Positions 1 to 64,000 of a stretch of 64,000 bases of DNA are shown one piece after another. The notes beneath the pieces were generated by a model, which made no database searches, was not told the DNA's origin, and worked only from the letters and a program-made list of their open reading frames with translations. Both the position numbers and the translations under genes were made by a program. Origin of the DNA: Candidatus Koribacter versatilis Ellin345 (GTDB lineage Bacteria > Acidobacteriota > Terriglobia > Terriglobales > Acidobacteriaceae); assembly GCF_000014005.1 (NCBI RefSeq), contig NC_008009.1, positions 4,340,001 through 4,404,000 on the forward strand, written 5' to 3'. Within the stretch, counting starts at the first letter, position 1; each line of letters opens with the position of its first letter.

Positions 1-70
1 CACGGCCCAGCGATGAGAAATAGCTTCGGACCGCCGATCTCGACGTCTTTGACTTTGAAGGGCTCGATCA

Positions 71-71
<1 letters not shown>
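1..71 (-). CDS. kdsA: 3-deoxy-8-phosphooctulonate synthase, N-terminal fragment
   Basis: Only the first 23 codons lie in the window; the gene continues off the left edge. Reading leftwards from a GTG at 71 gives a peptide ending in F-L-I-A-G-P, the start of the FLIAGPCVIES signature of KdsA, which condenses phosphoenolpyruvate with arabinose-5-phosphate to make KDO-8-phosphate for lipopolysaccharide. The GTG shares one base with the TAG stop of pyrG (stop 71-73), so the two genes are probably translationally coupled. DAHP synthases share a similar signature, but the pyrG-kdsA order is common, which favours KdsA. Confidence 0.75.
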
Positions 72-1807
<1,736 letters not shown>

Positions 1808-1938
1808 TTATGAGGCATGAGGGGTAGCAGGAGCAAGGGGCGGGAACACAGGATTTTTCCACATGCAGCGATCGATTTCTTCCGGATTCGCTCGGGACAT
1901 CGAATACGAAACAGTGCGGTTCCATCCTTAGGGGGTAT

Positions 1939-2436
1939 GTGTTGAAAATCAGGGGATTTGCAGTGGGGCTACTGATTGTGGCGCTGGCGGGAGTTGCCGG
2001 AGCGCAAAAAAAGGCGGAGTCGCCGGCAGAGTTGGCGGACGAAGCGGCGATCCGGGATTATGTGCTGACGATGCCCAAGATTGAAGCCTTTGCGGCGGCG
2101 CAGAAGGAATATTCCGGCGGAAAAGCGGATGCTGCGGTCGCAGCGGAGGGCAAACGGCTGGAGGCGGATGAAAAGTCGTCAATGCTCGAAAAGGTGAAGA
2201 TGATCGAGACCACGTGCCCTCACCTGAATGCGTGGATCCGGCAGCATGGCATGACGCCGCGGGAATTTATGCTGACGCCCATGACGCTGATGACGGTGGG
2301 CATCGCGGAATACGCGAAACAGAAGGGCGGGAAGCTGCCGGACTTTATCAGCGAGGCAAATTTGCAGTTCTATGAGCAGCACAAGGCAGACCTTGAGAAG
2401 CTCGGTCTCGGTAGCGGTGGCGGCGACTCAGAATAA
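1939..2436 (+). CDS. secreted protein of unknown function
   Basis: A 165-residue protein with a clear signal peptide (hydrophobic stretch at residues 6-20, likely cut after AGAQ). The mature part is helical and charged, with no recognised domain. It mentions no catalytic motif; two cysteine-poor helices and a Gly-rich tail (GSGGG near residue 159) are the only visible features. The start is GTG at 1939 after a G-rich ribosome site (GGGGG at 1931-1935); the TTG at 1942 is an alternative, and the ATG at 1937 is out of frame. It is divergent from pyrG and followed by an intrinsic terminator, so it is probably monocistronic. Confidence 0.75.
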   Translation: MLKIRGFAVGLLIVALAGVAGAQKKAESPAELADEAAIRDYVLTMPKIEAFAAAQKEYSGGKADAAVAAEGKRLEADEKSSMLEKVKMIETTCPHLNAWIRQHGMTPREFMLTPMTLMTVGIAEYAKQKGGKLPDFISEANLQFYEQHKADLEKLGLGSGGGDSE

Positions 2437-2455
2437 GGCAATTTCGTCCCACGAT

Positions 2456-2475
2456 CCCCGCTGCGGCGGGGTTTT
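2456..2475 (+). terminator. intrinsic terminator
   Basis: CCCCGC (2456-2461), loop TGCG and GCGGGG (2466-2471) form a perfect 6-bp GC stem followed by TTTT. It lies 20 bases after the stop of the secreted protein gene. Confidence 0.8.
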
Positions 2476-2560
2476 CGCTTTACAGTAAAAGTGAATCGCC
2501 GGCGGCGGAAGGTCATCCAAAAAAGGCCAGAAATTCCCCGCTCGACGAGTCCGCACAAAC

Positions 2561-3496
2561 ATGAGCTCAAGCGCTGAAACAGCGGTCACGACAAGTGTTT
2601 CCACCGGCAAGCCTCAGCGTGCGGCGCTGGCCTTTTCGTTCCTTTCCACGTGGATCATTTGGGGCTCGACGTACCTCGCAATCCGCTATGCGGTGGAGAC
2701 GATTCCGCCGCTGGTGACGGCAGGTGTACGCCACTTCACCGCAGGCTCGGTGCTGTTTGCGTACTGCTATTTCCGCGGATTTCGGCCCACGGCGAAGCAT
2801 TGGAAGGGGGCGTTCCTGATTGGAGCGTTCTACTTCCTTGGCGGCCACGGAACACTGCATTGGGCGGAGCAGCGGGTGTCGTCGGGACTGGCGGCGGTGC
2901 TGATCGCAACGGAACCGCTGTTCATCGCGGCGATCATGATCTTCACCGGTAAAGAACGCTTCAGCTACTGGACACTGCTCGGGATGCTATGCGGGATCAG
3001 CGGCGTAGCGTACCTGATGGGCGGCGAAGCGCTGCACGCTCCGGGGCAGATGGTGGGGATCCTGGCAGTTCTGGCGGGATCGCTGTCGTGGGGCATCGGG
3101 GTGTGCATCTCTCCGAATGCGGGGCTTCCGGAAGATCCGGTTGCAAGCGCCGGAATGACTATGTTTTGCGGTTCTCTGCTGCTGCTGACGACGGCCGGCG
3201 TCACCGGCGAGATCGCGGCGTTTCATCCGCACCAGGTCGCGATGCGGTCGGTACTCGGGCTGCTGTTCCTGATTGTCTTCGGGTCGATCGTGGCGTTCTC
3301 GGCGTACGTGTGGCTGCTCGGCCAGGTGTCGCCTACGATGGTTTCGACGCATACCTTTGTGAACCCGGCAGTAGCCGTACTGCTGGGCTGGGCCATGGCG
3401 GGCGAGGCGCTGACGGCGCGCCTGTTAGTGGCAACGCTGGCGATTCTCGGGTCGATTGCGTTCATCCGTCGAGGAACGCGGGCCGCAGCGCACTAA
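2561..3496 (+). CDS. EamA/DMT-family transporter (YedA-like)
   Basis: A 311-residue inner-membrane protein with about ten hydrophobic segments and the two-fold EamA repeat (roughly residues 25-155 and 170-305). The first helix carries WIIWGSTYLAIRY, typical of the YedA branch of drug/metabolite exporters. Substrates for this branch are not settled and nothing here names one. The start ATG at 2561 lies in a Ser/Thr-rich cytosolic leader. It sits between the terminator of the gene before it and the promoter of the gene after it, so it appears to be a single-gene unit. Confidence 0.88.
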   Translation: MSSSAETAVTTSVSTGKPQRAALAFSFLSTWIIWGSTYLAIRYAVETIPPLVTAGVRHFTAGSVLFAYCYFRGFRPTAKHWKGAFLIGAFYFLGGHGTLHWAEQRVSSGLAAVLIATEPLFIAAIMIFTGKERFSYWTLLGMLCGISGVAYLMGGEALHAPGQMVGILAVLAGSLSWGIGVCISPNAGLPEDPVASAGMTMFCGSLLLLTTAGVTGEIAAFHPHQVAMRSVLGLLFLIVFGSIVAFSAYVWLLGQVSPTMVSTHTFVNPAVAVLLGWAMAGEALTARLLVATLAILGSIAFIRRGTRAAAH

Positions 3497-3529
3497 AACC
3501 TGCAATTTCTGAACAAATTCAAATTTTGC

Positions 3530-3570
3530 TTGACTTCGCTGTCGCATAGAGGTATTTTGAACGTGTTCAA
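3530..3570 (+). promoter_or_regulatory. sigma-70 promoter overlapped by a perfect dyad operator
   Basis: The -35 TTGACT (3530-3535) and -10 TATTTT (3553-3558) are separated by 17 bases. The 14-bp perfect palindrome TTGAACGTGTTCAA (3557-3570) starts inside the -10 and covers the expected transcription start, a typical repressor position. No regulator gene lies next to it. Confidence 0.65.
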
Positions 3571-3645
3571 ATTATGCCCGCTGACGAGGCTAACCGGCTG
3601 AATCAGCGGCGGTTCCAGGGTGGTCCGCGCAAAGGAGGTCGCACC

Positions 3646-4290
3646 ATGAACCGATACGATCCAAAGCAACCGATTGAACCGTTCTACGTACCTGCAAAGG
3701 TGTTGAAGTGCCGGATTGAGGGCAACGAACCAGGAGGCGGAGGAAGCTCGCCCCAACCGAAGCAGCCGCTCTTCCCCGAATGGGAGAAGCTGGAAGGGCC
3801 AGTCGCAAAGCTCGTGGGAGCAGCGGTGTTTGCCGGGGCCTATGTACTGATCGAGCAGAATCGAAGATTCCTTCCCATAGCTGTTTTCCTGCTGCTGTGC
3901 GCCGTATTGCTGCGCTTCGACGAGCGTCGGCGGCGGATTGCGGTGGCCCCTCTGCTTCTCGCAACCTTGCGACTGGCTTCGCAAATGAGTTCTGCGATGT
4001 TGCCGAACACCGAGCGCTCCATGCTGCGACAGGCGATTGGGACGGTGCCGGCGTGGGTGCCGCTCTTCCTCGGCGCGTGTTTGTTCTTTGGGCCGAACTT
4101 CAAGACCGTGACCCAGGTAATGGCGACAGCGCTCTCTTCCCTACTCCTGTTTTCGGGACTGCTGCCGGGCGATGGTTACCTGCTGGTGTTCGTCATCGTC
4201 GAGTACTTGTTGTTTGTTGCGATGGGAATCGCGTTGATCGTTGATCTGTTGAGTCGCGCGCCTGCGCCCCAACCGGCAGTCGCGCGCTAA
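3646..4290 (+). CDS. polytopic membrane protein of unknown function
   Basis: A 214-residue protein with a soluble N-terminus (about 55 residues, including a Gly-rich GGGGSS stretch) followed by five or six hydrophobic segments, for example near residues 55-70, 75-92 and 180-205. No family was recognised. The frame is open upstream to 3574, but ATG 3646 is preceded by a near-perfect AAAGGAGG at 3633-3640, so the shorter start is preferred. The gene lies about 75 bases after the TTGACT/TATTTT promoter and its TTGAAC dyad, so it is probably repressor-controlled. Confidence 0.7.
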   Translation: MNRYDPKQPIEPFYVPAKVLKCRIEGNEPGGGGSSPQPKQPLFPEWEKLEGPVAKLVGAAVFAGAYVLIEQNRRFLPIAVFLLLCAVLLRFDERRRRIAVAPLLLATLRLASQMSSAMLPNTERSMLRQAIGTVPAWVPLFLGACLFFGPNFKTVTQVMATALSSLLLFSGLLPGDGYLLVFVIVEYLLFVAMGIALIVDLLSRAPAPQPAVAR

Positions 4291-4326
4291 CGCCGAGCCG
4301 GGGAGGGCGGGAGGGCCTCTCCGGCT

Positions 4327-5739
4327 TTATTTCAGCGCCAGCGTCTTGAGGACGAACTCCCCAAAGAGCGTATTGGCCCAGGCGAACCATGCGCGAGTGA
4401 ACTTTGACGGATCGTCCTTGTCGAACGATTCGTGCATGAAGCCGGTGCCGGCGTCGGTGGCGACGAGAGTCTTCTGACAATTGTCGATTTCGACATGATC
4501 GGTGCTGGTAAGGCCGCGAATGATCAGCGAGAGCGGCCAGATCATATTCAGGCCGACGTGCGGGCCGCCGATCCCTTCGGCGGCTTTGCCTTTGAAAAAG
4601 TATGGATTGTCTTCGCTGAGAACGAAGCGGCGGGTGTTCTGGTAGATGGCATCGGACGGTTCGCAGATGCCGAGATACGGCAGCGAGAGCAGGCTGGGGA
4701 CGTTGGCATCGTCCATCAGAAGTTGGCCGCCGTAGCCATCCACTTCGTAGGCGTAGATCTCGCCGTACTTCAGATGCTGCGTCTTGCCGTATTTGTTGAT
4801 CGCTTCGCGAACCTCCTGCGCGAGAGCGTTGCAATCGCGGGAGAGCGGTTCATCTTTGTAGATCTGGGTGAGAATTTCGCTCAACTGCGTAAGCGAGAGG
4901 ACCGCGAAGAGGTTCGACGGGATGAGAAACGGGAAGATGCAGGAGTCGTCGGAGGGGCGGAAGCCGCTGGCAATCAGGCCAACCGGGCGCACGGGGTTGC
5001 CGTAGCCGTCGAGGTTGAGCGTGTCGTTGGGCGTGGTGGTTTCGCGGCGGAATGAGTAGGGGCCAAGGCTGGTCTTGCGCTGCTGCTCGCGGAACGTCTT
5101 CGCGATTTTGCGAGCGGCTTCGTGCCAAGGCTCATCGAAGACGCTGCTATCGGCGGTGGTCTTCCAGTAGTGGTATGCGAGGCGAACGGGATAGCACAAC
5201 GAATCAATCTCCCACTTGCGTTCGTGGAGTTCAGGACGCATTTGCGTCAGATCGTGATCGAACTCGCTGCCTTCGCGATCGAAGTTGAAGGCATTCGCAT
5301 AGGGATCGATGTTGATGCAGCGCACCTGGCGGTGGATTACGCCGGCGAGCAGGCGCTGGAGATCGGGATCGCGCTTGGCGAGCGGCAGGTATGGAAAGAT
5401 CTGAGCACTGGAGTCGCGCAGCCACATGGCGGGGATGTCGCCGGTGATGACGAAGGTGTCGGGCTTGCCATAGAGGGAGCCGGTGCGAACGGTGGTGTCG
5501 AGCGTGTTGGGGAAGCAATTTTCGAAGAGCCGAGCAAGGCGCGTGTCGCCGAGTTTCGCCTTCGTCTTGGCGATCACGTCTTCGACGGCGGCACTTTGGA
5601 ACTTGCGCTGGTTCGGTGCGGGGCGGCCTTTTGCAGGGTCGAATGAAGGAGCTTGCTGTGCGATGGAGGATCGCTCGGCGCAGGCGTTGATGAGTGCGGC
5701 TGCGCCGAGTTTGGCGACGTCACGACGGGTAATGTTCAT
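4327..5739 (-). CDS. GH125 family exo-alpha-1,6-mannosidase (DUF1237)
   Basis: A 470-residue protein of glycoside hydrolase family 125, metal-independent enzymes removing alpha-1,6-linked mannose. Family hallmarks are visible: TFVITGDIPAMWLRDSSAQ near residue 95, NIDPYANAFN near 142 and ERKWEIDSLCYP near 173, plus DGYGGQLLMDDANVPSLL near 335. The N-terminus has a twin-arginine signal (TRRDVAKLGAAALINA), so the enzyme is probably exported folded; a Cys at residue 20 might allow lipid attachment. It lies 23 bases after the NmrA-like gene on the same strand and may be cotranscribed with it, although no functional link is evident. Confidence 0.9.
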   Translation of the reverse strand: MNITRRDVAKLGAAALINACAERSSIAQQAPSFDPAKGRPAPNQRKFQSAAVEDVIAKTKAKLGDTRLARLFENCFPNTLDTTVRTGSLYGKPDTFVITGDIPAMWLRDSSAQIFPYLPLAKRDPDLQRLLAGVIHRQVRCINIDPYANAFNFDREGSEFDHDLTQMRPELHERKWEIDSLCYPVRLAYHYWKTTADSSVFDEPWHEAARKIAKTFREQQRKTSLGPYSFRRETTTPNDTLNLDGYGNPVRPVGLIASGFRPSDDSCIFPFLIPSNLFAVLSLTQLSEILTQIYKDEPLSRDCNALAQEVREAINKYGKTQHLKYGEIYAYEVDGYGGQLLMDDANVPSLLSLPYLGICEPSDAIYQNTRRFVLSEDNPYFFKGKAAEGIGGPHVGLNMIWPLSLIIRGLTSTDHVEIDNCQKTLVATDAGTGFMHESFDKDDPSKFTRAWFAWANTLFGEFVLKTLALK

Positions 5740-5762
5740 CGAGCGACAGGATAAACCCTACG

Positions 5763-6710
5763 CTACTCGAGCTTGATGCCGTCCTTGTTGTGCGCGAGCC
5801 AGGTGCGTAAGTCCTGCAACTGTGGGTCCAGCGCGCGCGAGCCTTCGACGGAGCGGGTGCCGGCCATCGCTTTCTGCTGCTCGGCGAAGAACTGGAACAT
5901 GTTGCCAAGGTCGTCGGCGCCAGGGAATCCGAGGCCGCGGTAGACGTCGAACGGGATGGCTTGATAGGTGACCGGTTCGCCGAAGGCCTCGGCCATGCGC
6001 TCCGCCATCTCGTTGCCGGTGAGCCATTCCCCGACGACGCCGACGCGCTTGCCGATGAACTCGTTTCCCTTCTTAAAGATGCCGTACGAGCACCGACCGA
6101 TATCTTCAGCGGCGATGCCAGCGAGTTTCGCATCAGCCATCGGGAGGCTGAAGGTGAGTTTGCCATCGGCGCCGCGCTTGGGACCCATCCCAAAGTGGAT
6201 GAAGTTATCCCAGTAGAAAGAAGTCAGCAGTAATGTTGTGGGGAGTGCGGCGGCGAAGATTTTGTCGGCCTCGCCCTTGGAATCGAGGTGCGGGACTTTG
6301 TAGTTGCCCATGAGCGTGGGCATGCGAGTATCGCTGAGCGGGTAGAACTCGCGGGTGTCTTCCAGCGTTGACCAGATCGCATGTTGCACGCCCGCAGCGG
6401 CTGCGGCCTTCGCGAGGTTCGCGGCCTGCTGGGTTTCGTGTTCGGGGGAGAAGTGGTTCCAGAAGAAGGTCACGCAGAACGCGCCGTAACATCCGATGAA
6501 GGCGCCCTTCAGGCTCTCGATGTCGTCGACATCGGCGTGCACGACTTCAGCACCGGCCTTGGCGAGGTCCTGCGCTTTGGCGGAGTTGGGATCGCGGGTC
6601 AGTGCGCGGACGCGGAATTCGCCGCTTTTGTCCGCAAGAATGGCGCGAACGAGTCCACCGCCTTGCGATCCCGTCGCACCGGCGACGGCAATGATTTTGG
6701 AACTGCTCAT
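5763..6710 (-). CDS. NmrA-like NAD(P)-binding protein
   Basis: A 315-residue atypical short-chain dehydrogenase of the NmrA/HSCARG group. The Rossmann dinucleotide motif is GATGSQGGG at residues 11-19, followed by a basic RALTRDPNS loop that usually reads NADP. The catalytic Tyr-x-x-x-Lys of true SDR enzymes is not evident, so a redox-sensing or regulatory role is as likely as catalysis. ATG 6710 follows a GGAGGAAT ribosome site. It is the first gene of a possible two-gene unit with the GH125 enzyme. Confidence 0.85.
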   Translation of the reverse strand: MSSSKIIAVAGATGSQGGGLVRAILADKSGEFRVRALTRDPNSAKAQDLAKAGAEVVHADVDDIESLKGAFIGCYGAFCVTFFWNHFSPEHETQQAANLAKAAAAAGVQHAIWSTLEDTREFYPLSDTRMPTLMGNYKVPHLDSKGEADKIFAAALPTTLLLTSFYWDNFIHFGMGPKRGADGKLTFSLPMADAKLAGIAAEDIGRCSYGIFKKGNEFIGKRVGVVGEWLTGNEMAERMAEAFGEPVTYQAIPFDVYRGLGFPGADDLGNMFQFFAEQQKAMAGTRSVEGSRALDPQLQDLRTWLAHNKDGIKLE

Positions 6711-6824
6711 GGATTCCTCCAGTGGAAGTGTTCGGGAAGGATAGCATTCGGAATGCTATTGCGAGATTAACGCGCGCGGCTGAGGTATGATGCTTCCGCA
6801 TTTCCCTGACAACTTAAAAGAACG

Positions 6825-7838
6825 ATGAAGAGCATGGACTACGTGGTCGGTGTCATCCTGCTGCTCGTGATCCTGGGCGGAGGCTTCTTCCTGCGGCTCG
6901 GGCTGCGGAACATCTGGCGCGGCGTGGCAAGTGCGAGTTGGCCGCGCGTGAGCGGAACCGTCGTGCGCTCCACCACCAATGCTACGACCGATGTGAACAA
7001 GAACACCGGCCAACGCGACAAGATGTATTCCGCGGACATCGCGTTCCAGTACAACGTGAGTGGCCACGACTACACGACGACCACGCTGCACTTCGGACAG
7101 ACGCTGGGATCGGGCGGATCTTCGGACGCCGAGATTCGGCACCTACGCTATCCGCAGGGCGCGACCGTCACGATCGCTTACAACCCGAAAGACCCGTCCA
7201 TTGCGGCTGCTGAGCCGGGGTTCTCTCTGGAAGCGTTCTGGCTAGTGGCCGCGGGGTTGGCGTTCATTCTCCCGTGTGTGATGGCGGGAATCCTGGTGTA
7301 CACGACGGAGAGCGGGAGGAATGAAAGCCGCGGCATGGCGATCGGCGCGGGGATTTTCGCCAGCATTTTCGCCGTGCTGGGAATTGCGGCGCTCTGCGCG
7401 GGACTGACAACAGTCTGGCGCGCGAAGAGCAGCGTGCATTGGCCAACTGCCGAGGGCGTGATTCGCTACGCGAACATGCAGACCGAAGACAAAGCTCAGC
7501 GTGTGAGTGATGGCGAAGGGGTAAGCCACGTTGAACACTCCGAAAGCTACTCAACGAACCTGGTGTTTGAGTACGAAGTGAGTGGAGAAAAATACTTCGC
7601 GAATGTACGGCGTTTCGGCGTGCTGAATGGCGACCTCGCGCAGGAGGCGGATGCGGCGGAAAAGTATCCGCTGGGAGCGAAGGTCACAGTCGCGTACTCG
7701 CCGGTGAATCCGAATGTGGCGGTGCTGGAACCAGGCACTCAAGGGGCGACCTACGCGATGGCTGGCGTGGGTGCGGCTTGCCTGTTCTTCGCCAGCGTGG
7801 TGTTTATCTGGATTATTCCGAGCATGTTGCGGTTTTAG
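6825..7838 (+). CDS. membrane protein with two DUF3592 repeats
   Basis: A 337-residue protein. The architecture is an N-terminal helix (residues 6-26), a first DUF3592 module (about 35-135, with the signature G-x-x-V-T-I-A-Y-N-P-K-D-P), two central helices (140-165 and 175-200), a second module (about 210-305, ending VTVAYSPVNPN) and a C-terminal helix (312-333). The internal duplication is plain from the paired VTIAYNPKDP / VTVAYSPVNP motifs. Function of DUF3592 is unknown. The start could be ATG 6825 or 6834. The stop overlaps that of the convergent gene by 3 bases. Confidence 0.82.
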   Translation: MKSMDYVVGVILLLVILGGGFFLRLGLRNIWRGVASASWPRVSGTVVRSTTNATTDVNKNTGQRDKMYSADIAFQYNVSGHDYTTTTLHFGQTLGSGGSSDAEIRHLRYPQGATVTIAYNPKDPSIAAAEPGFSLEAFWLVAAGLAFILPCVMAGILVYTTESGRNESRGMAIGAGIFASIFAVLGIAALCAGLTTVWRAKSSVHWPTAEGVIRYANMQTEDKAQRVSDGEGVSHVEHSESYSTNLVFEYEVSGEKYFANVRRFGVLNGDLAQEADAAEKYPLGAKVTVAYSPVNPNVAVLEPGTQGATYAMAGVGAACLFFASVVFIWIIPSMLRF

Positions 7839-8356
7839 CCCCGCGAAAACGCTGTGTCAGTGCGAAACAGAGCGGAATGTAAGTCTGCAGTGCCGGCTGC
7901 ATCGGGAAAGATCCTGCGACGTATGGTTGCGCTCGCGCAATCTGGTGGAAATTCGCCGGATTGGCTGCTAACCCACGACAGACAACAATCTAGATCAGCG
8001 CACATCTCAGCCGCGTGTGGCGCATTCGCAACCGCCGGCAACAGCCAATACGAATTGACGAGTTCGATGCAGGCGAGGATGCAGCTTTGTTCGGGTAGCG
8101 GTTCGAAATACTCGTTCGCAGGATTGTCGATGATTCTCGCATTCTCATCCACGTTGCCAGAGAGACGGATCGTCTTCTCAGCACGAATCGTGCTGCCATC
8201 GTCGTAGGGGAAGAAGCTGACGTCCGCGACGTGGAGAATCTCGCCCGGCCCAACCGTTTGATCGTCATAGTCGCGAAACGCCTTCGCGACGCGAACCACC
8301 ACTCCTGGAAAGAAGCGCCGTACTTCGAGCGTGGGCATCGGCAGAAGCGCAGGCAT
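7835..8356 (-). CDS. conserved unknown, possible DUF3601-like N-terminus
   Basis: A 173-residue protein. Residues 10-85 show a small beta-rich module with GEILHVADVSFFPYDDGST and YFEPL motifs resembling DUF3601 proteins, which is an impression only. The C-terminal half is Cys-rich (about five cysteines), looks unrelated and could be a poorly conserved tail. The start may be ATG 8356 or the in-frame ATG 8338. It lies downstream of the DUF2891 gene on the same strand and converges on the DUF3592 gene. Confidence 0.5.
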   Translation of the reverse strand: MPALLPMPTLEVRRFFPGVVVRVAKAFRDYDDQTVGPGEILHVADVSFFPYDDGSTIRAEKTIRLSGNVDENARIIDNPANEYFEPLPEQSCILACIELVNSYWLLPAVANAPHAAEMCADLDCCLSWVSSQSGEFPPDCASATIRRRIFPDAAGTADLHSALFRTDTAFSRG

Positions 8357-8388
8357 GGGCGCGATTCTATGCAGCGATCATGATGCTG

Positions 8389-9420
8389 TCACGCACGAAT
8401 GCCGCGGCGCGTGACGAGATAGACAGCGAAGCTCCCCAACCAGTGTCCGCCTTCGTAGTGCTCGCCGGTGACGGCGGCGAGACCGGCTTCCGCGTGCTGC
8501 CGAGCTGCGGATTCGACCGCGGGAAGACGCGGGTCCGACTGCGAAAGCGCGGAGGCAATGCCTTCGAGCATCCATGCGCGGCTCAGGTTCAGGCCGTCGA
8601 GATGCGCGAGTTTGCCGTCGGCGCGATCAGGGGATACGGCTGGCTGCAACCATTGCGCGTGGCCATGATCGGGAAGCTGCGGCAAGAACCTGCGCAGCCA
8701 GATGGCGAACTCTTCCGCGTCGAGCGCGCGACGCATGAGGTCGGCTTCAGCAAGTGACGGAGAGAGAAAGTCTTCGCCGGAAGGCTCGAAGTGCAGCGGG
8801 GCGTGGTGATCCACGAGATAGAGACGCAGCGCGGAAGCGCGGAGAAGCTGCTCGAAGCCGGTTTCCATCATGACGCGCGCGTAGTCGAGGATGAGACCTA
8901 GGGCAAATGCAGTTTGCGAATGCTCTCCGGAACGAACTGGATACGGGAGCTTCGGAAGCCAGGCGCTAATTCGGTGCACGACGGCCTCTTCCAGCGGCCG
9001 GATGTGTTGGGCAAAGGTGTGTGAGTCGGGATCGTCCCACTCGTAGAGTTCGGCGCACAGTTGCAGGAGCCACGCAAGGCCATAAGGACGTTCGAAACTC
9101 GCGCGGCCTTCGCCATGCAGGTAATCGGATTCTTTCGCCAGATTCTCAGCGGTGAGGTTCGCGCGTAATGCTTCGCGAGCTGCCGATTCGAAGGATGAGT
9201 TCGGAAAGAGGCGAAGAAGACGAACAAGGAGCCAGTGTCCATGGACGCTGGAGTGCCAGTCGAAGCAGCCGTAAAATGCGGGCGTGAGCTCGCGTGGCGG
9301 ACGGGCATCTGCATCGCTGTTTAGAACGTGCGCAATTTTGTTGGGGTATTCGCGTTGGATGCAGGCCAGCGCAAGGTTGGCGAAGCGTTCGACATTACGA
9401 GCGTCGAGGGAGGGCAGCAT
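8389..9420 (-). CDS. DUF2891 family protein
   Basis: A 343-residue soluble protein matching DUF2891 over its whole length. Visible family features are FYGCFDWHSSVHGHWLLVR near residue 49, ERPYGLAWLLQL near 110 and HYEGGHWLGSFAVYL near 322. The helical, His- and Trp-rich layout suggests an alpha/alpha-barrel like those of glycan-acting enzymes, but no activity is established. Downstream of gltD on the same strand; a palindromic repeat lies between them, so it may be separately transcribed. Confidence 0.88.
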   Translation of the reverse strand: MLPSLDARNVERFANLALACIQREYPNKIAHVLNSDADARPPRELTPAFYGCFDWHSSVHGHWLLVRLLRLFPNSSFESAAREALRANLTAENLAKESDYLHGEGRASFERPYGLAWLLQLCAELYEWDDPDSHTFAQHIRPLEEAVVHRISAWLPKLPYPVRSGEHSQTAFALGLILDYARVMMETGFEQLLRASALRLYLVDHHAPLHFEPSGEDFLSPSLAEADLMRRALDAEEFAIWLRRFLPQLPDHGHAQWLQPAVSPDRADGKLAHLDGLNLSRAWMLEGIASALSQSDPRLPAVESAARQHAEAGLAAVTGEHYEGGHWLGSFAVYLVTRRGIRA

Positions 9421-9435
9421 GGGGAGAGATTACAC

Positions 9436-9488
9436 CGGCTGCAGCCGCGCCTTCGTTGCATATCTGAGTCCCCCGGCTGCAGCCGGGG
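9436..9488. repeat. REP-like palindromic repeat pair
   Basis: The core CGGCTGCAGCCG occurs at 9436-9447 and again within the perfect 18-base palindrome CCCCGGCTGCAGCCGGGG at 9471-9488, both between gltD and the DUF2891 gene. GC-rich palindromes of this kind are dispersed in acidobacterial genomes (recalled, not searched). The second copy can fold into a strong hairpin just past the gltD stop, but has no U-tract. Confidence 0.55.
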
Positions 9489-9497
9489 CGCTACCGG

Positions 9498-10913
9498 TTA
9501 GGAGGCGCCGTTCGCGTGGAGGTATGCGTCGATGCCCGCAGCGGCCTTACGGCCTTCGGCGATGGCCCATACCACCAGCGATTGGCCGCGTCGCATATCG
9601 CCCGCGGCAAAGACGCCTGTGACCGAGGTCATGGAGTTGTTGTCGGTCTGCACGTTACCGCGCGGATCGAGGGCAACGCCGAGTTGCTCGATCATGCCGT
9701 TGCGCACCGGGCCGGTGAAGCCCATCGCAAGCAACACGAGATCGGCTTCCACGACGAACTCGGTGCCGGCGATCGGTTCGAATTTCGGCGGTGGACCGAT
9801 CTGAACGCCGTGCAGTTGTTTCACGTTGCCATGTTCATCGCCGGTGAATTGCGCGGTTGCGACCGACCACTGGCGATCGCCGCCTTCTTCGTGCGAGCTC
9901 TCGGTACGCAGTTGCAGCGGCCATAGCGGCCACGGCGTCTGCCCCGCGCGCTCCTGAGGCGGCATCGGCATGATCTCGTATTGACGGACAGACTTTGCAC
10001 CCTGGCGATGCGAAGTGCCGAGACAATCGGCTCCGGTATCGCCGCCGCCGATGATGACGACATGCTTTCCCGTCGCGAGGATCTCTTTGTCGTTCACAGC
10101 TAGACCGGAGTTACGCCGGTTTTGTTGTGGCAGGAACTCCATCGCAAAGTGAATACCCTTGAGTTCGCGGCCGGGAACGGAGAGGTCGCGCGGCTGCTCA
10201 GCGCCGCCGGAGAGCAACACCACATCGTGTTCCGATCGAAGCTGCTCGACCGAGACGTTGACGCCGACGTGTGCGCTGGTCACGAACTGAACGCCCTCGG
10301 CTTCCATCTGGGCGACGCGACGATCCACAACGTGCTTCTCGAGCTTGAAGTTCGGGATGCCATAGCGAAGCAGACCACCAACGTGGTCAGCCTTCTCGTA
10401 GACGGTGACGGTGTGTCCGGCGCGGCGGAGTTGCTGCGCGGCTGCGAGGCCAGCGGGGCCTGAGCCGATGACCACGACCTTCTTGCCGGTTTCGGCCTTC
10501 GGCGGCTCGGGGTTGATCCATCCTTGGGCGAAGGCACGCTCGATGATCGTTTTCTCGATCTGCTTGATGGTGACCGGCGGCTGATTGATGCCGAGAACGC
10601 AGGAAGCTTCGCAGGGCGCGGGGCAGATGCGTCCGGTGAACTCCGGAAAATTGTTCGTGGCGTGGAGACGGCGAACCGCCTCGCGCCAGCGTCCGCGGTA
10701 CACGAGGTCATTCCAGTTGGGAATGTTGTTGTTGACCGGGCATCCGGTGTGACAGAAGGGCACACCGCAATCCATGCAGCGTGCGCCCTGCTCTTGAAGG
10801 CTCTGCTCAGGGAAGTCCTGGTAGATCTCGAACCAGTCGTTGATGCGCTCGATCACGGGCCGGCGCTGCGGGAGTTCGCGGGTGTATTCGAGGAACCCGG
10901 TGGTCTTACCCAT
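9498..10913 (-). CDS. gltD: glutamate synthase (NADPH) small subunit
   Basis: The 471-residue beta subunit passes electrons from NADPH through FAD and iron-sulfur clusters to the large subunit. The N-terminal cluster region shows [18 protein letters not shown] near residue 42 and [12 protein letters not shown] near 96. The FAD motif is [17 protein letters not shown] near 151, a second nucleotide-binding motif GGGDTGADC lies near 290, and the FAD-closing motif [17 protein letters not shown] near 437. ATG 10913 overlaps the end of gltB by 8 bases, indicating translational coupling and probably a 1:1 complex. Confidence 0.97.
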
Positions 10914-13900
10914 GCTGCACCTCCGCGGCTACCGGCGTTGGCTGGTGAACGATCAATGGAGGCGCGGCTTCGACCTTGCGCAATACGCGCTTGTATTCGT
11001 GTGGGAAAACCTTCACGAAGCGCGGCAGCGTGTCGGCCCAGTGCTGGAGGATCCAGCGCGCGCGGGAGCTGCCGGTGAGCACCATGTGTCTTGAGATCAA
11101 GCGGCGAAGGAATTCTTCGTCTTCGGTTTCGAGGGGATCGAGATCAACAGACGCGGTGTTGCAACGTTTCTGTGTAAAGTCGTCGCGCTCGTCGAAGACG
11201 TAGGCGATGCCGCCACTCATGCCCGCGGCGAAGTTGCGTCCGCAGGCACCGAGGACGACGACAGTGCCGTTGGTCATGTACTCGCAGCCGTGATCGCCGA
11301 GGCCTTCGACGATCGCAGTCGCCCCAGAGTTGCGAACCGCAAAGCGTTCGCCGGCGACGCCTGAGAAGAAGGCTTCTCCGCTCGTCGCGCCGTAAAGAAC
11401 GACGTTGCCAACGATGATGTTCTCTTCCGGAATCAGCGGCGAAATCTTTGGCGGATGAATGATGATGCGTCCACCGGAAAGGCCTTTGCCGGTGTAATCG
11501 TTGGCATCGCCTTCAAGCGTGAGGGTTACGCCTTTAGCGAGGAACGCACCGAAGCTCTGGCCCGCAGAGCCTTGAAAGTGAATGCGGATGGTTTCGTCAT
11601 CGAGCCCAGCCGAACCGTAGCGGCGGGCGATGTCGCCACTCAACATGGCGCCGACAGTGCGATGCACGTTGCGAATCGGAAGCGGAGCGAGTTCGATCGG
11701 TACTTTGCGTTCGACCGCGTCGCGGGTGCGATCGATGAGCAGGTAGTCGAGCGCGTCTTGCAGGCCGTGATCCTGCGCCTTCACGCAGCGGCGCGCGACA
11801 CGGCCCGGAAGCGTCGGGGTATAGAGAACGGTTGAGAGATCGAGGCCGCGGGCCTTCCAGTGGTCGGTAGCGTCACGCGCGTCAAGCATGTCAACGCGGC
11901 CGACCATTTCGTCAAAGGTGCGGAAACCCATCTGGGCCATGAAGCCGCGGACTTGCTCGGCGAGGAAGAAGAAGAAATTGATCACGTGCTCGGGCTGACC
12001 GCTGAAGCGCGCGCGCAGCACCGGATCCTGCGTGGCGATGCCGACGGAGCACGTGTTGAGGTGGCACTTGCGCATCATCACGCAGCCCATGGCGATGAGC
12101 GGCGTGGTTGCGAAGCCGAATTCTTCCGCTCCGAGAAGCGCGCCGATTACGACATCGCGGCCGGTTTGAAGTTTGCCATCGGTTTGAACACGGATGCGAC
12201 TGCGAAGGTCGTTGAGGAGCAGCGTCTGCTGTGTTTCGGCGAGGCCAAGCTCCCAGGGAATGCCGGCGTGCTTGATCGAACTGAGCGGCGAAGCGCCAGT
12301 TCCGCCGCTGTCGCCGGAAATTAGGACTACATCGGCATGTGCTTTCGCGACTCCGGCAGCGACCGTGCCGACGCCAACTTCAGCAACGAGCTTTACCGAG
12401 ATACGCGCCTGCGGGTTGACGTTCTTCAGGTCGTAGATGAGCTGTGCGAGATCTTCGATCGAGTAGATGTCGTGATGCGGTGGTGGCGAGATCAGTCCGA
12501 CGCCGGGCATGGAGTGGCGCAGCTTGGCGATGACTTCGTCCACCTTGTGGCCGGGCAGCTGGCCGCCCTCGCCGGGCTTGGCGCCCTGCGCCATCTTGAT
12601 CTGCAGTTCGTCGGCGTTGACGAGGTAGTTCGTGGTTACACCGAAGCGCGCGGAGGCGACTTGCTTCACCGCGCTGCGGCGGAGTTCTCCGTTTTCATCG
12701 CGCTGGAAGCGAGACTCGTCTTCCCCGCCCTCGCCCGTATTGGACTTGCCGCCGATGCGGTTCATGGCGATGGCGAGCGTCTCGTGGGCTTCCTTGCTGA
12801 TGGAGCCGAACGACATCGCACCGGTAGCGAAGCGCTTCACGATCTCTTTCGCGGGTTCGACTTCTTCGAGCGGAACTGGGCGAGCAGAGTCCTTGATTTT
12901 CAGCAACCCGCGCAGGGTGCAGAGTTCGCGGTTCTGGCTGTCGATGAGGTCGGTGTACTCCTGGAAGGTCTTGGCATCGGCGGAGCGGACGGCGTGCTGA
13001 AGCTTGCTGATCGTCTGCGGATTGAGCAGGTGGTATTCGCCATCGACGCGGTAGTGATATTGACCGCCTGACGACAGCTCCGCTTCGAAATCGCGCGGTG
13101 CACGGAATGCGAACTCGTGACGCAGTAGAGCTTCGCGCGCGATCACCTCGAGGCCAACGCCTTCAATGCGAGAGACAGTCCCGGCGAAGTGAGCGTCGAT
13201 CAGTTCGCCGTTGAGACCGATGGCCTCAAAGCACTGCGCTCCGCGATAGCTTTGCAGTGTGGAGATGCCCATCTTCGAGAAGGTCTTAAGCAGGCCTTTG
13301 TTTATGGCCTTGATGAAGTTCTTCACCGCAGACTCAGCAGTGACGCCGTCGTTGAGATAGCCGGAATTGGCGCGCTCTTCCAGCGTTTCGATGGCGAGAT
13401 ACGGATTGACCGCGCTGGCGCCGTAGCCGATCAACAATGCGAAATGCATGACTTCGCGCGGCTCGCCGGACTCGACAATCAACGCAACCTGGGTGCGCGT
13501 TTCCTCGCGGATCAGAGTGTTGTGAATGGCCGCGAGAGCGAGCAAGCTCGGGATCGGCGCGTACTGCTCGTCGAGCCCACGGTCGGAAAGGATGAGCAGC
13601 GTGTAGCCGGACTTCACCGACAGGGATGCGCGACGACAGAGTTCGTCGAGCGCGCGCTGCAAGCCCTCTTCGCCTTCCTTCACGCGGAATCCGGTGGAGA
13701 GAGTCGTCGCGAGAAGATCGCCATACGACAGACGCCGCAGCTTCTCAAGGTCGCGATTGGTAAGCACGGGCTGCGGCAGTTTCAGCGTGTGGCAGTTGAG
13801 CGGCGTCTCGTCGAGAATGTTGCGCTCAGTACCGATGTAGCTGGTGAGCGACATGACCATCTCTTCGCGAATGGGATCGATGGGCGGATTGGTGACTTGC

Positions 13901-15495
13901 GCGAAGAGTTGACGGAAGTAGCTGAACAGGAGTTGCGGGCGATCCGATAGACACGCAAGCGGCGTGTCGGTACCCATGGAACCAATGGGCTCCTCGCCCT
14001 TGTTGCCCATGGGCTCGAGGATCATCTGCAGATCCTCGTCGGTGTATCCAAAGGCGCGCTGACGACGCAGCAGCGTGCTGAGATCAGAAGCGTGAAGGCG
14101 GGTGGGCTCAGGAAGTTGTGCGAGCGTGATCTGGTTCTTCTCGAGCCACTCCTGGTAGGGCTGCCGCTCAGAGAGTGATTGCTTGATTTCTTTGTCGGTA
14201 ACGATGCGGCCGGCGACCGTATCCACAACGAACATCTTGCCGGGCTGAAGACGGCCCTTGCGTTTCACGCGATCGGCGGGCACGTCGAGCACGCCAGTTT
14301 CGGAGGCAAGCACAACGAGATCATCTTCCGTGACCATGTAGCGGCCCGGGCGCAGGCCATTGCGATCGAGCGTAGCGCCGATGAGACGGCCGTCGGTGAA
14401 GGCAATCGCCGCCGGACCATCCCACGGTTCCATCAGCGACGCGTGGTACTCGTAGAACGCGCGCTTCTCGGGCTTCATGTGCGGATTGCCGGTCCACGCC
14501 TCGGGAATGAGCATTGCCATCGCGTGCGGCAACGAGCGTCCGGCTTGCACGAGCAATTCGAGCGCGCAATCGAAAGCCGCGGAGTCGCTCGAACCGGACG
14601 GGATAATCGGGAAAAGCTTTTTAATGTCGTCACCGAAAAGCGGCGATTCGAGGATCGACTGGCGGGCATGCATCCAGCTCGCGTTGCCCTTCAGCGTGTT
14701 GATTTCGCCATTGTGCGCGACGTAGCGAAACGGGTGCGCGAGCTGCCAGCTCGGAAATGTGTTCGTGGAAAAGCGCTGGTGGACGAGGCAGAGAGAGCTG
14801 GTGACGTCGGGATCGGCCAGCTCGGGATAGAACTTGGAGAGCTGAGGCGCGATCAAAAGTCCCTTGTAAACGATCGTTCGCGACGAGAGCGACGGAATGT
14901 AGAACCATTCCTTCCAGTCCTCTTCGTGCTCTGCAATCTCGCGCTCAGTGCGCTTGCGAACGACGTAGAGCTTGCGCTCGAAGGCAGCTTCGTCCATCCC
15001 AGCTGGACGGTCGACAAAGATTTGCTCGATGTAGGGCTGCGAACCGCGGGCGACGCGGCCAATCGCAGTTTCGTCCACGGGAGTATCGCGCCAGCCGAGG
15101 ACCGTGAGGCCTTCCTCGCGAATAATGCGTTCGAGAATTCCTTCGCATTGCAAGCGGGGATGCGTGTCGACGGGCAGAAATACCATTCCTACGGCGTATT
15201 CACCGGGGTTCGGGAGCGAGAAGCCGGAGAGCGGGCACTCGCGCGCGAAGAATGTATGCGGGACCTGGATGGTGATGCCGGCGCCGTCGCCGGTTTCGGG
15301 ATCGCAGCCGCAGGCGCCGCGGTGCGCGAGGTTGATGAGGATCTCAAGGCCCTTGTCGATGATGGCGTGGCTCTTTTCGCCGCGCAGGCTCGCAACGAAG
15401 CCCATGCCGCAAGCGTCGTGCTCGTGACGGGGATCGTAGAGCCCCTGCGCGGGAGGGAGACCGGGGGAGTACTTTACCTGGGGATTCAAGTTCAC
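10906..15495 (-). CDS. gltB: glutamate synthase large subunit
   Basis: The 1529-residue alpha subunit makes two glutamates from glutamine and 2-oxoglutarate. From the GTG at 15495, preceded by AAGGAG, the catalytic Cys of the amidotransferase domain falls at residue 29 in HDACGMGF, giving the usual short propeptide. The central domain is followed by the FMN/synthase domain ([40 protein letters not shown]) and the 3Fe-4S cysteines in [15 protein letters not shown]. The C-terminal GXGXG beta-helix follows. The frame is open to 15579, but that stretch contains a terminator-like hairpin and is probably untranslated leader. Confidence 0.97.
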
Positions 15496-15518
15496 GCTCT
15501 CCTTCGACTGCAAATGCA

Positions 15519-15544
15519 AAACCCGCCTGGTCTTAGGCGGGTTT
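15519..15544 (-). terminator. terminator-like hairpin in the gltB leader
   Basis: On the minus strand AAACCCGCC (15544-15536), loop of 8 and GGCGGGTTT (15527-15519) form a perfect 9-bp stem followed by T and GC. It lies 24 bases upstream of the gltB start with no upstream gene on that strand. A competing upstream GGCGGGT (15577-15571, minus strand) can pair with its 5' arm, so it may be an attenuator. Confidence 0.6.
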
Positions 15545-15568
15545 GAGAACCTTTGGATTGCTGGTTTC

Positions 15569-15652
15569 CTACCCGCCACACTTCGCCTTTGTGCGCATAG
15601 CCGACTTGGCTGTGCGCTTTGTAATAGCGACTGTGCTCGGGTTCGGTTTCAT
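15569..15652 (-). CDS. possible leader ORF upstream of gltB
   Basis: A 27-codon ORF (ATG 15652, TAG ending at 15569) encoding a basic peptide rich in Lys, Thr and Ala and ending KCGG. Its last codons and stop read GGC GGG TAG, exactly the strand that could form the antiterminator with the 5' arm of the gltB leader hairpin. No Glu or Gln codon run is present and no good ribosome site precedes the ATG, so the call rests on position only. It could equally be chance. Confidence 0.25.
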
Positions 15653-15752
15653 CACAAGTGGGATACAGAATGAGGCATCAAGAGCATATCCGGCTCATCA
15701 AAAAATCGATGTTAATCATTCGTAATTTTGCGGGTTGCTGCGCGAATGGGGT

Positions 15753-15782
15753 TTGACACCTGGGAATGCGGTTGCGTATGGT
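15753..15782 (+). promoter_or_regulatory. probable his operon promoter
   Basis: A consensus -35 TTGACA (15753-15758) and a -10 TATGGT (15777-15782, four of six matches) are separated by 18 bases. Transcription would begin near 15789, so the leader peptide could start at the GTG at 15790, possibly without a 5' untranslated region, rather than at the ATG at 15778. Confidence 0.55.
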
Positions 15783-15861
15783 GAGAAACGTGAAGCATAC
15801 ATCCCATCGACACCATCATCATCATGCGTTCCGCGTGTCGGTGGAGTTGTGCGCTTCGTAG
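15778..15861 (+). CDS. hisL: his operon leader peptide
   Basis: A 27-codon ORF (ATG 15778, TAG 15859-15861) with seven His codons: CAT 15796, CAT 15805 and five consecutive codons CAC CAT CAT CAT CAT at 15811-15825. It lies 72 bases upstream of hisI and inside a set of mutually exclusive stem-loops. When charged tRNA-His is scarce a ribosome would stall in the His run and leave region 2 free; when it is plentiful the ribosome would reach the stop codon and cover region 2. The start may be ATG 15778 or GTG 15790; both keep all seven His codons. The peptide itself is not expected to have a function. Confidence 0.88.
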   Translation: MVRNVKHTSHRHHHHHAFRVSVELCAS

Positions 15862-15918
15862 ATACTTCGAAAGCACTTAAACTCAACCCGCCGACGCGCA
15901 CAGCGTCCGCGGGTTTTT
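15804..15918 (+). promoter_or_regulatory. his transcription attenuator (regions 1-4)
   Basis: Region 1 CCATCGACAC (15804-15813, overlapping the His codons) pairs with region 2 GTGTCGGTGG (15835-15844), 10 bp with one G-U. Region 2 GTCGGTGGAGTT (15837-15848) pairs alternatively with region 3 AACCCGCCGAC (15885-15895), 11 bp with one bulged A and one G-U. Region 3 with region 4 forms the terminator at 15885-15915. The pairings exclude each other, as in classical his and trp attenuators. Confidence 0.85.
15885..15918 (+). terminator. his attenuator terminator
   Basis: AACCCGC / GCGGGTT (15885-15891 and 15909-15915), one C-C mismatch, then GACGC / GCGTC (15893-15897 and 15903-15907) around loop GCACA, followed by TTT and more T. 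It ends 16 bases before the hisI ATG, so it acts in the leader and not at the end of a gene. Confidence 0.88.
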
Positions 15919-15933
15919 CGTTTGCGAGGAGTT

Positions 15934-16269
15934 ATGCAGATCGATTTCGACAAGATGCAGGGATTGGTGCCGGCCATTGTGCAGGACGCCGCCAACCTCG
16001 AGGTCCTCATGGTAGGGTTCATGAACCGTGAGGCGTATGAAAAGACACTGGCGACGGGCTACGTCACCTTTTACAGCCGAACCCGGAACACGCTTTGGAC
16101 GAAAGGCGAAACGTCGGGGAACCGGCTGCGCGTGATTGATGCCGCAACCGATTGCGACCGCGACACGGTGCTGGTGAAGGTAGCGGTAGAGGGCGACGGC
16201 CTGGTGTGCCACACGGGAACAAGGTCATGCTTCACCGAGACGTTGGCGGTTCCGGGAGCTTCGCGATGA
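15934..16269 (+). CDS. hisI: phosphoribosyl-AMP cyclohydrolase
   Basis: A 111-residue enzyme opening the purine ring of PR-AMP, third step of histidine synthesis. Family motifs are [18 protein letters not shown] (about residues 46-63), the metal-binding DCDRDTVLV near 73 and the Cys ligands in CHTGTRSCF near 94. It is the stand-alone type; no PR-ATP pyrophosphatase (HisE) domain is fused and none is found in the window. ATG 15934 is preceded by GAGGAG; a TTG 12 bases upstream is in frame but less likely. The stop overlaps hisG (ATGA). Confidence 0.95.
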
Positions 16270-17135
16270 AACTTCGACTGGGGATTCCGAAAGGGAGTTT
16301 GCAGGAGGCAACGATCGCCCTGTTCCTGCGCGCCGGGTTGACGGTGCACACGAGTACCCGCTCTTATACGGCCACCACTGATGACGCCGAAGTGGAGTGC
16401 ATGCTGATTCGGGCGCAAGAGATGGCGCGGTATGTATCGAAGGGCGTGCTGGATGCCGGCATCACCGGGATGGACTGGGTGGTGGAGAGCGGCCTGGAAG
16501 TCGAGGCAGTCTCGAGTTTGAACTATTCGAAGCAGAGCCGCGGTAACGTGCGCTGGGTGCTGGCAGTGCCGGAAGACTCGCCGTACCAGCGGGCGGAAGA
16601 CTTGGCGGGCAAGGTCATTGCGACGGAGTTGGTAAATGTCACGAGCCGATATTTTGCCGCGCGAGGCGTACCGGTGAAGATCGAATTCTCGTGGGGTGCG
16701 ACGGAGATCAAACCGCCGACACTGGCAGATGCGATCGTCGAAGTGACGGAAACCGGCAGTTCGCTGCGCGCCAATCGGCTGCGGATTATTGATGAGGTGA
16801 TGCCGTCGAGCACGCAACTGATTGCGAATGTCTCGGCGATGCAGGACGACTTCAAGCGAAAGAAGGTTGAGAACCTCGCGCTGATGCTGGAGGGCGCGAT
16901 CGCGGCGCAGGGACGCGTGGGATTGATGCTGAACGTGCGCAAGGGCGATTTGGCGAACGCGTTAGCCGTGTTGCCCGCGCTGAATTCGCCGACGATATCG
17001 CCGTTGAACGATGGTGAGTGGGTGGCGGTGAATACGATCATCGAGGAAACCGCCGCGTGGACGATCATTCCTCGACTGAAGGCGGCGAATGCGACGGGGA
17101 TCGTGGAGTATCCCTTGAACAAGGTGGTGCTGTGA
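16266..17135 (+). CDS. hisG: ATP phosphoribosyltransferase, long form
   Basis: The 289-residue first enzyme of histidine synthesis joins ATP and PRPP. The N-terminal catalytic domain starts [16 protein letters not shown] and carries [10 protein letters not shown] near residue 62 and the PRPP-loop region [16 protein letters not shown] near 158. The C-terminal part (about 210-289, [10 protein letters not shown]...VEYPLNKVV) is the ACT-like regulatory domain of the long form, so feedback inhibition by histidine is expected and HisZ is not needed. ATG overlaps the hisI stop by 4 bases. Confidence 0.96.
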
Positions 17136-18382
17136 TGCGCATCCTGCGACTGGAGAAATCCAGTGGGTTGCTGGCGAAGCTCGCGGCACGAGGAATGGCG
17201 GACGCTTCACGAGTGGAACCAGTAGTCCGGAAGATCGTTGTCGATGTACGAAAGAACGGCGACGCCGCGCTACGACGGTACGCGAGCAAGTTGGATGGAC
17301 TCGGAAAGACTGCGGCGTTGCGAGTGTCGACGGAAGAGTTGAAGTCTGCGTGGGATGCGACCCGCAGTGAATTTAAACAAGCGATCAGGGCCGCTGCGAA
17401 GAACATCGAGCGCTTCGCGCGCTGGCAGATGCCGAAATCGTGGACGCGTGACGCGGGCGATGGCATTGAGCTTGGACAAATCATTCGGCCAATCGAATCG
17501 GTGGGGTGCTACGTTCCGGGCGGGCGGTATCCGCTGCCCTCAACCGTGCTGATGACGGTGGTTCCAGCGCGGGTGGCGGGGGTGGAGAGGGTCGTTGTGG
17601 TATCGCCGAACCCGGCACGAGAGACGCTGGCAGCTGCGTACCTCTTGGGCGTTGGGGAGTTCTACCGGATCGGCGGCGCGCAGGCTGTGGCGGCGCTGGC
17701 GTACGGAACTGAGTCAGTCGAGCGGGTTGCGAAGATCGTGGGCCCCGGAAACATCTTCGTGACCACAGCGAAAAAGTTGGTGGCCTTCGATTGTGCGATC
17801 GACATGCTAGCAGGCCCTACAGAAGCCGCGATCGTGAGTGAGCGCGGGAATGCGCGCTTTATCGCTGCTGATCTTGTGGCGCAGGCAGAACATGATCCCG
17901 AGACCATGGTGGCGTTCTTTACGACGTCTCCCTCGCTGGCGGACGCGGTGAAAAAGCAAGTGGCGCTACTGGCAGCAAAGAACACGATTGCGCGAAAAGC
18001 GCTTGCGACTCGCGGTTACATTTTCGTCGCGCAGGATATTGCGCAAGCGATGGAGGCCGCGAACCAATTCGCTTCGGAGCACTTGACGGTCGATGAAGAT
18101 CTTCTCGAAACCGTATCCAGCGCGGGATCGGTGTTCGTGGGAGACTACTCGGCGCAATCGTTCGGTGACTACGCGAGTGGGCCGAACCATGTGCTGCCGA
18201 CAGGCGGGCTGGCGCGAGTGCGTGGCGGTTTGAGCGTGCTCGACTACGTGAAAATCATCACGGTGCAAAAGATTTCGCGAAAGGGACTGCGCGCGCTCGC
18301 GCCCATCGCTGAGACGCTCGCAGCTGCGGAGGGTCTCGTCGCGCACGGGCAATCGGTGGCGATTCGGAGGGCGAATGCTTAA
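17135..18382 (+). CDS. hisD: histidinol dehydrogenase
   Basis: A 415-residue zinc enzyme that oxidises histidinol to histidine in two NAD-dependent steps. Motifs: CYVPGGRYPLPST near residue 124, GPGNIFVTTAKK near 200, GPTEAAIVS near 226, the catalytic region ADLVAQAEHDPET near 246 and DYASGPNHVLPTGG near 345. The ATG shares one base with the hisG stop (TGATG). An N-terminal extension of 39 codons is open but lies within hisG and is not expected to be used. Confidence 0.97.
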   Translation: MRILRLEKSSGLLAKLAARGMADASRVEPVVRKIVVDVRKNGDAALRRYASKLDGLGKTAALRVSTEELKSAWDATRSEFKQAIRAAAKNIERFARWQMPKSWTRDAGDGIELGQIIRPIESVGCYVPGGRYPLPSTVLMTVVPARVAGVERVVVVSPNPARETLAAAYLLGVGEFYRIGGAQAVAALAYGTESVERVAKIVGPGNIFVTTAKKLVAFDCAIDMLAGPTEAAIVSERGNARFIAADLVAQAEHDPETMVAFFTTSPSLADAVKKQVALLAAKNTIARKALATRGYIFVAQDIAQAMEAANQFASEHLTVDEDLLETVSSAGSVFVGDYSAQSFGDYASGPNHVLPTGGLARVRGGLSVLDYVKIITVQKISRKGLRALAPIAETLAAAEGLVAHGQSVAIRRANA

Positions 18383-19445
18383 GGCGCGAGAGACCGTGCA
18401 GTCGCTGCCGACGTATCATCCGCCGCTCGGTGGGCGCGAGGGCCTGCGGCTCGACTTCAACGAGAATACGGTGGGATGCTCGCCGCGCGTGGCCGAAAAG
18501 CTGCGAGAGATCTCGCGAGACGCTCTGGCACGTTATCCCGAACGGGGAGCGGTCGAAGCGACCGTTGCGGAATTTCTGGGGCGAAACGTCGATGAAGTCC
18601 TGCTCACGAACGGCGTGGATGAAGGCATCCACCTGCTGTGCGAGACCTATCTTGAACCGGGCGACGAGGTGTTGATCGTGGTGCCGACGTTCGCGATGTA
18701 CGAGATTTACGCACGGGCAACGGGAGCAAAGGTCATTAGCATTCCGGCGGGCGAGGATTTTGTTTTCCCCACCGATGCCGTGCTCTCTGCGATTTCGCCT
18801 CGCACGCGGCTCATCGCCATCGCAAATCCGAACAATCCGACGGGCACGGCGGTTTCGAGAGCTGACTTGCTGACGATCGCGGAAGCCGCGCCCCACGCGG
18901 CGTTGCTCGTCGATGAAGCGTACTTCGAATTCCACGATAAGACGATGGTTGGCGACATCGCCCAAGTGCCGAATCTCTTTATCGCGCGAACGTTTTCGAA
19001 GGCCTACGGGCTGGCTGGTCTACGCATAGGAATCCTTGCTGGAGAAGCGGGACAAATGACAATGGTGCGACGCGTGAGTTCCCCTTACAACGTGAACGCC
19101 GCGGCGCTCGCTTGTTTGCCAGAGGCGCTCGCAGATTCGGAGTACGTGTCGCAGTATGTGCGGGAGAGTGTGACTAACCGCAGGCGGCTGGAAGAGTTTT
19201 TTGCCGCAGAAGGAATTCCCTTCTGGCCAAGCCGGGCGAATTTCGTTTTGGCCAGGTTCGACGAGCTTCGCGTGCCATTTGTAAAAGGAATGCGCGAACG
19301 AGGAATTCTAGTGAGAGATCGCAACAGCGACTACGGATGTGCTGGGTGCGTGCGCGTCACGGCGGGAACCGAGTCACAAATGGATTTGCTGTTCGAGGCG
19401 ATGAAGGACGTTTTGCGCGACTTGCGCCAAGGACAGGTTCGATGA
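18375..19445 (+). CDS. hisC: histidinol-phosphate aminotransferase
   Basis: A 356-residue fold-type I PLP enzyme transferring the amino group from glutamate to imidazole acetol phosphate. Visible are [12 protein letters not shown] near residue 29, ANPNNPTG near 152, LVDEAYFEF near 177 and the PLP-lysine motif [14 protein letters not shown] near 205. The length is normal. ATG 18375 overlaps the 3' end of hisD by 8 bases. Broad-specificity paralogs exist in other organisms, but the operon position fixes the role here. Confidence 0.96.
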
Positions 19446-20029
19446 GGAAGGCAACGCTCGACCGGAATACCGCCGAAACCAAGATCCACCTGGAATTGCA
19501 CGTGGACGGCAAGGGCAAGTATGAGATTTCGACGGGCATCCGGTTCTTTGATCACATGCTCGAGCTCTTCACGCGGCATGGCGCGTTCGATGTAACGCTG
19601 CGATGCGAGGGCGACCTCGACGTCGACCAGCATCACACCGTGGAAGATGTGGGGATCGCATTGGGGCAGGCGTTCACGCAGGCTCTCGGCAGCAAGATGG
19701 GTATCCTGCGCGCCGGATATTTCGTGATGCCCATGGACGAGACGCTGGCTGTGGCCGCCGTGGACTTAAGTGGACGAAGCGCATATGCGGTGGACACAAA
19801 AGTAAAAGTCAGGATTGTAGGCGACTTGCAGACGGAGTTGGTCGACGACTTCTTCGAAGGATTCAGCCGCGGAGCGCTGGCGAATGTACACATCAAGGTG
19901 ATGTACGGGCGTTCGAACCATCACAAGATTGAAGCTTCGTTCAAGGCATTTGCGCGAGCGCTGCGGTTCGCATGCGCCAAAGACAAGAGGCTGGCAAAAG
20001 TGCTGCCGAGCACGAAGGGACTGTTGTGA
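19442..20029 (+). CDS. hisB: imidazoleglycerol-phosphate dehydratase
   Basis: A 195-residue manganese enzyme dehydrating imidazole glycerol phosphate. The two metal-binding duplicates are visible: [13 protein letters not shown] near residue 37 with [16 protein letters not shown] near 60, and later [22 protein letters not shown] near 141. It is monofunctional, with no phosphatase domain, and no histidinol-phosphate phosphatase gene was recognised in the window. ATG overlaps the hisC stop (ATGA). Confidence 0.96.
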
Positions 20030-20622
20030 TCGCAATTGTTGATTACGGCGCCGGCAATCTGACTTCAGTGGCCAAGGCATTGCGGCATCTTGGAGCACTG
20101 GTTGAGATTACTGCCGATCCGATCGCCGTGGCCGCAGCCGATGCCGTAGTTCTGCCGGGCGTAGGCCACTTCGCGTCGACGCAGACGATCGGCCAGCAAG
20201 GACTGACGCCGGCGATTCGCGATGCGATCGCGAGCGACAAGCCGTTTCTTGGAATCTGCGTGGGACTGCAGTGGGTTTTCGCGGGGAGTGCAGAGGCGCC
20301 GGAAACTGCGGGACTCGGTTGTTTTGATGCCACGTGCGAGCGTTTCCCCGCAGGAGCGCGGGTGCCGCATGTGGGCTGGAACCAACTTGAGATCACTAGG
20401 CCGTCGCGCTTACTGGAAGGCGTTCGGAATGACGCTCACGTTTACTACACACATTCTTACTTCGCCCCGGTGGTTCCGGAGACTGTCGCGACGACGGAGT
20501 ATGGCTGCGATTTCACCGCAGTCGTGGAGAGAGGGAATACCTTCGCGGTGCAGTTTCATCCGGAAAAATCTGGCGAGAACGGGCTCACGATCCTTCGCAA
20601 TTTCGTGAGGCTCGCATGCTGA
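20026..20622 (+). CDS. hisH: imidazole glycerol phosphate synthase, glutaminase subunit
   Basis: A 198-residue class I amidotransferase supplying ammonia to HisF. The start [14 protein letters not shown] is canonical, the oxyanion-hole region is PGVGHF near residue 43, the nucleophile motif LGICVGLQ near 76 and the His-Glu pair in [12 protein letters not shown] near 178. The start is GTG at 20026 overlapping the hisB stop by 4 bases (GTGA). The end overlaps hisF by 7 bases, fitting 1:1 production of the complex. Confidence 0.95.
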
Positions 20623-21377
20623 AGCGACGGATCATCGCTTGTCTCGACGTGCGTGATGGGCGCGTGGTGAAGGGCGTGAATTTCGTAAATCTTCGCGATG
20701 CTGGATCTCCAGCGGAAATGGCCGGCGCCCACGCCAAGGCTGGGGCAGATGAGATCGTCCTGCTCGACATCACGGCGACCTACGAAGGCCGCGGCACGCT
20801 GCTCGAAACCGTCCGCAAGACCGCGGCAGAGTTGTTCATTCCATTCACGGTGGGCGGAGGAATTCGAACTCTCGACGACGCGCGTGCGGTGTTCGACTGC
20901 GGAGCCGACAAGCTCGCGATTAATTCAGCAGCTATCGCCGATCCCGACTTAATCACGAAGATCGCGGCACGATTTGGATCGCAAGCAGTGGTGCTGGCGA
21001 TTGACGCGAGACGTACCGGCTCGCGGTGGGAAGTCTTCAAGACCGGCGGGCGCACGGGAACTGGGCTGGACGCGGAGCAATGGGCAGCCGAGGGCGAGAA
21101 GCGGGGCGCAGGCGAGATATTGCTGACATCCATGGATTGCGATGGCACGCAGACTGGCTTCGACTGCGAATTGACCGCGGCGATTGCATCGCGCGTCTCG
21201 ATCCCGGTAATCGCGTCGGGCGGCGCCGGCACGGCAGAGCACTTTGTAGACGTATTTCAACGAGGACACGCGGATGCTGCGCTGGCTGCGTCGATCTTCC
21301 ATTTTGGCGTGCATGATGTGAATGAGCTGAAACGCACACTGTCGGCTGCGGGAATTCCTGTGAGGCTCGAATGCTAA
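20616..21377 (+). CDS. hisF: imidazole glycerol phosphate synthase, cyclase subunit
   Basis: A 253-residue TIM barrel that closes the imidazole ring and releases AICAR. Motifs: [18 protein letters not shown] (residues 6-23, catalytic Asp), [14 protein letters not shown] near 77, DKLAINSAA near 98 and [13 protein letters not shown] near 169 (second catalytic Asp), ending with [10 protein letters not shown] near 195. ATG overlaps hisH by 7 bases (ATGCTGA). Unusually, hisF precedes hisA here. Confidence 0.96.
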
Positions 21378-22057
21378 TCCCCTCGATCGATCTCATGGGC
21401 GGGAAGATTGTGCAACTCGTCCAGGGAGAGAAGAAGGCCTTTGAGACCACCGATTTCGATGCGTGGTGTGAGCGCTTCGCAGGATTTCCGATGGTCCAGC
21501 TCATCGACCTCGACGCAGCAAAGAGGCAAGGCGATAACCGCGAACTCATCGCGAATATCGTTTTGCGACTTCCCTGCCAAGTCGGCGGCGGAGTGCGAGA
21601 TGCCGACGTCGCCGAGCGACTGTTGGCGATTGGAGCGAAGCGGGTGATCGTTGGCTCATCGTATATACGGGACGGCCGTGTTGATGTGGACTTCGCGCGA
21701 GGCCTGGCAGAGCGCTGCGGCACGGATCGCGTCATCGCCGCCATCGACTCGCGAGAAGGCTTCGTTGCGGTGCGTGGGTGGCAGGAGTCGGTGCCGATCA
21801 CTGCTGGCGAAATGATTGCAGCGCTCACTCCCTACGTGGGCGGGTTCCTCTACACGCACGTGGACACCGAAGGACTATTGGTAGGATTTCCAACTGACAT
21901 TGCTCGACGTCTGCGCACGCTCACCGAGAAGCAATTGATTGCGGCCGGAGGTATTCGTTCGCAAGAAGAGATTGATGAACTCGACGGAATTGGGGTGGAT
22001 GCTGTCGTTGGGATGGCGATTTATACGGGCAAACTCGTGGTGAAGGGGAATTCTTAA
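21371..22057 (+). CDS. hisA: ProFAR isomerase
   Basis: A 228-residue TIM barrel catalysing the Amadori rearrangement of ProFAR. Motifs: [15 protein letters not shown] (residues 2-16, catalytic Asp at 7), [17 protein letters not shown] near 73, [11 protein letters not shown] near 161 (second catalytic Asp) and [10 protein letters not shown] near 191. It overlaps hisF by 7 bases (ATGCTAA) and shares one base with the ppc start. Slightly short for the family (about 240) but complete at both ends. Confidence 0.92.
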
Positions 22058-24759
22058 TGTCGCCGAAGGACGAGCAGCGTCCACTGTGGAGCGCGGCTGA
22101 CCAGCACGAGCGCTTGCTCGAACTTACCGCTGCCACGGATGATCCGCGGAAGGAAATCCCGCTGCGACGCGATGTTCGCTCCCTAGGGATTTTGCTCGGG
22201 CGCGTCCTCGTGGAGCAGGCCGGACCACAAACGTTCAACGCCGTGGAGACGTTGCGCAATGTGCTGATCAAACATCGCGAGCGCACGCGGATAGAAAGCG
22301 GTACCGGGACCTTGCTGGAGGAGGCGCAAGAGTTTGTCGCGTCGCTTGATCTCGCTACGATGTATCGGATCAGCAAGGCCTTCGGAACTTATTTCGAGTT
22401 GACCAATCTTGCTGAAACGAATCACCGCAAGCGGCGGCGGCGCGCTTCGCAGCTGCATGCGGAGCAACCTGCGCTGCCGGGCTCTTTCCGCGGGACGTTG
22501 CAGCATCTTCGTGAAACCGCCATATCAAGTGAACAAGTCCTGCAGGCATTGAGCGAACTGCAGGTTGTTCCTGTATTCACCGCGCACCCCACGGAAATCA
22601 CGCGACGGACTACGCTGCTAAAGCGGCGCAAAATCGCCGAGACCCTGGAGCGTCTCGACGTGCTGCCTCTCTCTGAGATGGACGCTGAAGAGCACGAAGC
22701 GCGACTGATGGCGGAGATCACAGCGCTCTGGCAGTCTGACGAAGTCCGACTGCATCGCCCCACGGTGGACGACGAAATCCGCGGCGGAATTCGGTACTTC
22801 AATCTCTCGCTGTTCGCGGCCATACCGGAGCTTTATGAGGAGATCGGCGCAGCACTCCGAGCGACGCTTGAAGTTGAGATCGAACCAACAGACCTGCCCA
22901 TCATGCTGCGCTTCGGGTCGTGGATAGGCGGGGATCGCGACGGAAATCCACTGGTGACCGCAAAAGAGACCACCGATGCCGCGGAGCTCGCGCGAGAAGC
23001 GGTGCTCCATCACTACGTTGAACAGGCGCGAGTGATAGGGCGTGCGCTCAGCATCTCGGAACATCAGGTTGGCATATCCGACAATCTGCGCGCGCTGGTG
23101 GAAGATTACGAAAAGCTGATCCCGCAGCGAGCTTCGGAATACGAGCGAACGCCGAAGCCCGAATATTATCGCCGCGCACTGTTGCTGATGGCCATGCGGT
23201 TGAGTCTCGCGAGCCGCGAGCCCGACCATGCCGCGGCGTATCGCGATGCGTTTGAGTTTGAGAAAGACCTTCGACTGCTCCACGCCAGCCTCTGTGAGCA
23301 CAACGGTGCGCGGTTATCGCGTCAGCGGCTGGATGCTCTGCTGCTGAAAGTCCGGACGCATGGATTCCGGCTGCACACGCTCGACATTCGTCAGCATGCA
23401 CGCGTGCACAACGAAGTCCTAAGCGGAGAGACGAACGACGCGCAGCAAGTCATCGAGACACTCCGCACCGTCAGCTCTCTGAAACAGCGGTTTGGAGACA
23501 TCGTTCGACAGTATGTAATCAGCGGCGCGGAAACTGCATCCGATCTCCTTGGGGTTTGCGAACTCGCAAATCGGGCGGGCGTCAGCACTGTCGGAGGCGA
23601 CACCGATTCCGGACTGATGCCGGTTCCGCTCTTCGAATCAATCGATGCGCTGCGCAAATCCGCAGCGGTGATGCGCGAGGTATGGGCGGACCGCGCTTAT
23701 CGAAAGCTGGTCGATTCCTGGGGCGGCTGGCAGGAGGTAATGCTCGGCTACTCCGACTCAAACAAAGATGGCGGCATGCTTACCAGCATGTGGGAAATCT
23801 ACAACGCGCATCATGCTCTCCACGACGCTGCGCGCGAAGCGGGAGTGAAGCTGCGACTGTTCCATGGGCGGGGCGGAACGGTTGGCCGCGGAGGAGGGCC
23901 AACCCACTCTGCGATCCTGGCGCAGCCAGCGGGCGATTTCACTGGGCAGATCAGGATTACCGAGCAAGGCGAAGTGTTGAACTGGAAGTATGCCGACCCA
24001 CTGCTGGCGGAATGGAACCTGGAAGTAGTGCTCGCGGCAGCGCTAGAGGCGCGTCTGCGGCCGACATCCGCCCCGCAGGCTGCGTGGATGGCCGCGATGG
24101 ACGAGATGTCTCGCGAGGCGTTCTCGTTCTACAGGCAGCACATCGCGGAAGATCCGGCGCTGCTCGAGTACTTTGAGTTGGCGACACCGGTCAACGAGCT
24201 TGAGTTCGCGCGGGCTGGGTCGAGGCCGGCGCGTCGGAGCAGCAGCCGAAGCCTGAATGACCTCCGAGCAATCCCTTGGGTCTTCGGGTGGATGCAAAGC
24301 CGCCATGCCGTGCCGGCGTGGTTCGGCGTGGGTCATGCATTCGAAACCTTCGGACAGACAGAGCTGTTGCGCGAGATGTTGGGCGGGTTCCCATTGTTTC
24401 TCGACATGGTGCAGAACGTGGAACTAGCGATGGCGAAGGCCGATCTCTCGATTGCGAAGCTGTATTCGGCGCTGGTTCCGGATCGATCGTTGCGCGAGCG
24501 AATCTTTGACAAACTTGCCGACGAATTTGAGCGCACCAGGCGGCAGATACTCTCCCTCAAACAACAGAGTGAGTTGCTGGAGAAGAATCCGGTATTGCTC
24601 CGTTCGATTCGACTGCGGAATCCGTATGTAGATCCACTCAGCCTGGTGCAGGTCGAGCTGCTGCGAAGAAAACGCTCTGGGATGGAAAGCGAAGAACTGA
24701 ATTATGCCCTCGGGTCGACGATGAACGGGATCGCGGCGGGCCTGCACAATACGGGGTGA
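22057..24759 (+). CDS. ppc: phosphoenolpyruvate carboxylase
   Basis: A 900-residue anaplerotic enzyme forming oxaloacetate from PEP and bicarbonate. Key motifs: catalytic-His region VFTAHPTEITRRT near residue 174, FGSWIGGDRDGNP near 287, LGYSDSNKDGGMLTS near 562, the loop FHGRGGTVGRGGGP near 605 and the C-terminus ending GLHNTG as in other PEPCs. The ATG shares one base with the hisA stop (TAATG), so ppc is very probably translated from the his transcript and subject to the his attenuator. It converges on the ABC-F gene with 10 bases between stops. Confidence 0.97.
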   Translation: MSPKDEQRPLWSAADQHERLLELTAATDDPRKEIPLRRDVRSLGILLGRVLVEQAGPQTFNAVETLRNVLIKHRERTRIESGTGTLLEEAQEFVASLDLATMYRISKAFGTYFELTNLAETNHRKRRRRASQLHAEQPALPGSFRGTLQHLRETAISSEQVLQALSELQVVPVFTAHPTEITRRTTLLKRRKIAETLERLDVLPLSEMDAEEHEARLMAEITALWQSDEVRLHRPTVDDEIRGGIRYFNLSLFAAIPELYEEIGAALRATLEVEIEPTDLPIMLRFGSWIGGDRDGNPLVTAKETTDAAELAREAVLHHYVEQARVIGRALSISEHQVGISDNLRALVEDYEKLIPQRASEYERTPKPEYYRRALLLMAMRLSLASREPDHAAAYRDAFEFEKDLRLLHASLCEHNGARLSRQRLDALLLKVRTHGFRLHTLDIRQHARVHNEVLSGETNDAQQVIETLRTVSSLKQRFGDIVRQYVISGAETASDLLGVCELANRAGVSTVGGDTDSGLMPVPLFESIDALRKSAAVMREVWADRAYRKLVDSWGGWQEVMLGYSDSNKDGGMLTSMWEIYNAHHALHDAAREAGVKLRLFHGRGGTVGRGGGPTHSAILAQPAGDFTGQIRITEQGEVLNWKYADPLLAEWNLEVVLAAALEARLRPTSAPQAAWMAAMDEMSREAFSFYRQHIAEDPALLEYFELATPVNELEFARAGSRPARRSSSRSLNDLRAIPWVFGWMQSRHAVPAWFGVGHAFETFGQTELLREMLGGFPLFLDMVQNVELAMAKADLSIAKLYSALVPDRSLRERIFDKLADEFERTRRQILSLKQQSELLEKNPVLLRSIRLRNPYVDPLSLVQVELLRRKRSGMESEELNYALGSTMNGIAAGLHNTG

Positions 24760-24769
24760 TCGCGAGCGT

Positions 24770-26569
24770 TTAGCCCTGTTTCTCTTCCAGTTCTGTCCAG
24801 CGGACGATGAGAGCATCCACCTCCCCTTGCGCGGCTTCGACTTCAGCTTGAACCGTGATTAGGCGCTCTGCGTTCGTCGAAATGGTGGGGTCTTCGTACG
24901 CACTCTGTGCATCTTTGAGGCGCTGCTCGGCTTCGTGGATGCGTTGTTCGATCGTGGAATATTCGCGAGCTTCCATATACGACAGTTTCTTTTTCTGAGG
25001 CGGCGGAGCGGCCGTCTCTCGTTTCGTAGCGGCGGGTTGGACTTTTGATGCCTCGGTCTTGTCGCGCTGCCACTCATCCCATTGCGAGTAGTCGGCGAAG
25101 CGCTCGACTTGTCCAAATCCATCAAGACCGAGCACCACCGTTGACACGCGATCGAGCATGTAGCGGTCGTGAGTTACAAGAACGAGAGCACCGCGAAACT
25201 CCAGGAGGCTCTCTTCGAGGATCTCAAGCGTGGGAATGTCGAGATCGTTGGTTGGTTCGTCGAGGAGAAGAACGTCGGCCGGCTGAAGCATCAGCTTCGC
25301 GATCAGAACCCGCGCGCGTTCACCGCCCGAAAGGCTTCCGACCGGCTGGTTCAATTGCTGTCCATCGAACAGGAAACGAGCGGCCCAGGATGCGACGTGG
25401 ATCAAACGGTCCTGGTAAACCACAGAGTCGCCTTCCGGCGCGAGCGCCCGACGAAGCGTGATGTCTGGGTCGAGCTGCCGGTTCTGATCGAAGTACACAA
25501 TGCGCAGGGCATTCGCCCGCTTGATCTCCCCGGAAACAGGCTGAAGTTCGTCGTTCAATAAGCGGAGGATGGTGGTCTTGCCGCTCCCGTTGGGGCCAAC
25601 GAGTCCAACACGCGTGCCGGCCGTTATCAGGAAATCGAGGTCACGGAACAGCGTGCGCTCGCCATACTGGAACGTCACCTGCTCCATTTCGATCAGTCGC
25701 TTCGTCCTGCGTTCCGTGGCGGAGAAGTCGATATCCGCGGTGGCACTCCGGGTGCGGGCGTTCAGGTCGGCTAGTTCCCCGATCAGTTCGTTGGCTTTGT
25801 TAGTGCGGGCTTTCGACTTCGTAGTCCGTGCTTTTGGTCCGCGACGCAACCATTCGATTTCAGTCTTGACGCGGTTTTCCAATGATTCCTGGCGCTTAGT
25901 TTGTGCTTCGAGGAACTCCTCTTTCTTAACCAGGAACTCGCTGTAATTGCCTTCCACCAGCAACAGGCCGTTCTCATAGACACGGTTTAATTCGGCAGTG
26001 CGGCTCGCGACGTTTTCGAGGAAGTAGCGATCGTGGCTGACGATGACGCAGGCCAATTGGGCGTAGCGAACAAAATCCTCCAGCCACTCGATCCCCGCGA
26101 GATCAAGGTGATTGGTCGGTTCGTCGAGGAAGAGCAGGTCGGGCTGTTGCACGAGCGCCTCGGCGATTGCCAGGCGCTTACGCCAACCACCGGAAAGAGC
26201 TGCCGCCTCGGCATTGAAATCCTGGAAGCCGACACGGCCTAAGGTTTCCGCAAGGCGCCCTTCGCGGTCTGCTTCCGGGACTTGCGCTCCCTGCATCGAC
26301 TCGGTGATGACTTGGCGGATAGTGCGTCCATAGTCGAATTCAGAATCCTGGGCAACATAGCTGACCCGGAGACGCTTCCGTCTCGTGACGTTCCCATCGT
26401 CGGATTCCATTTCTCCGGCAAGGACTTTCAAAAGCGTGGATTTTCCGGAGCCGTTGGGGCCGATCAGGCCAATGCGATCACCCTCGGAGATGGTGAGCGA
26501 GACGTCGCGAAATAGGGTGGTCGCACCAAAAACCTTTGCGATTTTCTGGGCGTTTATGAGGATACTCAA
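24770..26569 (-). CDS. uup: ABC-F family ATPase, Uup-like
   Basis: A 599-residue cytosolic protein with two ABC ATPase domains and no membrane segments. Walker A motifs are GPNGSGKST near residue 37 and GPNGSGKTT near 323; signatures are LSGGWRKRLAIAEAL near 146 and LSGGERARVLIAKL near 425, each followed by LFLDEPTNHLD / LLLDEPTNDLD. The interdomain linker is basic (GPKARTTKSKARTNKAN near 250), and a C-terminal coiled coil (about 530-599) is diagnostic of Uup, which acts on ribosomes or branched DNA. The gene is monocistronic and divergent from the DUF481 gene. Confidence 0.9.
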   Translation of the reverse strand: MSILINAQKIAKVFGATTLFRDVSLTISEGDRIGLIGPNGSGKSTLLKVLAGEMESDDGNVTRRKRLRVSYVAQDSEFDYGRTIRQVITESMQGAQVPEADREGRLAETLGRVGFQDFNAEAAALSGGWRKRLAIAEALVQQPDLLFLDEPTNHLDLAGIEWLEDFVRYAQLACVIVSHDRYFLENVASRTAELNRVYENGLLLVEGNYSEFLVKKEEFLEAQTKRQESLENRVKTEIEWLRRGPKARTTKSKARTNKANELIGELADLNARTRSATADIDFSATERRTKRLIEMEQVTFQYGERTLFRDLDFLITAGTRVGLVGPNGSGKTTILRLLNDELQPVSGEIKRANALRIVYFDQNRQLDPDITLRRALAPEGDSVVYQDRLIHVASWAARFLFDGQQLNQPVGSLSGGERARVLIAKLMLQPADVLLLDEPTNDLDIPTLEILEESLLEFRGALVLVTHDRYMLDRVSTVVLGLDGFGQVERFADYSQWDEWQRDKTEASKVQPAATKRETAAPPPQKKKLSYMEAREYSTIEQRIHEAEQRLKDAQSAYEDPTISTNAERLITVQAEVEAAQGEVDALIVRWTELEEKQG

Positions 26570-26673
26570 AACGAGGCCGCCGATTTTACAACTGGTAAAA
26601 ATGCGAGGCTTGTACTAATTCACCATACTAGTTCAATAGCGTAACTCAAACCGCTTGCGCTAACCTTTTCCGC

Positions 26674-27765
26674 ATGACGTGCTCACGGTTGCAGTCCTCG
26701 CTCGCGCTGCTCGGTTTCGTTCTGCTCACTCTTCCATTGTTCGCCGCAGATCCGGATATGGTGACCTTTGTCAACGGGGAGTCGATGTCGGGTCAGTTAG
26801 TAAAAGTGACTGACGGAAAAGTCTTCTTCCACAGTGACATGGTGGGAGATGTGTCGTTCGACTGGGACAAGGTCAAAGACCTAAAGACGACGAAGCCGTT
26901 CGCGGTTGTACCCAAGGGCGCGAAGATCGGAAAACACGGCGAAGGCACTTCCGAGGGCACGATCGCAGTCAGCGACAACAAGCTCTCGGTTGCCAGCACG
27001 ACGGTACCGACTGGCGATGCTGCGTTCGTGGTCGATCAGCCCACATTCGAGAAGCAAATGCACCATAACGGCTTCCTGACCGGGTGGGTCGGCGCGATCA
27101 CCGCGGGAGTTTCGCTGGTGAGAGCTACTCAGGACAACACGAACTTCACCAGTTCGTTCACCTTCCAGCGACGCAGCCCAACTGCCGAGTGGATGACAAC
27201 GAGATCGCGAACGCTGATTGACTTCACCAACGTCTACGGCAAGGTGACGCAAGCCGGAACGCCGGATGTGAAAACGAGCATCTACCACGCCGATGGCGAA
27301 CAGGACGAGTACTTCAGCGAGCGTTTCTATGCGCTAGGCCACGCCTCCTTCGACCACAATTTCTCGCAGGGTCTTGATTTGCAGCAGTTGTACGGTGGCG
27401 GTCTGGGATTCACCGTGCTCAAGACAAAGATCCACGAGTTGGATTTCAAAGGCGACCTGCATTACGAGAAGCAGCAGTTCGACGTTGCATCGAGCAACCA
27501 GAATTTGATTGGATCCGAGTTTGTCGAGAGCTACATACGAAAGCTGGCGCACGGAATGGTCTTCACGGAAGGCGTTCTGTATGACGCTGCCTGGAACAAT
27601 ACCACCGCATATTCCGCCCAAGGCACCATCGGTCTTGCAGCCCCATTTTCAAAGCGCTTCAGCCTGTCGATCAATTTGCTCGATGGATATATCAATAACC
27701 CGCCGCCGGCGTTCAAGAAGAACTCGCTCCAGTTCACCACGGGCCTGACGTACACGGTGAAATGA
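26674..27765 (+). CDS. DUF481 family outer-membrane protein
   Basis: A 363-residue exported protein. A signal peptide (residues 1-24, cut near FAADP) is followed by an SH3-like N-terminal region (VTFVNGESMSGQLVKV near 29, typical of proteins that precede DUF481) and a C-terminal beta-barrel of alternating strands ending in an aromatic-poor TGLTYTVK. DUF481 proteins are salt-induced or transport-related outer-membrane proteins of unclear function. A strong hairpin follows 33 bases after the stop. Confidence 0.85.
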   Translation: MTCSRLQSSLALLGFVLLTLPLFAADPDMVTFVNGESMSGQLVKVTDGKVFFHSDMVGDVSFDWDKVKDLKTTKPFAVVPKGAKIGKHGEGTSEGTIAVSDNKLSVASTTVPTGDAAFVVDQPTFEKQMHHNGFLTGWVGAITAGVSLVRATQDNTNFTSSFTFQRRSPTAEWMTTRSRTLIDFTNVYGKVTQAGTPDVKTSIYHADGEQDEYFSERFYALGHASFDHNFSQGLDLQQLYGGGLGFTVLKTKIHELDFKGDLHYEKQQFDVASSNQNLIGSEFVESYIRKLAHGMVFTEGVLYDAAWNNTTAYSAQGTIGLAAPFSKRFSLSINLLDGYINNPPPAFKKNSLQFTTGLTYTVK

Positions 27766-27798
27766 TCTACGTCGCGCAAACACTTTGCAATTCTTGAC

Positions 27799-27827
27799 AG
27801 AAAAGGCCTGAATACCGGGCCTTTTCT
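27799..27827 (+). terminator. intrinsic terminator
   Basis: AGAAAAGGCC (27799-27808), 9-base loop and GGCCTTTTCT (27818-27827) form a 10-bp stem whose 3' arm holds TTTT, just after the DUF481 gene. Confidence 0.75.
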
Positions 27828-27936
27828 CTTGCCGGTCAGGACACGAAACGAAAACTTCTTCCGTCTAATCGTGTTGTAGCAAAGCGTGGCTGGCCTCCAG
27901 CCTACAGCCCAGATTGCGACGATTTGGAGAGTTCGA

Positions 27937-28536
27937 ATGCGAAAGAGCTTGTGGTTGCTCGTCCTCCTCGCCTTTTTCTCAGTTCCTCACCTGATGCACG
28001 CTCAACAGCTTGATGCCGGGTTCGGCGTATTCACTCTCGTCGCACCATCCAACACGACTTTGACGTCAACCAGCTTTACGCCGCAATCGATCGGTGGCGG
28101 AGCCTTTCCCGCCGTGAGTGCGAACTACCTCTGGAAGAACCATCTGGGAATTCAGGGAGAGGTCACTTGGCGCGCGAGCGACAACGTGTACGGCGGTTAT
28201 CAGCCATTTCGTCCCATCCTGTACGACTTCAACGCCATGTACGCGCCTTATCTCGGGAAGCATGTGGAATTGGAGTTGTTGGGAGGAATCGGCGGCCAGA
28301 GTAGCCGGTTCTACAACGCATATTACCAATGCACCTTCTACGGCTGTTCCGACTACAGCAGCAGCAATCATTTTCTTGGGCACGTCGGTGGTGGGATTCG
28401 CTTTTACGTGTGGCACCGTGTCTTCGTGAGGCCCGAGGCACACGCTTACTTTGTGCATAACAACTGGGAATTCAACAGCGGGCAATCCCAGCGTTATGGC
28501 GTATCAATCGGCTATTCGTTTGGATCGTCAGACTGA
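27937..28536 (+). CDS. outer-membrane beta-barrel protein
   Basis: A 199-residue exported protein: signal peptide MRKSLWLLVLLAFFSV (cut after MHA), then alternating hydrophobic/aromatic strands, for example GIQGEVTWR near residue 67 and YGVSIGYSF at the C-terminus, typical of an eight-strand OmpA/OmpW-like barrel. A loop contains a Cys pair in QCTFYGCSDY near 145. The frame is open to 27886, but the ATG at 27937 has GGAGAG before it and begins the signal peptide. Ligand or function unknown. Confidence 0.75.
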   Translation: MRKSLWLLVLLAFFSVPHLMHAQQLDAGFGVFTLVAPSNTTLTSTSFTPQSIGGGAFPAVSANYLWKNHLGIQGEVTWRASDNVYGGYQPFRPILYDFNAMYAPYLGKHVELELLGGIGGQSSRFYNAYYQCTFYGCSDYSSSNHFLGHVGGGIRFYVWHRVFVRPEAHAYFVHNNWEFNSGQSQRYGVSIGYSFGSSD

Positions 28537-28561
28537 GGAGAGCCGAAGCCGGGGCTTCGCC

Positions 28562-28747
28562 TTACGCAGCCGGAAGCATGGTTCGCTTTTCCACTTCGCG
28601 ACGCGGAACGAGGTAGCGCCGCGCGCAATCGTCGCAGCGCACAAACCGCCGGATCATTAAACGAGTAATCAACCATTCGCCTAAACCCCGGTGTGGAGAT
28701 CGATGGGCGCTACCGCTCTTGCATCGAGGGCAAACCATAAACCTCAA
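28562..28747 (-). CDS. small zinc-ribbon-like protein
   Basis: A 61-residue basic protein with two paired cysteine motifs, CPRC (near residue 6) and CDDC (near 38), separated by an HRS-rich linker, as in a zinc ribbon. Acidobacterial genomes carry many such short proteins, with no known role. The start could be ATG 28747 or the in-frame ATG at 28738. It is convergent with the beta-barrel gene and divergent from sodA. Confidence 0.55.
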   Translation of the reverse strand: MRFMVCPRCKSGSAHRSPHRGLGEWLITRLMIRRFVRCDDCARRYLVPRREVEKRTMLPAA

Positions 28748-28838
28748 GCTAACATGCCTGTGTGAAAAGACAATCGCACCGAAGTCTTAATTCCATTAAT
28801 TCATGTGGCCGGGCGTGACTTGGCATAGGTACAGGGTC

Positions 28839-28870
28839 ACTTCGGTGTTAAGTACACGATTCGCTATAAT
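28839..28870 (+). promoter_or_regulatory. sodA promoter with inverted repeat
   Basis: A perfect -10 TATAAT lies at 28865-28870. The -35 is poor (TTCGGT, 18-base spacer) and coincides with ACTTCGGTG at 28839-28847, which is the inverse of CACCGAAGT at 28777-28785. A weak -35 covered by an inverted repeat suggests an activator or repressor site. Confidence 0.5.
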
Positions 28871-28914
28871 GGCGGTTCGACTGAGGATCGGCAAAAAACA
28901 GGAACTCTTCTATC

Positions 28915-28950
28915 CGTGAGGAGTACGAAACCCGGCGGTTTCAGCTCACG
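28915..28950 (+). promoter_or_regulatory. structured leader hairpin upstream of sodA
   Basis: Nested inverted repeats CGTGAG (28915-28920) / CTCACG (28945-28950) and GAAACC (28927-28932) / GGTTTC (28937-28942) lie in the probable 5' untranslated region of sodA. No U-tract follows, so it is not a terminator. It does not match a riboswitch class known to me. Confidence 0.4.
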
Positions 28951-29000
28951 ATTCTGAACCCAAACAACTTGTATTGCATCAACGTGACTGGAGGATTTGC

Positions 29001-29612
29001 ATGGCCCACGAAGTCCCACCGTTGCCGTATGACTATTCGGCGCTGGAGCCCACGATCGACACGCAGACGATGCATTTGCACCATGACAAACATCACCTGG
29101 CGTATGTAACGAATTTGAACGCCGCGCTGGAAAAGGCGCCTGAACTGCAAAGCAAGAGCGCGGAAGATCTGTTGAAGGACCTTAATTCCGTTCCTGAAGC
29201 CATTCGGACAGCGGTCCGTAACAATGGCGGCGGACATGTGAACCACTCGATGTTCTGGGCGATCATGGGCCCGAACGCGGGCGGCGAGCCGACCGGCGAG
29301 ATTGCCGACGCGATCAACTCCACGTTCGGCAGCTTCGCGACACTCAAAGAAAAGTTCAACGAAGCCGGCGTGAAGCAGTTCGGCAGCGGTTGGGCGTGGC
29401 TTGTGAAGGGAGCCGACGGCAAGTTGGCGGTCACCAGCTCACCGAACCAGGACAATCCGATCTCTCAGGGACAGTTCCCGATCCTCGGCAACGACGTCTG
29501 GGAGCACGCCTATTATTTGAAGTACCAGAACCGCCGCGCAGATTACCTGAAGGAATGGTGGAACGTGGTGAACTGGACGGAAGTGAATCGTCGGCTGAAA
29601 CAAGCCAAGTAG
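29001..29612 (+). CDS. sodA: superoxide dismutase (Mn/Fe)
   Basis: The 203-residue cytosolic enzyme dismutates superoxide. The four metal ligands are visible: His in [10 protein letters not shown] near residue 27, His in GHVNHSMFW near 81, and Asp/His in [18 protein letters not shown] near 167. The NQDNP segment just before the last ligands resembles Mn-type enzymes, but metal use cannot be settled from sequence alone. ATG 29001 follows GGAGG (28989-28993). A convergent terminator lies 22 bases after the stop. Confidence 0.96.
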
Positions 29613-29633
29613 CTGTCGCCGTTAACCGCATCG

Positions 29634-29655
29634 ATGCCGCCTGCGGGCGGCATTT
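29634..29655. terminator. bidirectional terminator between sodA and glpD-like gene
   Basis: ATGCCGCC (29634-29641), loop TGCG and GGCGGCAT (29646-29653) make an 8-bp stem followed by TT, lying between two convergent genes; it can serve both strands. Confidence 0.7.
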
Positions 29656-29656
29656 C

Positions 29657-31282
29657 CTATGCGGCCAACTGGTCGCTCAGATCGCGCAAGGGCCCCGGTT
29701 TCACGAGAAAGGCAGCGCGCTCCGCTTCCACGCATTCCACTTGGAGATCGTTCTGAGCGGCGCTCCAGTTCATCCATTTTCCGATCCGCTGGGCGGCAGT
29801 GCGGGTACATTCCTCAGACCAGCACGATGACAGCGCCACCGGCAGCCTTCGCATAAGAATGTCTGCGAGTGTCAGAGCGCCTTCGTACCGTACAGCGTCA
29901 ATGGCCTCGGCCACGATGTGGTCGGTGTGCGGGCACAGCGTCGTACGCAGCTCTGCATTGCCGGCCGCGAGACGAGCGATGCATAAAGCGCCTCGCCCAT
30001 GCCATGCAGCAATGCTTCGCGCAACGCGCTCGGGTATGCGAGAGGAACTAGCGACCGCGTGGGCCCAGTGCTGAAGCGTAGCCTCGATCCCATTTCCACG
30101 TCCCGGCAGATACACACATTCGGAATCAGGTCGCGTCCGCAATCCAAGCTGGCGACCACATTCGGCGACCGCGAAGGCCGAGGCCGTGAGAGAGCCACTG
30201 ATTACGGTGAGGAATTTTCCTGTTCCAGGGTGGTTTAGAACCAGACTGCGATTGCGTTCGCCGGGAGATTCAAGGGCTCCCTCTCCGAAAGCCGCGACAG
30301 GCGCCGCGAAGGCAGTGTTCACCCGGATCTCGACACCGGGGAGAATCGAGTTGAGAGAAAGACGAAGATAATCCTGCTCTGCCTCGGAAGGCCCGGCAAA
30401 CGGCAACGCGTTGCTATTGGGCCGCACGGCGCTCAAAAGCAGCTGGCCGTTCCACGGACTCAGCATCACTTCATTGCCGTCCACACCTTCGAAATGGATG
30501 GTGGCTTCCGGCGCGGCGGGAAACCTCTGCAAAGCCAAATGGATCGCGCGAAGTGGTGCAATCGTCCGTGGCGTTTCGATGTGCGAGTCGCTGCAAAACT
30601 GTTCGGCGAAGGGCCCGGTGGCATTCACGACCCACTCAGCATTGATCTCCTGTTCCATATCGGTGCAGAGGTCGCGTGTCCTCACACCAACAGCCGTTCC
30701 ATCCTTGACCACGACCTCGAGAGCGCGGCAGTAATTACGAGCGATGGCGCCGGCGGCCACGGCCTCTCGCAGCCACTCCGCAACTAAGCGCTCCGGGAAG
30801 TCGCACGTAGCATCGTCGAACGCGAAAACGGACGCCGCCCTTTGTGGGCCGAGGGCCTGTTTCGCAAGATCGATTTCAGCGTCATTCGGCCTCCATTGCG
30901 AGGCGTTTCCGAGTCGGCGACGAAGCCAAAGCCCGAACCGAACCTCGAGTTTGCTGCGTCTGCTCTCAGCCCCGAGCGCAATGATTCCCGTCATTGGCCG
31001 CACCAGGTGCGGGCGCTCAACCAGCAAGCGATCGCGCTCACGGAGCGTCTCGCGCGCGATCGCAAAGTCGCCGCGCTCAAGGTCGGAAAAGACGTCACCC
31101 ACTATACGAGGACCGCGGCAGGTAGCGCCTGACGCGAAATCGTGTTGTTCGAGGAGAAGCGTGGACTTCCCTGCGAGAGCGGTTGTTCGCGCAATTGCCA
31201 CGCCGACGATTCCGCCGCCGATTACGACCACGTCAAAGCGCTTGGCCGGAATCGGAGCGCGCACGCAGGTACTCACGCCCAT
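29657..31282 (-). CDS. FAD-dependent glycerol-3-phosphate dehydrogenase-like protein
   Basis: A 541-residue flavoprotein of the GlpD/GlpA family, which oxidises glycerol-3-phosphate to dihydroxyacetone phosphate and feeds quinones. The FAD motif VVVIGGGIVGVAIARTTALAG lies near residue 18, followed by LLEQHDFASGATCRGPRIV, close to the canonical SGTSSRSSKLIHGG but altered. ATGPFAEQFC near 246 and the C-terminal helical domain (about 420-541) also fit. The altered FAD/substrate loop leaves substrate identity open. The frame is open to 31348; ATG 31282 was chosen because the Rossmann fold begins soon after it. Confidence 0.75.
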   Translation of the reverse strand: MGVSTCVRAPIPAKRFDVVVIGGGIVGVAIARTTALAGKSTLLLEQHDFASGATCRGPRIVGDVFSDLERGDFAIARETLRERDRLLVERPHLVRPMTGIIALGAESRRSKLEVRFGLWLRRRLGNASQWRPNDAEIDLAKQALGPQRAASVFAFDDATCDFPERLVAEWLREAVAAGAIARNYCRALEVVVKDGTAVGVRTRDLCTDMEQEINAEWVVNATGPFAEQFCSDSHIETPRTIAPLRAIHLALQRFPAAPEATIHFEGVDGNEVMLSPWNGQLLLSAVRPNSNALPFAGPSEAEQDYLRLSLNSILPGVEIRVNTAFAAPVAAFGEGALESPGERNRSLVLNHPGTGKFLTVISGSLTASAFAVAECGRQLGLRTRPDSECVYLPGRGNGIEATLQHWAHAVASSSRIPERVARSIAAWHGRGALCIARLAAGNAELRTTLCPHTDHIVAEAIDAVRYEGALTLADILMRRLPVALSSCWSEECTRTAAQRIGKWMNWSAAQNDLQVECVEAERAAFLVKPGPLRDLSDQLAA

Positions 31283-31362
31283 ACACAACGTGAGATGTGC
31301 AAACACCAAAAAGTGCTGGTTCCCCATCCAAAATTCCACAAGTGACACCAGATTGCGCTACC

Positions 31363-31647
31363 ATGATTTACATGGAAGAGCGCGAGTTCTACGACGAGCG
31401 GCAAGAGAAACGCACTCACACGCTGAATTGTCCGCACTGCCACCAGTCGGGCGAATACGAAGTCCAGTGGCTCGTGCGCATGAAAAAGAAGTCGTTACCC
31501 GGGCGCGCCGACGATCGCGATCGCGCAAAGTTCGCGAAAGCCAAGTCCTATATGGTGCGACGGGACGACCTGCTGGCTTGCAAAAACATGCGTTGCCGCA
31601 AGCGTTTTGAGGTGTCGGGCGTGCAGTCGGTGGCCTTTCTCGACTGA
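31363..31647 (+). CDS. small zinc-ribbon protein
   Basis: A 94-residue soluble basic protein with a CPHC pair (near residue 23) and a CKNMRC pair (near 74), consistent with one zinc ribbon split by a charged insert. It resembles short conserved acidobacterial proteins of unknown role. The start is ATG 31363 or 31372; no strong ribosome site helps. Divergent from the GlpD-like gene. Confidence 0.65.
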   Translation: MIYMEEREFYDERQEKRTHTLNCPHCHQSGEYEVQWLVRMKKKSLPGRADDRDRAKFAKAKSYMVRRDDLLACKNMRCRKRFEVSGVQSVAFLD

Positions 31648-31701
31648 CGTACCAATGGCCACTCGGCCTCCACGAAATCTCTCAATGCGAGCAGATTTTT
31701 C

Positions 31702-31720
31702 GTAACACTATAGGGGTTAC
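31702..31720. promoter_or_regulatory. possible enhancer-binding site
   Basis: The inverted repeat GTAAC-N9-GTTAC (31702-31706 and 31716-31720) lies about 62 bases upstream of the sigma-54 promoter, a plausible position for an activator of that promoter. Confidence 0.35.
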
Positions 31721-31780
31721 TGCACCCACATTACGCCTCCAAGTAACTCATTTCCCTCCGGTTTGCGTCGCGAGCCTGTC

Positions 31781-31796
31781 TGGCACGCGGTTTGCA
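31781..31796 (+). promoter_or_regulatory. sigma-54 (RpoN) promoter
   Basis: CTGGCACG-CGGT-TTGCA (31780-31796) matches the -24/-12 consensus at every conserved position, with GG at 31782-31783 and GC at 31794-31795 separated by exactly 10 bases. It lies 77 bases before the ATG of the secreted Ala/Ser-rich protein. Confidence 0.8.
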
Positions 31797-31873
31797 CAAT
31801 TCCTGAGCAGTTGCAGGATGGCTCAGGATTCTCCCCCAACGCTCGGAGCCAGCCAAATTATCGGAGGATGGAA

Positions 31874-32638
31874 ATGAATCGAACTTGGAAAGTATCGCTT
31901 TCGTTAGCTTCGGCCCTGGCTTTGGGAACGTTCGCAAATGCACAACTCGGTCTCGGCGGTGGCGCACATGGTGGCGCCGTTGGACAAGTCGGCGGCAGCA
32001 CGCTCAACACGGCTGGCTCAGTGGGCGGATCCGCGAATGGATCTCTGCGTGGCGCCGGCGGTATGAACGACGACCTCGGATCCACAGCTCGCGGCACGAT
32101 GAATACCACGGACCATGCGGCGCAGAAGGCCAACAAGAAGGCGAAGCATGCCGCAGCCGAAACCGACGCGAAGGCCGACGCAACCGCAAACACCGCAAAG
32201 CAGGAGACAAAAGAAACCGCGCAGCGCGTGGATAACGCCGCGGATCGTACCCAGGCGAAAGCCGGTAGCGATGTCAACGCGGCCGCTCAACAGACTGGCA
32301 ATGCCGCGAACTCCGCCAGCGCAAATGTGAATTCCGGCGCGAATGCCGCTGCACAGGCCAGCGGATCGGCGGCAACCGGCACAGCCAATGGAGCCAGCGT
32401 ATCTACGCCGAATGCCAACTTAAATTCGAGCTCGAACAGCAATGCGAGCGCGTCGAAGAGTGGTGCGGCAGTGAACACCAGCGGCAGCGGTGCGGGCGCG
32501 ATGAATGCGGCCTCCAGCAGCGTGAATACCAATGGTGCCGCGAGCAACAGCACGTCCGTTCAACCCGGATCGGCAAGCACTTCGACGAACGCCGCCGGCT
32601 CGGGCAGCGCGACTGTCTCGACTCCGCAACCTAAGTAA
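31874..32638 (+). CDS. secreted low-complexity protein with LEA-like segment
   Basis: A 254-residue protein with a signal peptide (residues 1-21, cut after ANA). A Gly-rich part (22-75) is followed by a charged Ala/Lys/Glu/Thr helix (about 76-135, with repeated AKADATANTAKQETKETA-type 11-mers as in group 3 LEA proteins) and then an Ala/Ser/Asn/Gly-rich disordered tail. No enzyme domain. ATG 31874 has GGAGG 6 bases upstream; the ATG at 31868 is too close to it. A consensus sigma-54 promoter precedes and an intrinsic terminator follows, so the gene stands alone. A role in envelope or desiccation protection is an inference from composition. Confidence 0.75.
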   Translation: MNRTWKVSLSLASALALGTFANAQLGLGGGAHGGAVGQVGGSTLNTAGSVGGSANGSLRGAGGMNDDLGSTARGTMNTTDHAAQKANKKAKHAAAETDAKADATANTAKQETKETAQRVDNAADRTQAKAGSDVNAAAQQTGNAANSASANVNSGANAAAQASGSAATGTANGASVSTPNANLNSSSNSNASASKSGAAVNTSGSGAGAMNAASSSVNTNGAASNSTSVQPGSASTSTNAAGSGSATVSTPQPK

Positions 32639-32670
32639 CGATCGTCCCAAAAACAGACCTGTTAGAAGCA

Positions 32671-32697
32671 AGGGCAGTGCGCACAGCGCTGCCCTTT
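32671..32697 (+). terminator. intrinsic terminator
   Basis: AGGGCA (32671-32676) with TGCCCT (32690-32695), and inner GCGC/GCGC, form a stem followed by TTT, 33 bases after the LEA-like gene. Confidence 0.75.
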
Positions 32698-32710
32698 CGC
32701 TTTCCCGGTT

Positions 32711-32738
32711 TTGTCCATTCCCAAAAACAATTTATACT
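32711..32738 (+). promoter_or_regulatory. probable etf operon promoter
   Basis: TTGTCC (32711-32716), a 16-base spacer and TATACT (32733-32738) give a good sigma-70 promoter about 90 bases upstream of etfB. Confidence 0.55.
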
Positions 32739-32830
32739 GACAAGTTTTCGACATCGGCGCTGTCCGAGTCCTTGTGTTCGCCGGATAATTTCTCAAGTCA
32801 TCCGTACAACAGAATCGATCGAGGTGTTGG

Positions 32831-33601
32831 GTGAAAATCCTGGTCTGCATGAAGCAGGTACCGCAGAAAGATGCCCCGCTGAAGCTCAATGAGTCGGGTA
32901 CCTGGATCCGTGAAGATGTTTCGTACGAAGTCAACGAGCCAGATGCTTACGCGCTCGAAGAGGCACTTCGTCAAAAGGAGAAAAACGGCGGCGAAGTTGT
33001 CGTAATCACCTCCGGTCCGGCGCGTGCCCAGCAGGTGCTGCGCGAAGCGCTGGCCAAGGGTGCGGACCGCGCCATTCACCTCGAAGACGACAAATTTGTC
33101 GGCCTCGACGCCTACAACACCGCGCGTGCGATCTCCGCAGCAGTCAAGGACGAGAATTTTGACCTTGTCTTTACTGGCCTGCAATCCGACGACTATGGCT
33201 ACGCGCAGACTGGCGTGATCCTCGCGGAACTTTTGGGCGCGCCCCATGCCACGATCATCATGCACATCGAGAAGAAAGATGCCGGTATTCGTGTGAAACG
33301 CGAACTGGAAAGCGGATACTTCCAGTATGTGGACATGCCGCTTCCCGCGGTGCTGACCATCCAGTCGGGCATTAACAAGCTGCGTTATGCGACGCTGATC
33401 GGCATCAAGCAGGCGAAGAACAAGCCGCTGAGGAAAGTTTCGTACGCCGAGGTCGAGAGCGCACTCGGCCAGAACCTGCAGAAGATCGAAAAACTTTATA
33501 TTCCCCAGAAAACGAAACAGACCGAAAAGATCGAAGGATCGCCGGCCGAAATCGCGAAAAAGCTGGTGGACAAGCTGAAGAACGAAATTCGCGTTTTGTA
33601 A
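32831..33601 (+). CDS. etfB: electron transfer flavoprotein beta subunit
   Basis: A 256-residue subunit of the ETF heterodimer, which collects electrons from acyl-CoA and other dehydrogenases. It starts MKILVCMKQVPQKDAPLKLN and carries the AMP-binding region ALAKGADRAIHLED near residue 72 and the family signature (VKRELESGYFQYVDMPLPAVLTIQ region) near 155-180. The start is GTG at 32831. The alpha subunit is not adjacent: three short membrane-protein genes lie between. Confidence 0.95.
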   Translation: MKILVCMKQVPQKDAPLKLNESGTWIREDVSYEVNEPDAYALEEALRQKEKNGGEVVVITSGPARAQQVLREALAKGADRAIHLEDDKFVGLDAYNTARAISAAVKDENFDLVFTGLQSDDYGYAQTGVILAELLGAPHATIIMHIEKKDAGIRVKRELESGYFQYVDMPLPAVLTIQSGINKLRYATLIGIKQAKNKPLRKVSYAEVESALGQNLQKIEKLYIPQKTKQTEKIEGSPAEIAKKLVDKLKNEIRVL

Positions 33602-33652
33602 TAAGGAATCTGGGCCGAACCGGAAAGGCATCTCATTCTGTGGAGGTACTCG

Positions 33653-33928
33653 ATGCCGTACTTGGGCTTTGATGTAGCGCATGAAACCAAGTTTCAGGAG
33701 AACCGTCAGCTCGGTTCGGACCTGTTGATGATCGGTTGGGTATTGCTGGGCATGTGCGGAATTGGCGGAATCTTCGTATTCCAGGACATCCGCGAAGGCA
33801 CCAGCATGTGGCTTATTTGGAATGGAGTCTTCGGATTCCTCGGTTTGGCGCTCGTAGCGATTGGCACGTTTTTCAGACACCGTGTCCCCCCCGCTAGCAA
33901 AAACATACCGTCAAACCGAGCGATGTAA
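33653..33928 (+). CDS. small two-helix membrane protein
   Basis: A 91-residue protein with a soluble N-terminus (residues 1-20), two hydrophobic segments (about 23-42 and 52-72) and a basic tail. ATG 33653 is preceded by GGAGG. No family recognised. It lies 51 bases after etfB and 10 before the next small gene, so it is part of the etf transcript. Confidence 0.7.
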   Translation: MPYLGFDVAHETKFQENRQLGSDLLMIGWVLLGMCGIGGIFVFQDIREGTSMWLIWNGVFGFLGLALVAIGTFFRHRVPPASKNIPSNRAM

Positions 33929-33938
33929 GGAGGCCGCG

Positions 33939-34145
33939 ATGGCGGACCCGAGTCGTCAGGAATTGGGCGGTACGTTGATGGTGTTGGGCTGGTTGATGCT
34001 GCTGTTTTCGCTGGCATGGATCTTCTTCCATCCGGCAGCGAACGCGATTGGGCGAAGCGTGATTGACGTCGTCGCGATTTGCCTCGTCGCGGGCGGCATT
34101 GGTTGCAATGTTGTCGGGTATCGGATCCGAAGGGCAACGAACTGA
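33939..34145 (+). CDS. small two-helix membrane protein
   Basis: A 68-residue protein with two hydrophobic segments (about 10-28 and 38-58) and a short basic C-terminus. ATG 33939 follows AAGGAGG (33927-33933), which sets the start well inside the longer open frame. Its stop overlaps the next start by one base. No family recognised. Confidence 0.7.
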   Translation: MADPSRQELGGTLMVLGWLMLLFSLAWIFFHPAANAIGRSVIDVVAICLVAGGIGCNVVGYRIRRATN

Positions 34146-34390
34146 TGGCGGAGACGCGATGGGAAGCAGGCACGGATACAAAGGTGCCGCTCGTGTTCCG
34201 CCCTCGGCTCCTTCGTTCGCTCGGATGGACGTTGCTGCTCCTCGCGCTGGTGATGCTGAGTTTTCACGTGTTGTGGATGTGGAACCGGCTCGGTCGAGGC
34301 GCGTGGCTCGTAGCGATCGGACTTGGAATGGATGCGCTGGTCGGACTCGGATTGATCTGGGCCGGCAATCGTGCGAAGCGAAATCAATAG
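34145..34390 (+). CDS. small two-helix membrane protein
   Basis: An 81-residue protein with a 25-residue charged N-terminus and two hydrophobic segments (about 27-46 and 53-73), ending in a basic NRAKRNQ. The ATG at 34145 shares one base with the stop of the preceding gene (TGATG), showing coupling. etfA begins 27 bases later. No family recognised; this and the two preceding genes may encode parts of one membrane assembly. Confidence 0.68.
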   Translation: MAETRWEAGTDTKVPLVFRPRLLRSLGWTLLLLALVMLSFHVLWMWNRLGRGAWLVAIGLGMDALVGLGLIWAGNRAKRNQ

Positions 34391-34417
34391 CACTGAATGG
34401 AAGGCAACTGAGGGCTT

Positions 34418-35401
34418 ATGGCTGACACGATCCTGGTAGTGGTAGAGCAGAGGCAGGGTAAGTTGAACCCGGTTTCGTACGAAACGCTGGCAGGAGCACA
34501 GCAGCTTGCGGCAGAAACCGGCTGGGCTCTGGAAGCCGCAGTGGTAGGCGAAAACGCGGCAGCCATTGCTCCAGACATCGCGACGAAAAAAGTCGCAAAG
34601 GTCTACGCAATCGAAGGCGAGAAACTCAAAGCCTATACGCCCGACGGCTTCGCCAGCGCGCTGAAAGCCTTCATCCAGTCCAAGCAGCCCAAGCTCGTCC
34701 TGATGCCGCATACCTACCAGGTCCGCGACTTCGCGCCGAAGCTCGCGACCGCAATGAACAGCACCCTCATCAGCGACGCCACCGGTTATCGCAAAGATGG
34801 AGATCGCGTTCTGTTCACCCGCCAGATGTTCCAGGGTAAGTTTGCCGCCGATGTCGCCTTCACCGGTCCTGGCCCGCACTTCGCAACGTTTCAGGCCGGT
34901 GCGTTCCGCGCCGACAAGATCGAGTCCGGAGCCGCTGCGCCGATCGAAAATGTTTCGGCGGAAGTTGCTGACGTTCGCAACAAACCCGAGGAAGTCTTCA
35001 AAGAAGCGAAGCAGGCAGTCGATCTCACGCAGGCCGACATCATCGTCAGCGTTGGCCGCGGCATCAAGGAACAGAAAAACATCGAACTCGCCAAGCAGTT
35101 AGCCGACGCCCTCGGCGGCGAAATCGCAGCGTCCCGCCCCATCTGCGACGCTGGCTGGCTCCCCATGGACCGCCAGATCGGAAGCTCCGGCCAGACCGTC
35201 GCCCCGAAGCTCTACCTCGCACTCGGCATCAGCGGTGCCATTCAGCACCTCGTCGGCATGAAGGGCTCGCGCTCCATCATCGCCATCAACAAAGATAGCG
35301 AAGCCCCAATCTTCGAGATCGCGGACGTCGCGGTCGTCGGCAATCTGTTCGATATCGTCCCGCCGCTGATTGAGGAAGTGAAAAAGGCGAAAGGCGTTTA
35401 G
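34418..35401 (+). CDS. etfA: electron transfer flavoprotein alpha subunit
   Basis: A 327-residue subunit that binds FAD. The C-terminal FAD domain carries the signature VSVGRGIKEQKN near residue 208, GGEIAASRPICDAGWLPMDRQIG near 230-250, LGISGAIQHLVGMKGS near 268 and IAINKDSEAPIFEIADVAVVG near 287. ATG 34418 is the only sensible start. A terminator follows at 35515. Confidence 0.95.
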   Translation: MADTILVVVEQRQGKLNPVSYETLAGAQQLAAETGWALEAAVVGENAAAIAPDIATKKVAKVYAIEGEKLKAYTPDGFASALKAFIQSKQPKLVLMPHTYQVRDFAPKLATAMNSTLISDATGYRKDGDRVLFTRQMFQGKFAADVAFTGPGPHFATFQAGAFRADKIESGAAAPIENVSAEVADVRNKPEEVFKEAKQAVDLTQADIIVSVGRGIKEQKNIELAKQLADALGGEIAASRPICDAGWLPMDRQIGSSGQTVAPKLYLALGISGAIQHLVGMKGSRSIIAINKDSEAPIFEIADVAVVGNLFDIVPPLIEEVKKAKGV

Positions 35402-35460
35402 TACTCATACGCCGCGCGGCCAGCCCACAATGCTGCTCACCCCTCTCTGGCTCTCTCTTG

Positions 35461-35499
35461 TCATCCAGAGGAGCGCAGCGACGAAGGATCTGCTGTTCG
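35461..35499. repeat. dispersed repeat fragment
   Basis: A stretch reading TCATCCAGAGGAGCGCAGCG followed by ACGAAGGATCTGC resembles the TCATCCTGAGCGAAGCGAAGGATC sequence common between genes of several soil bacteria (recalled, not searched). Confidence 0.4.
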
Positions 35500-35514
35500 T
35501 TCGCCTAAAATACG

Positions 35515-35539
35515 AAACCCGCGATTTACGCGGGTTTTT
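35515..35539 (+). terminator. intrinsic terminator of the etf operon
   Basis: AAACCCGCG (35515-35523), loop ATTTA and CGCGGGTTT (35529-35537) form a perfect 9-bp stem continuing into T, about 115 bases after etfA. Confidence 0.8.
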
Positions 35540-36428
35540 AACTGGCGGAGGAAGCAGTCTCATGCGAACTGCTCTCCCTGCTTTCAGGGAAATTAACAGG
35601 GAAACTCGCGGTTTCCTCGACCATAAATGCTAGCTAAACCCGCACCAGAGAGCCTTCAAGGGAGAATTTGGAGCAATCCTATCGCAATCGGAACAGGGAA
35701 AATTGCAACCGGAACAGGGAGAAAGTTCGCGCCCCAATCTCAGACCATCTGCGGCAATGCTCAGTTCATGGGTTTTGATTTTTGGGATCTTTCGAGGGCA
35801 CCTAAAGGGTCGAGAACCTGGTCCCGAACCAGGGAACGGGCATTCTTGAAATTGATTGAATTTTCGTGTTTCTAACCAATTGGTATCGAACCGTTTGCCG
35901 GCAGTATATCGGGCTCCGATGAAATTCGTTGATCCGTGAGGAAATTTCTGTGGCGGAATTGCCTACATCCGACAGCTCGTAAACTCTTCGCAGCCGCCGC
36001 TTCATAGCGGTATGGCGATTTCTCGCCAGTTGTCGAGACTACTGTCCGTTCTCGCAAGTCGAACGAGACATCCACGATTCTTTCTTCAGTTGTCGCCAAC
36101 GTTATTCGCAAACGCGGTGACAGTCCTTCAGCGCCGGTGCGTTGAGTTTGAAGAATCGTTCCGCCAACCCTTATGTCGACTCTTCTTGCTCAGAGCAGCC
36201 GAAGAGCAGACCAAAGCCCACTGAGTGACTCGCTTTGCGGACAGCAGCCAACCCGATAACGAATGCCAAAGCACTTTTCCAATCGTCTCCATACAGAATC
36301 ATGTACCTGCGAAACCGCGTTGGTCTTCGCTCCCCATTTCCAGTGCGAACCGCAATTCACCAAAGAGTGCAACATCAAGCCGTGAGATCACGCGGCTTTT
36401 GCCGACGAGAAGTCGGCGAGCACTCGCC
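35540..36428. other. gene-poor region with short repeats
   Basis: No convincing gene. It holds a 21-base imperfect tandem repeat around CGGAACAGGGA (35682-35702 and 35703-35723). A minus-strand stretch at about 35860-36005 (start KRRLRRVYELSD, later RQTVRYQLVRN) has the spacing of a serine-recombinase middle domain but is short and unsupported. This point marks the change from compact to loosely packed sequence. Confidence 0.5.
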
Positions 36429-36992
36429 CTATGAAGACGCCAAGATCAACTCGATGTCGAGAGCAATGGTGACCTCTTCACCCACAAGCACTCCGCCTGT
36501 GTCCAACGCCGCATTCCAGTTCAGCCCAAAGTCTTTGCGATTGATCCTGGTGGCTCCCGAGATCCCGATGCGAGTGTTCCCTGATAAATCTCGTACGGGA
36601 TCCGTCGGTCCTGTAATCATCAGAACGACCGGCAGCGATATCGCTCGAATCGTCAGATCCCCAAAAACGTTGAGCACTCCCGATCCAGCGCGCTCAATAC
36701 GTTCGGAATGAAATGTCAGATGTGGAAACTCCTCCACACCAAAGAAGTCTGAGCTTTTCAGGTGAGCATCGCGCTGGGCGTCGCGGGTATCGAGGGATGC
36801 TGCCTCGATCGTGACGTTCACTTGCGACTGGGTCACATCCACGTTATCGAGAATGACCACTCCTGAAACCCCGGTGAATTGACCGCGAACGGTCGAGATC
36901 ATCATGTGCCGGACTTTGAATTCAATTACGGAGTGAATCGGATCAATGTTCCAGGTGGTGGTGGGTGTCGAGGTTCGGGCTACTGTACTCAT
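36429..36992 (-). CDS. YceI family lipid-binding protein
   Basis: A 187-residue lipocalin-like beta-barrel that binds isoprenoid-type lipids. It begins WNIDPIHSVIEFKVRHMMIS near residue 15, with the typical DTRDAQRDAHLKSSDFFGVEEFPHLTF segment near 68-94 and GISGATRINRKDFGLNW near 142. Unlike many YceI proteins it lacks a signal peptide, so it is probably cytosolic. It is the last gene of a run of minus-strand genes from 41007. Confidence 0.92.
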   Translation of the reverse strand: MSTVARTSTPTTTWNIDPIHSVIEFKVRHMMISTVRGQFTGVSGVVILDNVDVTQSQVNVTIEAASLDTRDAQRDAHLKSSDFFGVEEFPHLTFHSERIERAGSGVLNVFGDLTIRAISLPVVLMITGPTDPVRDLSGNTRIGISGATRINRKDFGLNWNAALDTGGVLVGEEVTIALDIELILASS

Positions 36993-37237
36993 AACTCTCC
37001 TGCTCTCTCACGAATTTTGTCTTCCAAGGTTCAGGTGGTTGTCTGCTCGTCGGTTGGTGTTCATCCAAATCTCGAATCCTGAATGCGCAGTTTTCTGTTG
37101 CAATAGGGCTGCCAAAAAACAGACAACGTGCTTGTTCACTGAAAAGGAATCCGTATCGTGGAGTTTGATATCTGAACGAGATCAATCTATACGTGGCTTG
37201 TCGACCGAGCGACACCGAGGCGTCGGCTCGACACCCA

Positions 37238-37858
37238 TCAGACAGCGGTATCGTTTCTCTTCATGCGCGTGTCAGCGGCAATCCATGCGCGACGGACGCG
37301 GCGAAGCATTACTGGATACAGGACGCGACGAAATGGTTCGATCGCGATGAGATACGGTCGTGTAAGCCAGGACGCGCGGCGCACGTAGACCCCCCAATAC
37401 AAAATGTACCCGTTCGGGCTTCTCACCAAGGCGGTGCAGATGAAACCGTGGACGGTCTTGTTGCGTGTTTCGCGAAGCGCTTCTTCTGGAAATTGGTACA
37501 AGACGATCCAAAAGGGCCCATCCTGAGTACCAGGCGTTATTTCGGAGGCGCATCGGTCGCTTTGCGACAAGCGTCCCAGAAATGAATCCTCGGGTCGGAT
37601 CGGCTCTCGATCCCAACCGAATAAACGCCCCAACAAATAGCGAAGGCCGTAAAGGAACGTCGCGATATGGCTCGGAGGGGTCGATGATTCGAGCATACGA
37701 ATGTCCGCAATGGTCCGCCTCCGGTCACTCCCAGGAAGATCGATGGATGACACGTCATATAGCGGAACATCACGAAGAATCTCGTGCGCACGAAGATCCA
37801 AGCTCCGATATTCGGCTGCGGACGCACGCATCGTGAATATTGACCACCAGTTCTTCAC
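37238..37858 (-). CDS. DUF2867 family protein
   Basis: A protein of about 206 residues matching DUF2867, a polyketide-cyclase/START-like domain often fused to SDR proteins. Visible are HEILRDVPLYDVSSIDLPGS near residue 25 and the strand pattern NKTVHGFICTALVRS near 145 with YILYWGVYVRR near 163. The open frame reaches 38032, but upstream codons overlap the next gene; GTG 37858 with GGGAGG before it, or ATG 37831, is the likely start. Function unknown. Confidence 0.75.
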   Translation of the reverse strand: MKNWWSIFTMRASAAEYRSLDLRAHEILRDVPLYDVSSIDLPGSDRRRTIADIRMLESSTPPSHIATFLYGLRYLLGRLFGWDREPIRPEDSFLGRLSQSDRCASEITPGTQDGPFWIVLYQFPEEALRETRNKTVHGFICTALVRSPNGYILYWGVYVRRASWLTRPYLIAIEPFRRVLYPVMLRRVRRAWIAADTRMKRNDTAV

Positions 37859-37913
37859 GCCGCCTCCCAAACCAGCGTTTTTTGATGAATTCCGACAGGG
37901 CCAATCGCGAAGA

Positions 37914-38165
37914 TCACGCCTTGTATCCGTCGCTCTGCCACTGCATGAACAATCCGAGTTGGGCCGCTGTCCAATACGGCCCACCCGGAGGCATGGTGGG
38001 AGGCTCGCCATCGTGCGGCGAGAGCGTCGCAAACACTCTGTTTGCGTTGTCCGGATTCGACATGTAAGCGTAATCGTCGAGTTCCACGCCGAACGGTTTC
38101 ATGTGTGCAATGTCAATGGCGCGAAACAACGGTTTGATATCCGCCGAGAAGGAAACTTGCGGCAT
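37914..38165 (-). CDS. small cytochrome-c-like protein lacking the heme motif
   Basis: An 83-residue protein. FSADIKPLFRAIDIAHMKPFGV (residues 5-26, in two runs) resembles the DIxPIFxxxCxxCH start of small cytochrome-type modules, but both Cys are replaced and only the His remains (IDIAH). The rest, with MPPGGPYWTAAQLGLF near 62, also fits that fold. ATG 38165 follows AAAGGAG; a much longer open frame upstream is not used. It lies 157 bases after the ferritin-like gene on the same strand. No signal peptide. Confidence 0.6.
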   Translation of the reverse strand: MPQVSFSADIKPLFRAIDIAHMKPFGVELDDYAYMSNPDNANRVFATLSPHDGEPPTMPPGGPYWTAAQLGLFMQWQSDGYKA

Positions 38166-38322
38166 ATGTTCTCCTTTTGCTTTCACCAACCAGCTTCGGT
38201 CGGGAACCGCCGATGGGAGTTGTGCGCGCAGGCCGGATTCTGGGAGTGAAGAGAATACCGGCCAACGCGCGGGTGTTGACTGCGATTCTGGCGTTCGTTG
38301 AACGCCACTGGTGAATGATCTG

Positions 38323-39078
38323 CTAAGCGGCAACCTTCTCCGCTGCCGCTGCTTGGGTGCTTGAGACGATGGTGCCGTTGAGACCAGTCGGGAAGAAGCC
38401 GCCCTGTTTGGCTCCCGCTTTCCCTCCGAACGCAAGATAGAGCACCTCGCCAGCTGTCCTGCTCGCGATCAACCCATCGCTCAATTTGATTGAGAGAACC
38501 TGTCTTGCGTCGCCGCTTGGCGGAGGCGCCAGGTCTACACCATCCATCGCTGTTGTCTCTATCTTCAAACGTGCAATGTGCGTCCGTATCGCCGCAGCAT
38601 GTTCCGCCTCCGCGCCTAGAAGGCCGGCCGCCGCCGTAATGATGCCGGGCGTCCTGAGCATACCGGCGGCTCCAGAGTATGCGGTCACGCCGATGTCCTC
38701 GAGAATGCGGGCCGCTCGGAGAAAATCGCTTTGGTTCGCGAAGCCGAAACCAAGCGCACTTAGGTCAATGTTGGGCATCGCAACCGCCGATGAGCCGAGC
38801 GCGCCCCGAAGCAACACTACATGGGCGCGTTCATCGGCGGCGATTTGCGCTGCGATATCGTGAAGGATGGATTCTTCCTTGGAGAAGCTGACCTTGGCGC
38901 CTCCCTTTGTGGTGCCACCGTTTGCTGGATTGTCGCCGTTCGCGCCGCCTCTCGCCCCAACGCCAAAGGTCGTAATCGACTTACCGGTGGTTGCGTACGT
39001 ATAAAACTCTGCCTCAAGGTATTCCAAGTTAAGAGCAAAGTTCAAAATATCTACTTCCTCAATTTTGTTTTCAGGCAT
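38323..39078 (-). CDS. ferritin-like domain protein (desiccation-related type)
   Basis: A 251-residue protein of the Ferritin_2 / PCC13-62 group. The four-helix core shows LNFALNLEYLEAEFYTYA near residue 12, IAAQIAADERAHVVLLRGAL near 75 and LGAEAEHAAAIRTHIARL near 153, supplying Glu/His residues for a possible di-iron site. A C-terminal segment (190-251) follows. No signal peptide. Family members are linked to desiccation and oxidative stress, but the chemistry is unproven. Confidence 0.88.
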   Translation of the reverse strand: MPENKIEEVDILNFALNLEYLEAEFYTYATTGKSITTFGVGARGGANGDNPANGGTTKGGAKVSFSKEESILHDIAAQIAADERAHVVLLRGALGSSAVAMPNIDLSALGFGFANQSDFLRAARILEDIGVTAYSGAAGMLRTPGIITAAAGLLGAEAEHAAAIRTHIARLKIETTAMDGVDLAPPPSGDARQVLSIKLSDGLIASRTAGEVLYLAFGGKAGAKQGGFFPTGLNGTIVSSTQAAAAEKVAA

Positions 39079-39165
39079 TCAGATTCTCCAATTTCAGGTT
39101 ATTCGTTTTAAAGTGGCCGATTTTATGTCACGGGGCTCCGTTCACCCCGCGTACCCACGTCTTCT

Positions 39166-39666
39166 CTATTTCGTTTCATCACCTTCTTTCGACTGAGCCG
39201 GCAGAGTCCGGACATAGTTCACAACATCCCAAATATGATCTGGGCTTTCCACGTCACGGAAACCCGGCATTCCGGTGTAGCGGATTCCATTCTGGATGAT
39301 CCAAAACAACTCCTGGTCTGAGTAGCTCTGCACTTGCTTGCTTGTGAGGTCGGTTGCGCGTGGGTACATTAGCTGTCCCGGTGGTTGTTGTGAGCGGCCG
39401 TCCGCGGCGTGACATACGTCGCAATCGAGTCCGTACTGCGTACTACCGCTTACAACGCTCGCTTTCGTATCCATGGGGCGTGGCGGAATTCCCTGCCGGC
39501 TGGAGCGGTAAACGAAATAACGTTTGGACAAATTAGCCAACCGCGTTTCTACCGGCCCCGGTTCGGGCAGCGCCGCCAAGTCAAACCGCATCAGCGCTAT
39601 CACGGTCAACATCACCACGAGCACAACGACCATCCAGGCCACTCGTGATCGCGTGTTCAATTTCAC
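39166..39666 (-). CDS. membrane-anchored c-type cytochrome
   Basis: A protein of about 166 residues. An N-terminal helix (about residues 10-28) anchors a periplasmic class I cytochrome domain with one heme motif, CDVCH (near 83), and a probable axial Met in YTGMPGF near 131. GTG 39666 with AGGGA before it is preferred; GTG 39714, directly after the stop of the preceding P460 gene, would add 16 residues. It lies in line with two P460 genes and could be their electron acceptor. Confidence 0.85.
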   Translation of the reverse strand: MKLNTRSRVAWMVVVLVVMLTVIALMRFDLAALPEPGPVETRLANLSKRYFVYRSSRQGIPPRPMDTKASVVSGSTQYGLDCDVCHAADGRSQQPPGQLMYPRATDLTSKQVQSYSDQELFWIIQNGIRYTGMPGFRDVESPDHIWDVVNYVRTLPAQSKEGDETK

Positions 39667-39714
39667 TTGTCCCTTCAGTGGGCGCCTCAGCGATGGAAGC
39701 ACAACTCTTCGCAC

Positions 39715-40377
39715 TTACTTTGGATCCTTATCCAGAAGCAATGGGTAGAACTGAATCCAAGTCATGTCTGTGTCCGCGACATTGGCGAGGTGGCACCCCG
39801 CACACTCAGTCGCAGGCCTTTCCGCGGAGGTCTTGTTATATGGCAACGGATGATGCCCAAATGTGAAGAAGCCCCAGCCGTTCGTCTTTGCGAACCGCTT
39901 ACTGTCTTTGACAGACATGTCGATGCCGTTGAAGGCGCCGTTGAAGTATCCACGTCCGGAAGGTTCCTTCCGAGAACCATCTGGGAACTTTGGGTCAAGA
40001 ACCCGGGTGAGTTCCTTTACAATGACCGTTCCTTCCGGAAATTCGCCTGTTTTCAGATATGCATCGACATTTTTCTGTTCGATATAGACATGGTGATACT
40101 CGGGGAAGTTCGATTTGGTACAACCGCCGGGCTCGTCGCAGTTGAACTTGCCATTATTGAGGGCCTCGGGAGTCAGGGGAGCGCCGACAAAGACCCACCT
40201 GCGGTAAACGTGGGGATCTGGTACATTCACGGTGCCATCAGCGTTAAAGACCACGCTCGACTGCTTACTACTGGCGTTCTTAGCCTGGGCAGCAACCGGT
40301 TTCGCGGGCACCATGAAAGCGCCTGCGATGAACAGCCCAACTGTGAAGATGTATATCCACAACAAATACTTCTGCAT
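39715..40377 (-). CDS. cytochrome P460 family protein
   Basis: A 220-residue periplasmic protein with a signal peptide (cut near VAAQA) and the P460 fold: YRRWVFVGAPLTPEALN near residue 58, YHHVYIEQKNVDAYLKTG near 93, and a C-terminal CAGCH heme site near 192. P460 enzymes oxidise hydroxylamine or handle nitric oxide using a Lys-crosslinked heme; whether the crosslinking Lys is present needs an alignment. Same strand as a second P460 gene upstream and a cytochrome c downstream. Confidence 0.88.
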   Translation of the reverse strand: MQKYLLWIYIFTVGLFIAGAFMVPAKPVAAQAKNASSKQSSVVFNADGTVNVPDPHVYRRWVFVGAPLTPEALNNGKFNCDEPGGCTKSNFPEYHHVYIEQKNVDAYLKTGEFPEGTVIVKELTRVLDPKFPDGSRKEPSGRGYFNGAFNGIDMSVKDSKRFAKTNGWGFFTFGHHPLPYNKTSAERPATECAGCHLANVADTDMTWIQFYPLLLDKDPK

Positions 40378-40425
40378 TTCAAATCTCCTTGTGACGGGCT
40401 CTCCACTTCTCTGAAGCGTTCCTGT

Positions 40426-41007
40426 TTACTTGGATTTGAGGACTGGGTAGCCCTTTACATACAGCCAGTCGGTTGACTGCGCTGGGACATGGCAGCCCAG
40501 GCAATTTTTTTTGTAGCTGGTTGCGACTTGCTTATCGGGCGCGTCGGCTTTGAAGAGTGCCCAGCCCCAGCCATCACCCCACAGCGGGTTGTTCGGGAAG
40601 CGATGCTTGGAGTCCTTGATCATCACGAACCAGACGATGGTGTTCGTTGCCCAATGCGCGTCCCCGGTCGTAAATTGGGCGTGATCGGTTGCGAATGTCT
40701 CTTTAACGAGTACAGTTCCATCGGCGAACTTGCCGTTTTTTCGGTAATACTGAGCCGCACCCGGAGATGCGTACGTGACGTGCATTTCAGTGTCACCATT
40801 AGGTCCGGTCGGAGTATAGGTTCCGAGAAACTGATAGGTATCTCGAACATCCGTCGGTTTGCGAATATTCCCCGCCTTATCGACGAGATCGAAGCCGTTA
40901 AACGCATCCTTACTTTGCGAATGCTGAGAGGCACTTTGCGAATGCAGAGGGGCGAGAGGTGTCAAGATCACAAGAGCGATCATGATCTGTGGTAGGCGGC
41001 GAGTCAT
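40426..41007 (-). CDS. cytochrome P460 family protein
   Basis: A 193-residue periplasmic protein: signal peptide (residues 1-23), P460 fold with YQFLGTYTPTGPNG near 62, MHVTYASPGAAQYYRKNG near 79 and a C-terminal CLGCH heme site near 168. ATG 41007 follows GGAGGAAG. It is a diverged paralog of the next gene, with 48 bases between them. A short internal direct repeat (ACTTTGCGAATGC twice at 40909-40945) codes for the Ser/Gln-rich start of the mature protein. Confidence 0.88.
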   Translation of the reverse strand: MTRRLPQIMIALVILTPLAPLHSQSASQHSQSKDAFNGFDLVDKAGNIRKPTDVRDTYQFLGTYTPTGPNGDTEMHVTYASPGAAQYYRKNGKFADGTVLVKETFATDHAQFTTGDAHWATNTIVWFVMIKDSKHRFPNNPLWGDGWGWALFKADAPDKQVATSYKKNCLGCHVPAQSTDWLYVKGYPVLKSK

Positions 41008-41505
41008 ATTCTTCCTCCTGGTTTAATGCTCGTACTGCAATTGCGGCTTCGGCTGAAGCGAGTCTCTCCGAGCCGGTTGCTTCGATCGCTGAAGAATGCA
41101 CGAACATTGCCACACGCAGTTTCGAACTGAACTCAGAGCGAACAAGAGGGTAGAGTCAGTTGAAGCAGGTCACACGTGCATATTGTCAGGTGCCCGAGGA
41201 ATACAACCGCAGCCAACGTAACGTCAGTTCGTGACGCTATGTTGACGGACACGTCATGCCCTACTGAGGAACTTCGTAGCGCAACCCTGGAATCGCCTCG
41301 ACTCAATCGGCTGAACCTGGGCGCGAGCGCGCCTTGAGCGTTTGCCCCATCTCAGATCGGAGATTGAAGAGAGTCCGCCTGCAGCGGGCGACGGTCACTC
41401 CCATCCATTCTCGGTCGACGAAGGTGGCCTTCGTCGTGCAGGTCTCTCTTGTCGCGTGCCGCAAGAAAATCACGGCGCACAAGGCTTGCGCGAGGGATAA
41501 AAAAG
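41008..41505. other. intergenic region, no gene seen
   Basis: Divergent spacer between the P460 genes and a small acidic protein. No convincing ORF, promoter or hairpin was found. Confidence 0.5.
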
Positions 41506-41760
41506 ATGACGAAGCGTGATCGAAAAAGACACATGGAAACGGGGCCTGACTCCGCTGGACAAGGCGGAGCTACGCAACAGATTTCGGATACCCCAATTGC
41601 GGACTTCGAAAGTGTGGAGGAGTTGGCAGAGGAGGGCAATGCGTTCGAAGCCAACGTCATCTACGGAGTCGAAAATGCGAGTGATCCGAGTGTGTCAGAG
41701 GTAATCACTCATGAGGTTCCTGAAGACGATGTACCGGGCGAATATCTGGACCCCGACTAG
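41506..41760 (+). CDS. small acidic conserved protein
   Basis: An 84-residue soluble protein: a short basic start (MTKRDRKRH) followed by a strongly acidic remainder, with FESVEELAEEGNAFEANVI near residue 33 and a C-terminus ending PEDDVPGEYLDPD. Similar short proteins occur in Acidobacteriota to my recollection; no function is known. ATG 41506 has GAGGGAT about 9 bases upstream. The frame is open to 41449. Confidence 0.6.
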   Translation: MTKRDRKRHMETGPDSAGQGGATQQISDTPIADFESVEELAEEGNAFEANVIYGVENASDPSVSEVITHEVPEDDVPGEYLDPD

Positions 41761-41795
41761 CAACGAGTGTAAGCCAGGGAGGTCCTCGCCCTCAG

Positions 41796-42878
41796 CTAGC
41801 GCGCCTTCTGTAATTCGCTGGATTTCGACGAAATGACGTCCATCAGATTCTTCCATGACTTTACAAACGACTTCGCGCCATCGCCTTGAAGCTGAGTGGC
41901 CAATCGATCGACATTCACGCCACTCTCGGCAAAATGTTTGAGTGTCACTTCGGCAGAGCCAGCATCTGTAGCGAGAGTGGTATCGATTTCTCCATGATCA
42001 GCAAAAGCCTTCAGGGTTTTCTCGGGCATGGTATTTACCGTGAAGGGAGCTGCCAGGGCTTTGACATACAGGATGTCGGATGCGGCAGGGTCTTTTGCGC
42101 CAGTGCTGGCCCAAAGCAGGCGTTGGGCTCGACCTCCGAAATTGTACAAACGACGCGAGCGCTCGGAACTTACGAGATAGTGATAGGCAGAGTAGATTCC
42201 CTTCGCAATCGCAATGCCCATCTGACTACGAAAATCAGGGACCATATCCATAACAGCGACATCCCACCGGCTGATGAAAACCGATGCCACGGAGGGAACG
42301 TACGGATTCAGGCCGGTGTCAATCCGCCGTTCTACCCCCCGCAGGTATGCTTCGGCTGCGCTTAGATACTGTTCCGTTGAAAACAAGAGAGTCACGTTCA
42401 CGGGAACACCGGCAAAAATCGCCTCCTCGATCGCGAGTACGCCTTCTTTGGTTCCGGGGATTTTGATGAAGACGTTCGGTCGACCTGCGCGCAAAAACAA
42501 GTCCTTGGCCGCCTTTACAGTAGCCGCGGCGTCATGGGCCAGCAGAGGTGAGACTTCGAGCGAGACCCACCCGTCAATTCCGTTCGTCTGATCGTGGGTT
42601 GGCCGGAACAAGTCGGCAGCCTTGGTGATGTCCTCGAGCACTAGGTCGAAGAGAATGGCCTCAACTTCTTTTCCACTGCCCAGATTTTCGCAGATTGACC
42701 CGTCATAGGCGGTACTGTTTCTGATGGCATGCTCGAAGATTGTGGGGTTCGACGTGAGGCCGGTCACGGAGAACTCGTGGATGTAAGCTCCAAGCGTCCC
42801 ACTCGTCAAAAGATCCCGCGTGATGTTATCGAGCCAAAGGCTCTGGCCTAAATCATGAAGTTGTTGTGTTGGTTTCAT
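41796..42878 (-). CDS. tal: transaldolase
   Basis: A 360-residue enzyme of the pentose phosphate pathway transferring dihydroxyacetone between sugar phosphates. Visible are LWLDNITRDLL near residue 15, VTGLTSNPTIFEHAI near 37, LEVSPLLAHDA near 110, the Schiff-base lysine segment NVFIKIPGTKEGV near 133 and NVTLLFSTEQY near 160. Length fits the tal subclass of about 360-370. ATG 42878 is preferred to upstream in-frame starts. It is divergent from a damaged gnd, its usual pathway partner. Confidence 0.93.
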   Translation of the reverse strand: MKPTQQLHDLGQSLWLDNITRDLLTSGTLGAYIHEFSVTGLTSNPTIFEHAIRNSTAYDGSICENLGSGKEVEAILFDLVLEDITKAADLFRPTHDQTNGIDGWVSLEVSPLLAHDAAATVKAAKDLFLRAGRPNVFIKIPGTKEGVLAIEEAIFAGVPVNVTLLFSTEQYLSAAEAYLRGVERRIDTGLNPYVPSVASVFISRWDVAVMDMVPDFRSQMGIAIAKGIYSAYHYLVSSERSRRLYNFGGRAQRLLWASTGAKDPAASDILYVKALAAPFTVNTMPEKTLKAFADHGEIDTTLATDAGSAEVTLKHFAESGVNVDRLATQLQGDGAKSFVKSWKNLMDVISSKSSELQKAR

Positions 42879-43284
42879 ATCTTCTAGTATTCGCATTTGA
42901 GCGACCAATACCGTGGCATAGCACTTTTGCGAAATCTTTTTTGCTTCAGTCCCGTTCAGCTGGGTAATCAACAACTCGCGCGGTTAAGTGTCAAGCGGAC
43001 GTCTCAGTGTTGTTATGTTGACATGACCAATTGAGCCACTCTTGCCGTCGTACCTCGGACTGCGATGAAGGCGCAGCTCTTCGCCCAATCTGACATTCGC
43101 CCATGTGTTGGTAAGTCTCGTGCTGGCTTCGTCTAGCGGGAAAACGATGTGCGGCGGCATCGAGTATGTCTTGTATTCAAGCCAACACGAACATTCATTG
43201 AACTTGTCTGGCGAACAGAGACGTCCGTCAGCAACGAATGAAGCGGCACAAGACAAGCGCCTTCCTATATTGGAGAGATCACTC
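42879..43284. other. divergent spacer between tal and gnd
   Basis: No gene recognised. A minus-strand ORF covers much of it but shows no family features. It presumably holds the promoters of tal and gnd. Confidence 0.4.
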
Positions 43285-43782
43285 ATGCAAATCGCTATGA
43301 TCGGACTTGGAAGAATGGGTTCAAATATGGTGCGCAGGTTGCTTAGAGCAGGCCACGAATGCGTGGTGTTCGATCGATCTCGGCAGCCCATCGACGAGCT
43401 TACCCGTGAGAACGCCATACCTGCGGCAAGTCTTGGAGATGTTGTGGAAAAGCTGAAACCTCCGCGGGCGGTTTGGTTGATGGTCCCAGCCGGTGCTGTG
43501 GACGGCACGGCTGTCGAACTTCTGGATTTTCTGGAGCCCGGAGACACCCTCATCGACGGCGGTAACTCGTATTATGTTGACGACATAAGACGAGCAAGAG
43601 AGCTCGCTTTGCGAGGAATCCACTATGTGGATGAAGGGGTGCCAGCCCCCGTGCTTTCGACGGCGTTGTATGAGCGTTTCAGTTCGCGGGGAGAAGCGGA
43701 TTACCAGGACAGATTGGTATCCGCGATGCGTTACCAGTTCGGAGGACACGTCGAACTGCCGGGATCCAAGCACGCGGCATGA
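43285..43782 (+). pseudogene. gnd: 6-phosphogluconate dehydrogenase with internal in-frame deletion
   Basis: The 165-residue product joins both ends of a decarboxylating 6-phosphogluconate dehydrogenase. Residues 1-115 are the NAD-binding domain (MQIAMIGLGRMGSNMVRRLL, LIDGGNSYYVDDIRRA). At about 43630 the text jumps from GIHYVD straight to EGVPAPVLSTALYERFSSRG, which belongs to the C-terminal domain. The missing stretch, about 150-160 residues, contains the catalytic Lys and substrate-binding residues, so oxidation of 6-phosphogluconate is not expected. The reading frame is preserved, so a short dinucleotide-binding protein could still be made. ATG 43285. Confidence 0.8.
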
Positions 43783-44140
43783 CGGCCTTGCGGAGCTCTT
43801 GTCATTACGGGTGAACTGGTCGCCAAGTACGCTGCCCCTCTATCTTGAAACCCCCACTGACCTTTTTCACGATGCCGACACCCGTGTCATAAGAACGTCA
43901 GAAAACGCAGGGTACATCTCTGTTACCTTTTCGCGGCGTGCGAACATTCCTAGGTAGCGACGTCCTGAAGGACGGGGATGCCTTTATGGATATCCTTCAT
44001 CCGCCTCTCCCATCGCGTTTTCACTCACCTCGAACCCGCAATTCTCTCGTCCTCTGATGCGCAAGCGTCCGGTCAAGGCGTGAACGCTCATGGCCAACGA
44101 GTGGCACACGACGTGCGTTCGACTGATGAGGAGCTTAGCA
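43783..44140. other. spacer, no gene seen
   Basis: Short open frames only; no recognisable domain, repeat or terminator between the gnd remnant and the sigma factor. Confidence 0.4.
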
Positions 44141-44771
44141 ATGGGGACAAATGTTACGCATCTTGATCGTGCACCGGAACCCTCATCAGGCAGTCATCAG
44201 AGCGCAGTCGAAGAATTGACCAACATTTTTGTCGACCGCTGGCGGTCATTGTATCGGATAGCGAGGCGGCAGCTTGAAAACCGAGCGGACGCTGAGGACG
44301 CAGTTCAGGATGCCTTTTTGTCTGCATATACCCATCTGGATCAGTTCAAGAGACAAGCTCAAATGTCCACTTGGGTGACGACAATTCTAATCAATTCAGC
44401 TCGGATGAAATTGCGTGGGCGTCCGCGACAGGTGCATGTCTCTTTCAACGATCAACCGCAAGATAACGATTGCGAGCCATTTTACAAAGCGCTTCGCGAT
44501 CGTCGGCCCAGCCCTGAAGAGGTGACTCAACAAAATGAACTGACGGAGCAGGCGGGGCTATTCTCTGAACGGCTTTCACCTTCTTTGCGTGCGACTTTCC
44601 AGCTACGCGACATCTATGGAGAGAGCGTTCGCGATACGGCGGCAATTTTGGGAGTTCACAGAAGGGGCGGTCAAAACGCGGCTCGCCAGGGCTCGCTCCG
44701 CGCTCAAGGGACCGATGCAACGCATCCTCAATAGAAAAGGGAAAACGAGTCTAGAATTGGTCCGAGAATGA
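44141..44771 (+). pseudogene. ECF-type RNA polymerase sigma factor with frameshift in region 4
   Basis: Region 2 is intact (RWRSLYRIARRQLENRADAE, DAVQDAFLSAYTHLDQF, near residues 33-70), and region 4 begins normally (LSPSLRATFQLRDIYGES). After AAILGV the frame breaks: removing the C at 44657 restores V-TEGAVKTRLARARSALKG, the second half of the DNA-binding helix-turn-helix. As it stands, translation continues for about 25 unrelated residues to 44734, so -35 recognition should be lost. ATG 44141 follows GAGGAG. A sequencing error is possible. No anti-sigma gene is adjacent. Confidence 0.75.
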
Positions 44772-44995
44772 CACCGGGCAATATCGCGGAATTTCACGTC
44801 ATCACACGCCATCAGAGCTGACACGCTTCTCGCTGCAACTTTCCGGCACGAGTTCGGCAACCTCATATCGATAAAGATCATCATCAAGTTCCGACGTGTC
44901 GGGCCCGAAAGCCTGAAGCGGGCATTCATAATCTTAGACGACTGAACTCAGAACGAGCGTGGGTCCGTTCGACGCACGAGAAGGCTGCTGCCCAC
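44772..44995. other. spacer upstream of PAS-LuxR gene
   Basis: No gene or clear promoter seen. Confidence 0.35.
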
Positions 44996-46909
44996 ATGGG
45001 CTCACCTGATCTTTCCAGCAAAATTGATGCGTTTCCCGAGCCGACGCTTTTAATCGACCGCACCGGAACGGTTGTCGCTTCTAATCGGAGTGCGTCGCAG
45101 TTGCTGCGGTTATCATCGGCGAGAATCATCGGGAAACCCCTTCGTAAGCTCGTTCGTGAGGATCCCGAGAAGCTGGCGGGATACATTCGCGGCTGGCTGC
45201 GCAATTCCAAACAGGCCTCGGACAAGCGGACCACGCTGACGGTCCTTCCCAGGGATGGGCGAGAGATTGTTTGCAGAGCTGTAGGAGCATTATTGCCGGC
45301 TCGCGTGGATCAACCCCGCCTGCTTTGCCTTAGGTTTCTAGCTCTTACAATGACCGCGACAGAGCAACGCGAACCGCATCTCCTTTCCGCGTGTAAAAAG
45401 CAAGCGCAACCGCAAGCCGATCAAAGATGGCGAACTGCCTTCGAGAACGCGGCGATCGGAATCGTCATGGCGGACTTTAATGGTCGCTATTTCTCTAGCA
45501 ATGCTGCGTTCCGCAGAATGTTGGGCTATACCGAGGCCGATCTCTACCGATTAACCTTCGATGAAGTCACGTTCGAGGGTGACCGTGAAGCTAATCTGTT
45601 GTTGGTCCGCGAGCTCGTAGGCGGCAAACGACGACACTTCGAACTCGAGAAGCGCTACCGCCGCAAAGACGGCACTTTGCTTTGGGTACGGCAACACGTT
45701 GCACTAGTTCCAGGAATGCAAGGTGTTGCGCCATTTTGGCTAGGTGTTGTCGAGGACATTACCGACGGCAAGCGCGTTGAACATGAGCTCAGCGTGCAGC
45801 GACAGAAATTTCTTGAGAGCGAGGCGCGGCTGCAGGCGTTTTTTGAAAATAGCCCCAACCCGATTTTCATTAAAGATCGAGAGGGCCGATATCTCCACGT
45901 TAATAGAGAATTCAAACGAGTTCTCTGCTCCGCGCAAAAACGAGTCCTAGGAAAGAGAGACGACGAACTGTTCTCAGCCGAACAGGCCGCTGCTTTTCAG
46001 GCCAATGACCGGCAGGTGCTCGAAGCTGGCGTTCCGATGGAATTTGAGGAGACCGCTTTCGAAGAAGATGGGCAGCACACCAGCATCGTCCAGAAGTTTC
46101 CGCTATTGAATGCGGAGGGAGAGATTTACGGCATTGGCGGCATTGTTACCGATATCACTGAGCGTAAGAAATCGGAATCCGCGCTTCGATTCAGTGAGGA
46201 GTCGTATCGCGTTGTGGTCGAAACGGCCAACGATGCCGTTATCAGCACAGACGAAACCGGCACGATCCGTTTTGCCAATTCCACTACTTCGAGAGTCTTT
46301 GGATATGACTCAACTGAGCTGATCGGGAAGCCCTGGACTGTGCTGATGACAGAACACCTGCGCCAGGTACATGAGGCCGGATTCAGACGCTACTTGGAAA
46401 CTGGCGTGCGGCATATGAACTGGCAAGGTACCGAGCTGGTTGGACTGCACAAGAATGGGAGAGAGTTCCCGGTAGAGATTTCAATCGGAGAGCTTGCCCG
46501 GAGTGGCCGGCGGATGTTCACCGGCTTTATCAGAGATATCAGTGAAAGAAAGCAGGCAGAAGAAATCCGAACCACTGCATTTGAATTCCTCACGAAGCCA
46601 TTCAGCGATCAGGATCTGCTGGAGGCGATTCGCATCGCACTGGAGCGACATCGCCATAAGCAGGGACACGAGCAAGAGCTGGCGAAGCTTCGACGGCGCT
46701 TCGGGTTCTTGAGCTTCCGGGAGCGGGAAGTAACCTCTATGGTTGTTTCGGGCATGGCCAACAAACAGATCTCCGTTAAACTCGGGATATCGGAAAACAC
46801 CGTTAAGGTTCACAGGAGTCGAGCAATGAAGAAGATGCAGGCCCGGTCTCTTCCTGAGCTCGTCAGAATGATGGAACAGCTGAAAGACTTTTTTGAAAAG
46901 CCAGCGTAA
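44996..46909 (+). CDS. multi-PAS sensor fused to FixJ-type output tail
   Basis: A 637-residue cytosolic protein. Four PAS domains lie at about residues 8-120, 143-260, 275-390 and 400-520. The last ends ERKQAEE, where a kinase domain would normally begin. Instead, after a few residues, comes AFEFLTKPFSDQDLLEAIRIAL, the last strand and helix of a FixJ receiver including its conserved Lys, and then a LuxR helix-turn-helix (SFREREVTSMVVSGMANKQI, ENTVKVHRSRAMKKM) at about 567-630. No kinase and no phospho-acceptor Asp remain. This can be a kinase-plus-regulator pair merged by deletion, or a one-component PAS regulator. ATG 44996 has only a weak ribosome site. Confidence 0.8.
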   Translation: MGSPDLSSKIDAFPEPTLLIDRTGTVVASNRSASQLLRLSSARIIGKPLRKLVREDPEKLAGYIRGWLRNSKQASDKRTTLTVLPRDGREIVCRAVGALLPARVDQPRLLCLRFLALTMTATEQREPHLLSACKKQAQPQADQRWRTAFENAAIGIVMADFNGRYFSSNAAFRRMLGYTEADLYRLTFDEVTFEGDREANLLLVRELVGGKRRHFELEKRYRRKDGTLLWVRQHVALVPGMQGVAPFWLGVVEDITDGKRVEHELSVQRQKFLESEARLQAFFENSPNPIFIKDREGRYLHVNREFKRVLCSAQKRVLGKRDDELFSAEQAAAFQANDRQVLEAGVPMEFEETAFEEDGQHTSIVQKFPLLNAEGEIYGIGGIVTDITERKKSESALRFSEESYRVVVETANDAVISTDETGTIRFANSTTSRVFGYDSTELIGKPWTVLMTEHLRQVHEAGFRRYLETGVRHMNWQGTELVGLHKNGREFPVEISIGELARSGRRMFTGFIRDISERKQAEEIRTTAFEFLTKPFSDQDLLEAIRIALERHRHKQGHEQELAKLRRRFGFLSFREREVTSMVVSGMANKQISVKLGISENTVKVHRSRAMKKMQARSLPELVRMMEQLKDFFEKPA

Positions 46910-46940
46910 ACGAAAGCCGTATCCGGAGTACATCTTTCGT

Positions 46941-46948
46941 CCAATAGA
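46941..46948 (+). promoter_or_regulatory. shared CCAATAGA element, copy A
   Basis: CCAATAGA upstream of the histidine kinase gene. A C/G variant (CGAATAGA, 50321-50328) and an exact copy (51431-51438) precede two other signalling genes, each followed by T/C-rich sequence. A GAAAGC-containing stretch lies just upstream. Confidence 0.35.
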
Positions 46949-47091
46949 ACTTCTCTTCCTTCGGGCGATAACATGATGTGGCTCTCTTGATTGTGTGCTG
47001 CTGGATCCGTCTTATTGCCGCCCGCGCTAGACATTCGAGTCCAGAGAGTCTTCGAACGTGCTAAGGCGCAGGACTCTTCCGTGAGGTGAGA

Positions 47092-49647
47092 ATGGTCGAG
47101 CAAACCACGTTACAAAATGGGGTTTCACTTGAGGCTTCGATATCGGAGGGCGGGGCTTCGTTGGAGTCGATCCTATGTACCGAGGATCTGCAAAGCCGTC
47201 CGTCGCGTCCGCCCGACTGTGAAAAGGAAAACCGGGCGCTGGTGAAACTGATCAGCGCCTTGGCTGACTCGCCGAGTACCATCTTTCAGACACTAGCTGA
47301 GACGATCCAGGACATTACCCAGTGTGATTCCGCAGGCCTGAGCCTGCTAACGAAGGACGGCAAATCGCCGCATGTTGAGGGCCAAAGGTTCTATTGGCCA
47401 GCCATTTGCGGAATGTGGGGTACCCACGTTGGAGGAGGGACCCCCCGTAATTTCGGCCCTTGCGGAGACGTGCTCGATCAAAATCGTACCTTGTTATTCA
47501 CCCATTTCGAGCGGCGTTATCCATATTTGATGCCAGTCATTCCAGCTGCCGAAGAATGCTTGCTGGTTCCGTTTTATGTTGACGGCAAAGCGGTGGGAAC
47601 TATATGGGGCATCATGCACAGCGACCGGCGCAAGTTCGACGCCGAAGATAACCGAGTCATGGCATCTCTGGGAAAATTTGCTTCCTCAGCTTATCGAGCA
47701 TGGACGCATATAGAAGAACTAAAAATCGAAGTGGCCGAGCGCGAGAAGGCGGAAGCCGAAGTGCGTCAACTGGCGAGTGGGTTGGAAGCTAGGATCCACC
47801 GCCTAGTTGGGGCCAACGTTGTGGGCATTGTTATGTGGAATCTCGAAGGTGCAATCACGGGGGCCAATGAAGCATTTCTCCAGATGGTGCACTACGACCA
47901 AGACGATATCGCCTCCGATCGAGTGCGATGGAAAGATCTCACGCCAGTCGAATGGCGCAACCGGGACGAACAGGCAATAGCTGAACTCAAGGTATCCAGT
48001 ATCTTCAGACCCTACGAGAAAGAGTTTCTCCGGAGAGACCGCACCAGAGTTCCGGTGCTGCTCGGCGGCACACTCTTTGAACACGGCGGAAACGATGGTG
48101 TCGCTTTCGTTCTCGATTTGACCGAGCAAAAGCGAACTGAGGAGGCCTTGCGGCGCAGTGAGGCTGACTTGGCGGAAGGGCAGAAACTCAGTCGTACCGG
48201 AACTTGGCGTTGGAACATCCGCACCGGAGAAGTCACTTGGTCGCGGGAGTTCTTTGCAATCCTTGGTTTTGACCCCGGAAAAGACAAAGCGTCGTATGAG
48301 CTGCATCTCGAGCGTATCCATCCGGAAGATCGATCCAAGATTGAGGAGGGTCGGTGGGCGGCTATTAAAGAGAGACGACATTTTGAATCTGAGTACCGGC
48401 TCCTAATCCCCGGAGGCTTGATCAAATGCTTGCACTGCGTTGGTCATTGTTTGGTAGATCAATCTGGCGATGTTGAGTATATCGGCGCAGTAATGGATAT
48501 AACTGAGCGCAAGGCAGCCGAGGAGGAACGCGAACGATTACGCCAGGCACATCGCGTTATCGTTCAAACAGCCACTGACGCCATGGTTAGCGCGGACGAA
48601 AGCGGCGTGATTCAGTTTGCCAACCCCGCGGCCATGAAAGTCTTTGGTTATGATCCCAAGGAGTTGATTGGGAAGCCGTTGACCATATTAATGCCGGAAT
48701 ACCTGCGAAAAGCTCACGAGAACGGTTACGGACGCTATCTGGCCACTGGGCAGCGGCATCTCAACTGGGAAGGTACCCAGCTTACCGGGCTGCGCAAAAA
48801 TGGTCAGGAGTTTCCGGTCGAAGTCTCGTTCGGAGAACTAACCATAAATGGTCAGCGGGTATTCACTGGTTTTATCCGCGATACCACTGAAAGAAAACAG
48901 GCAGAGGAGACACGCGAAAGATTACGTCGAGTACAGGCGGACCTTGAGCACTTGACCCGAGTTAGCACCATGGGCGAGCTGACCGCCTCGCTCGCCCACG
49001 AGGTCAATCAGCCCTTAACCGCCATCACGAATAATGGCAGCGCCTGCCTGAGACTGCTCGCGAATCAGAATCTTAATCCCGAGGTTCTCCGGCAGGCTCT
49101 CGAAGAAATTGTTGCCGATGGCAGGCGTGCCAGCGCTGTAATAGCTCGGATCCGCGGATTCATCAAGAAAGCACCGGCCGAGAAGACCGAACTGGACGTA
49201 AACGAAGTGATTCGTGAGGTTCTGGCTCTAGTTTGCCATCAACTTCACAAAAATCACGTCTCGGTCGAGTATCAAACGGCAAACGCTTTGCCGTTTGTAT
49301 GGGCGGATCGCATTCAGCTACAGCAGGTCTTGTTGAACTTGATCATGAATAGCATCGAAGCTATGACCGGAGCCGCTAATCAATCTAGAGTACTCGGTGT
49401 GGAATCCCGGATCGACGAATCTGGCAGCATTTTGGTTGCAGTACGTGACTCGGGCACCGGCCTCAATTCCGAAACAGATCGCGTCTTCACTCCTTTCTTC
49501 ACCACAAAGGCAAATGGCCTGGGGCTGGGTTTACCGATCAGCCGGTCACTCATCGAAGTGAATGGTGGTCGGCTATGGGCCACTTCCAACTCTCCTTGTG
49601 GTGCCGTGTTTTCGTTCACCCTCCCCGCAGCCGGGAGTTCTTCATGA
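47092..49647 (+). CDS. GAF/PAS sensor histidine kinase
   Basis: An 851-residue soluble kinase: GAF domain (about residues 45-205), three PAS domains (about 230-345, 350-470 and 485-600), then HisKA with phospho-acceptor His in SLAHEVNQPLTAI near 630 and HATPase with N-box LNLIMNSIEA near 755, VRDSGTGL near 790 and GLGLGLPISRSLIE near 812. The FixL/HPK4-type kinase core and the FixJ partner overlapping by 4 bases make a cognate pair. The third PAS shares a FixL-like H-E-N-G-Y-G-R-Y helix. ATG 47092 follows GAGG by 5 bases; a GTG 6 bases earlier is possible. Confidence 0.92.
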   Translation: MVEQTTLQNGVSLEASISEGGASLESILCTEDLQSRPSRPPDCEKENRALVKLISALADSPSTIFQTLAETIQDITQCDSAGLSLLTKDGKSPHVEGQRFYWPAICGMWGTHVGGGTPRNFGPCGDVLDQNRTLLFTHFERRYPYLMPVIPAAEECLLVPFYVDGKAVGTIWGIMHSDRRKFDAEDNRVMASLGKFASSAYRAWTHIEELKIEVAEREKAEAEVRQLASGLEARIHRLVGANVVGIVMWNLEGAITGANEAFLQMVHYDQDDIASDRVRWKDLTPVEWRNRDEQAIAELKVSSIFRPYEKEFLRRDRTRVPVLLGGTLFEHGGNDGVAFVLDLTEQKRTEEALRRSEADLAEGQKLSRTGTWRWNIRTGEVTWSREFFAILGFDPGKDKASYELHLERIHPEDRSKIEEGRWAAIKERRHFESEYRLLIPGGLIKCLHCVGHCLVDQSGDVEYIGAVMDITERKAAEEERERLRQAHRVIVQTATDAMVSADESGVIQFANPAAMKVFGYDPKELIGKPLTILMPEYLRKAHENGYGRYLATGQRHLNWEGTQLTGLRKNGQEFPVEVSFGELTINGQRVFTGFIRDTTERKQAEETRERLRRVQADLEHLTRVSTMGELTASLAHEVNQPLTAITNNGSACLRLLANQNLNPEVLRQALEEIVADGRRASAVIARIRGFIKKAPAEKTELDVNEVIREVLALVCHQLHKNHVSVEYQTANALPFVWADRIQLQQVLLNLIMNSIEAMTGAANQSRVLGVESRIDESGSILVAVRDSGTGLNSETDRVFTPFFTTKANGLGLGLPISRSLIEVNGGRLWATSNSPCGAVFSFTLPAAGSSS

Positions 49648-50270
49648 GTGCCGATCCGGTGGTCTTTGTTGTAGATGATGATGCCTCGGTGCGTTCCTCA
49701 CTCAAGTTCCTGTTAAGTACGGTAGGTCTGCAGACTGAAGCCTTCGACTCCGCCGACGGCTTTCTCCATAAAACACGTGTGGATGTTCCCTGCTGTCTTG
49801 TGCTGGACGTCAGGCTACCGGGATTGAGTGGTCTCGACTTTCAGCGTGAGCTTGCGACGCGAAACATTTGTATACCCATAGTTTTTCTCACTGGCCACGG
49901 CGACATTCCCATGAGCGTTCGTGCTATGAAGGCGGGAGCGGTCGAATTCCTTACGAAACCCTTTCGGGATCAGGACCTTCTCGATGCTGTTCGCGTCGCA
50001 CTCGATCGGGATCGCGCGAGACGCGAACAAGAGAAGGAAATAACCGATATTCGTGGGCGGTTCGACTCTCTTACTTCTCGGGAGCAGGAAGTGGTTTTGA
50101 TGGTCGTTGCGGGAATGCTCAACAAACAAATAGCTGCGGAACTCGGGACTGCCGAAAGCACGGTAAAAGTTCAGCGCAGCCGGGCGATGGAGAAGATGCA
50201 AGCTGAATCTCTAGCCGACTTGATCAAGATGATTCACAAAGTCCAACCGCCCTCGCAAAAAGCCTCGTAA
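49644..50270 (+). CDS. FixJ-family response regulator
   Basis: A 208-residue regulator: receiver domain ([18 protein letters not shown] at residue 7, phospho-acceptor Asp in CLVLDVRLPG near 55, Thr/Lys in FLTGHGDIP and FLTKPF) and a C-terminal LuxR helix-turn-helix (LTSREQEVVLMVVAGMLNKQ, ESTVKVQRSRAMEKM). ATG 49644 overlaps the kinase stop (ATGA), so the two are coupled. Its receiver tail and output domain closely match the tail of the upstream PAS fusion protein. Confidence 0.94.
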   Translation: MSADPVVFVVDDDASVRSSLKFLLSTVGLQTEAFDSADGFLHKTRVDVPCCLVLDVRLPGLSGLDFQRELATRNICIPIVFLTGHGDIPMSVRAMKAGAVEFLTKPFRDQDLLDAVRVALDRDRARREQEKEITDIRGRFDSLTSREQEVVLMVVAGMLNKQIAAELGTAESTVKVQRSRAMEKMQAESLADLIKMIHKVQPPSQKAS

Positions 50271-50271
50271 A

Positions 50272-50328
50272 CCAAAGCTTACGCGCATGCTCCCTTATGA
50301 GGAATTCAAAATACTCCTGTCGAATAGA
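50272..50328 (+). promoter_or_regulatory. shared upstream element, copy B
   Basis: CCAAAGCTTACGCGC (50272-50286), 34 bases, then CGAATAGATTTCTCC (50321 on). The 15-mer recurs exactly upstream of the 51470 gene with a 33-base gap to CCAATAGATTT. It precedes the REC-REC gene by 45 bases, a plausible promoter/operator position. Confidence 0.5.
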
Positions 50329-50373
50329 TTTCTCCTCGGGCTACGACTAAGCTGGCTCCCATAGGGTTCAAGA

Positions 50374-51144
50374 GTGACAAATCATCTAATCTCCGTCGTT
50401 GACGATGACGATTCCACGCGTAGAAGCACCACGCTGCTGATCGAGTCTTTCGGCTTCCAAGCAGCAGGCTTCGAATCTGCCGAAAGTCTCCTGACGTCTG
50501 ATCAGCTGGGCGAGACATTGTGTCTCATCGTTGATGTGCGAATGCCGGGGATGAATGGGCTCCAACTCCAACGCCATCTCGCGGCCGCAGGATATAAAAT
50601 CCCGATAGTTTTTATCACCGCTTACGATGATGGAGAATCCCGTCGACGAGCGATGCAAGCCGGAGCCGTCGCATTCTTACCAAAGCCATTTACGGATGAA
50701 CTCTTACTTCAGGCTCTTCGTTCAGCTTTACTAGAACAGTTGAAAGTAAAAGCGAATCTGATATCCGTCGTTGACGATGATGAGTCCATCCGCAGAACTA
50801 TGACACTGCTCATTCAGTCGTTTGGCTTTCAAGCAGCGGTTTTCGATTCTGCCGAAAATCTCCTGAAGTCTGGCCAACTTCACGAGACATCATGCCTCAT
50901 CGTTGATGTGCAAATGCCTGGCATGAATGGCTTACAACTGCAAGGCCATCTTGCCTCGTCAGGCTACAAGATTCCTATTATTTTCATCACTGCTTACGAC
51001 AACAAAGAATCGCGTTGTCAGGCAATGCAGGCCGGTGCCATCGCATTTTTAAGCAAGCCGTTTGACGACGAAGTCTTGCTTGAAACAATTCGCGCGACTT
51101 TGCTGGATCCAAAAGCACTGCTCAAGCAACCTGACCGGGAATGA
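50374..51144 (+). CDS. tandem receiver (REC-REC) protein
   Basis: A 256-residue protein made of two near-identical receiver domains with a 124-residue period: ISVVDDDDS at residue 6 and ISVVDDDES at 130, acceptor Asp 54 and 178 in LIVDVRMPG / LIVDVQMPG, and KPF Lys 104 and 228. There is no output domain. It could act as a phosphate sink or relay between the flanking kinases. The duplication is recent, as the halves are about 70 percent alike by eye. The start is GTG 50374. Confidence 0.88.
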   Translation: MTNHLISVVDDDDSTRRSTTLLIESFGFQAAGFESAESLLTSDQLGETLCLIVDVRMPGMNGLQLQRHLAAAGYKIPIVFITAYDDGESRRRAMQAGAVAFLPKPFTDELLLQALRSALLEQLKVKANLISVVDDDESIRRTMTLLIQSFGFQAAVFDSAENLLKSGQLHETSCLIVDVQMPGMNGLQLQGHLASSGYKIPIIFITAYDNKESRCQAMQAGAIAFLSKPFDDEVLLETIRATLLDPKALLKQPDRE

Positions 51145-51469
51145 ATCGTGACCTTCCCTGTTGCCACCGCCTAAACTACGAGCGATTCTGATCAATCAAA
51201 TTGCTGCGCAACTCACCCCAGCGGAGAGCAATCTAGTTTTTGGTGCCCCAGGGGTGCAATAAGAGAGCGTCGGGAAACGGTCGCTTGCCCAATCGGTGAG
51301 CACGATCCCACGCCCCAACCCAATCGGGCGGAAGTAACAAGCGTTGTGTGAGAATAGGGGCAGGTGCGGACCTCACTTAATCCCAAAGCTTACGCGCCTC
51401 GTCGTTTTGGGACGTTCGAAATACGAATGCCCAATAGATTTTTTCCCCTCCCGAAGCTAATTTGATTTT
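51145..51469. other. intergenic region with shared element
   Basis: No gene. It contains copy C of the shared upstream element at 51383-51438; the rest shows no recognisable feature, and no remnant of a kinase N-terminus was seen. Confidence 0.45.
51383..51438 (+). promoter_or_regulatory. shared upstream element, copy C
   Basis: CCAAAGCTTACGCGC (51383-51397), 33 bases, then CCAATAGATTT (51431-51441), 31 bases before the ATG at 51470. Same architecture as copy B. Confidence 0.5.
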
Positions 51470-53689
51470 ATGAAGCTGAATGGGGTCCAAACACCTTGTC
51501 TTGCCCATGGAAGACGCAACGGCACCTCGGTCGAACAGCTCGATCTCGATGCGGTAACCAAAGTTTCACAGGCGCTGTCCGGCGAGATGGTACTGGACGA
51601 GCTGATCGACACGCTCATGCGGACGGCAATCGAGGAAGGGGGTGCTGAGCGAGGTCTTTTGTTATTTCTACGAGGTGATGAGCTGCGTGTAGAAGCGGAA
51701 GGGACGATCAGAGGGGACAAGGTCATCGTGCACCGGGAAGAAGCGGCCGTGGGCACGTGGCCTGAATCGATCGTCCACTATGTCGTGCGCACTCAGGAGT
51801 GTGTGATTCTTGACGATGCCGCATTGAAAAGTATTTTTTCTAAGGATAAATACATCGCTCAACGTCGCGCGCAGTCTATTCTCTGTCTGCCCTTGATCCA
51901 TCATGCAAAGCTCATTGGCATACTTTACCTTGAAAACAATCTCGCTCCCTATGTCTTCAAATGGACCCGGACAGCCGTCCTGAAACTGCTTGCCTCCCAA
52001 GCCGCAATATCCGTTGAAAACGCGCTTCGTTACGCGGATCTCAGAGAACGCGAGGCAACGATTCGGCGGCTAGTCGAGCAGGAACGCAGCGAGGAGCACT
52101 ATCGTATAGTCGTCGAAACATCAAGTGATGCCGTGATAACCGCGGACGAGAGGGGCTTAGTCATGTTCACTAATCCCGCTACCAAGCGGATCTTTGGTTA
52201 TGATTCCGTCGAATTGATCGGGAAACCCCTGAGCACGCTCATGCCGGAATCCATGCGAGAACTTCACGAGGCGGGGTTCAAGCGTTACTTGGCGACCGGC
52301 GACCGCCATATCAACTGGCAAGGAACTGAACTGATCGGCATGCGTAAGAATGGCGAAGAGTTCCCTTTGGAGATTTCTTTCGGAGAGCAGATCAGGAACG
52401 GGCAAAGAGTATTTGTCGGTTCAGTTCGCGACATAAGTGAAAAGAAAAGGGCCGAGGAGGCCTTCAGGCATCTCGTAGTAGGCACAGCGACGACCACGGG
52501 CAACGACTTCTTTCAGAGTCTGGTGCAGCACATGGCGCAAGCGTTGCGCGCCCGTTGTGCGTTTGTTTCAACTTGTGATGACGGGAAACATGCCCGCACG
52601 CTGGCCTTCTGGAACGGCGATGGATTTGGGCGGAACTTCGAGTTTGAAATCGCTGATACGCCGTGCGAAAAGGTCCTTCACGGCGAAGTTGCCCATTATC
52701 GACAGGGACTTCGGGGCCTGTTCCCCCGCGATAAGATCCTGTCGGATTTGAAAGCGGAAAGCTATCTCGGCCTCCCCATGCTCGACCGCAGCAATCGCGT
52801 GATCGGCCACATAGCAATCCTGGATGACAAGCCCATAGATGCCGACGCGCGCGCCATCGACTTGCTTAAGATTTTTGCTTCCCGCGCCGCTGCCGAATTG
52901 AAGCGACAGAAGGCTGAGGACGAGCTGCAGGCGGCACTGCAGGAGAGCGAGAGCATGCGAGAAGAACTTGCCCAGCTTGCACATCTGAACCGAGTTAGCA
53001 CCATGGGAGAGCTTGCAGCCTCGTTGGCCCACGAAATAAAACAGCCGATTTCAGCCGCGATGACAGATGCCAGGACCTGTTCACGCTGGTTGAATCAGGA
53101 TTACCCGGACCTGCCGGAGGCGCAAGCTGCGGCTTCAAGAGTCATCAAAGACGTAGCCCGTGCATCCGAAATCATCAGCCGGGTCAGGTCGCTGTTTAGG
53201 AAGGACTCCCCGCACCGCGAGGAAGTTGATATGAATGAAGTCATTCAAGAGATGATCGCTTTGCTGCGGGGAGAGGCGGCTCAACATTCGATCGCGATTC
53301 ACAGCGAGATTGCGCCCGATCTGCCTCCGATCATGGCGGACCGCCTTCAGTTGCAACAGGTGTTAATGAATCTCATGCTCAATGGGATCGAGGCCATGAA
53401 GAACATGAACACCCCAAGTAGACTTACAGTCAGGTCACAGTACGACCACAACGGTCAGGTTTTGGTTTCCGTCATGGATTCCGGAATTGGAATTCCACCG
53501 GAAAAGATGGAGCAGATCTTCAACGCATTCTTCACTTCCAAACCTCAAGGCACCGGCATGGGGCTGCCGATCAGCCGGTCGATCATAGAATCCCACCGTG
53601 GCCGCTTGTGGGCCGTCTCTAACTCGGAATCAGGTGTGACATTTCATTTCACCTTACCTGCCCAAGGTGATGCCAGCCGGGCTGCGTAG
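51470..53689 (+). CDS. GAF-PAS-GAF histidine kinase, probable C-terminal part of a giant kinase
   Basis: A 739-residue kinase: GAF (about residues 40-190), PAS (about 210-335), second GAF-like region (345-480), HisKA with SLAHEIKQPISAA near 517 and HATPase (NLMLNGIEAM near 637, MDSGIGIPPEKM near 668, GTGMGLPISRSIIE near 690). The segment VEQLDLDAVTKVSQALSGEM at residue 21 onwards is the linker that in 1700-residue serine/threonine kinase-AAA-GAF-histidine kinases follows the ATPase domain. Here the upstream kinase and ATPase are absent, so the gene may be a truncated derivative. The kinase core is complete. Confidence 0.88.
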   Translation: MKLNGVQTPCLAHGRRNGTSVEQLDLDAVTKVSQALSGEMVLDELIDTLMRTAIEEGGAERGLLLFLRGDELRVEAEGTIRGDKVIVHREEAAVGTWPESIVHYVVRTQECVILDDAALKSIFSKDKYIAQRRAQSILCLPLIHHAKLIGILYLENNLAPYVFKWTRTAVLKLLASQAAISVENALRYADLREREATIRRLVEQERSEEHYRIVVETSSDAVITADERGLVMFTNPATKRIFGYDSVELIGKPLSTLMPESMRELHEAGFKRYLATGDRHINWQGTELIGMRKNGEEFPLEISFGEQIRNGQRVFVGSVRDISEKKRAEEAFRHLVVGTATTTGNDFFQSLVQHMAQALRARCAFVSTCDDGKHARTLAFWNGDGFGRNFEFEIADTPCEKVLHGEVAHYRQGLRGLFPRDKILSDLKAESYLGLPMLDRSNRVIGHIAILDDKPIDADARAIDLLKIFASRAAAELKRQKAEDELQAALQESESMREELAQLAHLNRVSTMGELAASLAHEIKQPISAAMTDARTCSRWLNQDYPDLPEAQAAASRVIKDVARASEIISRVRSLFRKDSPHREEVDMNEVIQEMIALLRGEAAQHSIAIHSEIAPDLPPIMADRLQLQQVLMNLMLNGIEAMKNMNTPSRLTVRSQYDHNGQVLVSVMDSGIGIPPEKMEQIFNAFFTSKPQGTGMGLPISRSIIESHRGRLWAVSNSESGVTFHFTLPAQGDASRAA

Positions 53690-53851
53690 GCGGACCATTG
53701 CGAAACTTTGGAGTTTGCCATTCGTGGGGCGGACTGCTGGCGTCGAGTGAACCTGAACTGTCGCAGCAATTCCGGGATGACAGGCACAACCGGCAGACTC
53801 TCGAACCGAGCTGACTGGGTGCACGCGCAATCTTTTTCATTCAACGAGTCC

Positions 53852-54790
53852 CTAGTGCTCAACATCGTGGTGATGATGTTTCCCGAAGGGGGTCCAACCG
53901 AAAGCAGGCACGGCTTCGTTGAGAAATAGATCAATAAGGACGACAGTGCCTATCCTCCGACTCGGCAGATAACCACGGAGCGGAACATCCGGCGCCGCGC
54001 TGATCTGGAAGTACCTTCCGACATAAGCAAAACCTGGCCGCAGAAAGGTCGAACTCGAACCCGTGGTGCCGGCGACCGGAGTCGAGCCGTTGAATTCGAC
54101 GAATGGGTATGAGTTCCCGAGGACCGCTCTCAATGAGCGACCCAGCGGCGCATCATGCTTTACGTCAAATCGTGTGTCAGCGTTTCGGGTGGAGCTGTTC
54201 AGGTACGGTACGCTGTACTCCAATACCATGTCGTACGTCGCCTGTCGCTCGTGTTCGCCTCTGACTGCCGCTTCGTAACCAAGATCTCCCTGCAACCCCA
54301 AGGGACGCAGCCAAGCCCATTTTAGGTCTCCGAATCCTTTCGCAAATACGAGCGCTGGGTGCAACTTGGTGCGATGTTCTGCCACACTTTGGGATCCGGT
54401 CGGAACGGTCAAGAATAGGGCAGGTGTTAGAACAAGCTCATGCTCCGCACTACGATAGACTGCGAATTTAGTTCCGACCTCCAAATCTCCGAACCCGCCA
54501 ATCATCGACCTTGCAACGCGACGATGGACGCGCGATTGTTCGATCACGACTGACCACCGGTTCGGGTAAAGAGTCTTCTCGAAGGCAGCGGTGTAACTAC
54601 GTAAACTCCCATCCGGCATCGCGAGGAACTCGGCCCGCGGGAAGATCAATTCATCCTTGATATTCGCATCCTCTGTGAACAGCGGTTCGATGAACTTTCT
54701 TTGTCCGACATTACCGTGCGCCCAAAGATCCAAAGCGATGCAGGGGAGCAAGGCTGCGATGAAGAGGAACTGCATTGATGAATGCCTCAT
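53852..54790 (-). CDS. outer-membrane beta-barrel protein
   Basis: A 312-residue exported protein: signal peptide (about residues 1-24, LPCIALDLWAHG) and alternating strands ending in a His-rich tail (GKHHHHDVEH), which suggests metal binding. It resembles transporter-like outer-membrane proteins of the phenol-degradation MetA type in general form. The start is ATG 54790 or the in-frame ATG 54772; neither has a good ribosome site. It lies 39 bases downstream of dps and is probably cotranscribed. Confidence 0.65.
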   Translation of the reverse strand: MRHSSMQFLFIAALLPCIALDLWAHGNVGQRKFIEPLFTEDANIKDELIFPRAEFLAMPDGSLRSYTAAFEKTLYPNRWSVVIEQSRVHRRVARSMIGGFGDLEVGTKFAVYRSAEHELVLTPALFLTVPTGSQSVAEHRTKLHPALVFAKGFGDLKWAWLRPLGLQGDLGYEAAVRGEHERQATYDMVLEYSVPYLNSSTRNADTRFDVKHDAPLGRSLRAVLGNSYPFVEFNGSTPVAGTTGSSSTFLRPGFAYVGRYFQISAAPDVPLRGYLPSRRIGTVVLIDLFLNEAVPAFGWTPFGKHHHHDVEH

Positions 54791-54829
54791 GAGAGCAAGA
54801 AAGTAGACCGGTGTATATGCACGCACGCT

Positions 54830-55375
54830 TCAGTGCCCAGTAGAGTCGGCGCGGCGGGTTGCCTCGAACAAGAACCAGGTGCGCCGTTCGGTTTCGTCAA
54901 TCCAGGCTTCGATCAGGCTGGCGGTAGCTACATCGTTGTGCTCATCGCAAATGCCGTTGGCTTCGCGCAATCGTGCTGTGAGCGCCTTGCTGTCGTCCAT
55001 CAACTCGGCAAGCATGTCCTCCGGCTCGACGTACTCCGCGTCGTTGTCTAGAATTCGTTGGAGACGCGCGATGTGACCGATGGACCTCACGGTGGTGCGA
55101 CCGAGTTTGCGAACACGCTCGGCGATCGGGTCGATCATTCCGAGAATCTCATCACTCTGGTCGTCAAGCAGCAAATGGTAGTCCCGAAAATGAGGACCGC
55201 TCATATGCCAGTGGAAACTCTTGGTCTTCAGATAAAGCGCGAAGGCGTCCGCTAAGATGGCATTCATGGCGCCGGCTACATCACGCGTTGCCTCTTTCGA
55301 CAGGTCGGTTGGGGTACGCAATGCGGGTTGGTCTCTACGTTCCAGTTGCTCGGCAAAAACGCCGGTATTCTTCAT
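54830..55375 (-). CDS. dps: Dps family DNA-protection ferritin
   Basis: A 181-residue ferritin-like protein storing iron and protecting DNA under starvation and oxidative stress. The Dps signatures are LKTKSFHWHMSGPHFRDYHL near residue 50 and LLDDQSDEILGMIDPIAERVRKLG near 68, giving the intersubunit ferroxidase His/Asp/Glu ligands. ATG 55375 follows GGAGA by 6 bases. The charged C-terminus (TRRADSTGH) could contact DNA. Confidence 0.93.
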   Translation of the reverse strand: MKNTGVFAEQLERRDQPALRTPTDLSKEATRDVAGAMNAILADAFALYLKTKSFHWHMSGPHFRDYHLLLDDQSDEILGMIDPIAERVRKLGRTTVRSIGHIARLQRILDNDAEYVEPEDMLAELMDDSKALTARLREANGICDEHNDVATASLIEAWIDETERRTWFLFEATRRADSTGH

Positions 55376-55557
55376 AGCTTATCTCCGTTCTTTTCATTCG
55401 TGGTTCTCGTTCGTCGATTTGGTTCGGAACAATTCTTTCCGTGCTTTCTTTCACTGAAAGGCGATCACTCGGCGGGACTTCGTCAACACAGAGAACGGTC
55501 CAATTCACATCGTCACCGCTACCGGCGTGGCATCCTCTTGGGATGGAGGTGTCGAGA

Positions 55558-55719
55558 ATGCTCCTGCCAAAACCTCAAGCAAAACCTCAAGCACTTGTCG
55601 TACCAAACCCTCGCGGCAAAGAGTGGTGGAAAAAGCGAGGGCCCCGACGGGTGTGGTGTTCGTATTTTGACGGTGCTGACGTCACTCTTTCGACACTCCA
55701 CTTCACGCTGAGCAAGTAG
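55558..55719 (+). CDS. possible small basic protein
   Basis: A 53-residue ORF with ATG 55558 after GGAGG (55545-55549). It has a Lys/Pro/Gln-rich start caused by a direct repeat (CAAAACCTCAAG twice at 55566-55590) and a basic, Trp-containing core (KEWWKKRGPRRVW). No family recognised. Support is only the ribosome site and open frame. Confidence 0.35.
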   Translation: MLLPKPQAKPQALVVPNPRGKEWWKKRGPRRVWCSYFDGADVTLSTLHFTLSK

Positions 55720-56103
55720 AGCCTGTGACTGAGAGCTAAAACGTGGAACGTTTGTGGTGGTGAGCCAGATTTGGCAGGGCACGTACCTTTACACATTCCG
55801 AGAGAATGTGCAGCAATGCTTCCCATTCAGTCTGATGAACAGTCCGGCGATTTCTGCGCCGGCAATTGTCATCAGATATCCGCGTTAGGCAACTCCGGCG
55901 CGGCCAAGCTGATCGAGATCCTCCGAGCGCTTGCCTGTGGAAATCGGCGCGTTGATGCGAGAATCATGTTTTCACTGCATGGGACCGCGAAACCCATGCT
56001 GCTCTGCCACTCTATTCAGTCGAGGGGTCGCGAAAACCACGAGATTGCATTCGAGGGATGGCCGTGGAACCAGCGCTTCGTTGCCCACGCCCATCCTTCG
56101 TTC
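55720..56103. other. spacer, no gene seen
   Basis: An ORF on the plus strand runs through here into the antisense of the DUF417 gene and has no recognisable features. No other element seen. Confidence 0.4.
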
Positions 56104-56664
56104 TCAGTGGACGCGATGAGGCAAGACAGTATCTCGTTCCTGTTTCTTGAGTGGTTCGACGTCGATGTCGGGCTGAAAGGAGACGGCAGTGAGCGAGTCC
56201 GTCAGTGTCCATAGCGAGGCTCCGAGCAAAACCAGGTCTTTTATCAGAAACTCTCCTATACCAGCTGAAAGCGCAGGAAAACCGCCGAGGCTTGGCTCCC
56301 AACCTGGAGTTGTGATGATGAATGACAACGTGATCAGAAACATGAACACCGCGCCTACACTTCCGATAGCAGATAGCTTCGGAAACCAGCGACGAATCGC
56401 AATCAACGCAGCGATGGCGAGCTCGATGGCGCCTATTATCATCGCGAGCTGACGCACAGTCCAAATGCTGTAGCCCCAGCCCAGAAATGGACTATGCGCA
56501 ATGAGAGGTTGAATGCCTTTCGCCTCGTATTCCGTGACCTTCATCGCTGCGATCCAACCAATTACGACCGCCAAACCGTAGCGCAGAAACGCATGTCCGA
56601 TTGGATCGATTCGCGCTATGATGCCTGCCCACACATTCGTTGTTTCAGTAGATGTATTTTTCAT
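56104..56664 (-). CDS. DUF417 (YkgB/RclC-like) membrane protein
   Basis: A 186-residue inner-membrane protein with four or five helices, matching DUF417: FLRYGLAVVIGWIAAMKVTEYEAKGIQPLI near residues 26-55 (in part), PFLGWGY near 58 and GRFLIKDLVLLG-like GEFLIKDLVLLGAS near 143. The E. coli homologs YkgB/RclC belong to the reactive-chlorine response, which fits the oxidative-stress neighbours. ATG 56664 follows GGGAGA. It lies 44 bases after the DoxX gene. Confidence 0.88.
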   Translation of the reverse strand: MKNTSTETTNVWAGIIARIDPIGHAFLRYGLAVVIGWIAAMKVTEYEAKGIQPLIAHSPFLGWGYSIWTVRQLAMIIGAIELAIAALIAIRRWFPKLSAIGSVGAVFMFLITLSFIITTPGWEPSLGGFPALSAGIGEFLIKDLVLLGASLWTLTDSLTAVSFQPDIDVEPLKKQERDTVLPHRVH

Positions 56665-56708
56665 GGTCTCCCTTTCAATAGGCTGTTGTCCGTGGTCGGA
56701 TCTCCCGC

Positions 56709-57179
56709 TCATTCACCCGATCGGTTCAGAAGTTCGTCCAGCGTGAATCTGTCGGGACTCCATAGCGCAAGTAAAAATGCAGCCCCTGCAGCTGAGAAGA
56801 CTGAATAGTCGAGCGGCGTTTTAATGCCCAGACCCATGGCCATGCCTAAGGCAAACGACAAAAGCAGCAGACCGGAGAGGGCTGAAACCATTCGTGTTTT
56901 AAAGCCCACGATAATTAACACCCCACACAGCGACTCCATCACGGTAGCTGCCCACGCAAGTGGTACCGTGAATGAACTGGGAAAGAGTGACACCACCACG
57001 CCGGTGTACTCCACGAAACGAGCGAAGTTTCCCCATGACACGTTCTTTGCTCCATATGTTCCCCACAGGCCAAAACGATCAGCCACAGCCGACAAAAAAG
57101 AAACTCCTAGTGCGATCCGAGCAAACAGACGGATGACCTCCGACCCATGCTGGCTAAGTTGCACTGCTTTTGAATTCAT
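56709..57179 (-). CDS. DoxX family membrane protein
   Basis: A 156-residue protein with four hydrophobic helices of the DoxX type: FARIALGVSFLSAVADRFGLWG near residue 19, PLAWAATVMESLCGVLIIVGF near 72 and a C-terminal AAFLLALWSPDRFTLDELL. DoxX proteins are linked to thiol and redox homeostasis, but this member's role is unknown. It is the first gene of a pair with DUF417. Confidence 0.88.
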   Translation of the reverse strand: MNSKAVQLSQHGSEVIRLFARIALGVSFLSAVADRFGLWGTYGAKNVSWGNFARFVEYTGVVVSLFPSSFTVPLAWAATVMESLCGVLIIVGFKTRMVSALSGLLLLSFALGMAMGLGIKTPLDYSVFSAAGAAFLLALWSPDRFTLDELLNRSGE

Positions 57180-57642
57180 TCAAGACTCATTTCTTTGTTC
57201 TGATGGCTGCACCAGCGGTTTGTGATCTCGCGAATTGCTGCTTCCGGGAACCCTCGTAAACTGCTCACTTTGATCGCCAAATGCACGATTTTCCCGGCTC
57301 CTCTCCGTGCGCATGCGAACAGAATCCGCGCAAATCTCGCTCTCCGTTGCCGAGGACAGCACGGCGATGGCCACGATTGATACCCTTACGAATTCGCGAA
57401 GATTGATTTCAACTCTGCGGCATTACATCCACCGACAGGCCCCAATGCCATGACTTTGAGCGCGGTGTTTACCAGCATCGTCTAAGAGCGGTCTTCGAAG
57501 TCTGTGCTGATGAAACAGAGCGTCGCGATTTTGACAAGCGCGTCAAGGAATCGACAGGGATTCGCCGCCTTCTACCCATCGCCGAAAGCTCCGAAACCCA
57601 CTCGGGGGCTGTTACAAGGCTGTACTCCGATCAGCGCTGCTC
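57180..57642. other. spacer with copy of a diverged repeat
   Basis: No gene. The stretch 57351-57421 (from CGAGGACAGCACGGCGATGG to TTTCAACTCTGCGG) is a diverged copy of 61133-61193. Confidence 0.45.
57351..57421. repeat. diverged repeat, copy 1
   Basis: CGAGGACAGCAC, CGATGGCCACGATTGAT and TTTCAACTCTGCGGC match the second copy at 61133-61193 with scattered changes and one small gap. Nature unknown. Confidence 0.5.
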
Positions 57643-58179
57643 TTAGTACGTCGTGCTCGATTCCAATTCGTCAAAATCAAGCAGGCTTGCTTTGGTATCC
57701 AACCACTTCTTCAGAGCGTCGCCCTCAATCGTGCCTCGGGTCAACAACTCGCGAGCGAGGGATTCGATGAGAGGCTGATCCGCCCGGAGAAGCCGGGAAG
57801 CCAACTTGTACCCGGCGTGTGTGAAGGGATTCGTGTCCGTCACTGATTCGGCGACACCCCAATCGACCGCAGTTTGGCGCGCGTCGAGCGCACTCGAAAG
57901 GTCGGATGTCAGCTCTTTCTTCAATTCGACTGAAATCGGATCGGTGTCTGCCTGGTCCACGATCGATCCGATGTAGATGAAGGCAAAGGCCCTGCCTAGC
58001 AGCTTCGCGTCATTGTGAAACGAGTCCCGCTGTCCTTTCCAGTCGCACACGATGCCGCTGAGGCGCTCATTGTCATTAATGACTGAAAGCAGAGCAACCG
58101 GAAACCCGGCACGATATGCCACCACAGCTTGTGCGGCGAGATGTTTTGCGCTTTGCTGCGACGGTTTATTGTTCAGCAT
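57643..58179 (-). CDS. M41-peptidase-like protein lacking the HExxH motif
   Basis: A protein of about 178 residues resembling the C-terminal peptidase domain of FtsH. AAQAVVAYRAGFPVALLSV near residue 15 has the context of the catalytic HEAGHAVVAY helix but reads H-L-A-A-Q in place of H-E-A-G-H. LASRLLRADQPLIESLAREL near 130 and RGTIEGDALKKWL near 150 match the FtsH C-terminal helices. Without the zinc motif it should not be a protease and may bind substrates or regulate. The start is ATG 58179 (GGAAG before it) or ATG 58197. Confidence 0.6.
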   Translation of the reverse strand: MLNNKPSQQSAKHLAAQAVVAYRAGFPVALLSVINDNERLSGIVCDWKGQRDSFHNDAKLLGRAFAFIYIGSIVDQADTDPISVELKKELTSDLSSALDARQTAVDWGVAESVTDTNPFTHAGYKLASRLLRADQPLIESLARELLTRGTIEGDALKKWLDTKASLLDFDELESSTTY

Positions 58180-58380
58180 TGCATCACTTCCGTTCATTCC
58201 CTTTTAACCATCACTCCGCTGGATCGGCGCGTTGGATTTCATTAGCCAATGCACCGAGCGCTAGCCACCGCTTGCATGTCTGCTCGCTAGCGGGGCGAGG
58301 GTGCACGCCTTAGATCGAACTCTCAATTCCGGGTCCTTCCATTGTTACGACTGATGGAGAGAACCCAGAATCAAAAGAGT

Positions 58381-59301
58381 TCAGGCAACAAGCGTCGAAG
58401 CGGCATTGCCGAAGTTGTTGATTTTTCGATCGAGAAACTCATGGATCAACGACCCAATCCGATCCACTTCTTCTTCCAGCGCGAAATGACCCGTGTCGAT
58501 CAGATGCAGCTCTGCGCTTGGGATATCCCTTTTGTAGAGTTCAGCACCTTCCACCGTAAAGATCCCGTCGTTCTTCCCCCAAGTGATCAGCATTGGAGGC
58601 TGATGCTTACGGAAATACTCCTGCCAACCTGCATAGGCATCCAGATTCCTTTTTGCGTTGTAGAGGAGTGAAAGTTGGATACTCTTGTTCCCCGGTCGGT
58701 CGAGATAAGCCTGGTCGATCACCCAATTATCGGGGCTGATCTTCGAGGGATCCTTGACTCCGTGCAGATAATGCCACTTGGTTCCTTCGATCGTCAGAAG
58801 CCAATCGAGTAGAAGTTGAGCGCTCCTCTCGCTCCGGTCTTCCCAATAATCAGATAATCCCGTCTTCAAGAACGCCTTATTGATCGCTTCAACATGGGCG
58901 TCAGCGTTTTGGACGATCATAGCCATCACACGTTCTGGATGCCTGACAGCTAAATGGAATCCAACCGATGCACCTATGTCCGAGAGGTAGAGGATATAGG
59001 AAGAAAGGTTCAGCTTTTCCGTAAACTTTTCGGTGATAGTCGCGAAGCTCTCAAAGGAGTAGTCGAACTCGTTGACCGGCGGTGCTGAACTCTCGCCATA
59101 TCCAGGAAAATCTGGGGCGACAACATGATATTTATCCGCAAGCATGGGAATCAGATTGCGGAACATATGAGAAGACGACGGAAAGCCGTGTAACAGTAAA
59201 GCGGTGGGAGCATCTCGCGGACCCGCTTCGCGATAGAAGACCTCCAGTCCCTCCACGTTAAGGGTGCGATACCAAACGGATGGTGTAACCGTGTTCGACA
59301 T
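58381..59301 (-). CDS. alpha/beta hydrolase (epoxide hydrolase/dehalogenase-like)
   Basis: A 306-residue hydrolase. The oxyanion motif LLLHGFPSSSHMFRNLIP lies near residue 35 and DFPGYGESS near 64. The nucleophile elbow LSDIGASVGFHLA near 107 places an Asp where haloalkane dehalogenases and epoxide hydrolases have it. The His is in DTGHFALEEE near 269. Substrate unknown. ATG 59301 follows AAAGAGAG. Next upstream gene on the same strand is the MDR reductase. Confidence 0.88.
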   Translation of the reverse strand: MSNTVTPSVWYRTLNVEGLEVFYREAGPRDAPTALLLHGFPSSSHMFRNLIPMLADKYHVVAPDFPGYGESSAPPVNEFDYSFESFATITEKFTEKLNLSSYILYLSDIGASVGFHLAVRHPERVMAMIVQNADAHVEAINKAFLKTGLSDYWEDRSERSAQLLLDWLLTIEGTKWHYLHGVKDPSKISPDNWVIDQAYLDRPGNKSIQLSLLYNAKRNLDAYAGWQEYFRKHQPPMLITWGKNDGIFTVEGAELYKRDIPSAELHLIDTGHFALEEEVDRIGSLIHEFLDRKINNFGNAASTLVA

Positions 59302-59358
59302 CTAAACTCTCTTTCGCTACGTGAATCGCGCCTTTATGGGCGATGTGCAAAGCGTCCC

Positions 59359-60276
59359 TTACGGATGAACGCGGAAAATCGTCTTGCCCTTGACCCGGGT
59401 CTCCGGGTTAAATGCGGCGACGGCCTCGTCGAGCTTGGCGACTTTAGTGACGTTTGTTCGCAGCCGGCCATTCCGCGCCCGTTGGACGATCTCGCTAAGT
59501 TGGGCGCAAGCGGGTTCAACGACGAAGTCAACGGTGACTCCGCCAGAAGGCCGCGCGTCATTCGGGCCTGTGATGGTGACCAACGTTCCTCCGGGGCGAA
59601 TTAGGGCTGCCGATCGCTTGACGATATCGCCGCCGATGACATCGAAAACCAGGTCGACCCCGCTGACATCTTCCAAAGCGTCGTTATCGAGATCGACGAA
59701 ATCCTGCGCGCCGAAGTCGAGTGCTGTCTGACGGCCTTCAGCGTGTCCGGTGCCGATGACGTACGCACCGGCATCACGCGCGAGTTGGGTCGCCATCGAA
59801 CCGACGATCCCCGCCGCGCCGTGCACCAGGACGCTTTGCCCCGCACGGAGGCGACCGTGATCGAACAGCGCTTGCCACGCGGTGAGGCCGGGCATCACGA
59901 GAGCTGCACCGACCGTGAAGTCAACATCGCTCGGCAGCGGCGCGAGGTTGCGCGCCTCGACGGCCACATACTCCGCGAGCGCACCGTCGCGGTACCAGTC
60001 CGTGAGACCGAACACGCGCTGTCCGATCGACAGCCCCGTTGTGCCATAGCCGAGAGAGACGACTACTCCGGCCACCTCGTGCCCGGGAATCGAAGGAGTG
60101 CGGTCACGGCCCGCACGATCGGTCCAGGTCGAAGGCCATGACAGTTCATCGCCAGTGAATCCTGACGCATGAACCTCAACAACGACATCGTTTATCGCCG
60201 CTTGCGGCTCGGGTCGCTCGTCGACCTTCACCCCGGCGATTCCTGCAGCCTTATCAGTCGCCACTATCGCTTTCAT
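59359..60276 (-). CDS. NADP-dependent MDR oxidoreductase (quinone reductase-like)
   Basis: A 305-residue medium-chain dehydrogenase without the catalytic zinc ligands. N-terminal GroES-like domain with PSIPGHEVAGVVVSLGYG near residue 62; Rossmann domain with VLVHGAAGIVGSMATQLARDAGA near 150. It is of the NADPH:quinone reductase/zeta-crystallin type. ATG 60276 overlaps the stop of a 44-codon upstream ORF (ATGA), suggesting translational coupling. Confidence 0.9.
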   Translation of the reverse strand: MKAIVATDKAAGIAGVKVDERPEPQAAINDVVVEVHASGFTGDELSWPSTWTDRAGRDRTPSIPGHEVAGVVVSLGYGTTGLSIGQRVFGLTDWYRDGALAEYVAVEARNLAPLPSDVDFTVGAALVMPGLTAWQALFDHGRLRAGQSVLVHGAAGIVGSMATQLARDAGAYVIGTGHAEGRQTALDFGAQDFVDLDNDALEDVSGVDLVFDVIGGDIVKRSAALIRPGGTLVTITGPNDARPSGGVTVDFVVEPACAQLSEIVQRARNGRLRTNVTKVAKLDEAVAAFNPETRVKGKTIFRVHP

Positions 60277-60407
60277 CGATCACTCTCCCGTTTCGTGTTC
60301 TTGAAGTTCTTTCCCGACCGGTATTCGGACAGGAACGGGGTGCTGAAAATCTTGGCCTCGGACGCCTCATTACGGAAGGCGGACGGACCTTGCCCTGTCT
60401 GATTCAT
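60273..60407 (-). CDS. small ORF coupled to the MDR gene
   Basis: A 44-residue polar protein (MNQTGQGPSAFRNE start, C-terminal FKNTKRESDR) with GAGGAG 9 bases before its ATG and a stop that overlaps the next ATG by 4 bases (ATGA). No domain visible. The coupling and ribosome site argue that it is translated; it may be a genuine small protein or a leader. Confidence 0.45.
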   Translation of the reverse strand: MNQTGQGPSAFRNEASEAKIFSTPFLSEYRSGKNFKNTKRESDR

Positions 60408-60635
60408 AAGCACAATCTCCTCGGTAATTTCTCTTCGCTGGAACGTTCGTTCTCTTCCCAGCTGTCTGCCTGCACTATTCTTAATTGCAATTACGGTTCC
60501 GCGCCTTCGGAGCGCCGCTTGTCCCGCTTCTTGGCGAGACGTGGTCTATAGGGCGCATTCTGACCCATTCGCCGCGCTACCTTTCGCCGATGCTGTACTT
60601 AGGCCGTGGAAATGCGGCGTACGCATCGATGATGT
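60408..60635. other. spacer, no gene seen
   Basis: A-T richer sequence upstream of the 44-codon ORF, probably the promoter region; nothing specific recognised. Confidence 0.35.
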
Positions 60636-61058
60636 TCACGAATGCACGTCGAGTGACTTCGCAAAACTCCGTTCCGATTGAGCTACGTTTCTCGTCACGC
60701 CCACACCGCCGCTCAATGATTTGTCGTCCGGGATCAAGGCTTGAGTAGCAATGTCGTAACGTTCCGTGAACTCGGGATGACGCCCCAGGTGTTCCCTGGC
60801 AAAGGGACAAACGATTCGGAGACGAGACGATTCACGCGACGCCAATTGAACAGCCTCTTCTACCAGCTTCCCACCAATGCCGACGTGTTGGAGAGATGGT
60901 GGGATCTCGGTGTGCCAAATTGTCATTTTGTTTTGGTCGTCAACGGAGTAGCTCAGAAAGGCGATGGAGTCTCCCACACGTTTTTCGATCCTGTGAATCC
61001 GCACCTTAGTCCGAGTCTTGGTTTTGATTAAGGTTTCTCCTTCGTCTATCGTCATCAC
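60636..61058 (-). CDS. GNAT-related N-acetyltransferase (YjdJ/NATD1-like)
   Basis: A 140-residue protein of the Gcn5-related small acetyltransferase group. IAFLSYSVDD near residue 32, HTEIPPSLQHVGIGGKLVEEAV near 49 (the acetyl-CoA-binding loop) and CPFAREHLGRHPEF near 84 are diagnostic. The C-terminal 45 residues after the domain are unusual in this roughly 95-residue family and may be read-through of a lost stop. ATG 61058 or 61055. Confidence 0.82.
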   Translation of the reverse strand: MMTIDEGETLIKTKTRTKVRIHRIEKRVGDSIAFLSYSVDDQNKMTIWHTEIPPSLQHVGIGGKLVEEAVQLASRESSRLRIVCPFAREHLGRHPEFTERYDIATQALIPDDKSLSGGVGVTRNVAQSERSFAKSLDVHS

Positions 61059-61486
61059 GTAATCCTCTTATTTTTATTCAAACGTGGTGCTTCTCTCGTG
61101 AGGCGGCGAGCCTCCGCATTCTCCTTCCTTCTCGAGGACAGCACGACGATAGCCACAATTGATGGCCTGCGAGATTGTTTTCAACTCTGTGGCGGTGCTT
61201 CCACGCACAACACTCTCGAGAGAACAGCTTTTAGAAGGGCCTTTATCAGTATCGGATTAGAACGGAGTCTGCAGGATTGGAGGGGCAAGACAGGGCGGCG
61301 CCATTTGGGCAAGGTCCCAAGGCGGCGACCACAGATAATTCGCGGTTCGGAACAACACGGGCACAGTGTGTTTGGCTTAATGTATTGGGCGAAAACGTCG
61401 GAGTCGGCGAGTAGGTTTGCCAGCAACGAATGTCAGTAATCGACGCAGACGGCTTGATGCACCATCTCTCGCCTGTCTTCGCAAGC
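61059..61486. other. spacer with copy of a diverged repeat
   Basis: No gene recognised on either strand, although both strands carry open frames. Contains the second copy of the diverged repeat at 61133-61193. Confidence 0.4.
61133..61193. repeat. diverged repeat, copy 2
   Basis: Counterpart of 57351-57421, sharing CGAGGACAGCACG, CGAT-GCCAC-ATTGAT and TTTCAACTCTG-GGC. Confidence 0.5.
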
Positions 61487-61876
61487 TTACTTGACAGGCA
61501 CAGTTATAGGAGCGCTCTTCCTTTTTACGAAAAATACGACAAACCTCGCTGGTTTGGTTTTACTTGCATTCCGCCCAACAATGTGGACATCTTCCGGGCC
61601 TTCGTAGAAAGTCTCACCTTGCGTCAGAGTCACTTCCTTTCCGCCCCTGAGCTGCATCACCACCGAGCCTTCCACCACATAGACAAACGTATTGGCGTTG
61701 TGCCGATGTATTTCGTCCGAGTGGCCCGGCGGGTATTCCACGCTGATCATCACAGCTTCTTCACCGGGGCACTTTGTCAGCTCCTTCGAGATGAGCGGGA
61801 TTACGTTAGCTTCTTGCCCCATAAGCGTCGCGGACATGAGGCATACCCACACCAGATTTATCCTTATGAATGTCAT
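61487..61876 (-). CDS. secreted cupin-domain protein
   Basis: A 129-residue exported protein: signal peptide (MTFIRINLVWVCLMSATLM), then a single cupin barrel with motif 1 HSDEIHRHNANTFVYVVEG near residue 52 (two His and a Glu-like position for metal) and motif 2 GETFYEGPEDVHIVGRNAS near 86. Similar periplasmic cupins occur with quercetinase-like or sensing roles. ATG 61876 begins the signal peptide; the longer frame to 61987 is not needed. Confidence 0.82.
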   Translation of the reverse strand: MTFIRINLVWVCLMSATLMGQEANVIPLISKELTKCPGEEAVMISVEYPPGHSDEIHRHNANTFVYVVEGSVVMQLRGGKEVTLTQGETFYEGPEDVHIVGRNASKTKPARFVVFFVKRKSAPITVPVK

Positions 61877-62536
61877 ACGCCATCCTGTGCTTGGCCGCCT
61901 CTTCACGCAGCCCTTTATTTGCGGAATGTGTGACCCAAAGTCACACCCGGCGTCGCCCATTCGAACCCGCACCCGTTGGTAGTTCATCCAGCTTCAAGGT
62001 CTCGGCGACACGGCGCTGGTGGATTTGCATCGCCTTTCACTCGTGCATTGAGTCCTCTGTCACTCGTGATGATGCACTTTGCGCACCACTTCTCCCTGAT
62101 GCTGCCTCTCGACCTGTGATCACGGGCTCTTTGACTGAAGTCGGCGGATGGATTCAGCGTCATGGCAAGGGCAACGATGATCGCCGTGACATCATTTGGA
62201 CAGACTGTCAGCGAAAGGACACCCCGTTCCCCGGAGTCCCATTGTTGCTACGGTCATCAATTGCCACGGCCTCGCCTCATGAGCACAGGACCCAAAGACA
62301 ATATGACCTGACTTGACCCCTTTTCGCCGTTGTAGGATTCCCGAGATTGCACACGCTGCAAAAGAGCTGATTGGAATTCCGCGCCACGACCTCGGGTCTA
62401 TGGCAGCCGGTGTGCTCACTGCAGATGCAGTGGTTGCGACGTTTTCAGAATCCAGCGACGTTGTTTCGTTCGGCGGCTATAAGTTGAGGCAGTTCGCTCT
62501 TTGCGCCATACGATTCGCACCGTAGGAGAAATTTTG
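61877..62536. other. spacer, no supported gene
   Basis: Two short open frames (62192-62419 minus, 62313-62525 plus) lack recognisable features. A minus-strand stretch near 62290-62330 (AAGGGGTCAAGTCAGGTCAT) resembles ends of small mobile repeats but no partner was found. Confidence 0.4.
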
Positions 62537-63139
62537 ATGGGTAATATTTCCCGCGGTTTCATGGGTAGACGAACTGCTTCCGATGTGAAATTGCCGCCGG
62601 GGCAATACTTAACGACCGATTTCCCTGTCCTCTCAGCCGGGCCGACTCCACATATTGCGCTCGAAAAGTGGCAATTCACGATCGACGATGGGACAAACGT
62701 CTTGCGACGATGGGATTGGAAATCGTTTCGAGAGCTGCCCGCCGAGAACATCACCGTTGATCTGCACTGCGTGACGCGGTGGTCAAAGCTCGGCACACGT
62801 TGGGAAGGCGTGTCTCTCGATGCCATCCTCGGTCAATTGGAAACCGACGCCCAGTATGCGATGGTGCGTTCCTATGGTGACTACACTACAAACCTGCCGA
62901 TTGCGGATCTCAGAAACAATCAGGCCTGGATAGCGTTTCGATTTGAGGACGAAGATCTCGCTCCTGAGCACGGCGGCCCCGCGCGACTCGTCGTGCCGCA
63001 TCTTTATTTATGGAAGAGCGCCAAATGGGTACGGGGCATCAGCCTTATGAAAGAGGATCGACCTGGTTTCTGGGAGGGCCTCGGCTACCACATGTATGGA
63101 AACCCGTGGCGCGAGCAGCGTTACTCGGACGACGAATAA
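62537..63139 (+). CDS. molybdopterin-dependent oxidoreductase (sulfite oxidase-like)
   Basis: A 200-residue protein of the sulfite oxidase-like fold, without a heme domain or signal peptide. It starts GFMGRRTASDVKLPPGQYLT near residue 6, a hallmark of this small cytosolic group; the Mo-ligand Cys is in DLHCVTRWSKLGTRWEGV near 76; and ARLVVPHLYLWKSAKWVRG near 148 and GYHMYGNPWREQRYS near 180 are also typical. ATG 62537 follows GGAGA. Coupled by a 1-base overlap to the flavin reductase, which probably supplies electrons. Confidence 0.93.
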   Translation: MGNISRGFMGRRTASDVKLPPGQYLTTDFPVLSAGPTPHIALEKWQFTIDDGTNVLRRWDWKSFRELPAENITVDLHCVTRWSKLGTRWEGVSLDAILGQLETDAQYAMVRSYGDYTTNLPIADLRNNQAWIAFRFEDEDLAPEHGGPARLVVPHLYLWKSAKWVRGISLMKEDRPGFWEGLGYHMYGNPWREQRYSDDE

Positions 63140-63870
63140 TGTGGCGCGTGGGAACGGTCGTTGCTCTTCGCGACGAAACGCAGACAGCAAAGACGATCAC
63201 GCTCCGGGTAGTGGATTGGCCTAACCATGTCGCAGGTCAGCACGTTGACGTGCGTCTGACGGCAACCGATGGATATTCCGCAGTTCGATCGTACTCGATC
63301 GCGTCGGCTCCAAATGCGGAAGGGCGAGTTGAACTGACCGTCGAGCAACTGCCCGAGGGCGAGGTTTCACCCTACCTCACGCAAGAGCTAGCAATCGGAG
63401 ATCATATTGAACTCAGAGGTCCGATCGGCGGTTGGTTTATTTGGCGACCGCGGCAAACGGAGCCGATCCAATTGATCGCGGGTGGTTCGGGAATCGTTCC
63501 GCTTATGGCGATGATTCGCTCTCGCGCATCGACAGGGAGCACCGTACCCTTTCGTTTGCTGTATTCCGTGCGGGAGCCCGGAGCCGTCTACTACCGTAAT
63601 GAACTGCAGGCCATATCGAGCCGGGACGATTGGTTAACCACTACGCACGCATATACACGGGCCGCTCCGAAAGACTGGTTGAGACCTCCCGGCCGGGTCG
63701 ATACGTCTCTTATCGCAAACGTAACTTGGCCTTCCAGCCAGACCCCAACGTGCTACGTGTGCGGTCCCACAGCATTCGTAGAAAGTATTGCCGCAATGCT
63801 TGTGAGTTGCGGCAATCATCCCGACAAGATCAAGACCGAGCGTTTCGGCCCGACAGGAGGTCTCAAATGA
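63139..63870 (+). CDS. FAD-binding ferredoxin-NADP reductase-like oxidoreductase
   Basis: A 243-residue reductase. The FAD domain shows VAGQHVDVRL near residue 31 and RSYSIASAPN near 50; the NAD(P) domain shows LIAGGSGIVPLMAMIRS near 112 and CYVCGPTAFVESIA near 208, ending near the C-terminus in KTERFGPTGG. No 2Fe-2S domain is attached. It starts one base before the end of the Mo enzyme gene and ends 4 bases into the next gene. Confidence 0.93.
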   Translation: MWRVGTVVALRDETQTAKTITLRVVDWPNHVAGQHVDVRLTATDGYSAVRSYSIASAPNAEGRVELTVEQLPEGEVSPYLTQELAIGDHIELRGPIGGWFIWRPRQTEPIQLIAGGSGIVPLMAMIRSRASTGSTVPFRLLYSVREPGAVYYRNELQAISSRDDWLTTTHAYTRAAPKDWLRPPGRVDTSLIANVTWPSSQTPTCYVCGPTAFVESIAAMLVSCGNHPDKIKTERFGPTGGLK

Positions 63871-63992
63871 GTTTTCCTAATTACGATTACATCGACGGCA
63901 ATGCTGCTGCCGGCGAACTGAGCAAAGTATTTGCCGTTGATATCACGAAGGCGATGGGCCGGTGCGCCGAGTGTGGGACTGCAAAACACTGA
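63867..63992 (+). pseudogene. DUF6510 family protein, ended early by an in-frame stop
   Basis: ATG 63867 overlaps the reductase stop (ATGA). The 41 residues read YIDGNAAAGELSKVFAVDIT and GRCAECGTAKH, the N-terminal half of DUF6510, a zinc-ribbon partner encoded beside this Mo enzyme/reductase pair elsewhere. TGA at 63990-63992 cuts it after the first CxxC pair; the next two codons (GCT GAA) would still fit the family in the same frame. The window ends 8 bases later, so it cannot be judged whether the rest is present. Confidence 0.55.
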
Positions 63993-64000
63993 GCTGAAGC

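Follow-up and report, generated by a model that had tools for sequence, protein, structure and literature searches.

The his operon and its leader region

The window, that is, the whole 64-kb stretch of DNA that was analysed, carries on its plus strand a histidine operon in which hisI (15934–16269) is the first structural gene and is followed by hisG, hisD, hisC, hisB, hisH, hisF and hisA (16266–22057), as read from the list of open reading frames (ORFs) and from NCBIfam. The NCBIfam matches give the order hisI, G, D, C, B, H, F, A; HisA falls under its curated cut-off, and the other seven are each above at least one. The initial annotation had inferred an acidobacterial phylum, and indeed the four closest named matches of hisI are from Acidobacteria. 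A Shine–Dalgarno-like GAGGAG (15926–15931, plus strand), recognised by reading the sequence, stands before hisI. A divergent gltB-like gene, named from its sequence, occupies the minus strand on the other side (ORF 10906–15579). Upstream of its likely GTG start (about 15495), the minus strand can form a GC-rich hairpin of 10 bp with a short T run (15519–15544; z −1.8, 9 of 200 shuffles as good), which may act as a terminator or attenuator of glutamate synthase. The gltB–hisI divergent region holds another hairpin, of 11 pairs and with a weak T tail (15593–15617, plus strand).

A short His-rich ORF on the plus strand precedes hisI. The frame of 27 codons with seven His codons, five of them consecutive, that had been described at 15778–15861 exists as such; the part of it most likely translated runs from GTG 15790 to 15861 and comprises 23 codons (MKHTSHRHHHHHAFRVSVELCAS) followed by TAG. 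It is rich in the codon for the product of the operon (7 of 23 codons are His). The run of five His codons at 15811–15825, identified by reading the sequence and by a scan for CAY runs, is the proposed sensing site. Within the 64-kb window, the plus strand has no other case of at least four CAY triplets in a row, and the minus strand has a single one.

Conservation of the leader before his genes

Conservation of the His codons in relatives, set beforehand as a test of attenuation, is what the comparison reveals. Among 41 genomes, hisI was located in 29 (the window's own included), and at 28 of these 29 loci, again including the window, at least five His codons in ten lie upstream of the gene; the sole exception is L030, from another family of the same class, where a His-rich ORF upstream of hisI was not seen. 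The 28 His-rich leader ORFs have 19–29 codons with 5–9 His, and a strict finder detects a terminator in 27 of them. In a separate collection of named records (80 loci, 79 testable), with the mark set at no fewer than four His codons in ten upstream of hisI, 11 of the 12 records titled Acidobacteria or subgroups reach it; no His-rich leader was seen upstream of hisI in L051, titled Terriglobia. Four of the other 67 testable records also reach it (L082, L083, L045 and L053). The ORF of L082 (Aeromonas) is not a leader, judging by its position and peptide; L045 is titled Armatimonadetes; and the leader of L053, titled Cyanobacteria, is identical to that of L153, which comes from an Acidobacteriota genome. 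In L083, titled Ferrithrix thermotolerans, an actinobacterium, the His-rich ORF lies some 160 nt ahead of hisI.

In a sample of 396 Acidobacteriota genomes, a covariance model built on 26 leaders with the terminator as its only structure (R1) has matches at E ≤ 0.01 in 134, in some of which the terminator alone is matched; matches limited to the terminator (positions 104–143) were not counted as leaders. In the window's family, R1 matches 42 genomes, and the misses listed, in order of kinship, include two of its members; the 30 R1 loci examined, each from this family, all precede hisI. Forty full-length matches were chosen from other families, and in 32 of them a His-rich ORF precedes hisI, hisG or hisZ: 31 precede hisI or hisG (four a distant hisG, 32–34% identical) and one (L150) a hisZ-like gene. 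The remaining eight are not his leaders (L159, L169, L170, L174, L175, L176, L178 and L180). In L150 (genome G123, family f24), the His leader has a similar layout and lies directly upstream of its gene, whose best NCBIfam match, on a cut stretch and below cut-off, is hisZ.

A second model (R2), built on 45 leaders of many families, matches 116 of the 396 genomes at E ≤ 0.001. Twenty places outside its training set were examined, and 14 of these stand before his genes (one before hisD), three before proC and three before neither. The six outside the his genes are not his leaders, and the three without proC (L217, L221 and L224) precede nothing recognised. The leader upstream of the hisD-like gene (L219; genome G042, family f7) has four consecutive His codons (LHHHHG). 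Among the matches chosen for checking, verified his leaders come from 20 sampled families (f1, f2, f3, f5, f7, f8, f18, f20, f24, f27, f29, f31, f36, f47, f49, f61, f65, f70, f78 and f87). As a control, 28 genomes reached via loci titled as other phyla were searched with R1, and ten have a match at E ≤ 0.01; weak R1 matches alone are no proof of a his leader. The two best full-length matches of this control are the genuine his leaders of Aeromonas and Photobacterium (E 4.4e-6 and 1.3e-4), which shows that R1 can recognise known his leaders.

Promoter and start of the leader peptide

The promoter consists of a −35 hexamer TTGACA (15753–15758), obtained by a promoter scan and also called in relatives blind to the start codon, and of a −10 hexamer TATGGT (15777–15782), both on the plus strand and separated by 18 nt. 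It scores 10 of 12 and intervenes between the divergent gltB-like gene and hisI. Within the scanned region 15400–16600, TATGGT is the only sigma-70-like −10 box found. It encloses the ATG at 15778, so that a transcript from this promoter would begin downstream of that codon. In frame with the His run, GTG 15790 begins 7 nt past the −10 hexamer, matching the position of the start codon in relatives; at the same-genus locus L003, an ATG lies 6 nt downstream of an identical TATGGT.

This spacing recurs throughout the collected leaders. Promoter calling that ignored the start codon, applied to 96 distinct leaders, gives a score of at least 9 in 62, of which 57 have their nearest in-frame start 6–11 nt after the −10 hexamer; five were placed outside that spacing by the script, one of them (L164) having an ATG at 9 nt on re-reading. 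A TANNNT box is present 6–11 nt before the start in 29 of the remaining 34 leaders, with promoter scores below 9. Shine–Dalgarno-like 4-mers before the leader start are found in three of the 96. RNA polymerase usually initiates some 6–8 nt past the −10 hexamer, which, with the spacing observed, would put the start codon at the 5′ end of the transcript or within a few nucleotides of it. The his leader mRNA is probably leaderless or nearly so, with transcription predicted to start at about 15789–15790, and the start of the leader peptide is most likely GTG 15790 (23 codons) and not ATG 15778. The leaderless or near-leaderless start that the initial annotation had predicted from the promoter thus turns out to be a conserved feature, while its choice of ATG 15778 as the first of 27 codons is not borne out.

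Alternative pairings and their covariation

Downstream of the start, the plus strand holds the segments of three alternative pairings. Region 1 (15793–15813), assigned by folding and by partner-specific pairing over 96 leaders, is the 5′ arm of the protector hairpin 1:2. Region 2 (15833–15851), assigned by folding, a swapped-partner test and covariation, can take either region 1 or region 3 as its partner. Region 3 (15882–15899), assigned by folding and covariation, serves as 3′ arm of the antiterminator 2:3 and as 5′ arm of the intrinsic terminator 3:4 (15885–15915), which was located by a terminator finder and covariation and is followed by TTTCGTTT. The pairings proposed from the sequence were largely recovered. 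Pairing of 15804–15813 with 15835–15844 (1:2) is possible, and that of 15837–15848 with 15885–15895 (2:3) is confirmed with fuller limits, 15833–15851 with 15882–15899, at −29.3 kcal/mol, a strength that none of 200 shuffles equals and that places the window near the top of the 96 leaders. The U-tailed terminator is likewise found where it had been described, just before hisI, with a hairpin energy of −21.5 kcal/mol. The fold of 15789–15930 beats all 200 shuffles (z −3.9); when region 1 is omitted (15828–15930), z is only −1.8 and 11 of 200 shuffles are as good.

Comparison across leaders relied on several alignments. Alignment A3, made with a covariance model from which 2:3 was left out, holds 104 matches (98 leaders and six on the opposite strand); the set of 96 results from dropping two identical leaders (L139 and L153) and the six opposite-strand matches. 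In A3, 79% of the 2:3 cells pair, slid versions being far lower, and 11 of the 12 pairs changed on both sides, as in 11 of 500 shuffles, while the covariation score is reached by none of 500. The 2:3 signal is weaker in the family-diverse alignment A4 (45 leaders; none of 500 shuffles attains the score, and 119 of 500 attain the number of pairs changed on both sides) and unconvincing in A2, the first alignment, made with MAFFT (19 of 500 and 245 of 500, respectively). For the terminator, 92% of the cells are paired in an alignment fitted to its structure, and 9 of 12 pairs carry changes in both partners (0 of 500 shuffles); in an unfitted alignment these values are 80% and 7 of 12, and the score is again reached by 0 of 500.

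Tests free of alignment point in the same direction. Over the 96 leaders, region 2 pairs with its own region 3 at a mean of −21.8 kcal/mol, versus −18.4 kcal/mol with swapped partners (permutation sd 0.31, a difference of about 11 sd); when each family is represented by a single leader (18 leaders), the values are −21.9 and −17.8 kcal/mol, reached by none of 20,000 permutations. Leader by leader, the 2:3 test gives p ≤ 0.05 in about 65%. The 1:2 pairing behaves similarly (own −21.6 versus swapped −18.9 kcal/mol, 0 of 5,000; one per family, 0 of 20,000), with a weak signal by single-sequence shuffles (mean z −0.77, 21% below −1.645). Compensatory changes in the alternative pairings, which had been suggested as a check in the upstream regions of relatives, are seen in both terminator and antiterminator. 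The comparison argues that antiterminator and terminator are mutually exclusive structures conserved through compensating change, less strongly on A2 and A4, and that the protector hairpin is conserved as a specific pairing, less clearly so by single-sequence shuffles.

A proposed switch and its folding

The element, unusually compact, is very probably a ribosome-mediated transcription attenuator of hisIGDCBHFA, whose leader peptide would be translated from a leaderless or near-leaderless 5′ end, and this device occurs widely in Acidobacteriota. From the layout we infer the exact transcription start, the stalling of ribosomes, termination and the response of the leader to histidine. RNA polymerase would initiate at about 15789–15790 and a ribosome would start on the 5′-terminal GTG. 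When His-tRNA is short, the ribosome would stall in the run of five His codons and cover region 1, leading regions 2 and 3 to pair and polymerase to continue into hisI. When His-tRNA is plentiful, the ribosome would reach the stop codon and cover the 3′ half of region 2, or would depart and let 1:2 form, and in either case the 3:4 terminator would form. If no ribosome starts, 1:2 and 3:4 would both form and transcription would end.

The window leader was folded at equilibrium with the footprint of the ribosome masked and with the RNA partly or fully emerged. When the RNA has emerged to the end of region 3, 15 pairs of 2:3 are expected for a ribosome placed at the first or third His of the run and 11 for one at the last. 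At full length, the terminator forms whether the ribosome sits at the stop codon or is absent, and in the latter case a strong 1:2 accompanies it. Other states depart from the scheme. Without a ribosome and with the RNA out only through region 3, 2:3 beats 1:2 (15.2 versus 0 expected pairs); with the ribosome at the stop codon, 2:3 keeps 8.9 expected pairs; and once all RNA is out, a ribosome at the first His leaves 2:3 and 3:4 level (7.0 versus 6.9 expected pairs), and one at the third or last favours 3:4. A ribosome at the stop codon leaves about nine 5′ nucleotides of region 2 free. Given that equilibrium folding does not yield the whole switch, the order and timing of folding must decide. 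The order of hairpin formation is generally held to be decisive in attenuators.

Other leaders and wider meaning

In family f26 (L218, L220 and L223, from genomes G103, G179 and G203), a conserved 20-codon ORF with Pro codons lies just upstream of proC, a gene identified by NCBIfam in L223 and by the same first codons in L218 and L220. The start of the ORF (MILIPAIHPRPSTLRAGGVA and variants, frame from ATG) lies 7 nt beyond a TANNNT box, and a U-tailed hairpin stands between the ORF and proC; the ORF likely encodes a leaderless leader peptide for a proline gene. In the genome of the window, reading by eye of the heads of leuA, trpE, ilvB, pheS and ilvD revealed no evident leader peptide, and the heads of leuA, trpE, ilvB and pheS gave no Rfam match. 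Upstream of ilvD (L190), where no leader peptide is evident, a GC-rich hairpin and then ATTTTTA stand just before the gene. Upstream of trpE (L184), a TATAAT is followed 9 nt later by an ATG, without a Trp leader being seen, and trpE may itself be leaderless.

It is conceivable, though somewhat short of an even chance, that leaderless leader peptides are a general mode of attenuation in Acidobacteriota, with the same layout serving other amino acids, as before proC in f26. On such a reading, the ribosome would load on the first nucleotides of the nascent transcript, allowing sensor, switch and terminator to fit in about 130 nt. As the ribosome must load once the 5′ end emerges, leaderless initiation and transcription–translation coupling must act together, and the acidobacterial leaders offer a natural series in which the two have to cooperate. 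They make testable the speed of initiation on a leaderless leader and which form of the ribosome performs it.

Alternative explanations

A His-rich frame arising by chance beside an ordinary terminator has the shortness of the element as its sole support and is a negligible prospect, given the occurrence of the element before his genes in 20 families and the partner specificity of its pairings. Another reading, in which the hairpin controls translation of hisI or works via Rho with no intrinsic termination, can point to the leaderless poly-Cys short ORFs of mycobacteria reported as attenuators (by a title listed in PMC13236596) and to some weak terminators among the leaders (−10.8 kcal/mol at the extreme). 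It is rendered highly improbable by a GC-rich hairpin with a U run in 27 of 28 leaders with the strict finder and 96 of 96 with a laxer one, by the co-variation of the terminator pairs, and by the GAGGAG of hisI, which in the window falls outside the hairpin. The same attenuator might also be read from ATG 15778 (27 codons), in a transcript begun further upstream and endowed with an ordinary 5′ UTR. That ATG is in frame and gives the longer ORF, but its position inside the sole −10 box of the scanned region, the ATG of L003 placed 6 nt past the identical hexamer, the 6–11 nt spacing in 57 of 62 leaders and the rarity of Shine–Dalgarno-like 4-mers (3 of 96) make this quite improbable.

A last alternative is that the element is simply the proteobacterial His_leader (RF00514), acquired by descent or by transfer. 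The search with this Rfam model, proposed in the initial annotation, yields an end-to-end alignment to the window leader, which speaks for kinship, at a score of 22.4 bits that stays below the gathering cut-off of 49; the recovery of true Aeromonas and Photobacterium his leaders as the two best full-length control matches of R1 speaks the same way. On the other side, RF00514 at its gathering threshold has no match in loci L002–L021, none of 31 genomes passes the cut-off, and in that scan the window genome has no match at E ≤ 1. Moreover, hisI comes first instead of hisG, there is no room for a 5′ UTR or a Shine–Dalgarno sequence, and the common part (a CAY run and a GC hairpin) could be convergent. 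On balance, such an identity is unlikely, and an acidobacterial attenuator with a leaderless or near-leaderless leader peptide is preferred.

Comparison with known systems

Leaderless genes average 13.3% in three acidobacterial genomes, according to the portion of PMC3160421 available. No his leader in Acidobacteria was found described in the open literature searched, part of it in excerpt; a survey by Lopatovskaya et al. 2010, present here as a citation in PMC4833913, could hold predictions. In the accessible part of PMC2965389, a His-codon leader ORF with a candidate attenuator is reported upstream of hisZ and hisS* in bacilli, and its authors knew of no leader peptides demonstrated outside Proteobacteria and Actinobacteria, except for ermC. 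These leaders differ from the acidobacterial one in their host and in their genes.

Leaderless attenuators have been described for other amino acids. The attenuator RNA of Sinorhizobium meliloti (rnTrpL/peTrpL) begins at the trpL ATG, according to PMC7298713, and probably shares with the acidobacterial his leader a leaderless leader peptide; it differs in sensing Trp, in its alphaproteobacterial host and in its 14-aa peptide. Like the predicted acidobacterial leader, the poly-Cys ORFs of mycobacteria are leaderless, amino-acid-rich and attenuating; unlike it, they concern cysteine and not his. Their attenuation reportedly takes place at translation. A title by Canestrari et al. 2020, in the reference list of PMC13236596, has such leaderless poly-Cys short ORFs attenuating an operon.

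A close counterpart is the enterobacterial hisL (RF00514), which has in common with the acidobacterial leader a His run, mutually exclusive hairpins and a U-tailed terminator before a his operon, the two being detected weakly by each other's models. The acidobacterial leader differs in scoring below the Rfam cut-off, in standing mostly before hisI and not hisG, and in having no room for a 5′ UTR or a Shine–Dalgarno sequence, whereas Aeromonas L196 has AAAGGA upstream of its ATG. Taken together, the comparison suggests a mechanism like that of the enterobacterial his attenuator, with precedents for its leaderless form in attenuators elsewhere.
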